DNA of 46,894 bases from Clostridia bacterium (lineage in GTDB: Bacteria > Bacillota > Clostridia > Christensenellales > Aristaeellaceae), in the NCBI GenBank assembly GCA_017937505.1, contig JAGBDL010000153.1:1-46894 (forward strand). Direction: 5' to 3'. Position numbers and translations under genes: made by a program. This document shows, piece after piece, positions 1 to 46,894 of this stretch; position 1 is the stretch's first letter, and each line of letters starts with the position of its first letter. The notes under the pieces were generated by a model, which was not told the origin of the DNA, searched no databases, and saw only the letters and a program-made list of their open reading frames with translations.

Positions 1-141
1 CAGCTTTTCTCGCTGCATCATTTCAACGACTTCCTGTTTGAATTCCCCAGTATACCTCTTGTTCGGCACTCCTTTTGGCATAAAACAACACCCCATTCGT
101 TAGTAGTATACCATACTGTCTAACAAATGGGGTGCTGTTCA
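1..141 (-). mobile_element. End of an IS3-family (IS150-like) insertion sequence, partial
   Basis: The minus strand reads from ATG at about 80 into the window edge as the first 27 codons of an IS3-type OrfA transposase (MPKGVPNKRYTGEFKQEV...), the helix-turn-helix subunit. Upstream of it the sequence ends in TGAACAGCACCCCATTTG (minus strand, ending at 141). This resembles the terminal inverted repeat of IS150-group elements, which begin with TG. A near-palindromic copy of the same words lies at 86-110 next to the ATG, so the promoter and the terminal repeat are intertwined. The element ends only 68 bp from the stop codon of the neighbouring ATPase gene. The rest of the IS lies outside the window. 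Confidence 0.75.
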
Positions 142-208
142 TCGGGAGCCCGGCTTTTGCTGTGATACTGATGAACTCTGAATTGCTTTCAACTGCCCGA
201 AAGACGCT

Positions 209-1267
209 TCAATCCTTCAGCGAGGCGACCGTCTCATCGAGCAGGGTCTGCCACCTGGCAAAGTCCATATTCGGCACGTAGAACGTCTCCAGCTCGTCGT
301 GCAGCTGCTTGGCCTGTGCCATGGCGGCGGCGGCGTGCTGCATATGCCGGACAATGTCAGTACGGCACTGCTCCAGCGCGCACTCGCGGCGCAGCAGCCG
401 TGCGGCGGGTACGCAGGCGGCGAAGTCAAACGTCTGCTCACAGGCGAGCGTCTCGTTCGTGGTGATGAGCGTGTGCAGCGCGGGAATCGTCAGGTGCAGC
501 AGGCTGCCCGGCGACATGGGCGAGAGGTGCTCCTCCACGTCGTAGCCGGCGGCCTGCGCCGCGTGGCTGAGCGCGCGCAGCACGGGTGTGAGGTCCATGA
601 CAAAGTGCCTGCCGAGGCGGATGACGCGCTGCTGTGCGCCGTCCGTCAGCAGGCAAAGCTCGCCCTTGGGCGTAACCGCGTCGGTGATGACCGGACGGAC
701 TGCCGGTGTGTCGCGCTTTTCGCCCTCCACCTGCAGCACGGCGGCAATCAGCACGCCCTGCAAGCGCGTGACGTGCGCCTCGTCCATGCAGGCGCAGAGC
801 GCGGCGGCGCTGTCCCTGCGCAGCGCCCAGGCGGCGCGCATGTACGCGCGCGCACGCTGCGAGCAGGCGGCGTGATCCGCCATGCAGGCCTTGATGTGCG
901 GCAAACGCGGACGCATGGCGGGTTCGTCCAGGCACACGCCGAGATTGATGAGGCTGTCGCGCGCGCCGGGGATGACCGGATCGACGATGTGCGGGGCCGT
1001 GCCGTCCAGGATCAGGATGCCTGCCCCCGGCGCGGCGACCGCGTCCAGGCTGTCCGGGTCGCCGGAGCAGAAATACAGGGTCGTCTCCTCGCCCTGGCTG
1101 CTCAGCAGCGCATGGATGCGGCGCATGAATGTGGATTTGCCTACGCCCGGCCCGCCCTTGAGAATCAGCAGGCGGCGCAGCTTCTCCTCAGGCATGAGGT
1201 GATCGAAGCAGGAGATAAAGCCCTCGGGGCCCATCGCGCCCGGAAACAGTGCTCTGGCAGTGCTCAA
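209..1267 (-). CDS. P-loop ATPase of the PRK06851-like Firmicutes family
   Basis: A protein of about 352 residues with a Walker A motif GGPGVGKST near the N-terminus and a following LILDGTAPH segment resembling Walker B. Length and layout fit an ATP-binding family found in spore-forming Firmicutes and usually left without function; I cannot name a substrate. The start was placed at TTG 1267 because GGGAGGG sits 6 bases before it. An in-frame ATG at 1273 abuts that site, and the longest ATG (1303) has no Shine-Dalgarno. The gene stands alone between an insertion sequence end (141) and a repeat-like spacer (1356-1439). The family call is moderately sure; the function is unknown. Confidence 0.6.
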   Translation of the reverse strand: MSTARALFPGAMGPEGFISCFDHLMPEEKLRRLLILKGGPGVGKSTFMRRIHALLSSQGEETTLYFCSGDPDSLDAVAAPGAGILILDGTAPHIVDPVIPGARDSLINLGVCLDEPAMRPRLPHIKACMADHAACSQRARAYMRAAWALRRDSAAALCACMDEAHVTRLQGVLIAAVLQVEGEKRDTPAVRPVITDAVTPKGELCLLTDGAQQRVIRLGRHFVMDLTPVLRALSHAAQAAGYDVEEHLSPMSPGSLLHLTIPALHTLITTNETLACEQTFDFAACVPAARLLRRECALEQCRTDIVRHMQHAAAAMAQAKQLHDELETFYVPNMDFARWQTLLDETVASLKD

Positions 1268-1355
1268 AAGCATCCCTCCCATCAGGAATTGGCGATTTGC
1301 CATCGGTCACAGGATATGAGCGCAGGCCGGGCATGATGCGGTTTTCTGTGCAGGC

Positions 1356-1439
1356 AAAGCGGGCTGCACCCGCTTCCGAACAGCTTTGCAGAATCAAGCC
1401 ATTGGGTACCCGCTGTACGGTTTTTTGACGCAACTTCCT
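1356..1439. repeat. Intergenic repeat, copy 1 (diverged copy at 35121-35207)
   Basis: The spacer shares an ordered set of words with 35121-35207: AAAGCG, CCCGCT, CCGAACAGC, TGTACGGTTTT and ACGCAA followed by TTCC. Spacing between the words is similar but not identical. Both copies lie upstream of a minus-strand gene. This looks like a diverged interspersed repeat rather than a gene. Confidence 0.35.
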
Positions 1440-1445
1440 ATGAGG

Positions 1446-1474
1446 TAAAAAAGGAGGATGCTCATGCATCCTCC
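1446..1474 (-). terminator. Rho-independent terminator of the repeat-rich surface protein gene
   Basis: On the minus strand a perfect 9-bp stem GGAGGATGC / GCATCCTCC with a 4-base loop is followed by six T. It lies 13 bp after the stop codon at 1488. Confidence 0.85.
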
Positions 1475-1487
1475 CTGGGAGATTGAA

Positions 1488-3494
1488 TTACTGCTTCTTC
1501 CTGCGCGCCATGCGGATGATGACGATCACCACGATGACAATCAGCAGCAGAATCAGCAGCCAGAGGCCGATGGAGAAGCCGCCGTTGTTCGTGGGCGCGG
1601 GCAGCTCGGTCGGCTCGGCGGCAGGTTCAGCCGTGGGCTCGGCAGCAGGTTCCGCGGTCGCCTCGGCCACCGGAAGCGCGGTGGCTTCCACGGCCGACGC
1701 AGCGGTGGGCTCAGCGGTGGGCTCGGCAGTGGGCTCAGCCGTCGGCTCGGCAGTGGGCTCGGCCGTGGGTTCGGCAGTGGGTTCAGCCGTCGGCTCGGCA
1801 GTGGGCTCAGCCGTGGGTTCGGCGGTGGGTACAGCCGTCGGCGCAGCGGTAGGTTCAACTGTCGGCGTGGCGGTGGGTTCAGCCGTCGGTGTGGCGGTGG
1901 GTTCAGCCGTCGGTGTGGCGGTGGGCTCAGCCGTCGGGGTGGCGGTGGGCTCAGCTGTCGGCGTAGCCGTCGGGGTCGGCGTGGGCGTCGGAGTGGGCGT
2001 CGGAGTCGGAGTCGGCGTCGGGGTCGGCGTTGCGCTGAGCGCCACGAGCGCGCCGTCCAGCTGATCGATCAGCTCATCCATGCTGCCGGGCAGGACGCTC
2101 AGCAGCGTGCTGCCGTCCACAGACGCGGCGTGCAGGCCGGCGGTGGTCTCCGTGCCGGGCACGATTTCGATGCTGTTCTCCGCGGCGATCAGGCCGGGCA
2201 CAGCGGCGTCGTCGCCGAAGGTGGCGGCGAAGGAATCCTTGAGGGTATCGGCCTTGAGAATCTTGTCGATCGTCTCAAGCAGCGCGCTGCCGGAGGCCTG
2301 TGCGCCCGGCGCAAGCACGATGGCCTGCACGCCGCTCTCGTCGTAGAGCGCAAGCGCCTGGGCGACCTGCGCATCCTGACCGGCGCTCGCGTCAAAGGAA
2401 GGCGCGGCGGTGTCAGACGGCTGCGCGTCGCCGGAAGCGATGGCCTTGAGCTGCGCGTAGGTCAGCGGCGCGGGGGTGGCGGTGGCTTCGGCCGTGAGCG
2501 TCACCTCGCCGGAGGCGACGGCCTCCTGCACCGCGTCCACACTGACGGCGTCGCCGTCGGCGGCGCGCAGGAGCGTGCGCAGCACGTCGTCGGAGAGCTC
2601 CGCGTCCGGCGCGAGGTAGATGGTGGCGTCGCTGTCGTCCGCCTCCAGGGAGGAGACGAAGGTCGCGGAGGAGGAGGCGTCGGTTTCACCCGCAGAGGCG
2701 GCGCGGATCAGGCGGATCAGCTCGTCCTCGGACAGGCCGCTGTCCGGATCATAGCGCACGAGCAGGGAGCCGTCCTCCTGCTCCTCGGCAGAGAAGATGG
2801 TCTTGCCGTCGGCGGCGTCGGAGGCGCTCTGCGCAAAGACGGGCAGAATGTCGTCCACCGTCTGCGGGATGCGGCAAATCTCGTTGCCGTCGAGGTCGTA
2901 GAGCACCACGTCGCCGTTGGCGTCGATGATCATCACGCCCTCGTGCGCGCGGTAGACGTACGTCACCCGGCTGCGCGCGAGCTCATGAATCTCGCGGGAA
3001 TCGAACGTGACGCGCTGCTCGTCGCCGGGAACCGCCTTGCGCGGGAAATAGACGCGGTGCACCCATGCGCCGGTATCGCGCACGCGCAGCGTGCGGCGGC
3101 CGTTGACGAGGATGGAGGAATACAGGTAGAAGGAGTGCTCCTCCGCCTGGGTATACGCGGTGACGGTCAGCCTGGCGCAGGCCGCGCCGGGCACAAGGGC
3201 GGGCACGCCGCCAAGGGTATACTCCGCATGGGCGTTATAGCCGCCCGCGGCGCGCGTGACGTCCAGGGAGACGGACCTTGCGCCGCGAACCAGCTCGGTC
3301 ATCTTCACCGGATCGGCTTCGCAAAGCGCCTGGGCGCTCGTCTGGGCCGACGCAGGGCCGTAGGCGTCGCTGGTCAGGGTCTCGACCTCGACGGCCTCCA
3401 GCTGCCAGTAGCAGGAGGTCAAGCCGCTTGCCAGCGCGCATGCCGGGAGGGCCAGCAGCAGGCAAAGCGCGAGGACACGCAGAATGTGTTTCAT
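1488..3494 (-). CDS. Secreted, membrane-anchored protein with a long Pro/Thr repeat stalk
   Basis: A 668-residue protein with an N-terminal signal peptide (MKHILRVLALCLLLALP...), a globular Ala/Asp-rich ectodomain of about 480 residues, a low-complexity stalk, and a C-terminal membrane segment (GLWLLILLLIVIVVIVII) ending RMARRKKQ. The stalk (about residues 485-640) moves from TP dipeptides to TATPTAEP and then to EPTA units. The layout is that of a wall-spanning protein whose stalk carries the ectodomain through the peptidoglycan and whose tail stays in the membrane; no LPXTG motif is present. The start at ATG 3494 follows GGAGC at good spacing, and the longer frame would put charged residues ahead of the signal peptide. 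The stalk is coded by imperfect tandem hexanucleotides (1610-2035), so length changes stay in frame. The ectodomain is not recognised. Confidence 0.75.
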   Translation of the reverse strand: MKHILRVLALCLLLALPACALASGLTSCYWQLEAVEVETLTSDAYGPASAQTSAQALCEADPVKMTELVRGARSVSLDVTRAAGGYNAHAEYTLGGVPALVPGAACARLTVTAYTQAEEHSFYLYSSILVNGRRTLRVRDTGAWVHRVYFPRKAVPGDEQRVTFDSREIHELARSRVTYVYRAHEGVMIIDANGDVVLYDLDGNEICRIPQTVDDILPVFAQSASDAADGKTIFSAEEQEDGSLLVRYDPDSGLSEDELIRLIRAASAGETDASSSATFVSSLEADDSDATIYLAPDAELSDDVLRTLLRAADGDAVSVDAVQEAVASGEVTLTAEATATPAPLTYAQLKAIASGDAQPSDTAAPSFDASAGQDAQVAQALALYDESGVQAIVLAPGAQASGSALLETIDKILKADTLKDSFAATFGDDAAVPGLIAAENSIEIVPGTETTAGLHAASVDGSTLLSVLPGSMDELIDQLDGALVALSATPTPTPTPTPTPTPTPTPTPTATPTAEPTATPTAEPTATPTAEPTATPTAEPTATPTVEPTAAPTAVPTAEPTAEPTAEPTAEPTAEPTAEPTAEPTAEPTAEPTAEPTAASAVEATALPVAEATAEPAAEPTAEPAAEPTELPAPTNNGGFSIGLWLLILLLIVIVVIVIIRMARRKKQ
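1610..2035. repeat. Tandem hexanucleotide array coding the EPTA/TPT stalk
   Basis: On the plus strand the unit reads approximately GGCTCGGCAGTG / GGCTCAGCCGTC, repeated dozens of times with third-position drift, passing into GGCGTCGGAGTC units near 2000. It is expected to expand and contract in multiples of 6 bp without frameshift. Confidence 0.85.
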
Positions 3495-3665
3495 GACGGG
3501 AGCTCCTTTCCATGCGCGGACGTGGGAACCGCGCATTCCCCGTTGGGAAAATGTAACATTATATTTATAGCATGTTCAGCCAAAAAAAGCAAGCTGTGCA
3601 TCCCAAAAATCGCGATCCGGGGGCTGACCGGCGGCTCGAAATTCAAATTTCGGTGAAAAAAGGGC

Positions 3666-3694
3666 TAGTCAGGTGTGTGGATTTAAGCTATAAT
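3666..3694 (+). promoter_or_regulatory. Sigma-A-type promoter for the small P-loop protein
   Basis: TAGTCA, 17 bp, TATAAT. The -10 is perfect and the -35 matches at four of six positions. It lies 38 bp ahead of the GTG start at 3733. Confidence 0.6.
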
Positions 3695-3732
3695 GGTGGC
3701 AACAAGAATAACGTGAAAGGGAGGGATTGACC

Positions 3733-4143
3733 GTGATCCAGGTTATCTTTGGCAAGAAGGGTTCCGGCAAGACCAAGCGCATTTTGGATATGGCAAATGC
3801 TTCCGTGAAGGAAGCCAAGGGCAACGTGCTCTTTGTGGACGACGACAAGAGCTATACCCTCAGCCTCAAGCCGCAGGTTCGCTTCGTGGACGCGAGCGAA
3901 TATGCCGTCAAGGGCAAGGATTCCTTCTACGGCTTCCTCGCGGGTATCCTCGCCGGCAACTACGACATCAGCGTGATCTATGTGGACGCCTTCCTCAAGC
4001 TCGTGAAGGCGGACGCGGCGGACCTGGTGGACTTCTTTGCCAAGCTCGAGACCCTCGTTGCGAACGCTGGCTGCGACATGATCATCAGCTTCAGCGAGGA
4101 TGCGGCGAACGTGCCCGAGAGCATCCGCAAGTATCAGATCTGA
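3733..4143 (+). CDS. Small P-loop protein of unknown role
   Basis: A 136-residue protein opening with a Walker A loop, GKKGSGKT, at residues 6-13. A hydrophobic strand ending in Asp (SVIYVDAFL) could act as Walker B, and the pattern resembles the ATP-binding core of a RecA or kinase-like fold cut to minimum size. GTG at 3733 was preferred over TTG at 3727 because AAAGGGAGGG lies 7 bases before the GTG but only about 1 base before the TTG. The gene has its own promoter and ends before a terminator at 4187. The family is not recognised; nucleotide binding is likely, the substrate unknown. Confidence 0.65.
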   Translation: MIQVIFGKKGSGKTKRILDMANASVKEAKGNVLFVDDDKSYTLSLKPQVRFVDASEYAVKGKDSFYGFLAGILAGNYDISVIYVDAFLKLVKADAADLVDFFAKLETLVANAGCDMIISFSEDAANVPESIRKYQI

Positions 4144-4186
4144 CCGGCATTCATCTCCGGGAAAAACCGGAACGTGCGACGCAGAC

Positions 4187-4224
4187 GCCGCTTTCCTGTC
4201 TATTGACGGGAAAGCGGCTTTCTT
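4187..4224 (+). terminator. Terminator with the next promoter built into it
   Basis: GCCGCTTTCC and GGGAAAGCGGC form a strong stem around an 11-base loop, followed by TTTCTTG. The loop and 3' arm contain TTGACG, the -35 of the thrC promoter. Confidence 0.8.
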
Positions 4225-4231
4225 GTATAAT
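4203..4231 (+). promoter_or_regulatory. Sigma-A promoter for thrC
   Basis: TTGACG, 17 bp, TATAAT, starting inside the loop of the terminator of the upstream gene. The distance to the thrC ATG (4294) is 62 bp. Confidence 0.85.
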
Positions 4232-4293
4232 GGAACGACAGTTTTTTCCGTTTGCCCGGCGTTTGCCGGATTGATACAGAGGAGGGACTCCTG

Positions 4294-5787
4294 ATGCAGA
4301 TGCTTTCCACCCGCGGCGCCGCCGCCGTGTCCCCGTCCATGGCCATCCTGCGCGGCCTCGCGCCGGACGGCGGCCTCTATGTGCCCGCGGAGTTTCCGTC
4401 GTTCACGTCAGAGGAGATCCGCTCGCTCGCGAAGGTGGGCTATCAGGAGCGCGCGGCCTTCGTGCTGGGCCGCTTCCTGCCGGACTTTACGGCCGAGGAG
4501 CTGAAAAGCGCGATTGCCGGCGCGTACGGCACGGGCTTTGACTGCGAGGCTGTCGCGCCGATTCAGAAGGTGGGCGCCCGGGCGCATGCGCTGGAGCTGT
4601 GGCACGGCCCGACGCTGGCGTTCAAGGACATGGCGCTGCAGCTTTTGCCGTACCTGCTGACCATGAGCGGCAGGAAGCACGGCGAGACGCGCGAGGTGTT
4701 CATCCTCGTCGCCACCAGCGGCGACACGGGCAAGGCGGCGCTGGAGGGCTTCCTCGACGTGCCGGGCACGCGCTGCTGCGTGTTCTATCCGGACGGCGGC
4801 GTCTCCCAGGCGCAGCGCCTGCAGATGGTGACCACCGGCGGCAGCAACACGCACGTCATCGCCGTGAAGGGCAACTTTGACGACGCGCAGAGCGGCGTGA
4901 AGAAGATCTTCTCCGATCCGGATTTCGCCAAAGAGATGGACGCGCAGGGCCGCGTGCTCTCCTCCGCGAATTCCATCAACTTTGGCCGCCTCGTGCCGCA
5001 GATCGTCTATTACTTCTCCGCCTACGCCGATCTGCTCGCCGAGGGCGCGATTGAGATGGGCGACAGGGTCAACTTCTGCGTGCCGACCGGCAACTTCGGC
5101 GACATCCTCGCTGCGGACTACGCCGCCAAGGCGGGTCTTCCGGTGGGCAAGCTCATCTGCGCGAGCAACGAGAACAACGTGCTCACCGACTTCATCAAGA
5201 CCGGCGTGTACGATATCTCAGGCCGCGACTTTTACAGGACCATCTCGCCGTCGATGGACATCCTGATCTCCTCCAACCTGGAGCGCCTGCTGTTTGACCT
5301 GTGCGGCCAGGACGGCGAAAAGGTTGCGGCGCTGATGGCGCAGCTCAAGGCCGAACGCCGCTATCAGGTGGACGCGCAGATGCTTGAAAAGCTCCAGGCG
5401 CGGTACGCCGCGGGCTATGTGAATGAGGACGGCATCCGCGCGGAGATCCGGCGCACCTGGGAGGAGGAGCACTACCTGATGGATACCCACACGGCGGTGG
5501 CCTCTGCGGTGCTGCGCCAGTATCAGCAGGAGACCGGCGACAAGACCCCGTGCGTCATCGTCTCCACGGCCAGCCCGTACAAGTTCGGCGCGTCCGTGCT
5601 GGAGGCGATCGCAGGCGAGGAGGCTGTGGCGGGGAAGGACGACTTCGCCTGCTGCGAAATGCTCAGCAAGCTGACGGGCACGCGCGAGCCGGATCAGATT
5701 GCGAAGCTGCCGACGATGCCCATCCGCCATACCGCCGTCTGCGAAAAGGACGCGATGGCCGAGGCCGTGCTGAATGCGGTGAAGTAA
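4294..5787 (+). CDS. thrC: Threonine synthase
   Basis: A 497-residue PLP-dependent enzyme that converts O-phosphohomoserine to L-threonine in the cytoplasm. The start MQMLSTRG...APDGGLYVP is the usual N-terminus of bacterial threonine synthases. HGPTLAFKDMA carries the PLP lysine near residue 111, and ATSGDTGKAALEG and VPTGNFGD are the phosphate-binding and cofactor loops. Length is normal for the long fungal/bacterial class. The ATG at 4294 follows GGAGGG with 7 bases; the longer frame has no ribosome site. It is transcribed alone from the promoter at 4203, and the terminator at 5893 follows. No hom or thrB is near. Confidence 0.96.
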   Translation: MQMLSTRGAAAVSPSMAILRGLAPDGGLYVPAEFPSFTSEEIRSLAKVGYQERAAFVLGRFLPDFTAEELKSAIAGAYGTGFDCEAVAPIQKVGARAHALELWHGPTLAFKDMALQLLPYLLTMSGRKHGETREVFILVATSGDTGKAALEGFLDVPGTRCCVFYPDGGVSQAQRLQMVTTGGSNTHVIAVKGNFDDAQSGVKKIFSDPDFAKEMDAQGRVLSSANSINFGRLVPQIVYYFSAYADLLAEGAIEMGDRVNFCVPTGNFGDILAADYAAKAGLPVGKLICASNENNVLTDFIKTGVYDISGRDFYRTISPSMDILISSNLERLLFDLCGQDGEKVAALMAQLKAERRYQVDAQMLEKLQARYAAGYVNEDGIRAEIRRTWEEEHYLMDTHTAVASAVLRQYQQETGDKTPCVIVSTASPYKFGASVLEAIAGEEAVAGKDDFACCEMLSKLTGTREPDQIAKLPTMPIRHTAVCEKDAMAEAVLNAVK

Positions 5788-5892
5788 CGCTGCTTTGCGC
5801 GATGCGGGCCTGAGACAGGGCTCGGCGCGGGCCGCACAGCAGTCCGCATTTGAAACGGATTCGCCAAGAAGAAATCAGGAAACAGAATAGGA

Positions 5893-5948
5893 AAGCGGCC
5901 CCATCTTGCCAAGCTGTTTGGAAGCGTGAGCAGGTGGGGCCGCTTTTC
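5893..5948 (+). terminator. Terminator between thrC and the convergent yjbR-like gene
   Basis: AAGCGGCCCCA pairs with TGGGGCCGCTT at the two ends of a 50-bp segment, followed by TTTTCT on the plus strand. A-rich sequence before the left arm may let it act both ways. Confidence 0.7.
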
Positions 5949-6050
5949 TACTCATTTCATTCTGGATTCATGCTTTGCGAATGAGCGCAGTCTCCATCGC
6001 AGGAGGCTGCGCCCTCTTGCATTGGAGCAAAACCAGCAGGATATGCGCAT

Positions 6051-6407
6051 TCATTCCTGCTGCTGCGCATGCCGTTTTGGGCGGGGCGCCGTGAGCCGGT
6101 AGCTGTCGTCGATGAGGTGGAGGATCTCTTCGCCGGTCATGCTGCCGTCCAGAAGGACGCTGATCCAGTGCTGCTTGTTCATGTGATACGCCGGGACGAC
6201 GGCGGGATAGACCGACTTCCAGAAGTCGGCCCAGCCCGGCTCGGCCTTCACATTGATCCAGATACGGCCCTCGCGCTCGAAGACCGCGGCGAACATCTTT
6301 TTGTTCGTCTGGTGGCGCATGACGGCCCAGTTGCCGTCGAAGGGATAGTCCTCGTAGGCATCCGGCAGGCTGAGGCAGGCGGCGATGGCCTCCTGGCGCG
6401 TCGTCAT
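6051..6407 (-). CDS. MmcQ/YjbR-family DNA-binding-like protein
   Basis: A 118-residue protein of the YjbR (CyaY-like fold) family. It contains the family pattern: LSLPDAYEDYPFD, WAVMRHQTNKKMFA, INVKAEP, and YHMNKQHWISVLLDGS near the C-terminus. Members are thought to bind DNA, but no cellular role is firmly established. The start at ATG 6407 overlaps the stop of the upstream isomerase gene by 4 bp (ATGA), so the two are translationally coupled. The longer upstream frame is a shadow of the isomerase. Confidence 0.85.
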   Translation of the reverse strand: MTTRQEAIAACLSLPDAYEDYPFDGNWAVMRHQTNKKMFAAVFEREGRIWINVKAEPGWADFWKSVYPAVVPAYHMNKQHWISVLLDGSMTGEEILHLIDDSYRLTAPRPKRHAQQQE

Positions 6408-7225
6408 AGCTGGGCCCACCGGCACATCGTGGCGTATTCCTCGTCCGCCCGGCCCGGCCAGACGCCCTCGCGCAGCGCGCAGAGCTGGTCGTTGTGCGCG
6501 CGCAGGCGGGGCAGCAGCGCGGGCCAGTCCATGATGCCCTCGCCGAGGGGGCGGTTCTCCCATTTGTTTTCGCTGTTCCAGACGCCGTCCTTGACGTGCA
6601 GCACACAGACCTTGTCCCCGAAGAGGGAGAGCGCACGCTCCAGCAGCTCATGCTGTGCCTCGGGCCGCGACTCGCCCGGGGGCACGAGGTTGGCCGTATC
6701 GAGAATGACCCTGAGGTGCTCGCTGGGCACGTCGTCAAGCAGACGGCGGGTCAGCTCGGGCGTGGCGAGCGTGTGATAGGCGACGGGCTCGATGCCCACC
6801 GTCGCGCCGCAGTCCTCCGCGACGGCGACGACAGAACGTGTGAAGTCGAGCAGGCGGGCGTAGGCGGGCTCGCGCTCGGACTCGTCAAAGGTGAAGTGCG
6901 TGGTCTCCGTGCCGACGCAGCCCGCGCCCAGACGCACGCTGGCGCGCAGGTGCGCCGCGAACTTCGCCTTGGCGGCCTCGAGCTTGGCAGGATCGCGGTC
7001 GCTGGCGCTGACGTAGCAGCCCATGACGGGCACGGCAATCCCGCTCGCGGCAAAGGCCTCGCGGACGGCGGCGAGACCCTCATCCGTCATATAGGTCTCC
7101 GGGCTTTGCGCAAACGCCTTGCCGAAGGCCAGCTGCGTGGCGCGATAGCCGTGCGCGGCGATTTTCCCGGCCAGCTGTCCGGGCTCCATGCGGACGAAGT
7201 CGTGTCCTCTCATGCCGATAATCAT
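6404..7225 (-). CDS. Sugar phosphate isomerase/epimerase (xylose isomerase-like TIM barrel)
   Basis: A 273-residue protein of the AP-endonuclease-2/xylose isomerase-like TIM-barrel superfamily. Metal-ligand strands typical of the fold are visible: VGIEPVAYH (Glu), VILDTANL (Asp), VCVLHVKDG (His), and PLGEGIMDWPALL with the last Glu. These enzymes isomerise or epimerise sugars such as inosose or tagatose using a divalent metal; the substrate cannot be read from sequence. The start MIIGMRGHDF at 7225 is preceded by GGAGG. Its stop overlaps the start of the YjbR-like gene by 4 bp. Confidence 0.85.
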   Translation of the reverse strand: MIIGMRGHDFVRMEPGQLAGKIAAHGYRATQLAFGKAFAQSPETYMTDEGLAAVREAFAASGIAVPVMGCYVSASDRDPAKLEAAKAKFAAHLRASVRLGAGCVGTETTHFTFDESEREPAYARLLDFTRSVVAVAEDCGATVGIEPVAYHTLATPELTRRLLDDVPSEHLRVILDTANLVPPGESRPEAQHELLERALSLFGDKVCVLHVKDGVWNSENKWENRPLGEGIMDWPALLPRLRAHNDQLCALREGVWPGRADEEYATMCRWAQL

Positions 7226-7307
7226 AAGCAGAATCCTCCTGTCCTCAAGATGCGGTGGCTGCCTTCAGTATACGACAACCGCGCGCAAAATGGAAGGGCG
7301 CGCGGCG

Positions 7308-7336
7308 TTGCACGGGACAACTATTTGCGGTATAAT
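7308..7336 (+). promoter_or_regulatory. Sigma-A promoter for deoC
   Basis: TTGCAC, 17 bp, TATAAT, 34 bp before the deoC start at 7371. Confidence 0.85.
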
Positions 7337-7370
7337 ACAGGAAAACAGAGCGGTTTGAAGGAGGATGTTT

Positions 7371-8045
7371 ATGGAGCTTTCCAAGATTCTGTCCATGGTT
7401 GACCATACGCTTTTGAAGCCTGAAGCCACCTGGGCGCAGATTCAGGCAATCTGCGACGACGCGATCCGCTACGGCACCGCCACGGTGTGCATCCCGGCGA
7501 GCTATGTCAGCCGCTGCAAGGCGTACATGCAGGAGCAGGGCAGCAAGGTCGGCGTGTGCACGGTGATCGGCTTCCCGACGGGCTATTCCACCACGGCGGT
7601 CAAGGCGTTTGAGGCGGCGGACGCGGTGAAAAACGGCGCGGACGAGATCGACATGGTCATCAACATCGGCATGCTCAAGGACGGGTATGACCAGGACGTG
7701 CTGGAGGAGATCAACGCGATCAAGGCGGCGTGCGCAGGCAAACCGCTCAAGGTCATCATTGAGACCTGCCTGCTCACCGAGGAAGAGAAAATCCGCATGT
7801 GCGATATCGTCAGCCGCTCCGATGCGGACTTTATCAAGACGAGCACGGGCTTTTCCACCGCGGGCGCGACATTTGAGGATGTGGCGCTGATGAAGGCGCA
7901 CATGGCGCCGGGCAAGGGCATCAAGGCGGCGGGCGGCATCGCCTCGCTGGCGGACGCGGAGCGCTTCATTGAGCTGGGCGCGACGCGCCTGGGCACCAGC
8001 CGGATCGTCAAGATCGTCAAAAACGAGGCGGCCAGCGGCTATTGA
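7371..8045 (+). CDS. deoC: Deoxyribose-phosphate aldolase
   Basis: A 224-residue class I aldolase that cleaves 2-deoxyribose 5-phosphate to glyceraldehyde 3-phosphate and acetaldehyde in deoxynucleoside salvage. The motifs are complete: DHTLLKP at the start, [15 protein letters not shown] with the active Asp, DFIKTSTGF with the Schiff-base lysine (about residue 156), and GIKAAGGI with the second lysine. ATG at 7371 was chosen because AAGGAGG ends 6 bases before it; the ATG at 7365 touches the ribosome site. It stands alone with its own promoter, without the usual deoxynucleoside kinase or phosphorylase neighbours. Confidence 0.96.
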
Positions 8046-8090
8046 CGCAGGATTTTCCTGAGAATTTTCTGGAAATAGCAGGGAAAAACG

Positions 8091-8119
8091 TTGACACCGG
8101 GGGAAAAAGCTGTTATCAT
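8091..8119 (+). promoter_or_regulatory. Sigma-A promoter of the rplU operon
   Basis: TTGACA, 17 bp, TATCAT. Confidence 0.85.
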
Positions 8120-8121
8120 AG

Positions 8122-8213
8122 GAAGGCAAGCCGCTCGGGGCTGGTTTTGTTGAAATGCCTGAAAATCCGGCATACCTAAACCCGGCGAGTAAATATTTAG
8201 GAGGTGTCACCAT
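8122..8213 (+). promoter_or_regulatory. 5' leader of rplU, possible L21 autoregulatory leader
   Basis: About 90 bases separate the promoter from the rplU ATG. They hold short complementary blocks (ATGCCTG...CCGGCAT; CCGCTCGGGGC) and a final AGGAGGTG ribosome site. Firmicutes rplU operons commonly carry an L21 leader RNA in this place. The position fits; I could not confirm the conserved structure by eye. Confidence 0.45.
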
Positions 8214-8519
8214 ATGTACGCTATTATTGCGACTGGTGGCAAGCAGTACCGCGTTAGTGAGGGCGACGTGATCTACATCGAGAAGATCGATGCGGCCGTT
8301 GACTCCACGGTCTCTTTCGACGTTCTGCTCGTGGGCAACGAGGGCGACGTCAAGGTCGGCACCCCGGTTGTCGAGGGCGTGAAGGTTGAGGGCAAGGTCG
8401 TCGGCCAGATTCGTGGCGAGAAGATCATCGTCTTCAAGTACAAGTCCAAGAAGAACTATCGCCGTAAGCAGGGCCATCGCCAGCCGTACACCAAGGTGGA
8501 AATCACCAAGATCGGCTAA
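8214..8519 (+). CDS. rplU: 50S ribosomal protein L21
   Basis: A 101-residue protein of normal length that binds 23S rRNA. It begins [14 protein letters not shown], the diagnostic L21 start, and ends with the basic [15 protein letters not shown] block. First gene of the rplU-prp-rpmA operon, the standard Firmicutes order. AGGAGGTG precedes the ATG. The spacing to prp is 3 bp. Confidence 0.98.
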
Positions 8520-8522
8520 GCA

Positions 8523-8900
8523 ATGACCACCATCACGGTCTATACTTTTGACGGCGGCAGGCTGGGCGGCTTTGAGGCTGCGGGCCATGCGGGCGCCAAA
8601 AGGATACGGGGATACGATCTGGTCTGCTGCGCGGTCTCCGCGCTGACGCAGACCGGCGTGAACGCCCTGTGCTCGGTCGCTGGCGTTGAGCCGAAGGTCG
8701 AGGTGAGGGACGGCTACCTGAGCTGCTTCCTGCCCGAGGGGCTGGACGGGCAGACGCAGGAGCGCGCGCAGATCGTGCTTCGTACGATCATGACAGGACT
8801 GACAGACATTCAGAAAATCTATCCGAGCCTGATTCGGATACAGCAAAAAGAATGGAGGCAAGCAGATGCTTACGATGAATCTTCAGCTCTTCGCTCATAA
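8523..8900 (+). CDS. prp: Ribosomal-processing cysteine protease Prp
   Basis: A 125-residue cysteine protease that removes the N-terminal extension of ribosomal protein L27. The catalytic pair is visible: His in GHAG (residue 22) and Cys in DLVCCAVSA (residue 35, with a second Cys beside it). The final 35 bp overlap the start of rpmA in another frame, so enzyme and substrate are tightly coupled. The substrate extension is intact in the neighbouring L27 gene. The C-terminal tail after [14 protein letters not shown] lies over the rpmA ribosome site. Family assignment is firm. Confidence 0.93.
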
Positions 8901-9150
8901 GAAGGGCACCGGTTCTTCCCATAACGGCCGCGACAGCGAGTCCAAGCGGCTCGGCGCCAAGCGCGCGGACGGCCAGTTCGTTCTGGCGGGCAACATCCTG
9001 TACCGTCAGCGTGGTACGCACATTCATCCCGGCACCAACTGCGGCATCGGCGGCGACGACACCCTGTTCGCCCTGGTGGACGGCGTGGTCCGCTTTGAGC
9101 GCAAGGGCAAGGACAAGACCCAGTGCAGCGTGTACCCGGTCGCGCAGTAA
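8866..9150 (+). CDS. rpmA: 50S ribosomal protein L27 with a Prp-cleavable leader
   Basis: A 94-residue protein placed at the peptidyl transferase centre of the large subunit. It starts [18 protein letters not shown]; the [10 protein letters not shown] junction is the known Prp cleavage motif, so the mature protein should begin at Ala-His-Lys-Lys. [11 protein letters not shown] and the rest match L27. The ATG at 8866 has GGAGG 9 bases before it and lies inside prp. No obg gene follows, unlike many Firmicutes; a terminator closes the operon. Confidence 0.97.
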
Positions 9151-9163
9151 ACTGCAAACGATG

Positions 9164-9198
9164 GAGCGTCGCTTCGGCGGCGCTCTGTTTTTGTTTTT
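9164..9198 (+). terminator. Terminator of the rplU-prp-rpmA operon
   Basis: GAGCGTCGC and GCGGCGCTC flank a TTCG tetraloop, followed by TGTTTTTGTTTTT. Confidence 0.85.
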
Positions 9199-9435
9199 GG
9201 GGAAAGAGAAACAGCGGACGGGAAGGCCTGTCCGCTGCTTGATGAGAATGATGTTCTGATTGAAGCTGCTTGAGCGGAATCGCAATGGTCGCCTTCGGCT
9301 CCGCTGCGATTCTTGCGTGGGGCGCTGCAGGCATGGGGGGAAAGACGTTAGGGCTGCCGCCCTAAAACCCGCTCGGGGACATTGTCCCCGAACCCCTTCT
9401 TCGCTTCGCGCCTGAATAAGCTGCTTGGGCGAGAA
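9199..9435. other. Intergenic spacer with two GC-rich palindromes
   Basis: No gene is visible. Two hairpins lie side by side, TTAGGGC-tgcc-GCCCTAA at about 9350 and CGGGGACA-tt-GTCCCCG at about 9374-9392, just downstream of the hydrogenase stop codon (9436, minus strand). Neither has a clear T tail, so they may be 3' stabilising structures or interspersed palindromes. Confidence 0.5.
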
Positions 9436-10854
9436 TTACAGCACCGAGAGGGCGTCGGAGATCGTCTTCTCGAACGCCTCCTGGCCGTACTTGTCTACCT
9501 GCGTCTTGTCCTTCGGGCCGTGGGTGAGGCAGCCGGCGCCGCCGATGCAGCCGCCCTCGCAGGCCATGCCCTCGATGAAGTTGGCGGCGAGCACATTCTT
9601 GCTCTTCTTGAGCAGCGCGACCTTGCACGCCTCGATGCCGTCGCAGACCTCCGGCTTGATCTCAAAGTCGATGTTCTGCTCCTTGAGCGCCTGCACGGCC
9701 GCGTCGGTCACGCCGCCGCTGCGGGCGAAGAGGCGGCCGTAGTAGGACGCGTTGTCCAGCACGTCCTCCTCGAGGTTCTTGATGTCGAACTCACGGCTGT
9801 CAAACAGCGCCTGCAGCTCCTCGAAGGTGAGCACGGAGTCGATGTAGGGGCGAACCTCCTCGCGCTGCATCTCCATCTTCTTGGCCGTGCACGGGCCGAT
9901 GAAGACGATTTTGGCCGTCGGGTCGGTGCGCTTGATGTACTGGCCGATGGCGGCCATCGGGGAGGGATTGTGGGAGATGTACTTCTCCAGCGCCGGGAAG
10001 GCGGACTGGATGTAGCGCACGAAGCCCGGGCAGCAGGAGCTGGTCACAAAGCCCTTCTCTGCGATCTCCTTGGACTCCCACATGGCGACCATGTCCGCGC
10101 CCAGCGCCGCCTCGACGACCGCATGGAAGCCGATCTTCTTGAGGCCGGTGATGACCTGGCCGAGCTTGGCATAGGTGAACTGGCTGGCGATGGACGGGGC
10201 GACGACGGCGTAAACCTTGTAGTTCTTGCCGAAGTCGCTGCCCTTGAGGATGTCGATCACGTCCACGATGAAGGACTTGTCCATGATCGCGCCGAACGGG
10301 CACTGGTACACGCACGCGCCGCAGGAGATGCACTTCTCGTTGTCGATGGCGGCGGCGCCGTCCGGGTTGATGGAGATGGCCTTCACCTTGCAGGCGTTCT
10401 GGCAGGGACGGGTGCGGTGCGCGATGGCGGCATACGGGCAGACCTTGGCGCACTGGCCGCACTCGACGCACTTGCTCTTGTCGATGTGGGCGACGTGGTT
10501 GTGGTCAAAGGTGATCGCGCCGCGCTTGCAGACGTCCTCACAGCGGTGCGCCAGGCAGCCGCGGCAGGAGTCGGTCACCTCGTAGCCGGCAGCGGGGCAC
10601 TCGTCGCAGGCGATCTCGATGACCTCGACGACGTTGCCGTTGTGCTTGTCGCCGCCCATGGCGAGCTTGACGCGCTCGGCGAGGATGGCGCGCTCCTTGA
10701 ACACGCAGCAGCGCATGGTCGGCGTCTTTCCGGGAACGATGATCTTGGGAATATTCAGTACGTTTTCAAGCAGCGTGTCGTTCCACGCGTCGCGAGCGAC
10801 CTCGCGCAGCACCTTGTACTTGAGGTACTGCACCTTGGTATCGAATTTTCTCAT
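9436..10854 (-). CDS. [FeFe]-hydrogenase, group-B-like, with N-terminal ferredoxin clusters
   Basis: A 472-residue iron-sulfur protein. The N-terminal 190 residues hold several Cys clusters, including CVECGQCAKVC and CISCGACVYQC, each typical of a [4Fe-4S] site. The H-cluster domain shows the three signatures: TSSCCPG (residues 271-277), GPCTAKKMEM (Cys about 322) and EGMACEGGCIGGAG (Cys 432 and 436), which supply the four ligands. It should exchange electrons between ferredoxin-like carriers and protons/H2 in the cytoplasm; GPC instead of MPC fits group B rather than the catalytic group A. ATG at 10854 follows AAGGAGTGAGG. It is the last gene of a five-gene minus-strand cluster with the phosphatase and sensory hydrogenase, so its activity may be tied to that signalling set. 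Confidence 0.85.
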   Translation of the reverse strand: MRKFDTKVQYLKYKVLREVARDAWNDTLLENVLNIPKIIVPGKTPTMRCCVFKERAILAERVKLAMGGDKHNGNVVEVIEIACDECPAAGYEVTDSCRGCLAHRCEDVCKRGAITFDHNHVAHIDKSKCVECGQCAKVCPYAAIAHRTRPCQNACKVKAISINPDGAAAIDNEKCISCGACVYQCPFGAIMDKSFIVDVIDILKGSDFGKNYKVYAVVAPSIASQFTYAKLGQVITGLKKIGFHAVVEAALGADMVAMWESKEIAEKGFVTSSCCPGFVRYIQSAFPALEKYISHNPSPMAAIGQYIKRTDPTAKIVFIGPCTAKKMEMQREEVRPYIDSVLTFEELQALFDSREFDIKNLEEDVLDNASYYGRLFARSGGVTDAAVQALKEQNIDFEIKPEVCDGIEACKVALLKKSKNVLAANFIEGMACEGGCIGGAGCLTHGPKDKTQVDKYGQEAFEKTISDALSVL

Positions 10855-10868
10855 GGGTTCCTCACTCC

Positions 10869-12041
10869 TTAGAAGTAGCTGACCTTGATGTGCTTGCCCA
10901 TTTTCTTGAGGCAATCGCTGAGCTCCTTGACCAGGTTCATCTTGATGTTGAAGTTGATCGGCAGGTCTGGGTTCTGATGCGCGGGGTTGACCGCGCGGCC
11001 CACGAAGAAGGTGATGTCCGTGGCTTCCTCAAAGAGCAGGCGGGCGATCAGCGAGGCGCCGTCGCGCTTCATGCTCCATTCGGCGTATTCCGTGTTGGCT
11101 TCGATGTAGTCCTTGGCGTACTCCACGACGCGGTTGATCGTGATGACGCCCTCGGTCACCAGATCCACGCCCTCGATCTCGGCGATGGGCGGGATGTCGC
11201 TGCGCTCGAAGGACAGCGTCGCCTTGAGCGGCTTGCCCAGGTACTTGGCGGCGATGGAGGACGTGGTGCCGCCGCAGACGATGTGCTTGCCCTCCTTGGA
11301 GAAGAACAGGTTCATCATGCGGTCGCAGTCGTCGCGGTTGCTCGGCGGGCCGAAGAGCAGGTTCATCGGCACGCGCTTGCGGATGCGCACGATGCAGGCG
11401 GTGGCGTCGTCGCCGGGCTTGCCGCCGTAGAGCTTGTTGACCTCGTCGATGAGGATGGTGGAGAGCGTCTTGGCGGTGTAGCCGGCCACACAGATGGTCT
11501 CCATGAAGGCGGCGATGTCCTCGCGCTTCCAGCCGAAGTTGTAGCTCATGCCGATGCCCGCGTGCGGACAGCCGTCGCTCATGGCGATGAACAGGTCGTT
11601 TTCCTGAAGCTTGATGACGGACTTGAAGATCTTCTTGCCGCCAATGGTCATCTCGGTCCGCGGGTACTCGAAGTTCTTCTCATCGCGGATGAGGATGACC
11701 TGCGGGTTGTCGTACTGGATGAGCTCGGCGGTCTCGTTGTTGCGAAGGTGGATGATGGTGAAGGTGGAATAGGCGACGCCGCGGACGGAGCACACCGGCA
11801 GCGTGGCGGCGATGGCGGAGACGCACTCCTCGATGGGCAGGCCCGCGGCCAGCATCGTGGAGATGATCTTGGAGGTGAGCGTAGAGAGGATGCTCGCCTT
11901 TACGCCGCTGCCCAGGCCGTCCGCCAGGACGATGACGGTGGAGCCGTCGCCCTGCTCCACGATGTCCACGTGGTCGCCGCACAGCTGCTCGCCGACGTGG
12001 TTGATACTCTTGTATCCGATATCCGCACAAAGATCATTCAT
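10869..12041 (-). CDS. SpoIIE/PP2C-type serine phosphatase of the hydrogenase locus
   Basis: A 390-residue protein whose first 220 residues form a PP2C/SpoIIE phosphatase domain: GDHVD near residue 22, VLADGLGSG (residues 38-46), AMSDGCPHAG (Asp 156) and GDDATA (210-215) provide the metal-binding aspartates. The last 170 residues are a separate domain that I do not recognise. Such phosphatases are known companions of PAS-containing sensory [FeFe]-hydrogenases, where they are thought to relay a hydrogen or redox signal. The ATG overlaps the end of the sensory hydrogenase gene by 8 bp, and the stop lies 14 bp before the next gene, so the cluster is one operon. Confidence 0.87.
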   Translation of the reverse strand: MNDLCADIGYKSINHVGEQLCGDHVDIVEQGDGSTVIVLADGLGSGVKASILSTLTSKIISTMLAAGLPIEECVSAIAATLPVCSVRGVAYSTFTIIHLRNNETAELIQYDNPQVILIRDEKNFEYPRTEMTIGGKKIFKSVIKLQENDLFIAMSDGCPHAGIGMSYNFGWKREDIAAFMETICVAGYTAKTLSTILIDEVNKLYGGKPGDDATACIVRIRKRVPMNLLFGPPSNRDDCDRMMNLFFSKEGKHIVCGGTTSSIAAKYLGKPLKATLSFERSDIPPIAEIEGVDLVTEGVITINRVVEYAKDYIEANTEYAEWSMKRDGASLIARLLFEEATDITFFVGRAVNPAHQNPDLPINFNIKMNLVKELSDCLKKMGKHIKVSYF

Positions 12042-13710
12042 TCGAGATGGACTCCTTCAGCTTGGACAGGGCGATCTTGGTTTCAGCGGCGGTCTCGCCC
12101 AGCAGGGACGCGATCTCCTGTACGATGCGCATCTGCTTGTCAACGACCTTGTCGGCGACCTCGATGGTCTGGTGGCTGATGCTCTCCTTCTTCTCGCGCT
12201 CGCGCTCCTCCTGCGTCACGTCGCGCATGATGCAGATGAGCAGGCGGCTCTCCTTGTCGTGGATGACCGTCTCCTCGACGTAGCGCTTGTACTCGACCAG
12301 GTATTCGCGCTGCTCGAGGATGCCCATGCGGGACTCGAGCGCGTTCATGAAGATCATCGGGTCGAGGATGCGCACGACCGGCTCGCCCATCACGTCGCTG
12401 GCGTTGCGGATGTTGAGGATCTTGCGCGCGGCGGCGTTGATCTGCTGCACCTCCAGGTCCTCGTTGAGCACGATGATGCCGTTGGGCGTGTTCTTGACGA
12501 TGGTGTCCGAGAAGCTCTCCGCCTTGTCCTTGAGGTAGGGCAGGCACATGGAGGCCTCCGCCTTGCCCTGATAGATGGCGATGGCCTTCTCGCGGCAGGT
12601 GTTGTAGCCGCAGGAGCCGCAGTTGAGCTCCTGGCTCGGGCGGAACTTGCCCATCTGGCGCAGGATGGCGGAAATCTCCGTCTCGCTGGGCATTTTCGCC
12701 TCCGGCTGAATCGGGGAGAAGCTCTTGCGCAGGTGCATGAGATCCGGCTGCGGCACGTCAAAGTCCTTCGTGCCGGCGTAGCTGGAGACGGCCACATAGT
12801 CCTTGACCGGGTTCTTGTGGTACTTCTCCATGACGGGGCCGCTGACGCAGCCGCCGGCGCAGGCGTTCATCTCGATGAAGCAGTGGTGGATCTTGCCGCT
12901 CTCGATATCCTTGAGCGCCTCGATGCAGTTGCTTACGCCGTCGACGGACAGGTAGGTGAAACCGGGGGCGTCCTGGCGCATGGTCTTGAGCACGCCGCCG
13001 GTGACGGGGAAGAAGCGCGCGAGGCTCTCCTCCTGCGCGTCGACCTCGTGCTCCAGCTCGATGCCCTCCTTATTGAGCCAGTTGGTCAGCTCCTCGAAGG
13101 TGAGCACGGCGTCGGTCAGGCCCTTGTAGTGATCGGCCTCGTCCTTTTTCGCGACGCACGGGCCGATGAACACGGTCTTGGCGTTCGGGATGCGGCGCTT
13201 GATGTCCTGGCAGTGCGCCAGCATGGGGGAGAGCACGTCCGCCAGATACGGCAGCGCGCCGGGGAAATACTTCTGAATCAGCAGGTTGGCGGAGTGGCAG
13301 CAGGAGGAGATGATGACGTCCTTGTGATCCTCGGCGAGCATGCGCTCGTACTCGGTCTTCACGATCGTCGCGCCGATGGCGGTCTCCTCCACGTCGGCAA
13401 AGCCGAGCTTTTTGAGCGCCCTGCGCATCGCGCCGATGCCCACGCCCTCGTAATTGGCGATGAAGGACGGCGCGAGGGAGACGATGACGGGATCCTCGCC
13501 CTGCAGCATGACCTTCACCTTCTCGGTGTCGTCCACGATCTGCTTGGCGTTCTGCGGGCAGACGACGAAGCAGTGGCCGCAGAGGATGCACTCGTTATCG
13601 ATGATGTGCGCCTGATTGCCGGAGAAGCGGATGGACTTGACCGGGCAGTGGCGGATGCACTTGTAGCAGTTTTTGCAGTTGGATTTTTTCAGCGTGAGAA
13701 AGCTGGCCAT
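12034..13710 (-). CDS. Sensory [FeFe]-hydrogenase-like protein with a PAS domain (HydS type)
   Basis: A 558-residue protein. Order: two [4Fe-4S] motifs (CKNCYKCIRHC at 12-22; CILCGHCFVVC at 41-51), an H-cluster domain with SSCCHS (135-140), GPCVAKKDEAD (Cys about 185) and MNACAGGCVSGP (Cys 284, 288), an extra Fe-S motif CGSCGYNTC plus a later Cys (364-389), a PAS domain (about 400-515) and a coiled-coil-like tail. This arrangement is known from sensory hydrogenases of groups C/D, thought to detect H2 or redox state and signal through a partner kinase or phosphatase. All four H-cluster cysteines remain, but the canonical TSCCP reads SSCCHS, which suggests altered catalysis. It sits between the ferredoxins and the PP2C gene. 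Confidence 0.87.
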   Translation of the reverse strand: MASFLTLKKSNCKNCYKCIRHCPVKSIRFSGNQAHIIDNECILCGHCFVVCPQNAKQIVDDTEKVKVMLQGEDPVIVSLAPSFIANYEGVGIGAMRRALKKLGFADVEETAIGATIVKTEYERMLAEDHKDVIISSCCHSANLLIQKYFPGALPYLADVLSPMLAHCQDIKRRIPNAKTVFIGPCVAKKDEADHYKGLTDAVLTFEELTNWLNKEGIELEHEVDAQEESLARFFPVTGGVLKTMRQDAPGFTYLSVDGVSNCIEALKDIESGKIHHCFIEMNACAGGCVSGPVMEKYHKNPVKDYVAVSSYAGTKDFDVPQPDLMHLRKSFSPIQPEAKMPSETEISAILRQMGKFRPSQELNCGSCGYNTCREKAIAIYQGKAEASMCLPYLKDKAESFSDTIVKNTPNGIIVLNEDLEVQQINAAARKILNIRNASDVMGEPVVRILDPMIFMNALESRMGILEQREYLVEYKRYVEETVIHDKESRLLICIMRDVTQEEREREKKESISHQTIEVADKVVDKQMRIVQEIASLLGETAAETKIALSKLKESISNE

Positions 13711-13722
13711 GGCAATCCTCTC

Positions 13723-13968
13723 TTACAGTTTTTTGAGTACGTTTTCGTTCCAGAACGTCTGGAAGCCCTCGCGGGTGACGCCGGTGTAAACCTCGTCGTC
13801 GACCTGGATGGTGACGCCGATGCGGTTGCATTGGCCTGTGCAGAAGCTGCCGGCCAGGGTGATCTCGTTTTCAAGATGGCCCTCCTCCACGGCCTTCTGC
13901 ATGAGCTGCACGATGTCCGCGGAGCCCTTGAGGTGGCAGGAGGAGCCGACGCAAATCTGGATGATCAT
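13723..13968 (-). CDS. Thioredoxin-like [2Fe-2S] ferredoxin, second of a pair
   Basis: An 81-residue protein with the four-cysteine pattern of thioredoxin-fold ferredoxins related to NuoE/HndA: CVGSSC (C6, C11) and CTGQC about 32 residues later. It probably feeds electrons to or from the neighbouring hydrogenases. It lies 6 bp after its paralogue and 12 bp before the sensory hydrogenase. Similarity to the 79-residue neighbour, including G-SSCH-KGS, points to tandem duplication. Confidence 0.85.
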   Translation of the reverse strand: MIIQICVGSSCHLKGSADIVQLMQKAVEEGHLENEITLAGSFCTGQCNRIGVTIQVDDEVYTGVTREGFQTFWNENVLKKL

Positions 13969-13974
13969 GGCCCG

Positions 13975-14214
13975 TCACACTTTCGCGAGCACCTGCTCGG
14001 CAAAGAAGGCATCCACATTGTCCGGCGAGACGGAATGCAGCACGTCGTCCACGGTGACGCACACGCCCTTCTGGCAGTTGCTCAGGCAGAAGGTGCCGGC
14101 GAGCTGGACCTTGTCCTCCAGGCCGTTCTGGCTGATGAGCTGCTGGAGCGCGCGCACGACCTGATGGGAGCCCTTCACATGGCAGGAGGAGCCGATACAA
14201 ACGGTAATCTTCAT
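13975..14214 (-). CDS. Thioredoxin-like [2Fe-2S] ferredoxin, first of a pair
   Basis: A 79-residue protein, first gene of the hydrogenase operon. CIGSSCHVKGS and CLSNC carry the four cluster ligands at the spacing of thioredoxin-like ferredoxins. It is preceded by GGAGTGTTTTT and a leader of about 110 bases from the candidate promoter at 14327. Paralogue of the next gene. It lacks NuoF-type flavoprotein partners here, so the electron source must lie elsewhere. Confidence 0.85.
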   Translation of the reverse strand: MKITVCIGSSCHVKGSHQVVRALQQLISQNGLEDKVQLAGTFCLSNCQKGVCVTVDDVLHSVSPDNVDAFFAEQVLAKV

Positions 14215-14326
14215 AAAAACACTCCTTCATTGATCCGTAAAGCTGAGAAGATGAAAAAGGCAATAAATTAACAAGAACTGAACACACATGGGCAAAATGA
14301 GACGCTGCTCATCAAGAACTGTATAT

Positions 14327-14355
14327 ATTATATCATTTACGGGAATTCTTGAAAA
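14327..14355 (-). promoter_or_regulatory. Candidate promoter of the hydrogenase-phosphatase operon
   Basis: On the minus strand: TTTTCA, 17 bp, TATAAT, in an AT-rich stretch upstream of the first ferredoxin gene. Confidence 0.55.
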
Positions 14356-14420
14356 TGGGAATCGTCAATAAATATGCAAGCCCGGTTTGTTTATCCGGCA
14401 TAAAAACCCGGCGCGCAAGG

Positions 14421-14452
14421 AAAAAACGCCGCACGGCACAGCCGGGCGGCGG
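14421..14452 (-). terminator. Terminator of the ribU operon
   Basis: On the minus strand CGCCGC and GCGGCG enclose a 13-base loop and precede six T, just after the stop of the flavin-binding protein gene. Confidence 0.8.
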
Positions 14453-14463
14453 AAAACAGCGCG

Positions 14464-14949
14464 TTATTTCTGGTCGTAGGGCTTGACCTCGACGCTTCTT
14501 TTGTCGAAATCGATGAAGATCTGGAAGGCGTAGTTGTCCTCGCAGGTGTCCCAGATTTCGACAAACCGGGGCGTGACCTCGATGATGATCTCGGTGTCCT
14601 CGTGGGAGTAGCGGTTGTAGCTGCCCCAGAGGTACTTCTCGTAGAGCTTTTCAAACCGGCGGTCCGGCTCGTCGATGACCAGGCCCTTGCTTTGCGCCGT
14701 GCCCTCGACCTGGATGCCGCTCCAGCACAGGGCGACGTTCGGGTTTTCAAACAGCTGCTGCGTCTTGCGGAAGTTCTTGTCGGTCTTGAACCAGATCTTC
14801 CGGTCGTAGAACAGGCAGCTGACGTTGCGCACCATGACATAGTCGTTCACGGAGCTGGCCAGCGCCATGATCTTGGAATCGCCCAGCTTGTCGAACATGA
14901 TTTCGACCGCCTGGTCGAAGGTGAGGTTTTTGTCTGCGCTGAATTTCAT
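14464..14949 (-). CDS. Pyridoxamine 5'-phosphate oxidase-like flavin-binding protein
   Basis: A 161-residue split-barrel protein of the pyridoxamine 5'-phosphate oxidase-like superfamily, which binds FMN or F420. Seen: an N-terminal helix (FDQAVEIMFDKLGDSKIMALASS), then VRNVSCLFYDRKIWFKTDKNFRKTQQLFENPNVALCW, the usual strand pattern of the barrel. The enzymatic role is not known. It lies 21 bp downstream of ribU and shares its FMN riboswitch, which supports FMN as the ligand. A good ribosome site (GGAGG) precedes ATG 14949. Confidence 0.8.
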   Translation of the reverse strand: MKFSADKNLTFDQAVEIMFDKLGDSKIMALASSVNDYVMVRNVSCLFYDRKIWFKTDKNFRKTQQLFENPNVALCWSGIQVEGTAQSKGLVIDEPDRRFEKLYEKYLWGSYNRYSHEDTEIIIEVTPRFVEIWDTCEDNYAFQIFIDFDKRSVEVKPYDQK

Positions 14950-14970
14950 GAAAATGGCCTCCTGATAGCA

Positions 14971-15573
14971 TTACTGGATGAGTTTTTTGAGCGGGACGCT
15001 GATCTTCTTGTACACGAGCATGGCGATCAGCGAGATGACCGTCATGGAGATCACATTGAAGGGGATGATGGAGAAGGCCACCATGGTCGGCAGGTCGTGA
15101 ATCCAGGGGTTGACCGCGGTGCACATGCTGATGATGGCCGCCCAGTCCATGCCGTAGAGCTTGATATAGAACGGGAAAATCAGATAGACGTTGGTGAGAA
15201 TCGCCGTGCACACGCCCACGACGGTGCCGATGACCAGGCCGATCGCCGCGCCGCGGCGGGTCTTGTGGCGGCGGTAATAGATCACGGAGGGCAGCACATA
15301 CGCGCAGCTGAGCAGGAACTTTTGCAGCTCTCCGGTGAGCATGCTGCTGGTGCCCTTGAACACGAGCTTGAGCAGGATCTTCACCGCGATGATCTGCACC
15401 GCGCCGATCGGGCCGAGAATGTAGCCGCCGATGAGCTCGGGCAGATAGGAGAAGTCGAAATCGGCAAACGGGGAGAGGAAGGGCACCGAGAAGCTGAAGT
15501 ACATGAGGACAAAGGCGACGGCGCCCATCATGGCGGCCATGGTCAGACGGCGGATTTGGGTTCTGCTTTTCAT
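14971..15573 (-). CDS. ribU: Riboflavin ECF transporter substrate-binding protein RibU
   Basis: A 200-residue integral membrane protein of the ECF S-component class with about six hydrophobic segments. It captures riboflavin outside the cell and delivers it through a shared energising module (EcfA-EcfA'-EcfT, not in this window). The N-terminal RRLTMAAMMGAVAFVLMYF and the ELIGGYILGPIGA segment are typical. ATG at 15573 was chosen because AGGAGG lies 8 bases before it and the region upstream is the riboswitch. The FMN riboswitch gives independent support for the substrate. Confidence 0.92.
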   Translation of the reverse strand: MKSRTQIRRLTMAAMMGAVAFVLMYFSFSVPFLSPFADFDFSYLPELIGGYILGPIGAVQIIAVKILLKLVFKGTSSMLTGELQKFLLSCAYVLPSVIYYRRHKTRRGAAIGLVIGTVVGVCTAILTNVYLIFPFYIKLYGMDWAAIISMCTAVNPWIHDLPTMVAFSIIPFNVISMTVISLIAMLVYKKISVPLKKLIQ

Positions 15574-15588
15574 AGGACATCCTCCTAA

Positions 15589-15630
15589 ATAAAAATTTCC
15601 TGAAGCCAAAAGATGCTGGCCTCAGGAAAT
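15589..15630 (-). terminator. Expression-platform terminator of the FMN riboswitch
   Basis: Minus strand: CCTGAGGCCAGCATCTTTTG pairs with GGCTTCAGG and is followed by AAATTTTTATTT, 20 bp before the ribU ribosome site. FMN binding is expected to favour this terminator. Confidence 0.75.
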
Positions 15631-15675
15631 TTCCTATCACGGCAGGCGCCGACGCGCCCGCTGCGCAGGAGGAAT

Positions 15676-15789
15676 TGTCTTTTCTCATCCGGACTGTACC
15701 GTCGGTTCTGGAATCGCACCAGATCGGCCTCCCAAGGGAGGTTCATGGACTCTACCATCGGTCGGGATTTGCACCCTGCCCCAAAGACC
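15676..15789 (-). promoter_or_regulatory. FMN riboswitch (RFN element)
   Basis: The minus strand carries the conserved RFN blocks in order: GGGGCAGGGTG, AATCCCGACCGATGGTA, GAGTCCATGAACC, CCTTGGGAGG, GGTGCGATTCCAGAACCGA and CGGTACAGTCCGGATGAG, closing with GACAATT. It senses FMN and controls ribU and the flavin-binding gene behind it. Confidence 0.95.
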
Positions 15790-15812
15790 ATTCAGTTTTA
15801 ACTTCGCTGCCT

Positions 15813-15841
15813 ATTGTAGGCCATTGGGAGAGCTTTGTCAA
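15813..15841 (-). promoter_or_regulatory. Sigma-A promoter of the ribU operon
   Basis: Minus strand: TTGACA, 17 bp, TACAAT. It starts the riboswitch transcript about 25 bp before the aptamer. Confidence 0.85.
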
Positions 15842-15875
15842 TGGGGCGGGCGCAATTTGCGCTGGATTTCTGCGC

Positions 15876-16802
15876 TTACGGGCGGATGATAAGCCGGTGG
15901 TCCGCGGTGACGGCTGCCGGGGAGATGAAGCCGACGCGGTCGTTTCCGGTTTCCTCCGTGCGGCCGTGGTAGCAGATGAGCAGCTCGCCCTCCGGGCTGC
16001 GCAGCATGCAGCTGTGGCCCGTGCCGGTGACGCGTCCGTAGCGCTCCAGGATCGGGTTTTCCTGCGCTTTGACAAACGGCCCGAGCGGCGTATCGCCCAC
16101 CGCGTAGCCGACTGCGTAATCCGGGCCGGCGAAGAAGTTGCCGGAATAGGTGATGATGTACTTGTCCCCGTGCTTCATGATGAAGGAGCCCTCGTTCCAG
16201 CGGCGGCCCGTGGCGGCGGCGGAGCGCCCTTCCCACGTCTGGCAGGGGCGCAGCAGCAGCGTCGGCTCGCCGATCACGCCGGAGAAGTCGGGCCTGAGCT
16301 CCACGCCGTAGATCCAGCTTTCCTCCAGGCCGTCGACGCTGTGCTCGTAGCAGCAGCGGGAGTAGTACAGATAAAGCCGCCCGTCGTCGATGAGCAGGTT
16401 CGCGTCGATGACGGGATAGCCGGGGTCGAAGAGTGGCCTGTCGGACAGATCCTCAAACGGGCCAGCGGGCGTATCGGACACCGCGACGCCGATGCGGAAG
16501 TTTTCCAGCGCGCCGCCGGGATTTTCCTTCCAGTCCGCGCTGTAAAACAGGTAGTATTTGCCGCCGATCTCGTAGCACTCCGGCGCCCAGAAGTTGTCCG
16601 TGCCCCAGCGCGCGTTTTCCTTGGAGAGCGCCACGCCGCAGTCCGTCCAGTCCCGCAGGTTGCGGGAGGCGCGGACGGGGAAGCCCGTGCCGTGTAGGCC
16701 GGTGCTGTCCTCGGTGGTGCAGTAGAGATAGTACATGCCATCGGAGGCCCTCATGATGAAGGGATCGGCCGCGGCAAAGGGAAGACGGACCGTGGTGAAC
16801 AT
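15876..16802 (-). CDS. Glycoside hydrolase family 43-type enzyme, cytoplasmic
   Basis: A 308-residue five-bladed beta-propeller. Catalytic triad candidates: Asp in AAADPFIMR (about residue 14), Asp in PVIDANLLID, and the acid Glu in WNEGSFIMK. GH43 enzymes remove arabinose or xylose residues from plant polysaccharides; the exact linkage cannot be read here. No signal peptide is present, so it should act on imported oligosaccharides. The start at ATG 16802 follows AAAGGATGG by 6 bases. It lies apart from the larger sugar locus at 24-30 kb. Confidence 0.87.
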   Translation of the reverse strand: MFTTVRLPFAAADPFIMRASDGMYYLYCTTEDSTGLHGTGFPVRASRNLRDWTDCGVALSKENARWGTDNFWAPECYEIGGKYYLFYSADWKENPGGALENFRIGVAVSDTPAGPFEDLSDRPLFDPGYPVIDANLLIDDGRLYLYYSRCCYEHSVDGLEESWIYGVELRPDFSGVIGEPTLLLRPCQTWEGRSAAATGRRWNEGSFIMKHGDKYIITYSGNFFAGPDYAVGYAVGDTPLGPFVKAQENPILERYGRVTGTGHSCMLRSPEGELLICYHGRTEETGNDRVGFISPAAVTADHRLIIRP

Positions 16803-16856
16803 CTGTCGCCATCCTTTCGTATTGCCTGGGGCGCCGGTCATCGGGCTGCACGCACG

Positions 16857-17372
16857 TTACCGGAGGTCGAACGCCCCGTGATTGTGGACGTATTCGGGGA
16901 TGTCCTCGTCAAAGACATCGCAGGTTTCGCAGTCGCAGCCGATGTAATCGGCGTTCACAAAGCCGGAACGGACGACGCTGCCGTCCTGCAGGATCCGGAT
17001 GCCGGCGTAATACCTGCCCTTGTAGACGACGACGTCGACGAGCTGGAACTCGGTATCCGGGCCGATCTTGCCGTCCGAACCGAAGGGGTAATACGCCACG
17101 CGGCTGTTTCCGCCTGCGGGCGTATCCCAGAGCGTGACGCGGCGGCCGTAGCAGTGCACATGGCCGTATGCCTTGCAGCCCTCGTCCGTGCAGGATGAAG
17201 GGGTATAGCCGTCCCAGCCGTCCGTGTAGGCGTAGATATGCGTGGACAGGTGCGCAGCGGCCTTCGCGCTGCCCAGCGCCTCGCAGGCGGGCGCCTTGTC
17301 CGCCAGGGCGGCAGAAGCCGGGAGCGTCAGCAGGAGCGCAAGGAGCAGGAAAACGCGGATGTACTTCATCAT
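16857..17372 (-). CDS. Secreted Cys-containing protein of unknown function
   Basis: A 171-residue protein with a clear signal peptide (MMKYIRVFLLLALLLTLPASAALA) and a mature part with about eight Cys, including CDCETC near the end and CTDEGCKAYGHVHC. VTLWDTPAGGNSRVAYYPFG and RYYAGIRIL resemble a bacterial SH3-like fold, which would suit wall binding; this is a guess. GGAGG is 5 bases before ATG 17372 (a second ATG follows at once). The downstream gene (GH43) is 54 bp away. A much longer upstream open frame is antisense shadow. Confidence 0.6.
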   Translation of the reverse strand: MMKYIRVFLLLALLLTLPASAALADKAPACEALGSAKAAAHLSTHIYAYTDGWDGYTPSSCTDEGCKAYGHVHCYGRRVTLWDTPAGGNSRVAYYPFGSDGKIGPDTEFQLVDVVVYKGRYYAGIRILQDGSVVRSGFVNADYIGCDCETCDVFDEDIPEYVHNHGAFDLR

Positions 17373-17573
17373 AGATGCCTCCGGCATGAAAATTTGGAAG
17401 GGAACACATGCAGTATAGCAAAATCCGGAGAGAATCTCAAGCCGTCTCTTTTGACTTGCGTATTGACACATTGCCCAAAATACGGCATAATATTCTATAG
17501 AAAAATGAACGCTGGCCCCGCGCGCGGGCACTGCGCCCAAATGCGGACGCCGCGGAAAAAAGGAGTGCGCGCC

Positions 17574-18212
17574 ATGGCCATTAAGCTGATTCAGTATCCC
17601 CACCGGCAGGGCAACGTCCCGCTTCGTCTGGCGACGGGACATTTTGCCACCAGCCACAGCCATCTCAACTACTACATCGACATGACGATGACCAAGCACC
17701 GCCTCTCCGAGGCGCGCGACGCGGCGGTCATGCTGTGCAGCAAGTTCAATGCCTCCACGATCATCGACACCATCCTGTGCCTGGACGGCACGGAGGTGAT
17801 CGGCGCGTGCATGGCCAGCGAGCTGACCCGCGCCGGCTACATGAACATGAACGCACACCGCACCATCTATGTGGCCACCCCGGAGCACACCTCCGGCAGC
17901 CAGCTGATCTTCCGCGACAACACCGCGCCGATGATCGCGGGCAAGCACGTGCTGGTGCTGGCGGCCTCCGTCGCCACCGGCTACACCGCGCAGGCCGCCG
18001 TCGAGGCGATCCGCTATTACAGCGGCATTCCGGTGGGCATCTGCTCCATCTTCGCCTGCGTGGAGCAGTGCGAGGGCTTCCCGGTGATCAGCATCTACAG
18101 CAAGCAGGACCTGGACGGATACGCGAGCTATCCGTCCCGCGACTGCCCGATGTGCAGGGCCGGCGTCAAGCTGGACGCGCTGGTCAACAGCCACGGCATT
18201 TCCAGCTTCTGA
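17574..18212 (+). CDS. Phosphoribosyltransferase-fold protein (orotate PRTase-like)
   Basis: A 212-residue protein. LVLAASVATGYTAQAAVEAIRYY resembles the PRPP-binding loop of type I phosphoribosyltransferases, with hydrophobic strand before it, and TILCLDGTEVIGACMASEL precedes it as in orotate PRTases. The C-terminus has CPMCRAGVKLDALVNSHG, a small Cys pair seen in a Firmicutes subgroup. The acidic pair usually found before the loop is weak (AAS), so catalysis is not assured. ATG 17574 follows AAAAGGAG by 8-9 bases. A terminator follows at 18240. Confidence 0.7.
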   Translation: MAIKLIQYPHRQGNVPLRLATGHFATSHSHLNYYIDMTMTKHRLSEARDAAVMLCSKFNASTIIDTILCLDGTEVIGACMASELTRAGYMNMNAHRTIYVATPEHTSGSQLIFRDNTAPMIAGKHVLVLAASVATGYTAQAAVEAIRYYSGIPVGICSIFACVEQCEGFPVISIYSKQDLDGYASYPSRDCPMCRAGVKLDALVNSHGISSF

Positions 18213-18239
18213 GCGCAGCAGACAAACGGCATACATCGT

Positions 18240-18271
18240 TCCCCGGCGCGCCCCGAGCGCCGGGGCATTTT
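18240..18271 (+). terminator. Terminator of the phosphoribosyltransferase gene
   Basis: CCCCGGCGC and GCGCCGGGG with a 7-base loop, followed by CATTTTC. Confidence 0.8.
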
Positions 18272-18412
18272 CTGCGCAGGGGGGAATCACGGCTAAGCGG
18301 CAGGCTGTGACGAAGGAAGGCATATTTTGCGAGAAGACGAGGACAAAATCCGTGGCGTCACCGGCGCGAAATATGATACAATGCAACAAAATGCAATACG
18401 GAGGGAAATGCC

Positions 18413-19771
18413 GTGAAAAAGCAAAGCGGCGCCATGGATCTGACCGTCGGCAGCCCGATCAGGCAGATTCTGCTGTTCTCGCTGCCCCTGATCCTGGGCA
18501 CGCTGTTTCAGCAGCTGTACAGCCTCATCGACACGATCATGGTCGGCCGCCTGATCGGCACGGACGCCCTGGCGGCGGTGGGCGCCACCTATTCGCTCAA
18601 TTTCCTGACGCTGGGCTTTGTGCAGGGTGCGTGCGTCGGCTTCGGCATCCCGCTGGCGCAGTCCTTCGGCGCCAAGCGCGGGGACGAATACAAGCGCTAC
18701 TTCTACAACGGCGCGATGCTCTGCGTCGCGCTGGCGACGGTCATGACGGCGGCCATGGTGCTGCTGGCGCGACCGATGCTGACGCTGATGCGCACGCCGC
18801 AGGATATCTTTGACCAGACGCTTCGGTACATGCTGGTGATCTTCCTGGGCATTCCGGCCTCCGTGCTCTACAACTTCTGCGCGGGCGCGCTGCGGGCGTC
18901 GGGCGATTCCCGGCATCCGTTCGTGTTCCTGCTGATCTCCTCGCTGCTCAACATCGTGCTGGACTATCTGCTCATCGTGCCCATCCCCCTGGGCGTGACG
19001 GGCGCGGCGCTGGCGACGGTGCTCAGCCAGCTGCTCAGCGGCGTGCTCAATCTGTTCTGGCTGGCGAAGAGGACGGAGCTGCTCTCCGGCAGCCGCGGTT
19101 ATATGGCCTTCTCCGGCGCGCACGCGAAGCGGCTGTGCGCGGTCGGCTTCCCGATGGGCTTTGAGTACTCCATCTCCGCGCTGGGCGCGGTGATCATGCA
19201 GAGCGCGATCAACAGCCTGGGCAGCGTGGCCGTCGCCGGCCAGACGGCGGGCGAGAAGATCCGGCAGATGTTCACCCTGCCGATGGAGAGCGTGGGCATG
19301 GGCGTGGCAACCTACGCCGGACAGAACGAGGGAGCAAACCGTCCCGACCGCATCCGCGACGGCATCCGTGCGGGCCTGACGATCCAGTGGACGTACTGCG
19401 TGGCGGCATGGGCGGCGATTGCGCTGCTCAAGCGGCCGCTGAGCGAGCTGGTGCTGGGCGCACAGGCCGCGCAGGAGCTGGAGCTGTCGGTGCAGTATCT
19501 GGGGATCATCAGCACGCTGTTCTGTTTCCATGGCGCGCTGATGATCATGCGCAACACGCTGCAGGGCATGGGCTACAGCGCGCACGCGGTGCTCAGCGGC
19601 GTGGGCGAGCTGCTGGGCCGCAGCCTGGGCGGCCTGCTTGCCGCGGGCAGCCTCGGCTTTGTGGGCATCTGCCTGGCCAATCCGCTGGCCTGGGGCCTGG
19701 CGCTGGTCTATTGCTCGCTGATGGTCTGGCGGTTCCTGGGCGCGCGCCTCAAATCGGGGCGGGTCACTTGA
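18413..19771 (+). CDS. MATE-family multidrug efflux transporter
   Basis: A 452-residue inner-membrane antiporter with about twelve hydrophobic segments in two similar halves. The N-terminal GSPIRQILLFSLPLILG and QQLYSLIDTIMVGRLIG are the hallmark of the family, and the second half opens at about residue 230. MATE pumps export cationic compounds using Na+ or H+ gradients; no substrate can be inferred. The start is GTG at 18413 with GGAGGG 7 bases upstream. The promoter of the next gene overlaps its stop codon. Confidence 0.93.
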   Translation: MKKQSGAMDLTVGSPIRQILLFSLPLILGTLFQQLYSLIDTIMVGRLIGTDALAAVGATYSLNFLTLGFVQGACVGFGIPLAQSFGAKRGDEYKRYFYNGAMLCVALATVMTAAMVLLARPMLTLMRTPQDIFDQTLRYMLVIFLGIPASVLYNFCAGALRASGDSRHPFVFLLISSLLNIVLDYLLIVPIPLGVTGAALATVLSQLLSGVLNLFWLAKRTELLSGSRGYMAFSGAHAKRLCAVGFPMGFEYSISALGAVIMQSAINSLGSVAVAGQTAGEKIRQMFTLPMESVGMGVATYAGQNEGANRPDRIRDGIRAGLTIQWTYCVAAWAAIALLKRPLSELVLGAQAAQELELSVQYLGIISTLFCFHGALMIMRNTLQGMGYSAHAVLSGVGELLGRSLGGLLAAGSLGFVGICLANPLAWGLALVYCSLMVWRFLGARLKSGRVT

Positions 19772-19795
19772 CGGCCCCCAAAACCATGATATAAT
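19768..19795 (+). promoter_or_regulatory. Promoter of the XRE-cupin regulator
   Basis: TTGACG, 16 bp, TATAAT. The -35 box overlaps the stop codon of the MATE gene. Confidence 0.75.
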
Positions 19796-19880
19796 GTCGA
19801 ATCCAGGAATGATTCTGACGGCACCGGCGCCTGACCGCGCTGCGGGGCGCGGGCCGTATGCATGCTTGCTGGGAGGCCTT

Positions 19881-20432
19881 ATGGAAGAGATCAACATCGG
19901 CGCAAAGGTACAGGAGTACCGGATGATGAAGCAATACACGCTGCGGGAGCTGGCGGCCCGGGCGGAGATGACGCCGTCCATGCTCAGCCAGATTGAAAAG
20001 AACACGGTCAATCCCTCGATCAATACGCTGAAATCCATCGCAGCGGCCCTGGGCGTCCCGATGTTCAAGTTCTTTCAGAGCGAAAGGGTATCGGAGGATC
20101 TGATCGTCCGGAGAGGGGAAAACATCCATCTGGGCAGCGTGAAGGACGGCGTGATCTACAAGCTGCTGACCCCCGATCTGAACGGCACCATCGAGTTTTG
20201 CCTCATGGAGATTCCGCCGCATTCCAGAACGGCGGAAATCGAGAAATCCCATGTGGGCGAGGAGGTCGCGTTTGTCGTCGAGGGCAGCGTGAAAATCCAG
20301 CTCAATCAAAAGGAATTCAGCCTGAATCAAGGCGACAGCATCCAGATTCCCGCAGGCGTCAACCACCTCTGGAACAACGAAGGCGATACGCAGGTCAAAG
20401 TGATCTTCGCCATTACTCCCCCGAGCTTTTAA
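19881..20432 (+). CDS. XRE-family regulator with a C-terminal cupin sensor domain
   Basis: A 183-residue transcription factor. Residues 8-62 form an XRE helix-turn-helix (YTLRELAARAEMTPSMLSQIE), and residues 110-180 a cupin_2 barrel (HVGEEVAFVVEGSVKIQLN, GDSIQIPAGVNHLWNN). This class usually binds a small metabolite in the cupin and controls adjacent catabolic genes. The next genes are for D-serine use, so D-serine or its product is a reasonable ligand; that is inference. ATG 19881 follows GGGAGG. Its stop codon is inside the loop of its own terminator, which was later duplicated. Confidence 0.9.
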   Translation: MEEINIGAKVQEYRMMKQYTLRELAARAEMTPSMLSQIEKNTVNPSINTLKSIAAALGVPMFKFFQSERVSEDLIVRRGENIHLGSVKDGVIYKLLTPDLNGTIEFCLMEIPPHSRTAEIEKSHVGEEVAFVVEGSVKIQLNQKEFSLNQGDSIQIPAGVNHLWNNEGDTQVKVIFAITPPSF

Positions 20433-20441
20433 CCGGGGGAG
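20415..20441 (+). repeat. Terminator hairpin, disrupted copy 1
   Basis: CTCCCCCG and CGGGGGAG pair around AGCTTTTAAC, which contains the regulator stop codon. It is followed by CCAAACC instead of a T run, so it has lost its function as a terminator. The near-identical copy 2 at 20675 keeps the T run. Confidence 0.8.
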
Positions 20442-20674
20442 CCAAACCGTCGACAAAGCATTGTCGACGGTTTGGCGCTGCAAGTCTGCCAAGGCATCCT
20501 TGCAGCGGTTAACATCATTTTCTTGTGCGCTGCGCGCACGGCCAGAAAATGATCAAGGATGCGGCTTGCAGCCGCTCCTCGCGCCGCACATGTCGCCGCT
20601 GCGGATTTCATATGAAGGGGCTGCGGCCCCTTCATGCATCCCTAAAGACAACCGCTTGCTTTGTTGATCAGCTG
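20442..20674. repeat. 233-bp highly structured element inserted in a terminator
   Basis: It lies between two copies of the same 26-27 bp terminator hairpin, as an insertion with target duplication would. Internal palindromes follow each other: CCAAACCGTCGACAA / TTGTCGACGGTTTGG, CGCTGCAAG / CTTGCAGCG, CATTTTC...GAAAATG around a GC hairpin, and GAAGGGGC-tgcg-GCCCCTTC. No protein is convincing in it. It is best read as a small non-coding, possibly mobile repeat or RNA-forming element. Confidence 0.6.
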
Positions 20675-20705
20675 ACTCCCCCGAGTTTTAACCGGGGGAG
20701 TTTTT
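20675..20705 (+). terminator. Terminator copy 2, with T run
   Basis: CTCCCCCG, a 9-base loop AGTTTTAAC, CGGGGGAG and TTTTT. It is the functional remnant of the regulator terminator. Confidence 0.85.
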
Positions 20706-20766
20706 GTATGCTGGCGCGAAGGGCATGCAAAGTTGTGCGAAAGTTCAAATGAATACGTCTGATGAT

Positions 20767-20783
20767 TTGTTAATAATGAACAA
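20767..20783. promoter_or_regulatory. AT-rich inverted repeat upstream of the D-serine promoter
   Basis: TTGTT-N7-AACAA, 57 bp before the -35 of the dsdA promoter, in an AT-rich region unlike its surroundings. It is a possible operator for the XRE-cupin regulator. Confidence 0.35.
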
Positions 20784-20840
20784 AACAACATCGATGATTT
20801 ATTTTTATTTAATGAAATTAAGAAATACTGAACATGTACA

Positions 20841-20869
20841 TTGGCAATTAACAAAATTTGGTGTAGATT
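20841..20869 (+). promoter_or_regulatory. Candidate promoter of the D-serine operon
   Basis: TTGGCA, 17 bp, TAGATT, followed by a leader of about 150 bases to the dsdA ATG. Confidence 0.5.
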
Positions 20870-21024
20870 AACATCAACGAAAGGGAAGACGGTAAGCAGA
20901 ATCCCCAAACCGCCCGCCCTCCCTTTGCAAAACCCTTTGCGATGCGTTTGATCCGGAAAAGGCGCCGTTTCCGGATGGACGCATGCCTGCGCGACAACAA
21001 GATCATGAAGAAAGGGTAAAAGGT

Positions 21025-22362
21025 ATGAACGCACAGAAGTACATCGACGGCAATCCGGTCATCCGGACCATTGCCAACAAGGAAGAGACCGTCTGGATCA
21101 ATCCGTATTTCCTGCCCTTTGCGATGACGGACGCGACCTGCCAGCTGGTCGTCTCCGACGCGGACATCGAGGACGCCGAGAAGCGCCTGGGCAGGTTCGC
21201 CTCCTTCATCCGCCGCTGCTTCCCGGAGACGGAGGAGACCAACGGCCTGATCGAATCCCCCCTGCAGGCCATCCCTTCCATGCAGAAGAAGCTGGAGGAG
21301 ACCTATGGCTGCGAGATCCTCGGCCATCTGTTCCTGAAGATGGACAGCCATCTGGCCATTGCGGGCTCCATCAAGGCCAGAGGCGGCATCTACGAGGTGC
21401 TCAAGCACGCGGAGGATCTGGCGCTTGAGAGCGGCAAATTCACCATGGACGAGGACTATGCCCGTCTGGCGGACGAGGACATGAAGGCCTTCTTCGGGCA
21501 GTATACCGTGCAGGTCGGCTCGACCGGTAACCTGGGCATGTCCATCGGCATCATGAGCGCGGCGCTGGGCTTCAAGGTCAAGGTGCACATGTCCGCCGAC
21601 GCCAAGCAGTGGAAGAAGGATCTGCTCAGGAGCAAGGGCGTGGAGGTCATCGAGTACAGCGACGACTATTCCAGAGCCGTGGCGGAGGGCCGCAAGCTGT
21701 CCGACATGGATCCCATGAGCTACTTTGTGGACGACGAGAAGTCCGTCAACCTGTTCCTGGGCTACGCGGTGGCGGCCAAGAGGCTGCACAAGCAGCTGAC
21801 GGAGGCAGGCATCACGGTGGATGAGGAGCATCCGCTGATCGTCTATCTGCCGGCCGGTGTGGGCGGCGCGCCGGGCGGCGTGGCGTATGGCCTGAAGCGG
21901 ATTTACAAGGACAATGTGCACTGCTTCTTCACCGAGCCGACGATGTGCCCTTCTGTTCTGCTGGGCGTGGCCACGCAGGAATTCGAGAAGGCCAATGTGC
22001 ATGACTTCGGCATCTCCGGCGTGACCGAGGCCGACGGCCTGGCCTGCGCAAGCCCGTCCGGCTTCGTGACCCGGATCATGACCAACCTCCTGTCCGGCGA
22101 CTTCACGGTGGCCGACGGAAAGCTCTACGATTACCTGCGCCTGCTCTACGCCTCCGAGCAGATTCAGATCGAGCCCTCCAGCTGCGCGGCCTTCAGCGGC
22201 CCCTGCGGCCTGCTCAGCTATTCGGACTCCAGAGCGTACTGCGAGCAGCATGGCCTGACGAAGGAGAAGCTGGCCAATTCCACGCAGATCGCCTGGGCAA
22301 CCGGCGGCAGGCTGGTGCCGGAAGAGGTGCGCAAGGCGTATCTTGAAACCTACATCGGATAA
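21025..22362 (+). CDS. dsdA: D-serine ammonia-lyase
   Basis: A 445-residue PLP enzyme that turns D-serine into pyruvate and ammonia. Length and motifs fit DsdA: DSHLAIAGSIKARGGIYEVL with the PLP Lys at 117, VGSTGNLGMS and the glycine loop GVGGAPGG. ATG 21025 was chosen because AAGGGTAAAAGG precedes it. It is followed at 21 bp by a GntP-type permease and then RidA, which forms a complete uptake-degradation-detoxification unit. The XRE-cupin regulator lies upstream in the same direction but with its own terminator. Related D-threonine or diaminopropionate lyases are less likely given the motif set. Confidence 0.93.
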   Translation: MNAQKYIDGNPVIRTIANKEETVWINPYFLPFAMTDATCQLVVSDADIEDAEKRLGRFASFIRRCFPETEETNGLIESPLQAIPSMQKKLEETYGCEILGHLFLKMDSHLAIAGSIKARGGIYEVLKHAEDLALESGKFTMDEDYARLADEDMKAFFGQYTVQVGSTGNLGMSIGIMSAALGFKVKVHMSADAKQWKKDLLRSKGVEVIEYSDDYSRAVAEGRKLSDMDPMSYFVDDEKSVNLFLGYAVAAKRLHKQLTEAGITVDEEHPLIVYLPAGVGGAPGGVAYGLKRIYKDNVHCFFTEPTMCPSVLLGVATQEFEKANVHDFGISGVTEADGLACASPSGFVTRIMTNLLSGDFTVADGKLYDYLRLLYASEQIQIEPSSCAAFSGPCGLLSYSDSRAYCEQHGLTKEKLANSTQIAWATGGRLVPEEVRKAYLETYIG

Positions 22363-22383
22363 AAGCTGGAGGAGAGAAAGCAT

Positions 22384-23721
22384 ATGAGTTCCAATCTGTT
22401 GGTCATCAGCGGCTTGATGCTGGGCGTGCTGGTGCTGGTGCTGTGCACGGTCAAGTTCAAGATTCATCCCTTCTTCGCGTTGATTGCGACGACTGTTACC
22501 TTTGCCATCGTCTCCGGCATGAACCTGGAGGAGATGCTTGCCGCGTTCACCAGCGGCATGGGCGGCACCATGGCGGACATCGGCCTGGTCATCGCGCTGG
22601 GCACGGTGACCGGCGCGCTGCTGGAGAAATCCGGCGCGGCGGAGACCATGGCCAAGACCATCCTCAAGATCACGGGCAAGAAGCACGCGGCCCTGGGCCT
22701 GGCCATCACCGGCTACTTCGTGTCCATCCCCGTGTTCTGCGATTCCGCCTTCGTCCTGCTGAGCCCGATCGCGAAGCGGATCTCCAAGGATACGAAGATT
22801 TCCATGACCACCATGGCCGTGGCCCTGTGCATGGGCCTGCACGCCACCCACATGTTCGTGCCGCCGACGCCCGGCCCGCTGGCCGTTGCGGGCATCCTGA
22901 GCGCGGACCTGGGCTATGTGATCCTGTTCGGCGCGCTGGTTTCCATCCCCGTCATGCTGGTGGGCTACTTCGGCGCCGTCTTCATGGGCAAGAAGTACGA
23001 CTACCTGCCGGAAAACGTGGTGGATGTCCCGGAGAACCAGAAGCTGCCCTCCCCGCTGATGGCCTTCCTGCCGATCCTGACGCCCATCCTGCTGATGCTG
23101 CTCAAGACCATCGGCGACATGTGCGGCCTGCAGGGCGCTTTGATGAACATCATCGCTGTGCTGGGCACGCCCGCCGTGGCGCTGCTGGTCGGCCTGATCA
23201 TCGCGCTGGTCGGCTATCATCAGATTTTCCCCGAGGATACCAAGGCGTGGGGCTTTGACGGCGTGTTCTCGGACGCCCTCAAGACGGCCGGCCAGATCAT
23301 CCTGATCGTCGGCGCCGGCGGCGCGTTCTCCGGCGTGCTGAAGGCGTCTCCGCTGCAGGCGATCCTGACGAACACCTTCTCCGGCCTGACCATCGGCATC
23401 CTGGCGCCCTTCATCATCGGCTTCATCTTCCGCACCTGCGTGGGCTCCGCCACCATCGCGATGGTGACCGCGGCGACCATGATCACGCCGCTGCTGGATG
23501 TGCTGGGCTTCGCCTCTCCGATGGGCCGCGTGATTGCCATGCTGGCGTGCGCTGCCGGCGGCCTGATGGTGTTCCACGGCAACGACGACTTCTTCTGGGT
23601 CACCGCGACCACCTCGGAGATGGACACCTCCGTGGCCTACAAGACCATTCCGATCATCAGCGTGTGCCAGTCCATCGTGGCCCTGATCGTGGTCTTCGTC
23701 CTGAGCCTGATCTTTATCTGA
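22384..23721 (+). CDS. dsdX: GntP-family permease, probable D-serine transporter
   Basis: A 445-residue inner-membrane protein with 12 or more hydrophobic segments. [34 protein letters not shown] and [21 protein letters not shown] are signatures of the gluconate:H+ symporter (GntP) family, to which DsdX belongs. The family covers gluconate and D-serine, and the position directly after dsdA points to D-serine. The spacing is 21 bp with GGAGAG before the ATG. Family certain, substrate from context. Confidence 0.85.
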
Positions 23722-23743
23722 GAAAGCGTTGAGGGTGAACAAC

Positions 23744-24121
23744 ATGAAACAGGCAATTTTCTCGGGCAGCGCGCCGGCGGCCATCGGCCCGTATTCTCAG
23801 GCCATCACGGTGGGCGATACGGTGTACATCTCCGGTCAGCTTCCCATCGATCCGGCCACCGGGCGCTTCCCCTCTGACGACATCAGGGATCAGACCCGGA
23901 TGTCCCTGGAAAACGTTAAGGCCATTCTGGCCGTTGCCGGCCTGACCATGGCCAATGTGGTCAAGACCACGGTGCTGCTGGACGACATCGGCGACTTTGG
24001 CGCGATGAATGAGGTCTACGGCGCGTACTTTGCCGAGCCCTATCCCGCCAGAGCGGCCTTTGAGGTAGCCAAGCTGCCCAAGGGCGCGAAGGTTGAAATT
24101 GAAGTCATCGCAGTCCGATAA
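23744..24121 (+). CDS. ridA: RidA family reactive-imine deaminase
   Basis: A 125-residue YjgF/YER057c/UK114 protein that hydrolyses reactive enamines/imines such as 2-aminoacrylate. [29 protein letters not shown], and the arginine in [21 protein letters not shown] are the family and active-site motifs. 2-Aminoacrylate is the product released by serine dehydratases before hydrolysis, so its place behind dsdA-dsdX makes direct biochemical sense. ATG 23744 follows GAGGGTG. A strong terminator closes the operon. Confidence 0.95.
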
Positions 24122-24132
24122 GCGATTTTGAA

Positions 24133-24170
24133 AGGGCTGCCCCACCAGACGCGGTGAGGCAGCCCTTTTT
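24133..24170 (+). terminator. Terminator of the D-serine operon
   Basis: AGGGCTGCC and GGCAGCCCT with a 16-base loop, followed by TTTTT. Confidence 0.88.
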
Positions 24171-24192
24171 GTCATCTGCAAAAGGCGATGCA

Positions 24193-25347
24193 TCAGGGGA
24201 TGAGCTGCAGAACGGTGACGCTGTGCGGCGCGAGCTGCACCGGCGATGAGAGCGGCTGCGATCCCTGCTCGACGTGAACCTGGTCGGGACAGTCAAAGTC
24301 GTTGGCGCTGTCCGCGTCCGGCGAGACCAGCGAGAGGCGCTGCGCGCGGGCATAGGGCAGGGCGGTGTCCAGCTGCACGCAAACGGAACGCTCGGGGTCC
24401 AGGTTGATCAGGCTGACGGTCAGCGCGCCGTCGTCGCGCGTGGCGGCTACGGCGTCCAGCACGGGAACGGGCACGCCGTCCGCGTCGCACATCGCCATGT
24501 CCTGCGCGTAGCTGTCCACCAGGTGCGCGCCCAGCTGATTGCGCAGCAGATCGAACACAAAGTACGCCGGGCGCAGCACGATGCCGGTATCGCTCACGCC
24601 GATCAGGCCGCGGCCGCAGACGGTCGGCGAGAAGTTCGCCATGGTGACCATGTCGCCGTGACGCATGCACAGGTGCAGGAAGGACGCGGCGAAGATGGCG
24701 TCCGCCATGGTGTACTGCGCGTTGAGCTCGTTGGCGGCGCGCAGGGCGGCGGCGTGGCCGTGATCGGGATCCAGATGGGAGAAATCGGCGACACCCGGGT
24801 GATACCAGCCGCGCAGGTTCCACTCGTCGAAGGCGATTTTGACGCGGTGCTCCAGCCCCAGCGCGCAGAGCAGACCGCGGACAGCGACGATGCTCCGCTC
24901 AAACTGCGCGGGCGCCCGGAGCGACCTTCTGTAGCCGCTCAGCGCGTTGGTCTCCCACGCCTCGTCAAAGTAGCCGTGGATGCTGATCATGTCGATCAGA
25001 TCGCCCGCGCTGCGCAGCAGGGCCAGATTCCAGTCGACGTCCGGCACGGCGGCGGCCAGAATCCTGATGCCGGGGTCCACGCGGCGCATCATCTTGGCGC
25101 TCTCGCGGACGAACGGCCCCCACTGCTGCGCCGTCTTCGCGCTGATCTCGCCGCCAGTGTAGTTCTCGTTGCCGATGGACCAGTACTTGACGCCGAACGG
25201 CTTCTCGTGCCCGTTGGCTCTGTGCAGCCTGGCCCAGCGGCCCATGGCCGGCTCGTTGCAGTATTCCACCCAGTCGGACATGGGCAGGATGAACAGGTCG
25301 GACAGGGAGAAATTGTCCCTGAGCAGCTTTTTGATCCTCGTGAGCAT
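24193..25347 (-). pseudogene. Headless GH51 alpha-L-arabinofuranosidase fused to a foreign N-terminus
   Basis: A 384-residue open frame. From DWVEYCN on it is the middle and C-terminal part of a GH51 arabinofuranosidase: KYWSIGNENYTGGE holds the acid/base Glu, IAFDEWNLRGW the nucleophile, and a beta-sandwich domain ends the protein. Complete family members have about 120-150 residues before this point, forming the first barrel strands; here there are only about 24 unrelated residues (MLTRIKKLLRDNFSLSDL...). The ATG and ribosome site (GGAGGTGG) overlap the stop of the upstream permease (TGATG), exactly where a second permease gene would start. I read it as an internal deletion that fused the 5' end of a lost permease gene to the GH51 gene. 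An active product is unlikely. Confidence 0.75.
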
Positions 25348-26234
25348 CAGCCGTCCACCTCCCTCTTGCTCATCGTCGTGTACTGGATGACGGCAATGAG
25401 CATGACCAGCAGGATGAAGATCGCCGCCAGCGCCGTGGATACGCCGTACTGGCGCTCGGAAATGCCGCGCTGGATGATGATCTGGGTCACGGTATAGTTG
25501 GAATAGCCCGGGCCGCCCTTGGTCAGCGCGTAGGGCAGGTCGTAGACCTTCAGGCCGTTGGTCAGCAGCAGGAGCGTGTTGACCGTCAGCGCCGGGGCGA
25601 GCAGCGGGATGGTGATGAAGCGGAACTGGTCAAACCGGGTCGCGCCGTCGATGGCCGCCGCCTCGTAATAGGTGGGGTCGATCGCCTGCAGATAGGCGAT
25701 GTTGACCATCGTGTGCCAGCCGGTGTTCGCCCAGACGGCGACGGCGATGATGGAGAACTTGGCGATCCAGCCGCCGGAGGTGAAGCCGATGGGCTTGATG
25801 CCAAAGAGCGAGCCGAGGATGGAGTTGAGCGCGCCGGTTTTCAGCGGCGAGAGGATGTAGCTCCAGATATAGCCCAGCAGCAGCGCGCTGACGATAGAGG
25901 GGAAGAAGAAGATGGCGCGCTCCAGGGTTTTAACGCGCTGGTTTTTGTCCAGGCAGACGGCCAGCGGCACGGATATCACGTTGATGAGCAGCACGACGAA
26001 GAACGTGTAAAACAGGGTGTTGAACAGCGCCTGCTTCATCACGTCGTCGCGGAAGACGGCGAAATAGTTTCTGAGGCCAACGAAGTTGTAGGTGTGCAGC
26101 ACGCCGTCGAAATCGGTGAAGCTGTACACGAGCGTCTTGAGCAGCGGAACGACCGTAAAGGCCGTAAACGCGAGGATCGCCGGAAGCAGAAAGAGTTCGT
26201 ACTGCATCTGGCGGAGGATGCGTCCTTTTTTCAT
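25347..26234 (-). CDS. ABC sugar transporter permease (MalF/UgpA-like)
   Basis: A 295-residue membrane protein with six hydrophobic segments. YYEAAAIDGATRFDQFRFITIPLL is the EAA motif that contacts the ATPase. It belongs to the CUT1 oligosaccharide class, which needs a second permease and an ATPase; neither is in the window. The partner permease appears to have been deleted (see the GH51 fusion immediately downstream). The start at 26234 follows GGGAGTGAAGG. It lies downstream of the binding-protein gene, beyond an intercistronic hairpin. Confidence 0.9.
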   Translation of the reverse strand: MKKGRILRQMQYELFLLPAILAFTAFTVVPLLKTLVYSFTDFDGVLHTYNFVGLRNYFAVFRDDVMKQALFNTLFYTFFVVLLINVISVPLAVCLDKNQRVKTLERAIFFFPSIVSALLLGYIWSYILSPLKTGALNSILGSLFGIKPIGFTSGGWIAKFSIIAVAVWANTGWHTMVNIAYLQAIDPTYYEAAAIDGATRFDQFRFITIPLLAPALTVNTLLLLTNGLKVYDLPYALTKGGPGYSNYTVTQIIIQRGISERQYGVSTALAAIFILLVMLIAVIQYTTMSKREVDG

Positions 26235-26308
26235 CGAGCCTTCACTCCCATTGAGGCAGAATTGCGGCTGTTGCCGGCGGCGCGCCGGAAAAACCGCGCC
26301 GGCGCTGT

Positions 26309-26342
26309 GAGAAAAGCTGAGGGGCGGAAGCCCGCCCCTCAG
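26309..26342 (-). terminator. Intercistronic hairpin after the binding-protein gene
   Basis: Minus strand: CTGAGGGGCGG-gctt-CCGCCCCTCAG followed by CTTTTCTC. It probably attenuates transcription into the permease so that the binding protein is made in excess. Confidence 0.75.
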
Positions 26343-26357
26343 CCCTGGAGAAAGCGA

Positions 26358-27581
26358 TTACTGCGCGGAAACCTCGGCCAGCTTCGCGTCCAGACGGGCG
26401 GCAGCTTCCTGCGGGGTGCAGGCGCCGACCAGCACGTCCTGGATGCCGGCCAGGAAGGTCAGGCGAAGGGACTCGGTGTAGGAGATCCACTCGCTCATCG
26501 GGATGTGGAACTCGCCGGCCTGCACGGCGGCGACGGCGTCCACGACCTCCTTGCGCAGCTCAGGCGTGAAGCCCTTGGCCACGGTGAAGCCGCCGTAGGC
26601 GCTGTACTGGGCCTCCAGGCCCTCCGGAGAGACGCAGTACTCGATGAACGCCTTGGCGACCTCGGGGTTCTTGGCGTTGGCGTTGATGCACGGGCCGACG
26701 TTGATGCAGCCGCAGTAGTAGACGTGCTCGGTGCCCGGAATGCCCATGACCTCATAGTTGAGGTCCGGATTGATCTGATCGATGGTGCCGCAGTTCCAGG
26801 AGCCGGAGATGATCATGGCGACCTGCTCGGTGGCGAACTGCACGACGACGTCGTCGCCGGAGATGCCGACCATGTCCGCGCTCAGATAGCCCTTGTCCAC
26901 GAGCTCCTTGAACATCTCATACGGCTTGGTCCAGCCGTCCACAAACTTCGCTTCGCCGGCGAACACCTTCGCGGTGAAGTCCGGATCCTTGCTCAGAGTC
27001 TCGGCGCCGAACAGCGGGGCGACGAAGTTGACGGCCGCGTCCTGGCAGTTGTCCAGCAGCGGCACATAGCCGTTGTCCTTCAGGGTCTGGCAGACGGTGA
27101 GGAACTCGTCCCAGGTCTTCGGCTCCTCGGTGATGCCGCAGGCCGCGAAGATGTCCTTGTTGTAGAACAGGCCGCCGACCCAGCAGTCGACCGCGGCGCA
27201 GTTGGGATACATGGCCTTGACGGCGTCCGGGATGGTGCCGTCCTGCATGTAGCTCTCGCCGGAGAGATCCATGCAGTAGCCGCCGACGGTCAGCGCCTCG
27301 CGGTTCTCCAGCGCCATGTAGAAGACGTCCGGCGCGGTGCCGGTGTACAGCAGCGTGGAGAGCTTCTCGACGTAGTCCGCGACGGGCGGCGCATAGGTGT
27401 AGTCGACGGTGACGTTCGGGTACTTGGCCTTGAAGCCCTCGATGACCGGGGCGCTCAGGGTCTCGTTATACCAGGAGAGGATGGACAGCGTGCCGCTCAG
27501 GCTGCTGTCCGCCGCCATGGCGCCGGCGCCCACGGCGAGCACGAGCGTCAGGGCCAGGAGCAGAGCAAAAATCCTCTTCAC
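26358..27581 (-). CDS. ABC sugar transporter extracellular solute-binding protein, no lipobox
   Basis: A 407-residue family 1 solute-binding protein. The signal peptide is MKRIFALLLALTLVLAVGAG followed by AMA-A, and the mature part begins with LSGTLSILSWYNET and continues KYPNVTVDYTYAP, the standard fold. In Gram-positive bacteria these proteins are normally lipoproteins with a Cys at the cleavage site; none is present here, so it would be released or held by another means. The start is GTG 27581 with AAGGAGG 8 bases upstream. It is divergent from the sensor fragment at 27762, a usual arrangement for a two-component system controlling its transporter. Confidence 0.9.
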   Translation of the reverse strand: MKRIFALLLALTLVLAVGAGAMAADSSLSGTLSILSWYNETLSAPVIEGFKAKYPNVTVDYTYAPPVADYVEKLSTLLYTGTAPDVFYMALENREALTVGGYCMDLSGESYMQDGTIPDAVKAMYPNCAAVDCWVGGLFYNKDIFAACGITEEPKTWDEFLTVCQTLKDNGYVPLLDNCQDAAVNFVAPLFGAETLSKDPDFTAKVFAGEAKFVDGWTKPYEMFKELVDKGYLSADMVGISGDDVVVQFATEQVAMIISGSWNCGTIDQINPDLNYEVMGIPGTEHVYYCGCINVGPCINANAKNPEVAKAFIEYCVSPEGLEAQYSAYGGFTVAKGFTPELRKEVVDAVAAVQAGEFHIPMSEWISYTESLRLTFLAGIQDVLVGACTPQEAAARLDAKLAEVSAQ

Positions 27582-27703
27582 GAAACAGACCTCCTTTTGT
27601 CGTTCGGGGGAATTTGTTGAGCCCATTATATGACAAAAAGATGTACAAAAAATATAATATATTGCCCAAAAGTTGTAATCTCGCGCCTTCGTTTTCACGA
27701 AAC

Positions 27704-27732
27704 TTGCCAACTTTTGAGGGAATGTTTATAAT
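27704..27732 (+). promoter_or_regulatory. Promoter of the broken sensor kinase gene
   Basis: TTGCCA, 17 bp, TATAAT, 29 bp before the ATG at 27762. Confidence 0.75.
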
Positions 27733-27761
27733 GATTGTACAAAGGAGAAGGAGGCGAAAGC

Positions 27762-28450
27762 ATGCCCGGACGCAGAACGCTGGCAGGCCGGTTTCTTGTG
27801 TTCTCGCTGGTCATCAGCAGCCTGCTGCTGATCGTGCTGGGCGGAACGCTGACCATGCTCTCCGGCCATGTGATGCAGGACGAGGTGACGGCCTCCTGCG
27901 AGCGCATGCTGCTGCAGACCAAGCGCCTGATCGACACCTACTTTTCCGACGCGCGCACGCGCCTGGTGCGCCTGGCCTCCCTGTCGGATGTGATCGTCTG
28001 CATGAACATGGAGAACCCCAGGCCGGCCAGAACGCTGGCGCATGAGCGGGAGATGGATCACCTGCTCACGGGCGTGGATCTGTTCACGCCGATCTAGGAC
28101 GTGCTCATCCTGGGCAAGAACGGCTATGTGTACAACCTGCAGAACCGGCAGAACCTGAAGAGCGACTACGACTTTACGGCGCAGGACTGGTTTGTGCAGG
28201 CCAGCACGGTTGAGGACGGCGTGACCATCAAGCTGCTGTCCCTGCACGACCAGCGCTATTACGGCGAGCGCCAGGAGCCGACCGCCTCTTACGAGCAGAC
28301 ACTCTCCCTGGCGATGGCGGTGCACAACGCGAACCGGCAGACGGTGGGCGCCATCGTCCGCTGCTTTGACCTGTCCAGCCTGAACGCGCTCTTTGGCGAC
28401 GCCAACAACGACCAGAGCGCGCGGCTAATGCTGCTGGATGTTTCCGCTGT
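27762..28450 (+). pseudogene. Sensor histidine kinase (YesM-like), N-terminal fragment with amber stop
   Basis: The frame opens MPGRRTLAGRFLVFSLVISSLLLIV, a membrane segment, followed by an extracellular Cache-like sensor region (VFLILGKNGYVYN-like strand, DWFVQA, TYEQTLSLAMAVHN, VRCFDLSSLNALFG). A TAG at 28095-28097 interrupts it between TPI and DVLILGKNG; CAG to TAG is the simple explanation. The frame after the stop continues the same domain to about 28450. The second membrane segment, HAMP, dimerisation and ATPase domains are absent because the sequence switches to a response-regulator fragment. The AAGGAGAAGGAGG ribosome site and promoter are still intact. Confidence 0.8.
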
Positions 28451-28905
28451 GCTGCGCGCAGATGAAGGACGGCGGCGGTCCGGCGCAGCTGCCGCTGCAG
28501 GACGTGGATCCCATGCCCTACGGCGTGGTCTGCCTGCGCGAAAGGGACGCCGCGCGCGCGGAGGAAATCTGCATGGAGGCCATCGCCCGCTGCGTTCGGG
28601 AGGGCCGGATCTTTCTGCTGACCGCCGTGCCCTCGCAGGAGGCCTGGGAGGCGTTCATCGCCCGCCTGGCCGTGAACTTGAGGCCGGAGGGCATCCCGGC
28701 GGGCGTCAGCTATCTGCATGCGGCGCTTCCGGAGATGACGGCGGCGGTGGCCGAGGCCCTTGACGGGCTGCGCGGGAGCTTTTACGCGCCGGATGTGCGC
28801 CATGAGGGCAGCGTGGTGTGGAGCCCGCTGACCCCGATGCTCAAAAACGGCATGCAGGCGATTCACGACGCCTTTTTGCAGGAGGATGAAAACCGCACCC
28901 GCGCC
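28447..28905 (+). pseudogene. AraC-type response regulator (YesN-like), middle fragment
   Basis: In a frame different from the sensor fragment, about 140 residues (PYGVVCLRERDA..., GVSYLHAALPEMTAAVAEALDGLRGSFY, LTPMLKNGMQAIHDAF) resemble the linker domain between receiver and helix-turn-helix in YesN-type regulators. Both the N-terminal receiver and the C-terminal AraC DNA-binding domain are missing. The left junction is near 28450 and the right one at the start of the next glycosidase (28886). The assignment rests on pattern and context and is moderate. Confidence 0.55.
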
Positions 28906-29830
28906 GCTGTTCCGCGACCCCATTTACGACGGCCCCACAGACCCGACCGTGATCTACAACCGGGCGGAGAAGACCTGGTGGATCATCTACACGTCCCGCC
29001 GGGCGACGGCGCCCTGCCTGGGCGTCGCCTGGGTGCATGGCACGGCGCTGGGGGCCGCCTCCTCGGACGATGGCGGCCAGACCTGGGTGTACCGCGGCAC
29101 GCTGAATCTGCAGCCCATCGAGCCGGGCCACAATACCTACTGGGCGCCGGAGGTGCTCTGGGCAAACGGAAAGTACCACATGTTCGTCAGCTACATCACG
29201 GGCATTCCGCAGACCTGGGCGCGGCCGCGCCACATCCTGCACTACACGTCTGACAATCTCTGGGACTGGACGTATGAATCCACCCTGAACGAGCTGGGCG
29301 ACAAGGAGATCGACGCCTGCCTGTTTCCGCTCCCGCAGGGCGGATGGCGGCTGTTTTACAAGAACGAGGCTGCGCACAGCCATACGCAGTACGCAGACAG
29401 CACGGATCTTGAACACTGGACGCACAAGGGGGACGCGACCTCCGACTGCGAGCAGGAGGGGCCGAACGTGTTCACGCTGGGCGGCGACGTGTTCATGATC
29501 GCCGACATGTGGGACGGCATGGCCGTCTACCGCAGCGACGATCTGACCCACTGGGTCCGCCAGCCGGGCCGCTTTCTGGGCGATCCGGGCGTTCGCCGGG
29601 ACGACACCTGCCGCGGGCATCACGCCGACGTGGTGTCCTTCGGCGACCGCGCGTATCTGTTTTACTTCGTCCATCCTCACGCGAGGGAATACATGTACGG
29701 CGAGGACGACACGCCGCAGATGCGCTCCTCGGTGATTCAGGCCGCTCTGCTCAAAAACGAGGGCGGCACGCTGACGCTCGTTCGCGACGAGCCGTTTGAC
29801 TTTGACCTGAGCGGAGAGCAGGTCTGGTGA
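28886..29830 (+). CDS. Glycoside hydrolase family 43-like enzyme
   Basis: A 314-residue beta-propeller starting MKTAPAPLFRDPIYDGPTDP. Catalytic candidates: Asp in GPTDPTVIY, Asp in KEIDACLF and Glu in CEQEGPNVF, the order found in GH43 and relatives. TYWAPEVLWANGKYHMFVS is a family hallmark. No signal peptide, so it is probably intracellular. GGAGG directly touches the ATG (spacing zero), and the bases before it belong to the response-regulator fragment, so the gene may have lost its own leader in the deletion. Expression is therefore doubtful although the reading frame is intact. Confidence 0.8.
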   Translation: MKTAPAPLFRDPIYDGPTDPTVIYNRAEKTWWIIYTSRRATAPCLGVAWVHGTALGAASSDDGGQTWVYRGTLNLQPIEPGHNTYWAPEVLWANGKYHMFVSYITGIPQTWARPRHILHYTSDNLWDWTYESTLNELGDKEIDACLFPLPQGGWRLFYKNEAAHSHTQYADSTDLEHWTHKGDATSDCEQEGPNVFTLGGDVFMIADMWDGMAVYRSDDLTHWVRQPGRFLGDPGVRRDDTCRGHHADVVSFGDRAYLFYFVHPHAREYMYGEDDTPQMRSSVIQAALLKNEGGTLTLVRDEPFDFDLSGEQVW

Positions 29831-29946
29831 GCCGGGAAAACGATACCCGGAACTGGCCGGGGGAAACCGCGGTGAAATAGAGCGCAACCGCGGAATGTGA
29901 AAGGATAGAGCACGCTTTTCTACACAAAAAACGCAACAAACAAAAG

Positions 29947-29998
29947 AAAAAGGCGCTGCCTCTCATGGCTTGCTTTAGCTATTTTGAGACAGCGTCCA
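29947..29998 (-). terminator. Terminator of the LPXTG protein gene
   Basis: Minus strand: GGACGCTGTCTCA pairs imperfectly with TGAGAGGCAGCGCC, then TTTTTC. It lies directly after the stop codon at 30002. Confidence 0.7.
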
Positions 29999-30001
29999 TG
30001 C

Positions 30002-31564
30002 TTATGCGGTTTTGCGCTTCAGGGTCATCAGTGCCACGCCTGCCAGTGCGAGCATCGAAAGCCATAGGCCGATGCGGCTGCTGTCGCCGGTCTTGGGCAA
30101 ATCGACTTCGGGCTGTTCCTCCCATTCAATGACGAACGGACTAAGCGAAGAAACCCGGATACACAGCCCCTGCTTTGTCAGTTCAATCGTACCATCCTCT
30201 GTACTGAACGTTTCCACATCCTTCTCGCTATAGTAGTGACGAATCGTGATGCGGTATGGTTTCATGCTGTCTTTATCCAGCCCTTCAGGATACGGGAAGC
30301 AAAGGATACACGCGGCAGACAGCTTAACCTTCTCGCCCTGACTGTTGATCAGGGAAACATCATAGGTGACACTGTTCTCATTGCCGACGTCAGATGCTTC
30401 GACCTTGAGCGCCATATTCTGCGAGTTTTCCGTTCCGGAGGGGAAAATGATTGTTGGAACGGTCACCGCCTGCATGCTGGAAAACGCATCGCTGTCTTTC
30501 ATGATCACACCGTACTGAGAGGACTCAGGGATGCCCACAGACTTCTCCGCGCCGCAGATGACGCAGTAATCGCAGCCCTCGTAGATATGCTGTTCGATAA
30601 AAAATTCGTCATCTGCGGTCTTTGTTTCGCCGATGACAAAGCCGCAGTCCGGGCACTCATAGCACGTCCACTTGTCACCGAAGAAGGCATGGTTTGCACC
30701 GTCCAGAATCCGGATGTCATACACCGTATCATACCACTGGGGATTTATTCTGTTCTTATGGGTGCAGGCGGTCTTATAGCCGCAGTCTTCGCACACGCCC
30801 TCCGCATCAAAATAGTGCATATCCGTGAACGTGGCATCGATCACAGGCGTTGGGCTGAGCATATAACCGCACTTCGCGCAGCGGCTCTCTTCGTAGGCAT
30901 TGCAAAGCAGCGTATGCGTCTTGGCATCGGTGCTGAGCACCTTCTTGATGTTGTGTATAGACGTCCACGACTGCGTATATTCGTGTTCGCAGGCCTCCAT
31001 ATAATCACACAGTTCGCAGAGACTGCCTTCCTGCGTGGGCAGGAACCATCGATCATGCGTCTCCCTGAACCGGGCACCGGTTTTCACCACGTGTTCGTTC
31101 CAGCGTGTTCTGCAGTCCGGACAGTAATTATAGGCAATGATGTCAGCTGTATAGATGTGAACCTGGTCGTCGCTGGAGATGATCTTGACGGAATCGAAGT
31201 CGATGTCCTTATATTCGAGCACCTGGGGATGCTGGCATACACCGCCGAATGTGCCGCAGTTCTTACACACGCCCTCTTTGTTGTAGCGGCACTTGCCTGT
31301 AAACTGCGCGTTGGTTTCCACAAGCTCAGCTTGACGCATATTGCAGTCTGGGCATTGATGACGTACATATACATCGCAGATAAAGCTGTGCCTTCCATTG
31401 CCGATGTACTCAAAGGAGTGCGGTTCATCATTGGTGAAAAAGCTTTCCATGTCCGGATGGGTACACGCTGTCGTATCGGCCATCGCCTGACCGGCGCACA
31501 GCAGCGTCATCAGGAGGAACAGCAGCCACACAACCGTGTGCTTTGTTTCCCGTGCAGACTTCAT
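30002..31564 (-). CDS. Sortase-anchored Cys-rich repeat protein (LPKTG)
   Basis: A 520-residue surface protein. Signal peptide: about residues 1-29 (TVVWLLFLLMTLLCAGQAMA). Residues about 34-345 hold roughly four to five diverged repeats of about 75 residues, each with CxH or CEH, then a CPDC or CAKC pair, then GVCxxCG. The Cys pairs resemble zinc ribbons or structural disulfides. A beta-sandwich-like region follows, then LPKTG (489-493), a hydrophobic stretch and RKTA, the sortase signal. It should be covalently attached to peptidoglycan and face outwards. No sortase gene is in the window. The start MKSARETKH follows GAAGGAAG. No function is recognised. Confidence 0.85.
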   Translation of the reverse strand: MKSARETKHTVVWLLFLLMTLLCAGQAMADTTACTHPDMESFFTNDEPHSFEYIGNGRHSFICDVYVRHQCPDCNMRQAELVETNAQFTGKCRYNKEGVCKNCGTFGGVCQHPQVLEYKDIDFDSVKIISSDDQVHIYTADIIAYNYCPDCRTRWNEHVVKTGARFRETHDRWFLPTQEGSLCELCDYMEACEHEYTQSWTSIHNIKKVLSTDAKTHTLLCNAYEESRCAKCGYMLSPTPVIDATFTDMHYFDAEGVCEDCGYKTACTHKNRINPQWYDTVYDIRILDGANHAFFGDKWTCYECPDCGFVIGETKTADDEFFIEQHIYEGCDYCVICGAEKSVGIPESSQYGVIMKDSDAFSSMQAVTVPTIIFPSGTENSQNMALKVEASDVGNENSVTYDVSLINSQGEKVKLSAACILCFPYPEGLDKDSMKPYRITIRHYYSEKDVETFSTEDGTIELTKQGLCIRVSSLSPFVIEWEEQPEVDLPKTGDSSRIGLWLSMLALAGVALMTLKRKTA

Positions 31565-31914
31565 TTCCTTCTTCCTCTCTTTTGTGATTTTCTTTGTTGA
31601 TGCAAGGAATTATATTTTGTTTATTGTACTCCATTCGCCAAAGTACTGTCAATCATCCGCCATAACTGTTTTATGGAAATCTGAAACCTTTGAACCTTCC
31701 GCCCAATGACAAAGCCGGCTTTGCGGCGGGAAATAGACGTGGTGCTGTTTAGGAACGATGCGAACCCGGAGCGCCTTGATGCATCTGGGGCTCGTCGGCT
31801 TTTGCTCATTCTCCGATAAGGACTCAGAAAGGGACGAAAAAAAGCGCGTTTGCCGCCGCATCATCGTGCAGGGGCAGCGCGCTGCTTTCATTCAAAAACT
31901 CAATAAACAAAAGA
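31565..31914. other. Gene-free spacer left of the island
   Basis: About 350 bases without a convincing gene on either strand. AT-rich near 31600-31680, probably holding the promoter of the LPXTG gene, then mixed sequence with no recognised remnant. Short open frames here show no protein-like signal. Confidence 0.5.
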
Positions 31915-31943
31915 AAAACCGCCTCTTCCGAAGCGGTTCCCTT
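31915..31943 (-). terminator. tRNA-linked terminator carried with att copy A
   Basis: Minus strand: ACCGCTTC-ggaa-GAGGCGGT followed by TTTTTC. The same hairpin occurs beside the intact tRNA-Val at 39205, so it belongs to the original 3' flank of the tRNA gene. Confidence 0.75.
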
Positions 31944-31967
31944 GCCGGGTGACAAGACCGGCGATGC

Positions 31968-32012
31968 TGGTGGGGTCGATAGGGCTCGAACCTACGACCT
32001 CCACGATGTCAA
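31968..32012 (-). repeat. att copy A: 3' half of tRNA-Val, distal island end
   Basis: 45 bp identical to the 3' part of tRNA-Val(GAC) at 39258-39302, from CCA back to the anticodon loop (on plus: TGGTGGGGTCGATAGGGCTC... to GATGTCAA). It marks the outer end of the composite island. Confidence 0.92.
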
Positions 32013-32126
32013 GCGCGCTCAGGAAGCCCGCCAGAGGCGGTCTTCCAACACCAAAATAACAGGAGCAACCGCGCAGAAATAGTTATATGGATTTATTCAT
32101 TTCCGGCATTGCGCCGCCAGCAATGC

Positions 32127-32231
32127 TTATTCTTCATCCCGCGCTGCGATGTCCGCAAGTGCGGTTTTCATTTGCTCTTTTACGCTTTCAGGCCCGGCAA
32201 TCCGCACAGACTTCCCCAGCCCAAACACCCA
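32127..32231 (-). pseudogene. C-terminal scrap of a WYL-domain transcription regulator
   Basis: Minus-strand translation ends WVFGLGKSVRIAGPESVKEQ followed by MKTALADIAARDEE and a stop. This is the typical end of WYL-domain regulators (hydrophobic strand, E-P-E-x-V/L, helix). Upstream codons lose similarity at about 32231, where the opposite-strand scrap begins. Confidence 0.5.
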
Positions 32232-32339
32232 ATTCTGCCGCCTACATTCAGAACTGGCTGAAAGCCCTGCGGGATGACAAGCGCTTCATCGTCAGCGCGT
32301 CCGGCAAGGCGGAGAAAGCGGTCAATCTGATTCTTGGCT
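32225..32339 (+). pseudogene. C-terminal scrap of an ArdC-like antirestriction/zincin protein
   Basis: Plus-strand translation TPNSAAYIQNWLKALRDDKR then FIVSASGKAEKAVNLILG resembles the C-terminal helices of ArdC-like proteins carried by conjugative elements of Clostridia. There is no start or upstream domain, and similarity ends at about 32340. It abuts the WYL scrap on the other strand. The assignment comes from memory of the family and should be tested. Confidence 0.5.
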
Positions 32340-32387
32340 TCTGTAGATTATTTGCCCGCCCTCTCCTGATTACGAGCATCGCCATGC

Positions 32388-32930
32388 TTACAGATAATAA
32401 TCCACAATATAGGTATAGGGGTGCTCGATCATGACGGCGAGCTCATAGGCAATCTTTGCGCTGGGGGTGCTGAAGTCTTCTTGAATCCAACAGCAGATAA
32501 CAGCCGCAATTCTGTGAGAGACATAGGCAAGGAACGCATCCTGCGAAATCTGCCCCAGGTGCCGAGCGTCTGCACGGCGCACTTTATCCTGATAGCGAAG
32601 CGCATCCTTAAAGGCGAGCACGAACCCTTGCGTCAGCAGCATGCCCTGATCATGGGCATAGATCGCCTTATAGACAGCCGCGTTGCGCTCGATGTATCCA
32701 AAGAGTATTTTCGAACTGTGAACCGTGATGCGTAGAGGAAGAAATGGTAGAAGATTGTTTCTGAAATCCTCGATGATAAACCAGAGCAAGACATCATCCT
32801 TGCTGTGAAAATATGTATAGAAAGCCGGACGGCTGACAGGCACTGCCGCGCAAAGCGCGGATACAGTGATGGTATCGTAGGCCTTTTCCATCATCATGCC
32901 AATTAGCGTATCAGCGATTCTTTGCTTCAT
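32388..32930 (-). CDS. TetR-family transcription regulator
   Basis: A 180-residue regulator. Residues about 5-48 form the TetR helix-turn-helix (KAYDTITVSALCAAVPVSRPAFYTYFHSKDD), followed by an all-helical ligand domain with the TetR_C-type RNNLLPFLP. ATG 32930 was preferred because AAAGGAGG lies 6 bases upstream; ATG 32936 touches it. The gene is divergent from a secreted flavoprotein, with palindromes between, so it probably represses that gene and itself. It lies inside the distal island. Confidence 0.88.
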   Translation of the reverse strand: MKQRIADTLIGMMMEKAYDTITVSALCAAVPVSRPAFYTYFHSKDDVLLWFIIEDFRNNLLPFLPLRITVHSSKILFGYIERNAAVYKAIYAHDQGMLLTQGFVLAFKDALRYQDKVRRADARHLGQISQDAFLAYVSHRIAAVICCWIQEDFSTPSAKIAYELAVMIEHPYTYIVDYYL

Positions 32931-32983
32931 AAGCATCCTCCTTTATATCCACTTTGTATTATAAACGACGTGCCCTGTCACAA

Positions 32984-32999
32984 GTCAACAGCAGTTGAC
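32984..32999. promoter_or_regulatory. Palindrome GTCAAC-AGCA-GTTGAC, operator candidate
   Basis: A perfect 6+6 inverted repeat in the tetR-flavoprotein divergent region. Its right arm carries TTGAC on the plus strand and its left arm TTGAC on the minus strand, overlapping possible -35 boxes in both directions. Confidence 0.5.
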
Positions 33000-33003
33000 A
33001 ATT

Positions 33004-33020
33004 GTCTGAGAAATTCAGAC
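33004..33020. promoter_or_regulatory. Palindrome GTCTGA-GAAAT-TCAGAC, operator candidate
   Basis: A second perfect 6+6 inverted repeat 4 bp from the first, upstream of the -35 of the flavoprotein promoter. Confidence 0.5.
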
Positions 33021-33039
33021 ATTCACGCCTATTTGTTAA

Positions 33040-33069
33040 TTGATACCCCCCTGTTTTCGATGGTATGAT
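33040..33069 (+). promoter_or_regulatory. Promoter of the secreted flavoprotein
   Basis: TTGATA, 18 bp, TATGAT, 23 bp before the ATG at 33093. Confidence 0.6.
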
Positions 33070-33092
33070 GACAAAAAAAGGAGGGTGTCTTC

Positions 33093-34529
33093 ATGAAAAC
33101 AAAAACTCGCATATGCAGCATACTTCTGGTTGTGCTTCTGCTCCTGTGCGGTATGTCCGCGCATGCGTTGGCGCAGCAGTACGACGTCATCGTCGCAGGC
33201 AGCGGTATGGCTGGCCTGAGCGCCGCACTGACCGCCGCACAACAGGGCGCGTCGGTTATCCTGTTTGAAAAACTGGGCGTAATGGGCGGCTCGACGGCGC
33301 TGTCTGCAGGCGCTATTCTCAAATCCGGCGAAGAAGGCAATGCCGAGGGAACGCCCACTGTTGCGGAGATTGCCGAATATATCACCGAGCTCAACAACGG
33401 CAATATCGATCCTGCTCTGCGCGGCAAGGTGCTGGGCATGGGCAACGATACGATCACATGGATCGAACAGACAGGCCTGCCGCTCTTTGAGGGAAACAGC
33501 TCCGCCCCGGGCGACCCGGATCTGTGTAATTTCAAGAAAGTTGCGCCCAATGTCGATGAGAACGGTGACATGGTGATGGGCGGCGGCTCCAAGCTGATCG
33601 CTTCCCTCGCTGCGGCATGCGAGACGGCGGGTGTAACCATCTGTCTGAACAGCCCTGTGACCGCCCTGCTGACGGATGAGACCGGTGCGGTGACCGGCGT
33701 TACGGTGACGCCCAAGGACGCAGAACCGGTCAATTACGCAGCAAAATCCGTCGTACTCGCAACCGGCAGCTACGTAATGAATGATACGCTGATAGCTGAA
33801 GCTGCGGAATACCTGCTTGATTTCAGGCACTTTGGTCCAGCAGGAGATACTGGCGATGCTATTTACATGGGCAGAGCAGTAGGCGCAGATACAAAGTTCT
33901 CCGACTGCGTTTCCATCGGCACATACGGCTTTGCTGCGACCGGTTTCAACAGCAGCGACCATTCGCTCTACATCACCGGAGACGGCGAACGCTTTGTCAA
34001 TGAAACCTCGTTCTACTCCCGTGTTTTCCGGGCCATGCGCCTGAAGTATCTGGAAGGAACCAAAAGCTTCTTTGCCATCTACGATTCCACATACACAAAG
34101 GCCGATCCCGAAGCTGCCGTGGCTGCGGGTACAATGTTTAAGGCTGATACCCTTGAAGAACTGGCTGGACTCATGGGTGTTGACACCGCAAAGCTGCAGG
34201 CGACTGTGGATCGATACAATGCCAACAAGGGTATCGATGATCCCGATTTCGGCAAGCCTGCCGCCTACATGACCGGCCTCGCCGAGAAAGGCCCGTACTA
34301 TGCATCCATCATCATGCCGGCATATACAGCAACCTTCGGCGGCCTCTATATCGATGAAAATGCGCACATCATGAAGGCCGACGGCACCTGTGTGAAGAAC
34401 CTCTATGGTGCTGGAGCATGCGCAAGTTCCACCTTCCTTTGGGAAGACTATCCATATTCCGGCACTTGTATCCTCTATGCAGCTGCGACCGGCCGCATCG
34501 CTGGCGAAAACGCGGCGCTGGGCAAATAA
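33093..34529 (+). CDS. Secreted FAD-dependent oxidoreductase of the fumarate reductase flavoprotein family
   Basis: A 478-residue protein with a signal peptide (residues 1-28, ending HALAQQ). The FAD-binding Rossmann start is YDVIVAGSGMAGLSAA, with GGSTALSAGAI after it. GERFVNE and LYGAGACAS near the C-terminus are family motifs for FrdA/SdhA-like extracellular reductases. In fumarate and urocanate reductases a catalytic His lies in an HHTMGG-like segment; here it reads AYTATFGGLY, so the substrate is probably not fumarate. There is no attached FMN-binding domain. It could act as an extracellular electron-acceptor reductase, with electrons from an unseen membrane partner. GGAGGG precedes ATG 33093. 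Divergent from a TetR regulator. Confidence 0.85.
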   Translation: MKTKTRICSILLVVLLLLCGMSAHALAQQYDVIVAGSGMAGLSAALTAAQQGASVILFEKLGVMGGSTALSAGAILKSGEEGNAEGTPTVAEIAEYITELNNGNIDPALRGKVLGMGNDTITWIEQTGLPLFEGNSSAPGDPDLCNFKKVAPNVDENGDMVMGGGSKLIASLAAACETAGVTICLNSPVTALLTDETGAVTGVTVTPKDAEPVNYAAKSVVLATGSYVMNDTLIAEAAEYLLDFRHFGPAGDTGDAIYMGRAVGADTKFSDCVSIGTYGFAATGFNSSDHSLYITGDGERFVNETSFYSRVFRAMRLKYLEGTKSFFAIYDSTYTKADPEAAVAAGTMFKADTLEELAGLMGVDTAKLQATVDRYNANKGIDDPDFGKPAAYMTGLAEKGPYYASIIMPAYTATFGGLYIDENAHIMKADGTCVKNLYGAGACASSTFLWEDYPYSGTCILYAAATGRIAGENAALGK

Positions 34530-34549
34530 TTACCAACAATCCACAAACT

Positions 34550-34582
34550 GGGGCTCCGCAGCATGCGGGGCCCCGCTTTTTT
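34550..34582 (+). terminator. Terminator of the flavoprotein gene
   Basis: GGGGCTCCGCA and TGCGGGGCCCC with a 3-base loop, then GCTTTTTTC. Confidence 0.85.
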
Positions 34583-34675
34583 CTTCGCTAAAGAGTTGGT
34601 CACCATAAGTAAAAGCGCGTTCATCCCTCTTATCCAAGAAGACAAAGACACTCGAATAATCCAATAGACAAAAGA

Positions 34676-34704
34676 AAAACCGCTTCCCGTTCGGAAGCGG
34701 CATC
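34676..34704 (-). terminator. Terminator of the ygbA-like gene
   Basis: Minus strand: CCGCTTCC-gaac-GGGAAGCGG followed by TTTTTC, about 24 bp after the stop at 34728. It is related in sequence to the terminators beside the att copies. Confidence 0.8.
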
Positions 34705-34727
34705 CAGTGCCAAAGCCGGTTTCCCGA

Positions 34728-35057
34728 TCATTTGCGCTTCTCCATCCTGCTTTCCAGCAGATGACGAACCGCCAGAATGGGGTGCGTCCTGAGCATCCTC
34801 GGCCCGGAGTAGCGCATGACCCGTCGAATGCGCTCGCGCATGTCGCCCGAATAGCAATGCACCCGACAGTTGGAGCAGAAGGTCTTGTTCTCCATGAACG
34901 GGCAGCTGTCGCTGCGCGCGTGCGCGTAGGCGGTCAGCGCCGCGCAGTCCGGGCAGAGCGCACCCCGGCGGCCTGTATGGTTGTCCCTGCAATACAGGGC
35001 GATCATCTCCGCCACGACGCGCTTTTCGCGCAGGCGTTTGGCTTCCGTTTTGTTCAT
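34728..35057 (-). CDS. YgbA-like nitrous oxide-stimulated promoter family protein
   Basis: A 109-residue small Cys-rich protein. LCPDCAALTAYAHARSD, CPFMENKTFCSNCRVHCY and MRERIRRVMRYSGPRMLRTHP match the YgbA family, linked in enterobacteria to recovery from nitrosative stress. Seven Cys in two or three groups may bind Fe-S or zinc. The start MNKTEAKRLREKR follows GGGAGGG. It lies just inside the distal island, next to att copy B. The molecular activity is not established. Confidence 0.82.
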   Translation of the reverse strand: MNKTEAKRLREKRVVAEMIALYCRDNHTGRRGALCPDCAALTAYAHARSDSCPFMENKTFCSNCRVHCYSGDMRERIRRVMRYSGPRMLRTHPILAVRHLLESRMEKRK

Positions 35058-35120
35058 CGCTCGTCCCTCCCCGATGGGATGCCGTTACCGCGTCCGGGTG
35101 AAAGACCGCTTTACCGGATA

Positions 35121-35207
35121 AAAGCGAGCCATGCCCGCTCCCACCTCCGAACAGCCTCACATCACGAAGCACCTCGGCGCCCGTTGTACGGTTTTCACGC
35201 AATTTCC
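35121..35207. repeat. Intergenic repeat, copy 2
   Basis: The diverged partner of 1356-1439, sharing AAAGCG, CCCGCT, CCGAACAGC, TGTACGGTTTT and ACGCAA-TTTCC in order. It lies upstream of the ygbA-like gene, as copy 1 lies upstream of the P-loop ATPase gene. Confidence 0.35.
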
Positions 35208-35216
35208 CATTCAATA

Positions 35217-35250
35217 AAGAAAAACCGCTCCCCGTTCGGAAGCGGCATCC
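35217..35250 (-). terminator. tRNA-linked terminator carried with att copy B
   Basis: Minus strand: GCCGCTTCCG-aac-GGGGAGCGGTTTTTC, the counterpart of the hairpins at 31915 and 39205. Confidence 0.65.
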
Positions 35251-35277
35251 AACCGGGCGACAAACTCCGGTTTAGCT

Positions 35278-35322
35278 TGGTGGGGTCGATAGGGCTCGAA
35301 CCTACGACCTCCACGATGTCAA
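35278..35322 (-). repeat. att copy B: 3' half of tRNA-Val, boundary between two islands
   Basis: The same 45 bp as copies A and C, ending in the anticodon loop at GATGTCAA. Sequence then changes to a hairpin AAGGCTCCC / GGGAGCCTT, which is island-specific. Confidence 0.92.
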
Positions 35323-35512
35323 GGCTCCCTCCCGATGGTCGGGAGCCTTGGAAATACCGCTCGTCAAAGATGATAATAATATAATTGTCTGTTGATTCAA
35401 AAGAGTGAATTTAAGAGTGATTCTGAAGCGCTTGCGCGGCTGCGCAGGCGTTTTTTGAATGCATCAGAGTGTTCAATAGAGTATTGCGGATTACTGATGA
35501 AATGCTGCTGTA
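35323..35512. other. Left end of the proximal island, gene-free
   Basis: About 190 bases with two hairpins: GGCTCCC...GGGAGCC next to the att site, and CGCTTGCGC-ggct-GCGCAGGCG with TTTTTT (35429-35456), a plus-strand terminator. No plus-strand gene lies upstream of it inside this island, so its original gene may have been lost. Confidence 0.55.
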
Positions 35513-36334
35513 TCAGAAAAGACACATTTGCTTTCCGCGATCAACATCTATTTTCTTAAAACTACAATGTCCGATTACAATGAATGTATGGAATCTTTCC
35601 ATAGCGTGTACTGTGCCGAAGATCAAATAACCCAAACGAGTATTAGAGAAATTGTTCATCCATCTTTTGTTTAGTTCTTCGAGAGCGGCTTTCTCGTTTT
35701 GATTGTATTCATCGAGTAGTTTCAAGAATGTCCAATTGTATTCCCAGCTTGTTAAGAGCATCCTATGACCTTTACATGAAGGATTGTTACACTCAAAACG
35801 GCAATATATCTTGTAAGGCACTTTTCGTAAAGGCTTGGGATTTGTTTCTCCATCAAGGAAACTAATCTGATTTAGCTGAGTCTTTTGTTCCTCTGTCCAG
35901 TCTGGGGCATCTGCTTCGATTTCGAGGCCAATCATCTTTTTCGGACGAATTGCTGACAGAGATGTTCCCATTTTTTCGTGTTCGTCGAGTACAGTTTCAA
36001 GAGAGTCTTTTTCTTTTTTGCGAATATATTCGTATCTTTCAAGGGCATCCTTTTTTGAATCTAAATATCTAACCTTACGAATGCTACTACAGTCAACAGC
36101 ATAGCTTTCAGGACGACGATCCTTTTGAGGGGGTCTTTTGGTTGCCATTACATCGATCCAATCAAAAATATGAAAGGAAGTTGGTTCTGCCAGATAACGA
36201 TAGGGAATTGGATAAAGTCGTATCCATTGACCGTCATCAGTTATGCCAGCGGTACATACAGTTTCTTTCATTTTTTTACTTGGATGTGGATATGTTTTTA
36301 CAGTAATCAAGACTCTCTTTTTTTCGGATGTCAT
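35513..36334 (-). CDS. Unrecognised 273-residue protein coupled to DUF488
   Basis: A 273-residue soluble protein rich in Lys and Glu. Visible blocks: KKRVLITVKTYPHPSKKM and CTAGITDDGQWIRLYPIPYR at the N-terminus, a charged helical middle (about 95-125), and CRFECNNPSCKGHRM with a CxxxxC-H group that could bind zinc, followed by LLTSWEYNW. I recall the N-terminal pattern only from unannotated neighbours of DUF488 genes. Its ATG overlaps the DUF488 stop by 4 bp (ATGA), so the two form one translational unit. Base composition is AT-rich compared with the chromosome, as expected for acquired DNA. No function is assigned. Confidence 0.7.
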   Translation of the reverse strand: MTSEKKRVLITVKTYPHPSKKMKETVCTAGITDDGQWIRLYPIPYRYLAEPTSFHIFDWIDVMATKRPPQKDRRPESYAVDCSSIRKVRYLDSKKDALERYEYIRKKEKDSLETVLDEHEKMGTSLSAIRPKKMIGLEIEADAPDWTEEQKTQLNQISFLDGETNPKPLRKVPYKIYCRFECNNPSCKGHRMLLTSWEYNWTFLKLLDEYNQNEKAALEELNKRWMNNFSNTRLGYLIFGTVHAMERFHTFIVIGHCSFKKIDVDRGKQMCLF

Positions 36335-36771
36335 AGATTAATAACCTCATCAATCAACGGCATACTTGTTTTGATGTATTGAGCAAGGGCGCTGCGATGG
36401 CATTCTGATGGCTTTCTTTCAAAACACATAATACATGTCTTTTTTTTGATTATGTGTTCCCAAGCTGTTTGGACATAAGAAAAGTGGGTACCAATATAGT
36501 ATTGATATGCTTTAAAAAAAGCTTCATAGTCGTGGGTTTGATGCAAACTATCTCTGATTTCTTTTGGACTACCAAGTTCTTTCATATGTATGTACGAGAT
36601 TCCAGCGTTCTCAAGCGCGGAACATAGCTTACTCTTAGAGAATCCGACTTTACGACTAACAGGGATTTCTCTTACATCGAGTAATTGTTCAATTTCATTT
36701 TTCATAAGAATGCTGATAAATTCGTCTATGTCGCGGCCTTCATAACCTATTGTGTAAACAGTATTGTTCAT
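36331..36771 (-). CDS. DUF488 family protein
   Basis: A 146-residue protein with the family blocks YTIGYEGRDIDEFISIL, LLDVREIPVSRKVGFSK, GISYIHMKELG, and CIMCFERKPSECHRS near the C-terminus. Conserved Arg, Cys and His residues suggest a nucleotide- or nucleic-acid-acting enzyme, but the family has no firm biochemical role. ATG 36771 was chosen over the upstream ATG because the conserved start MNNTVYTIGYEG lies there and AGGTGT precedes it. First gene of a two-gene, AT-rich module on the proximal island. Confidence 0.85.
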   Translation of the reverse strand: MNNTVYTIGYEGRDIDEFISILMKNEIEQLLDVREIPVSRKVGFSKSKLCSALENAGISYIHMKELGSPKEIRDSLHQTHDYEAFFKAYQYYIGTHFSYVQTAWEHIIKKKTCIMCFERKPSECHRSALAQYIKTSMPLIDEVINL

Positions 36772-36868
36772 GGTAAACACCTCAAATAGATTATACACCA
36801 CATGATCCGAAAAGCAAGAGTGTGGCAGATTTGAATGAAAAATAGAATGAGGTGTTCAAGAAAGAATG

Positions 36869-36905
36869 AAAGCCAGATGCAGTTAGAAAGCTACATCTGG
36901 CTTAT
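36869..36905. terminator. Hairpin between the DUF488 gene and the SEFIR/TIR-like gene
   Basis: AAGCCAGATG and CATCTGGCTT pair around a 13-base loop, followed by ATAAT. It may be a terminator or an island repeat. Confidence 0.45.
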
Positions 36906-37030
36906 AATGTCACTCTGAATCATCGTCGAGAAGAACATCTGGATCTCCGATTAAATCAACCAAGTTTAATAATATAAAAATCGGGTATAGGCTTACTGGT
37001 GACTATATCTGTTTTGATGTTTTCCAGACG

Positions 37031-37639
37031 ATGGAAGATATTTTGGATATGGGACCGTGGGAGCACTATAGAACTCACTGGACAATAAAGGATGTGGAGC
37101 TTTCTGAGATCGAGCCGTATTTTGCAAAGGAGAATGGTAAGGGAGAGCCCAAATCTGCACCAAGCAAAGGCGCAGTAACTGCTCAGATTGAGCCGAAACC
37201 GAAGATGCCCCGTGTGTTTGTTTCATACTGTTGGTCGCCGCCTGAGCATAAGACCAAGGTGCTATCCATGATTGAGAGAATCAAGGCAGAAGATATTGAT
37301 GTCTGTTACGACGAGGCTGATTTGCATCCCGGTCAGGACATGAATTATTTCATGGAGAGTGCTCTAAGAGATCCTTCCATTGATCATGTTCTGGTTGTCT
37401 GCAATGAGGAGTATGCTAAAAGGGCAAATGCCCGAACGAGTGGTGCCGGATATGAGTCGGGACTGATTCTTTCGGAGATTCGGGACGATCCGAAGCAGAC
37501 AAAGTACATACCTGTCGTTCTGGATGCAGATGCTGATCTTGGAACATGCTTGCCTGTTTTTTTGAAAAGCAGACTATGTTTAAAGATCTCGAACGATGAG
37601 GGATTTAGAAAGCTGATCGATGCGATCAAGCGTAGGTGA
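37031..37639 (+). CDS. SEFIR/TIR-domain protein, probably 5'-truncated
   Basis: 202 residues from the first ATG. The domain begins near residue 60, RVFVSYCWSPPEHKTKVL, and continues DVCYDEADLHPGQDMNYFMES, HVLVVCNEEYAKRA and GAGYESGLILSEI, the pattern of SEFIR/TIR-like domains used in bacterial immunity and signalling. The N-terminal 58 residues (GPWEHYRTHWTIKDVELSEIEPYF) are not recognised. The frame stays open and protein-like upstream to about 36910 (KIGYRLTGDYICFDVFQT), but with no start codon or ribosome site, so the original gene was longer. A possible catalytic Glu lies in GYESG. It is AT-rich and sits between the DUF488 pair and the integrase. Confidence 0.75.
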   Translation: MEDILDMGPWEHYRTHWTIKDVELSEIEPYFAKENGKGEPKSAPSKGAVTAQIEPKPKMPRVFVSYCWSPPEHKTKVLSMIERIKAEDIDVCYDEADLHPGQDMNYFMESALRDPSIDHVLVVCNEEYAKRANARTSGAGYESGLILSEIRDDPKQTKYIPVVLDADADLGTCLPVFLKSRLCLKISNDEGFRKLIDAIKRR

Positions 37640-37653
37640 TAGAAGTAATGGCA

Positions 37654-37688
37654 GGTGCACGTTTCGTGTTGAGACGTGCGCCTTTTCC
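37654..37688 (+). terminator. Terminator of the SEFIR/TIR-like gene
   Basis: GGTGCACGT and ACGTGCGCC with an 11-base loop, then TTTTCCTT. Confidence 0.75.
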
Positions 37689-37721
37689 TTATGTGTGAAG
37701 AATAGATGGCATAAGAACAAT

Positions 37722-37751
37722 TTGACAATTGTATGAAGATAATTGTAAAAT
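37722..37751 (+). promoter_or_regulatory. Promoter of the integrase gene
   Basis: TTGACA, 18 bp, TAAAAT. The spacer contains the inverted repeat ACAATT...AATTGT, which could be an operator. Confidence 0.6.
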
Positions 37752-37864
37752 TTGAGCGTTTGAATTGATTTGACAGGGGAAACTATTCTTTGCATTGAAT
37801 CAAAAACCATCACCTTGACAACTTCATCCTTTTGAATCACAGACATGTTGAAAGGAGATTCGAC

Positions 37865-38980
37865 ATGTCGAAGAGATTGAAAGAACGTGTGCAAACTGGG
37901 GTTGATGATCAGCAGAAACCCGTCTATAAATGGGCTGCGGGATACAGTGCAGCAGAACTTCAGCTGGACATTGCGCGGATTCTAGTGGAAGCAGGAATGC
38001 TTGAAGGCGTGACACCGCAACCACAGGAGACAAAAAAGCTCCCGACATTGCGGGAGTTCATTGATCAGGAATACAGGCCGGCATTCATTGCGAATCTGGA
38101 ACTGACCACACAGGCAAACTATGAATCGTATATCAGCCTGAACATTTTGCCCTTCATGGGCGATATGAGGTTGGACGAAATCAACGTTGGTACTGTGCAA
38201 CGGTTTTATGACTGGATGGCGAACGCCGCATCTCACGGCAGGAAGAAGAACCTGAACAGGAATACTATCGCCAGAGTCAGCGGTTTGCTGAGCAGGATCT
38301 TCAGGGTTGCTCTTGAAATGGGGCTGGTTTCGGAATCGCCGATGAAGAAGACGCTCCTTCGGATCAATGCGGAAGAAGGCGGGCACCATACTGCGCTGCC
38401 TGATGAGGAAGTTCTGCGGATCAAGCGGGAGATTCCTTCTCTTGATGTACGGAACGAACGGCTCTTCATGGGACTGCTGGTTTACACGGGCATGCGTCCA
38501 GAAGAAGTGATGGGGCTCAGATGGGAAGATATCCATCTGGGTAAGCAATACGCGGAGATCAAGAGGGCAGTCACCTATCCGAAGAAGAATCAGCCCGTCA
38601 TCAAGGGAACCAAGACGAAGAAATCCGTCAGAACCGTGATCCTGCCGAAAGCTCTTGTGGGAATCCTGACACCTTGCGCAGAATCAGAGGGTTTTATCTG
38701 CGGTGGAGAACAGCCATGGACATGGACTGTGCTGGACAACATCAAGCGTCGTGCGTACAAGAAGCTCAGGATCAAGGGCTTCAGCAATTACGATTTCCGC
38801 TCGACCTTCGGCACGCAGTTAAAAGAAAGCGGGCTTTCTTCTGCAATCGTTGCCGATCTCATGGGCCATGCGGACACAAGAATGGTTGAAACAGTTTATG
38901 CCCGAACGAGGCACGAGGGAGTCATGAAGCAACTGGAAGCAGTTGAAGCTATAAATTCGGGAATAACAGCAGGTTTGTGA
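37865..38980 (+). CDS. Tyrosine integrase of the tRNA-Val island
   Basis: A 371-residue site-specific recombinase. Residues about 60-165 form the core-binding SAM-like domain (TLREFIDQEYRPAF...), and 175-360 the catalytic domain: YTGMRPEEVMGL (Arg 211), KGTKTKKS (Lys about 250), SNYDFRSTFGTQL (Arg 312; the usual His of HxxR is Tyr), MGHAD (His 335) and Tyr 345 in ETVYARTR. It should insert the island into the 3' half of tRNA-Val. ATG 37865 follows AAAGGAGA at 7 bases. It reads toward the tRNA, as integrases at attR often do. The frame is full length, so activity is possible. Confidence 0.93.
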   Translation: MSKRLKERVQTGVDDQQKPVYKWAAGYSAAELQLDIARILVEAGMLEGVTPQPQETKKLPTLREFIDQEYRPAFIANLELTTQANYESYISLNILPFMGDMRLDEINVGTVQRFYDWMANAASHGRKKNLNRNTIARVSGLLSRIFRVALEMGLVSESPMKKTLLRINAEEGGHHTALPDEEVLRIKREIPSLDVRNERLFMGLLVYTGMRPEEVMGLRWEDIHLGKQYAEIKRAVTYPKKNQPVIKGTKTKKSVRTVILPKALVGILTPCAESEGFICGGEQPWTWTVLDNIKRRAYKKLRIKGFSNYDFRSTFGTQLKESGLSSAIVADLMGHADTRMVETVYARTRHEGVMKQLEAVEAINSGITAGL

Positions 38981-39074
38981 CAGTTTTTGTGGCAGCTCAA
39001 AGGCTCAAAAAAGTGAGACGCCATAAGGGTAAATTGAGCGTCATTCAGCCCTGTTTGTGGCAGAATTTGTGGCA
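38974..39074. repeat. Paired direct repeats TTTGTGGCA, integrase arm-site candidates
   Basis: TTTGTGACA at 38974, TTTGTGGCA at 38986, and TTTGTGGCA at 39054 and 39066: two pairs, each with 12-bp periodicity, 80 bp apart, between the integrase stop and the tRNA. The first copy overlaps the integrase stop codon. This is where arm-type binding sites of tyrosine integrases are found. Confidence 0.6.
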
Positions 39075-39202
39075 AAACGCGATTTTTTGAGGTTTGATCC
39101 ACTTTTGAGCATGCTTGAATGGGGTTCAAGAGCAAGAAAAAAGCGGGAACGAACCTTCGAAAATAGATTCATTCCCGCTTTCAAAAACCAATGAAATAAA
39201 GA

Positions 39203-39232
39203 AAAACCGCCTCTTCCGAAGCGGTTCCCAGC
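39203..39232 (-). terminator. Terminator downstream of tRNA-Val
   Basis: Minus strand: ACCGCTTC-ggaa-GAGGCGGT and TTTTTC, about 26 bp after the CCA end of the tRNA. Confidence 0.75.
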
Positions 39233-39257
39233 GGGGCGACTAACTCCCACTGTAGCT

Positions 39258-39302
39258 TGGTGGGGTCGATAGGGCTCGAACCTACGACCTCCACGATGTC
39301 AA
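39258..39302 (-). repeat. att copy C: 3' half of the intact tRNA-Val
   Basis: The tRNA-proximal copy of the 45-bp identity that also occurs at 31968 and 35278. Identity stops exactly at the anticodon loop. Confidence 0.92.
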
Positions 39303-39334
39303 CGTGGCGCTCTGACCAGCTGAGCTACGACCCC
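39258..39334 (-). tRNA. tRNA-Val (anticodon GAC)
   Basis: Minus-strand cloverleaf: acceptor GGGGTCG / CGACCCC, D-arm GCTC-AGCTGGTCA-GAGC, anticodon arm CCACG-TTGACAT-CGTGG with GAC, T-arm GTAGG-TTCGAGC-CCTAT, discriminator A and an encoded CCA (39258-39260). It is intact, and its 3' half is att copy C of the island. Confidence 0.97.
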
Positions 39335-39347
39335 AAGCACGAGATAT

Positions 39348-39376
39348 AGTATATCGTACAACCCGGAGAAAGTCAA
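39348..39376 (-). promoter_or_regulatory. Promoter of tRNA-Val
   Basis: Minus strand: TTGACT, 17 bp, TATACT, 13 bp before the first tRNA base. Confidence 0.85.
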
Positions 39377-39433
39377 CCCCTTTCACCAACTTTTTTGAAA
39401 ATGTTGACACGGAGCGAATCGCGCATGTCGCGC

Positions 39434-39462
39434 TTGCAATCCCTTCATGTTTCGAGTATAAT
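39434..39462 (+). promoter_or_regulatory. Promoter of the HPr-like gene
   Basis: TTGCAA, 17 bp, TATAAT. Confidence 0.85.
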
Positions 39463-39497
39463 ACGCATATGTATGGAAAAAGGAAGGGATCGTTTGT

Positions 39498-39749
39498 ATG
39501 AAATCCGTAAAAATCCGCCTGACGACGATGACCGATCACGTGAAGAACTTCGTGAGCCTGGTCAATCGCTATCCGTATGACATGGATCTGCGTTCCGGCC
39601 GCTATGTGGTGGACGCGAAGTCCATTCTGGGCATTTTCTCGATCGACCTGTCCCATCCGATTCGCATGGACATTTACAGCGATGACTGTGATGATCTGCT
39701 CAAGGCGCTGGAGGGCTATCTGGTCGAGGACGACGAGACGGAAGCCTGA
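39498..39749 (+). CDS. HPr-like protein lacking the phosphorylated histidine
   Basis: An 83-residue protein of the HPr fold. DAKSILGIFSID matches the region around regulatory Ser46 of HPr (NAKSIMGLMSLG), and the last helix LLKALEGYLVE fits. The GLHARP segment with catalytic His15 is absent; TTMTDHVKNFV stands in its place. It therefore cannot relay phosphate as normal HPr does, but the serine region could still be a target of HPr kinase or a CcpA-type interaction, as in Crh; that is inference. AGGAAGGGA precedes the ATG, and the gene has its own promoter. Confidence 0.8.
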   Translation: MKSVKIRLTTMTDHVKNFVSLVNRYPYDMDLRSGRYVVDAKSILGIFSIDLSHPIRMDIYSDDCDDLLKALEGYLVEDDETEA

Positions 39750-39862
39750 CTGTTTGGCAATCGCTGTTTGCCGGGCTGCAGCCCCGGGCGCAGAGCGGCG
39801 GACAGAGCAGCGCTTTGTCGGTGATGCGGCCGGCGACGTGCCGGCTTTGGGGAGGTGCGCCT

Positions 39863-40417
39863 GTGTTTGATGTGCATGCCACAGAAGAGGAAGATAAGCT
39901 CGTGCTCTTGTGCGCGCTTGACCGGCTGGGCGGCTGCACGGAAGAACAGCTGCTGCGGTTTGTGGTGGAGACCGGGCTGCAGAGCCAGTTCCAGTTCTTT
40001 CTGGCGCTCTCGGGGCTCAAGGAAGCGGGGCTGGTGCGCCAGTCGCGCCACCTGGAGGGCATGCTGCTGTACCTGACCCCAGAGGGAAGGCAGAGCATGG
40101 AGATGTTTGCCTCGCGCATCCGCGCCTCGCAGCAGGAGAAGCTCAATGAGCATGGCCCGGCCTGGCGCCGGCGCGTGCGCGACGAGCTGTCGACCCCGGC
40201 GCAGTACGCGCCCTCGGGCAACGGCTATGCCGTTACGCTGCGCGCGCTGGAATCGGGCGAGGAAATCTTCTCCATGACGCTGACCGCGGCGACCAAGGCG
40301 CAGGCCAAGCGCTTTTGCGAGCGTTGGCCGAGGCTGGCCCCGAAGCTGTACCAGGAGATCATGGGCGAATTGGGCGAGCTGCCTGCGGAGGAGACGCCGC
40401 GCGGCGAAGAATCATAA
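39863..40417 (+). CDS. DUF4364 family winged-helix-like protein
   Basis: A 184-residue protein with an N-terminal winged-helix-like region (KLVLLCALDRLGGCTEEQLLRFVVE, FFLALSGLKEAGLVRQ, LYLTPEGRQSMEMF) and a C-terminal beta domain (YAVTLRALESGEEIFSMTL), the layout of DUF4364 of Clostridia. It probably binds DNA or acts as an accessory regulator; the target is unknown. The start is GTG 39863 with GGAGGTG 6 bases before. It lies 113 bp after the HPr-like gene without an obvious terminator between, so the two may be co-transcribed. Confidence 0.82.
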   Translation: MFDVHATEEEDKLVLLCALDRLGGCTEEQLLRFVVETGLQSQFQFFLALSGLKEAGLVRQSRHLEGMLLYLTPEGRQSMEMFASRIRASQQEKLNEHGPAWRRRVRDELSTPAQYAPSGNGYAVTLRALESGEEIFSMTLTAATKAQAKRFCERWPRLAPKLYQEIMGELGELPAEETPRGEES

Positions 40418-40430
40418 GCGATACGGCAAG

Positions 40431-40456
40431 GAAGCGGACGGGCGCCGCTTCTTTTT
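40431..40456 (+). terminator. Terminator of the DUF4364 gene
   Basis: GAAGCGG and CCGCTTC with a 7-base loop, followed by TTTTT. Confidence 0.85.
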
Positions 40457-40474
40457 ATATGACGCGTATGGCGC

Positions 40475-40511
40475 GAAAAGAGCCGCTCCGGGGAAGGAAG
40501 CGGCTCTTTTC
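40475..40511. terminator. Second, two-way hairpin
   Basis: GAAAAGAGCCGCT pairs with AGCGGCTCTTTTC, with A-rich and T-rich flanks, so it may terminate in both directions. Confidence 0.7.
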
Positions 40512-40787
40512 ATGTGGAAGGGAAAATAATGAGGAAGGGGAAGAAAAAGGAAGAACTTTGCCTTCGCACGGAGGGGGAAATGGCGAAGGCTGCAAAGGAT
40601 GAATGGGATGTTCAACCTTTGTGGCCTCAGTATACCGCTCAAATGTGACAGGAATATGTTGAAAAAAGTAAAACAATGCGCCCAATCCGGGACGAAACGT
40701 GGCGGCAAGACGCAAATCCTGACGAAACAATTGTTTATTTGGGGCGGTTGTGTTAAACTGACAGAAATGACGGAAGGAGGCGCGCGC
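40512..40787. other. Leader region before the DUF6020 pair
   Basis: About 275 bases with no gene. It contains a stem GCCTTCGC...GCGAAGGC (about 40560-40591) and, near the end, TTGTTT-N16-TTAAAC as a weak promoter candidate, then AAGGAGG for the first DUF6020-like gene. Confidence 0.4.
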
Positions 40788-42374
40788 ATGCAGGGCGGCA
40801 CAGGACGCAAACGCGGAATCATCCTGCTGGGCGGCGTGATGTACGCGCTGATGGCCAGCTTCGGCTGGCAGGCGGAGCACCTGGAGGCAAGCCGTCCGGG
40901 GCGCGCGCTGCTCATCGCGGCGGCGCTGCTGCCGCTTGCCATGGCGGCGCTTGCCCTCCTGCTGCGGTTCAGCGGGCGCAGGGCGCAGGCGGCAAGGGCG
41001 GGCGGCGCCTTTTCCGCGAAAAAGGCGTTCGGGGTCATCCTCGCCTGTTATGTGCCGATGTTCCTCGTGATGCTTCCCGGTTCGTTTGCCTATGACGTCC
41101 CGTTTCAGCTGGAGCAGGTCTTTACCGGGCGCTACTCGACGCACCACCCGCTTTTGCACACACTGCTGCTGGGCGGCTGCGTGAAGCTGGGGCAGGTGCT
41201 GGGCAGCATCAACCTCGGCGCGGCGCTGTACACCGTGCTGCAGATGACCGCCCTGGCGGCGTGCTTTGCGGCGGCCTGCGCGTCGATTGCCCGGCAGAGC
41301 GGCGCGCGCGCGGCCAAATGGAGCGCGGCGTTTTTTGCGGCGTATCCGCTGCACATGATGATGGCCGTGAACGCGACAAAGGACGTGCTCTTTTCCGGGC
41401 TGTTCGCGCTGACGCTGGCGCTTGTGCGCGAGGCGGTCACGGCGGAACGGATGGACGGGCGGCTTGGCGCGGGCGTGGCGTTCGCCGGCGCGGGCATGAT
41501 GCTGCTGCGCAACAATGCGCTGTACGCGGTCGCGGCATGGGTTTTGCTGCTGCTTGTGATGTACAGGCGGCGCGCGCTGAGGGCGGCGGGCGCGGCGCTG
41601 CTGGCCATGGCGCTGTGCGTGACGGCGAACGGCGCGCTGAAGGCGGCGACGCACGCCGCGGAGGGCGACCTGTGCGAGATGCTCTCCTGGCCAATTCAGC
41701 AGCTGGCGCGGGCGCGAAACCTGCACGGCGACGATCTGACGGACGAGGAGCGTGCGGCAATCGACGAGCTGATGCCGGGGGAGAGCTGGGCGCTGTACGA
41801 CCCGACGATCTCCGACCCGGTCAAGTTTGAATTCGATCCGCAGGCGCTCCTGCGCGATGTGGGGAGGTATGTGCGCGTGTATGTCTCGGTCGGCGCAAAG
41901 TGCCCGCAGGCATACCTGGACGCGCTGCTTGATCACACCTATTCGTTCTGGTATCCATACAGTACGTATCGCGTATCGGGTTATTATTTGCAGATGGGGA
42001 TCTCCGATCAGTATTACGAGTGGTGCGATTTTGAGCGGATTTCCGATCAGAGCCTGGCCCCGCGCGTGCGCGCGTCGCTCTCCTGGCGCTTCGGCGCGCA
42101 GGGCGCAATGCAGATTCCGGCGGTGGGCTGGCTGTTCAACATGGGCGCGATCGTGTGGGTCATGCTGTATTTTGTGCTGCGGGAGATGTACCTGGGCCGC
42201 TGGCGCAGCTTTGCGTGCGGCATGCTGCCGGTGCTGCTATGGGGCACGTTCCTGCTGGGGCCGGTGATGGCGGGCCGCTACATCTATCCGTTCGTGTGCA
42301 GTCTGCCGGTGCTGGCCAGCCATGCTCGGAGCGTTCCGGAAGCAGAGGAGAATGAGGATGAAAAGCAGGGATAG
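40788..42374 (+). CDS. DUF6020-like polytopic membrane protein, first of a tandem pair
   Basis: A 528-residue protein with about ten hydrophobic segments. LPGSFAYDVPFQLEQ, STHHPLLHTLLLGGCVKLG, YPLHMMMAVNATKDVLFS and MMLLRNNALYAV resemble the DUF6020/GT-C-like membrane family; the FAYD and HHP motifs sit where GT-C enzymes hold catalytic acids. A soluble part of about 150 residues precedes the last segments. Members are suspected lipid-linked sugar transferases for envelope polymers, which is unproven. ATG 40788 follows AAGGAGG. It overlaps the next paralogue by 17 bp. Confidence 0.75.
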   Translation: MQGGTGRKRGIILLGGVMYALMASFGWQAEHLEASRPGRALLIAAALLPLAMAALALLLRFSGRRAQAARAGGAFSAKKAFGVILACYVPMFLVMLPGSFAYDVPFQLEQVFTGRYSTHHPLLHTLLLGGCVKLGQVLGSINLGAALYTVLQMTALAACFAAACASIARQSGARAAKWSAAFFAAYPLHMMMAVNATKDVLFSGLFALTLALVREAVTAERMDGRLGAGVAFAGAGMMLLRNNALYAVAAWVLLLLVMYRRRALRAAGAALLAMALCVTANGALKAATHAAEGDLCEMLSWPIQQLARARNLHGDDLTDEERAAIDELMPGESWALYDPTISDPVKFEFDPQALLRDVGRYVRVYVSVGAKCPQAYLDALLDHTYSFWYPYSTYRVSGYYLQMGISDQYYEWCDFERISDQSLAPRVRASLSWRFGAQGAMQIPAVGWLFNMGAIVWVMLYFVLREMYLGRWRSFACGMLPVLLWGTFLLGPVMAGRYIYPFVCSLPVLASHARSVPEAEENEDEKQG

Positions 42375-43914
42375 TGTCCGGCATGCGGCGGTGATCGCCG
42401 TGGGCGCAGCAATGTACGCGCTGTTTTTTGCGCTGGGACGGACGATGGAAACACAGGGCACATGCGCGGGCGCAGGACGCCTGCTTCTGCCCGCCTTGCC
42501 CGTCTTTGCCCTGCTGCTGGCGCTTCTGCTGCGGGCAGGGGATATCCGGCTCCGGGGAAGGGCAAAGCCGTTTTCGGCAAAGCGCACGTTCGCGCTGCTG
42601 CTGCTGGTCTATACCGGCTTCTACATCATCGTCTTTCCGGGCACCTTCGCTTACGACACGTTTCATCAGCTTGGCCAGATCAAGAACGGCGCGTACTCGA
42701 TGCACCACCCGCTGCTGCATACGCTGCTGCTGAGGCTGTGTTTGATTCCGTATCGCTTTCTGGGCACCTTTGAGGTTACCGCGGTGCTGTACTGCGTGAC
42801 GCAGATGCTGGTGATGGCCGGACTCTTTACGCTGACCTGCGCGTCCCTTAGCAGAACCTGCGGCGACGGCGCGGCCAGAGCAAGCGCCTGGTTTTTCGCG
42901 CTGTACCCGCTGCACATGTGCTTTGCCTCCCATATGACCAAGGACGTGATCTTTGGCGGCGCGTGTGCGCTGATGCTTGCGCTGGCCGTGGAGGCGGCGG
43001 TGCGGCCTGCGTGCGAAGGACGCAGGCTCGTGCTGCTGACGCTCGCCTCGACGCTGGCGCTCATGATGCGCAAGAACATGCTGTACGCCGTGGCCGTCTG
43101 GCTCGTGCTGCTTTTGCCCGGCCTGCGCAGAAAGCGGGTGCGTCATCTGGCGCTGTGCACGCTGGCGGCGCTCGCGCTGAGCACCGCGGGACAGGCCGTC
43201 CTGAAAACGGCGCTGCATGCCGAGGATGGGGATTTTGGGGAAATGCTCTCCGTCCCGATCCAGCAGGTGTCCCGGGTGAGCGTGAAGGCCTATGACGCGC
43301 TTTCCGCGGAGGAGCTTGCGCTGCTGGATGCGGCGATCATGAATCAGGCGTATCTGAACTACGACCCGTACATTTCCGATGCGGTCAAGGACGGAATGCG
43401 GTCGGAGGTGCTGAGGGAGAATCCACGCGCTTATCTGGAGCTGTATGGGTCGCTGGCCAAGCGGTATCCGCAGGAATACTTCGACGCCCTGATCGAGCTG
43501 ATCAGCCCGTATCTGTACCCCTACGCGCATTATCGGTTCAGCCGGGATTATATCGAGATGCGCTGCAAGGATGAAAATCCTTTTGAACGCTATTACAGTA
43601 CGCCGCTTGAGCAGAACGAGACATTTGCGCCGGTTCGCGAATGGCTGGAGCAGCATGTCTACAGGACAGGCGCGGAGGATATCCCTGTGCTGAACGTCAT
43701 CATGAATCTGGGCGTGATCAGCTGGGCTATGCTGTTCCTGGTGCTGCGCGAGGCGTACCGGGGGGATTGGATGCGCTTTGCGATCGGCCTGCTGCCGGTG
43801 CTGCTGTTTGGCACCTATCTGCTGGGGCCGGTCATGCAGGGCCGCTACATCTATCCGTTCGTGTGCTGCCTGCCGGTGCTGGCCAGCCGCGAACAAACGA
43901 CCAAGGCGCTTTAA
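42358..43914 (+). CDS. DUF6020-like polytopic membrane protein, second of a tandem pair
   Basis: A 518-residue paralogue of the previous protein, with the same motifs in the same order: FPGTFAYDTFHQLGQ, SMHHPLLHTLLLRLC, YPLHMCFASHMTKDVIFG, LMMRKNMLYAV and GPVMQGRYIYPFVCCLPVLAS at the C-terminus. Tandem duplication followed by divergence is clear. ATG 42358 was chosen with GAGGAG upstream; ATG 42352 is an alternative. The 17-bp overlap implies translational coupling, and the two may work as a heteromeric pair. Confidence 0.75.
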   Translation: MKSRDSVRHAAVIAVGAAMYALFFALGRTMETQGTCAGAGRLLLPALPVFALLLALLLRAGDIRLRGRAKPFSAKRTFALLLLVYTGFYIIVFPGTFAYDTFHQLGQIKNGAYSMHHPLLHTLLLRLCLIPYRFLGTFEVTAVLYCVTQMLVMAGLFTLTCASLSRTCGDGAARASAWFFALYPLHMCFASHMTKDVIFGGACALMLALAVEAAVRPACEGRRLVLLTLASTLALMMRKNMLYAVAVWLVLLLPGLRRKRVRHLALCTLAALALSTAGQAVLKTALHAEDGDFGEMLSVPIQQVSRVSVKAYDALSAEELALLDAAIMNQAYLNYDPYISDAVKDGMRSEVLRENPRAYLELYGSLAKRYPQEYFDALIELISPYLYPYAHYRFSRDYIEMRCKDENPFERYYSTPLEQNETFAPVREWLEQHVYRTGAEDIPVLNVIMNLGVISWAMLFLVLREAYRGDWMRFAIGLLPVLLFGTYLLGPVMQGRYIYPFVCCLPVLASREQTTKAL

Positions 43915-43961
43915 ACCGCCGCGAAGCGAAGAAGGCACCCTGGAAAATAGGAGGAGTATAT

Positions 43962-44219
43962 ATGAGACTGGACAAATACCTGAAGGTGTCGCGCATCATC
44001 AAGCGCCGCACGGTGGCCAAGGAGGCGTCCGAGGGCGGGCGCGTGACGATCAACGGCAAGGTGGCCAAGCCCTCGAGCGAGGTGAAGGAGGGCGACGTGC
44101 TGGAGATCCGCTTCGGCGAGAAGATGGCGAAATTCCGCATCCTGCAGGTTGCGGAGACCGTGCGCAAGAACGACGCGGGGCTCATGTACGAGCTGCTTGA
44201 CGGCGAGGAGGACCTGTGA
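43962..44219 (+). CDS. rqcP: S4-domain RNA-binding protein RqcP
   Basis: An 85-residue S4-domain protein: [22 protein letters not shown] and [24 protein letters not shown] cover the RNA-binding fold. It matches RqcP (YabO/Hsp15-like), which aids Rqc2/RqcH in alanine tailing of stalled peptides on 50S subunits. AGGAGGAG precedes ATG 43962. Its stop overlaps the start of ispDF by one base (TGATG). Related heat-shock protein Hsp15 is the alternative name. Confidence 0.9.
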
Positions 44220-45406
44220 TGAACGCGGCTGTGATCGTTGCGGCGGGCCGCGGCGCCCGCATGGGGCTTGAGCGCAACAAGGTGCTCTATCCGCTGTGCG
44301 GCGAGCCCGTCATCGTGCGCACCGCGCGCGCGTTTTCGGAGAGCGGCCTGTTTGACGGCGGCATCGTCGCCGTCACCGGCGCGTGCGACCTCGATGAAAT
44401 GAAGCGGATGCTTGAGGAAGCGGGCCTTGCGGTGCGCGCGGTCGTCGAGGGCGGCGCGGACAGGCAGGAGAGCGTGTATCGCGGCATTCTGGCCTGCGAC
44501 CCCGCGGCGGACATCATCGCCATTCACGACGGCGCAAGGCCGCTGGTCACGCGCGGGGTCATCGAGCGGACGATCGAGAGCGCGAAGGCGCACGGTAGCG
44601 GCGTGGCGTCCGTGCCGCTCAAGGACACGGTCAAGCGCGTGGACGCATCGGGCTGCGTGGTCGAGACGCCCCGGCGAGACGATCTGCGCGCCGTGCAGAC
44701 GCCGCAGACGTTTGACGCGGCGCTCATCCGAAAGGCGCACGAGCGCTTTCGGGCGGGCGGCGCGGACGGGCAGCGCGCCACGGACGACGCGATGCTCGCC
44801 GAGTGGATGGGCCATACGGTGCACCTGACGGACGGCGACGTGGAGAACATCAAGCTGACCACGCCGGAGGACATGCTGCTCGCCGGGCAGGTGCTCATCC
44901 GCCGCGGCGAGGCGAAAAAGGAGGAAACGACGATGCGCATCGGACACGGCTACGACGTGCACAGGCTGGTGGAGGGCCGCAGGCTGATCCTGTGCGGCGT
45001 GGAGATTCCGCACACGGTGGGCCTGCTGGGCCACAGCGACGCGGATGTGGCTTATCACGCGCTGATGGACGCGCTGCTGGGCGCGGCGGCGATGGGCGAC
45101 ATCGGCCGCCACTTCCCGGACAACGACATGCAGTACAAGGACGCGGACTCCGGGAAGCTGCTCGATCATGTGGTGGCGCTGCTGCGCGAAAAGGGCTATG
45201 TGGTGGGCAACGTGGACGTGACGATCATCGCGCAGAAGCCCAAGCTCAAGGACTACATCGAAGCGATGCGCGAAAACATCGCGGCGCACCTGCGGATCGA
45301 CCTCGACTGCGTGAACGTGAAGGCGACGACGACCGAGAAGCTCGGCTTTGAGGGCGAGTGCCTGGGCATCTCCGCGCACGCCGTGGCCTGCATCGAGCGG
45401 GCGTAA
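44219..45406 (+). CDS. ispDF: Bifunctional IspDF, isoprenoid (MEP) pathway
   Basis: A 395-residue fusion. Residues 1-230 are IspD (2-C-methyl-D-erythritol 4-phosphate cytidylyltransferase): [43 protein letters not shown]. Residues 239-395 are IspF (MECDP synthase): [13 protein letters not shown] with metal-binding Asp/His, [34 protein letters not shown], and [12 protein letters not shown]. The protein would catalyse steps three and five of the pathway. The linker is short and contains an internal ribosome site AAAAAGGAGG 7 bases before the in-frame ATG at 44933, so separate IspF may also be made. It is coupled to rqcP by a 1-base overlap. Confidence 0.96.
44919..44935 (+). promoter_or_regulatory. 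Internal ribosome-binding site and start for separate IspF
   Basis: AAAAAGGAGG, then AAACGACG and ATG at 44933, in frame with ispD. The following [11 protein letters not shown] is a standard complete IspF start. Confidence 0.6.
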
Positions 45407-45418
45407 GGGGTACGCATT

Positions 45419-46042
45419 TTGGCAAGACGCAAAAAGAAGCGGCGCAGCCTGCTCCTCCGCCTGGCGGATGGGCTGCTGTCCGCGATCGATTGGATCTGTG
45501 AACGGTTTTCTGCGGCGGTTGTCGCGCTGCTTGCAGGGATCTTCCGGGGAATCGCCTGGCTGCTGCGAGGCCTCTTCCGGGGGCTGCTGGCTGTGGCGCG
45601 GGCGGCGGCCGGCGCGCTGGCCGCCGCGCTCAGAAGGCTGACGGCAGGACGATATGGCGCGCAGCGGTGCCTGCGGCTGGACGGGCCGGAGTTTGAGGCC
45701 TACGTCGCGCTGGTGCTCCGTGACAACGGCTTTAGGCATGTGGCGCTGACCAAGGGCAGCGGCGATCAGGGCGTGGACATCCTGGCCGAGCGAAACGGCA
45801 GGACGTACGCCATCCAGTGCAAGAACTACGAGGGCGCGGTGGGCAACTTCGCCGTGCAGGAGGCCTACGCGGGCGCGCAGTTCTACGGCTGCGACAAGGC
45901 CGCGGTCATCTGCCCGGGAGAGTTTACGCGCGGGGCGAAGGAGCTGGCCGGCTCCACCGGCGTGCTGCTGTGGGACGGACGGAAGCTGAGCCACATGATG
46001 AAAATCAGCGGCAGACGGCCGCACCACCGCAAAACGGCATGA
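45419..46042 (+). CDS. Mrr-type restriction endonuclease-like protein with membrane-like N-terminus
   Basis: A 207-residue protein. Residues 75-190 form an Mrr_cat PDDEXK domain: FEAYVALVLRDNGF, GSGDQGVDILAERNGRTYAIQCKNY (catalytic D-x-x..., Q-x-K) and QFYGCDKAAVICPGEFT. Residues 10-65 have hydrophobic and amphipathic stretches (LLLRLADGLLSAIDWICERF, VVALLAGIFRGIAWLL) that suggest membrane attachment. Such proteins may act on foreign or modified DNA, or in repair. The start is TTG 45419, 12 bp after ispDF; a better start is not seen. It may be co-transcribed with rqcP-ispDF. Confidence 0.8.
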   Translation: MARRKKKRRSLLLRLADGLLSAIDWICERFSAAVVALLAGIFRGIAWLLRGLFRGLLAVARAAAGALAAALRRLTAGRYGAQRCLRLDGPEFEAYVALVLRDNGFRHVALTKGSGDQGVDILAERNGRTYAIQCKNYEGAVGNFAVQEAYAGAQFYGCDKAAVICPGEFTRGAKELAGSTGVLLWDGRKLSHMMKISGRRPHHRKTA

Positions 46043-46131
46043 TGCCGGCTGCATGACCGACAAAACCCTGCAAATTTTGCCGCTTTGCACCCGGAGACAA
46101 TGCCCTGAAAAAGGATTTGCAGCATAAATCC

Positions 46132-46160
46132 TTGACAAAGCCGGCACATTTTAGTATGAT
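46132..46160 (+). promoter_or_regulatory. Promoter of the glycyl-tRNA synthetase T-box transcript
   Basis: TTGACA, 17 bp, TATGAT. The right arm of a hairpin (AAGGATTT / AAATCCTT) ends on the first bases of the -35. Confidence 0.85.
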
Positions 46161-46167
46161 ACTTCTG

Positions 46168-46340
46168 CTGAGCGAAGAGGGGGTTGGCAGCCCGGAGCGA
46201 GGCATCACAGGAGTTGAAAAGTGGGCGCGAGGCTTCGCGTCAACAAGGGTGGAACCGCGGAAGGATGACTTTCGTCCCTTGAATCCATGCGAGGGTGCGG
46301 ATTCGGGACAGCGCCTTTGCGGTTCCTTTCATATTGTCCC
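46168..46340 (+). promoter_or_regulatory. T-box riboswitch, glycine type
   Basis: The T-box core AACAAGGGTGGAACCGCGG is present at 46241-46259. Downstream, GGAACCGC can pair with GCGGTTCC (about 46319-46326), which is followed by TTTCATATT, the terminator that competes with the antiterminator. The stem I region before the core is short (about 75 bases) and includes GGC as a possible glycine specifier near 46200, not proved. It controls the glycyl-tRNA synthetase gene by uncharged tRNA-Gly. Confidence 0.9.
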
Positions 46341-46362
46341 GCAAGAAAAGGAGAGGATTCGG

Positions 46363-46894
46363 ATGGCAGAGATCACCATGGACAAGATCGTGGCGCTGTG
46401 CAAGGGCCGCGGCTTCATCTTCCCGGGCAGCGAAATCTACGGCGGCCTGGCCAACAGCTGGGACTACGGCCCGCTGGGCGTGGAATTCAAGAACAACGTC
46501 AAGAGGGCCTGGTGGAAGAAGTTCGTCCAGGAGAACAAGTACAACGTCGGCCTGGACGCGGCGATCCTGATGAACCGCGAGGTCTGGGTGGCCTCCGGCC
46601 ACGTCGGCGGCTTCAACGACCCGCTGATGGACTGCAAGGCCTGCAAGGCGCGCTTCCGCGCGGACAAGCTGATTGAGGACTACACGAACGGCGCGGAGAC
46701 CGGCGACGGCTGGAGCAACGCCGAGCTGGAGGCGTACATCGCCGATCACGCGGACATCGTCTGCCCGGTGTGCGGCAAGAAGGACTTCACCGGCATCCGC
46801 CAGTTCAACCTGATGTTCAAGACCCACGCGGGCGTGACCGAGAACTCCACCAACGAAATCTACCTGCGCCCGGAGACCGCGCAGGGCATCTTCG
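46363..46894 (+). CDS. glyS: Glycine-tRNA ligase (dimeric, class II), N-terminal part
   Basis: 177 residues to the window end. [25 protein letters not shown] is the characteristic N-terminus of the alpha2-type glycyl-tRNA synthetase (also named glyQS). Motif 2 region [10 protein letters not shown] and [11 protein letters not shown] follow. A zinc-ribbon-like insertion with CKACKARF and CPVCGKKDF is visible. The enzyme charges tRNA-Gly in the cytoplasm. ATG 46363 follows AAAAGGAGAGG. The T-box leader fixes the amino-acid class independently. The rest lies outside. Confidence 0.95.

Follow-up and report, generated by a model that had tools for sequence, protein, structure and literature searches.

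A mobile two-gene module pairs DUF488 with a predicted tandem OB-fold protein that carries a candidate sliding-clamp docking motif

A gene pair on a small mobile island of a Clostridia bacterium encodes a DUF488 protein and a predicted tandem OB-fold partner. Judged from sequence comparison, bacterial partners have the published β-clamp docking consensus in their C-terminal tails far more often than chance would give. We propose, tentatively and just short of an even chance, that the two proteins form a sliding-clamp-tethered, single-stranded DNA (ssDNA)-binding module, with DUF488 predicted to be an enzyme that the partner would keep at replicating DNA, and that its role is likely defense or conflict. 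The listing of the pair as a candidate in PADLOC is already known; the clamp motif, the predicted OB fold, and the domain swaps are new in this analysis.

Results

The pair lies on a small island at a tRNA gene

The window, by which we mean the whole stretch of 46,894 nucleotides analyzed, contains the two genes side by side, and the 4-bp overlap reported by the sequence-only reading is legible as ATGA at 36331-36334. The DUF488 gene starts with an ATG at 36771, and an alternative GTG 30 bp upstream would give a protein of 156 aa. The earlier description of the pair as AT-rich agrees with its GC content of 0.376, compared with 0.438 for the island and 0.613 for the remaining window. The island spans ∼4 kb between two identical copies (100%) of a 50-bp direct repeat that corresponds to the 3' end of tRNA-Val, the right copy lying within the 3' part of tRNA-Val(gac) (Table 1). 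Four genes were found between the repeats, namely those of the pair, the tyrosine integrase gene, and one for a SEFIR/TIR protein, in agreement with the integrase-bearing island and SEFIR/TIR gene described earlier. With an integrase and direct repeats of a tRNA 3' end, the island looks like a small integrative element. The bSEFIR match of the SEFIR/TIR protein in PADLOC is not full-length, covering only model positions 37-180 of 412, and NCBIfam gave zero matches for all three cargo proteins.

Table 1. Coordinates of the gene pair, its sequence motifs, and the surrounding island in the window
Feature	Position	Strand	Basis
Partner, PDC-M19B, predicted tandem OB-fold protein, 273 aa	35513..36334	-	PADLOC PDLC04508 E 3.7e-61; AlphaFold2 pLDDT 94.7; Foldseek RPA 8c5z E 3.8e-05
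Candidate β-clamp docking motif, C-terminal Q-M-C-L-F, residues 269-273	35516..35530	-	Sequence; published consensus; family enrichment
Cys/His cluster C182-x4-C187-x2-H190, predicted second OB domain	35765..35791	-	Sequence
Internal loop Q156-I-S-F-L, second QxxL[FW]-like motif	35855..35869	-	Q..[LIMF][FWLY] in 108/130 aligned proteins
DUF488 protein, PDC-M19A, 146 aa	36331..36771	-	Pfam DUF488 103 bits vs cut-off 22.2; PADLOC PDLC04505 E 7.8e-43
DUF488 invariant loop C116-x-E118-x5-C124-H125-R126	36394..36426	-	Invariant in 79-sequence alignment
SEFIR/TIR-domain protein, co-cargo	37031..37639	+	Pfam TIR_2 and SEFIR above cut-off; PADLOC bSEFIR E 3.2e-51
Tyrosine integrase	37859..38980	+	Pfam Phage_integrase E 2e-17
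tRNA-Val(gac)	39258..39334	-	
Left 50-bp repeat copy, att-like, tRNA-Val 3' end	35273..35322	.	100% identity to 39253-39302
Right 50-bp repeat copy, in tRNA-Val(gac) 3' part	39253..39302	.	tRNA call and repeat comparison

A repeat that contains a hairpin (AAGAAAAACCGC...) lies near both island ends, its two to three copies (34658-34706, 35203-35251, and 39185-39213) having diverged. A short Cys-rich ORF at 34728-35057 between the two left copies may be left over from an earlier insertion. Elsewhere in the window, 30002-31564 on the minus strand encodes a Cys-rich 520-aa protein ending in LPKTG, a sortase-type signal recognized by eye.

The partner had been called unrecognized. This holds for Pfam and NCBIfam, in which it has no match at E ≤ 1, and does not hold for PADLOC, where the pair is the candidate PDC-M19. 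Likewise, the suggestion of an undescribed system must be narrowed, as the pair is already listed as a candidate; a mechanism paper was not found in the literature searched for PDC-M19 and DUF488, in which no paper found names PDC-M19 and no title among the DUF488 papers listed concerns this pair. PDCs are putative candidates obtained via a guilt-by-embedding approach, mostly without experimental validation (PMC12988326); what that source says there describes PDCs generally, with PDC-M19 absent by name. Elsewhere, PDC systems are described as typically showing poor association with other defense loci (PMC13356809).

DUF488 and its partner are coupled across genomes, plasmids, and phages

A partner profile search yielded 112 related loci, made up of 80 genome loci retained from 109 and 32 IMG/VR loci. 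DUF488 adjoins the partner in 109 of them. In 95 (96 with the window) it lies upstream on the same strand, in 4 it does so beside a partner ORF that is shortened or split, in 2 it lies downstream, and in 8 it is convergent on the opposite strand. These loci were counted unthinned; clustering their partners gives 107 groups at 95% identity and 81 at 70%. Because the pairing recurs in 109/112 loci whose partners form 81 groups at 70% identity, it goes beyond chance. The claim of a coupled two-gene module is thus borne out by a profile search combined with gene order, and by the plasmids described below; a third gene is not fixed.

Three loci depart from this arrangement. In two of them (L011 and L013), a ParB-HTH-ASCH protein instead of DUF488 is encoded directly upstream of the partner; in the third (L028), an orphan partner lies between the ribosomal protein L20 gene and an ORF read by eye as an rRNA methyltransferase. 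Both ParB-HTH-ASCH genes, at L011:6988-7980 and L013:847-1764 (plus strand), belong to Dehalococcoidia, and a nucleoside phosphorylase-superfamily gene follows the partner there.

The partner is carried by 24 plasmid records, of which 12 were examined. DUF488 is adjacent in 8/8 bacterial plasmid regions, including that of Fischerella, whose record leaves the gene without a name and in which the CHR motif made it recognizable by eye. In three of the four archaeal plasmid regions, DUF488 forms the C-terminal part of a ParB-HTH protein; on plasmid pSOG2, an integrase lies beside the partner, and DUF488 was not found within the 6 kb examined. The pSOG2 partner (L114:2998-3864, plus strand) has a protein accession identical to that of the pSOG1 copy, the integrase replacing the ParB-DUF488 gene of pSOG1. 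Together with the island itself, the 32 IMG/VR loci, and seven Gordonia phage records, the plasmids support carriage of the pair on mobile elements, as had been proposed.

Within the class to which the window's genome belongs, the partner is rare, occurring in 6 of 391 genomes with the window's own included. Four of the other five genomes were examined, and DUF488 or a piece of it adjoins the partner in all four, two of these loci looking broken. In the broken-looking relatives (L137 8174-9320 and L139 619-2346), the partner appears split into several frames, as does DUF488 in L137. The window's own genome holds a second, weak DUF488 match (G000:C165:7092-7313, L136), which barely reaches the Pfam cut-off.

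Structure prediction gives the partner a tandem OB fold

The AlphaFold2 model and the Foldseek matches of the partner (Table 1) predict a tandem OB protein resembling RPA and Teb1, with the Cys/His cluster in the second OB domain, and the protein is predicted to bind ssDNA. The two OB domains that characterize DuOB (PF22557) were found by prediction (AlphaFold2, Foldseek/VIA). The window's partner has no match to Pfam DuOB at E ≤ 1, and only P0110 among 10 relatives scanned passes, with 28 bits versus the 27 required. A Cys/His cluster had been noted from the letters alone; it was read again here, and its residues Cys-182 and His-190 reach at least 90% conservation in an alignment of 45 proteins.

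Many bacterial partner tails carry a β-clamp docking consensus

The β-clamp consensus is QLxLF, often located at the C-terminal end (PMC4549789). The tail of the window's partner fits a C-terminal motif of this type, with Met for Leu at position 2. Many partners end, past a variable linker, in QLSLF, QMSLF, QLPLF, and similar strings, and the plasmid copies of Pseudomonas and Fischerella end in QISLF and QLSLF, respectively. From 232 partners, 14 without a complete core were dropped, and removal of near-copies among the remaining 218 left 156 under 70% identity. The pattern Q..[LM][FL] was present in the last 18 residues of 56 of these 156 bacterial partners, compared with a mean of 3.1 and a maximum of 11 in 1000 shuffles, and a tighter form was present in 26, compared with 0.3 and a maximum of 3.

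The control tails gave Q..[LM][FL] in 5 of 1313 other ORFs of at least 200 aa and in 7 of 1282 complete gene-like neighboring ORFs. Exact QLxLF was found in 19/156 partners, at the very end in 13 of the 19, and in none of the 1282 neighboring ORFs; even the wider pattern Q..[LMI][FLM] was absent from all 110 DUF488 tails. Inside the same partners, 59 of 2157 internal 18-residue pieces contain Q..[LM][FL], many of them likely from the conserved loop discussed below.

The distribution of the motif is patchy. By phylum, it occurs in 13/19 genome loci of Chloroflexota, 3/16 of Planctomycetota, 0/2 of Bacillota, and 0/2 of Pseudomonadota. It accompanies 27/70 long and 4/24 short DUF488 forms, which gives no clear rule, and the partners of both ParB-ASCH loci are without it. 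When the wider tail motif (63 of 185 tips positive) was mapped on a quick tree made with the last 18 residues removed, the raw count was 40 changes, the kind of pattern expected if a short motif is gained repeatedly. Universal clamp docking would be too strong a claim, as 100/156 bacterial partners have no Q..[LM][FL] tail, several stopping directly after the fold, and none of the 55 haloarchaeal-type relatives has a PIP-like form. Our literature search on sliding clamps or clamp motifs in phage defense returned nothing beyond transposase work and a phage-applications review.

One archaeal clade has PCNA-type motifs

In bacterial partners, an internal loop reads QxxL[FW] (108 of 130 rows). The corresponding region was examined in 69 proteins around that of Sulfolobus plasmid pSOG2 (P0123-P0192 minus P0188, which has no C-terminal part), eight of them with an archaeal name; this set forms one supported group on the tree, as judged by the 19 members included. 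The loop contains QATLDQYI- or TLLEYL-like strings in many of these proteins. The pattern Q..[LIM]..[FYW] occurs there in 26/69, compared with 0.5 and a maximum of 3 in shuffles, and a PIP-like form in loop or tail occurs in 47/69, compared with 5/130 bacterial rows. Many of the 69 are near-copies; thinned at 80% identity, the PIP-like form persists in 22/36 (shuffles, mean 0.9 and maximum 4), and thinned at 70%, in 12/18. A bacterial-type tail is present in 4/36 representatives. When a strict PIP pattern is required within the last 18 residues, the signal is weak, with 3/36 archaeal and 5/156 bacterial proteins.

One archaeal clade thus appears, by its sequence motifs, to have PCNA-type instead of β-clamp-type motifs in the corresponding loop or tail. 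A similar exchange of the β-clamp motif for a PCNA motif in archaea is described for IS1634 transposases (PMC4549789).

The second archaeal set comprises 55 relatives of a Haloquadratum protein, two with haloarchaeal names and the others assigned by similarity. No PIP-like form was found in these 55, and they retain a bacterial-type QxRLF loop. The haloarchaeal clamp is PCNA. We considered the loop motif as a second clamp site, which is doubtful, since the motif is also present in the haloarchaeal-type proteins; because these keep the loop without a PIP-like motif, it may be structural.

DUF488 is a likely enzyme with an exchangeable N terminus

Conserved Arg, Cys, and His residues had been noted in DUF488, in agreement with an alignment of 79 sequences (numbered on L002, the window residues being read separately) that revealed an invariant set consisting of D-x-R, a Tyr, an Arg, and C-x-E-x5-C-H-R. 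Fold matches were weak, with a best Foldseek E of 0.011. From the conserved residues and these weak matches, DUF488 is likely an enzyme.

The window's DUF488 (146 aa, with the DUF488 match at 15-133) stays below the cut-off of Pfam DUF488-N3a, with 24.5 versus 27 bits, which some relatives pass, and has no Pfam Panacea match. In four of six long forms scanned, Panacea scores reached 15.9-18.2 bits compared with a cut-off of 25.7, and the N-terminal domain of these forms weakly resembles SocA/Panacea and DarG. Across loci, the DUF488 N terminus varies while the partner stays, being Panacea-like, HTH_59, or, on three archaeal plasmids, ParB-HTH.

Neighboring genes give weak support for defense

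Among the 150 nearest flanking ORFs of genome loci (gap below 1500 bp, at most 900 aa), the best 25 of 226 PADLOC families included mad2 (four), mad3 (three), and single methyltransferase models (up to three), and the best 25 of 137 families included Fic, TIR, and integrase, with two each. These counts stand without a background rate and speak for neither enrichment nor depletion. Genome neighbors are mixed, with MurJ, ABC transporter, and tRNA synthetase genes among them. In 92 flanking ORFs from 26 viral loci, after removal of six near-copy loci, the best 25 of 150 families included terminase (four), portal (three), head protease (two), and methyltransferase (three, counted per family), and the best 25 of 211 PADLOC families included methyltransferase models (three to four). 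Phage copies near terminase, portal, and methyltransferase genes would also fit a phage DNA function rather than host defense. On plasmids, RadC and SSB genes neighbor the pair in one case and RecT in another.

One ORF cluster recurs near the pair in 12 of 113 clustered loci (window included; for example, L108:4444-5820), seven of the 12 being near-copies on viral contigs; the example that was scanned encodes a DNA methylase containing a ParB_N-like stretch.

In the genome of Gordonia phage Nymphadora, gp43 (the partner) comes next after the immunity repressor, DUF488 gp42 is convergent with gp43, and an integrase lies beyond. The record labels gp42 (L117:5822-6274, minus strand) a HipA toxin, yet it matches DUF488 at 103.9 bits and is paired with gp43. 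Another Gordonia phage, CarolAnn, has genes that are cotranscribed with its repressor during lysogeny and confer defense against phages (PMC6426606). The proven CarolAnn defense pair 43/44 is RexAB-like, a system different from the one studied here, and so lends position only.

Neighboring genes thus support defense weakly, and a defense role is plausible. The immune role raised by the sequence-only reading draws support from the PDC-M19 listing of both genes and from the Nymphadora position; the genome neighbors are mixed, with few defense matches among the families listed.

Discussion

In the mechanism that we tentatively favor, the partner would bind ssDNA and dock on the clamp, carrying the pair along with replication, and the substrate of DUF488 at the fork would be nucleic acid or nucleotides. 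Where DUF488 has an N-terminal domain (SocA/Panacea-like, DarG-like, HTH, or ParB), this domain would tether, restrain, or aim it. The biological role would be conflict with phages and rival elements, defending either the host or the element. A more specific version, to which we give a rather low probability, is an immune system of the replication fork: an RPA-like sensor would ride the host or phage clamp, its docking motif swapped between DnaN and PCNA type from bacteria to archaea, and phage ssDNA would release DUF488, an enzyme class undescribed in immunity. The predicted RPA-like fold and the clamp docking motif give PDC-M19 a testable mechanism. If it is true, DUF488, a widespread family without an assigned function, would be placed at DNA replication, and a mobile conflict module would be seen to match its docking motif to whichever clamp the host uses.

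Much of the same evidence would suit a DNA repair or processing pair of mobile elements, acting on lesions or ends at forks with no immune role. The RPA- and RecO-like OB folds predicted for the partner, a clamp motif such as replication and repair proteins have, the scattered genome neighbors, the RadC-SSB and RecT genes on two plasmids, and the terminase genes near some phage copies are all consistent with it, whereas the sporadic occurrence within the class, the PADLOC listing, and the position beside the Nymphadora immunity repressor argue against it; we regard this repair function as somewhat improbable. The clamp contact itself could be illusory, the QxxLF tail docking on DUF488 or serving as a degron and its likeness to the clamp motif being coincidental. 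Tails ending in LF or LL without the Gln motif, seen in 28/102 loci, point that way, as does the persistence of the loop motif in haloarchaeal-type relatives, which have PCNA as their clamp. The restriction of exact QLxLF to partners when set against neighboring ORFs and the PIP-like forms of one archaeal clade speak against a coincidence, which we consider unlikely.

We also deem it unlikely that the pair is a toxin-antitoxin system, with the partner acting as a toxin that binds the clamp in the manner of SocB or RipA and with DUF488, often Panacea-like and in most cases encoded ahead of the partner, acting as the antitoxin. The pair shares with SocAB and RipAB, which are replication- or clamp-targeting toxin-antitoxin systems, a likely clamp contact by one partner and, in long forms, a weakly Panacea-like domain on the other, but the window's DUF488 is without that domain.

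The clamp-tethered module that we favor can be set beside several further systems. Like RPA, Teb1, and RecO, the partner has a predicted tandem OB fold, whereas it is paired with DUF488, and the PDB gives no useful sequence match for it. In DarTG, the corresponding components differ, the pair having DUF488 for the macrodomain and a tandem OB protein for DarT, and the DarG-like part is absent from the window's short form. An archaeal ParB-fold DUF488-HTH fusion binds CTP (PMC12704722), and archaeal ParB-HTH-DUF488 proteins adjoin the partner on pSOG1, pBEU9E1, and Haloquadratum PL100, whereas the window's DUF488 stands alone. In PDC-M19, both model families are matched by the adjacent, overlapping genes of the pair, the partner over 2-260 of 269 positions and DUF488 over 149-284 of 294, although the N-terminal half of the M19A model is absent from the short DUF488 of the window.
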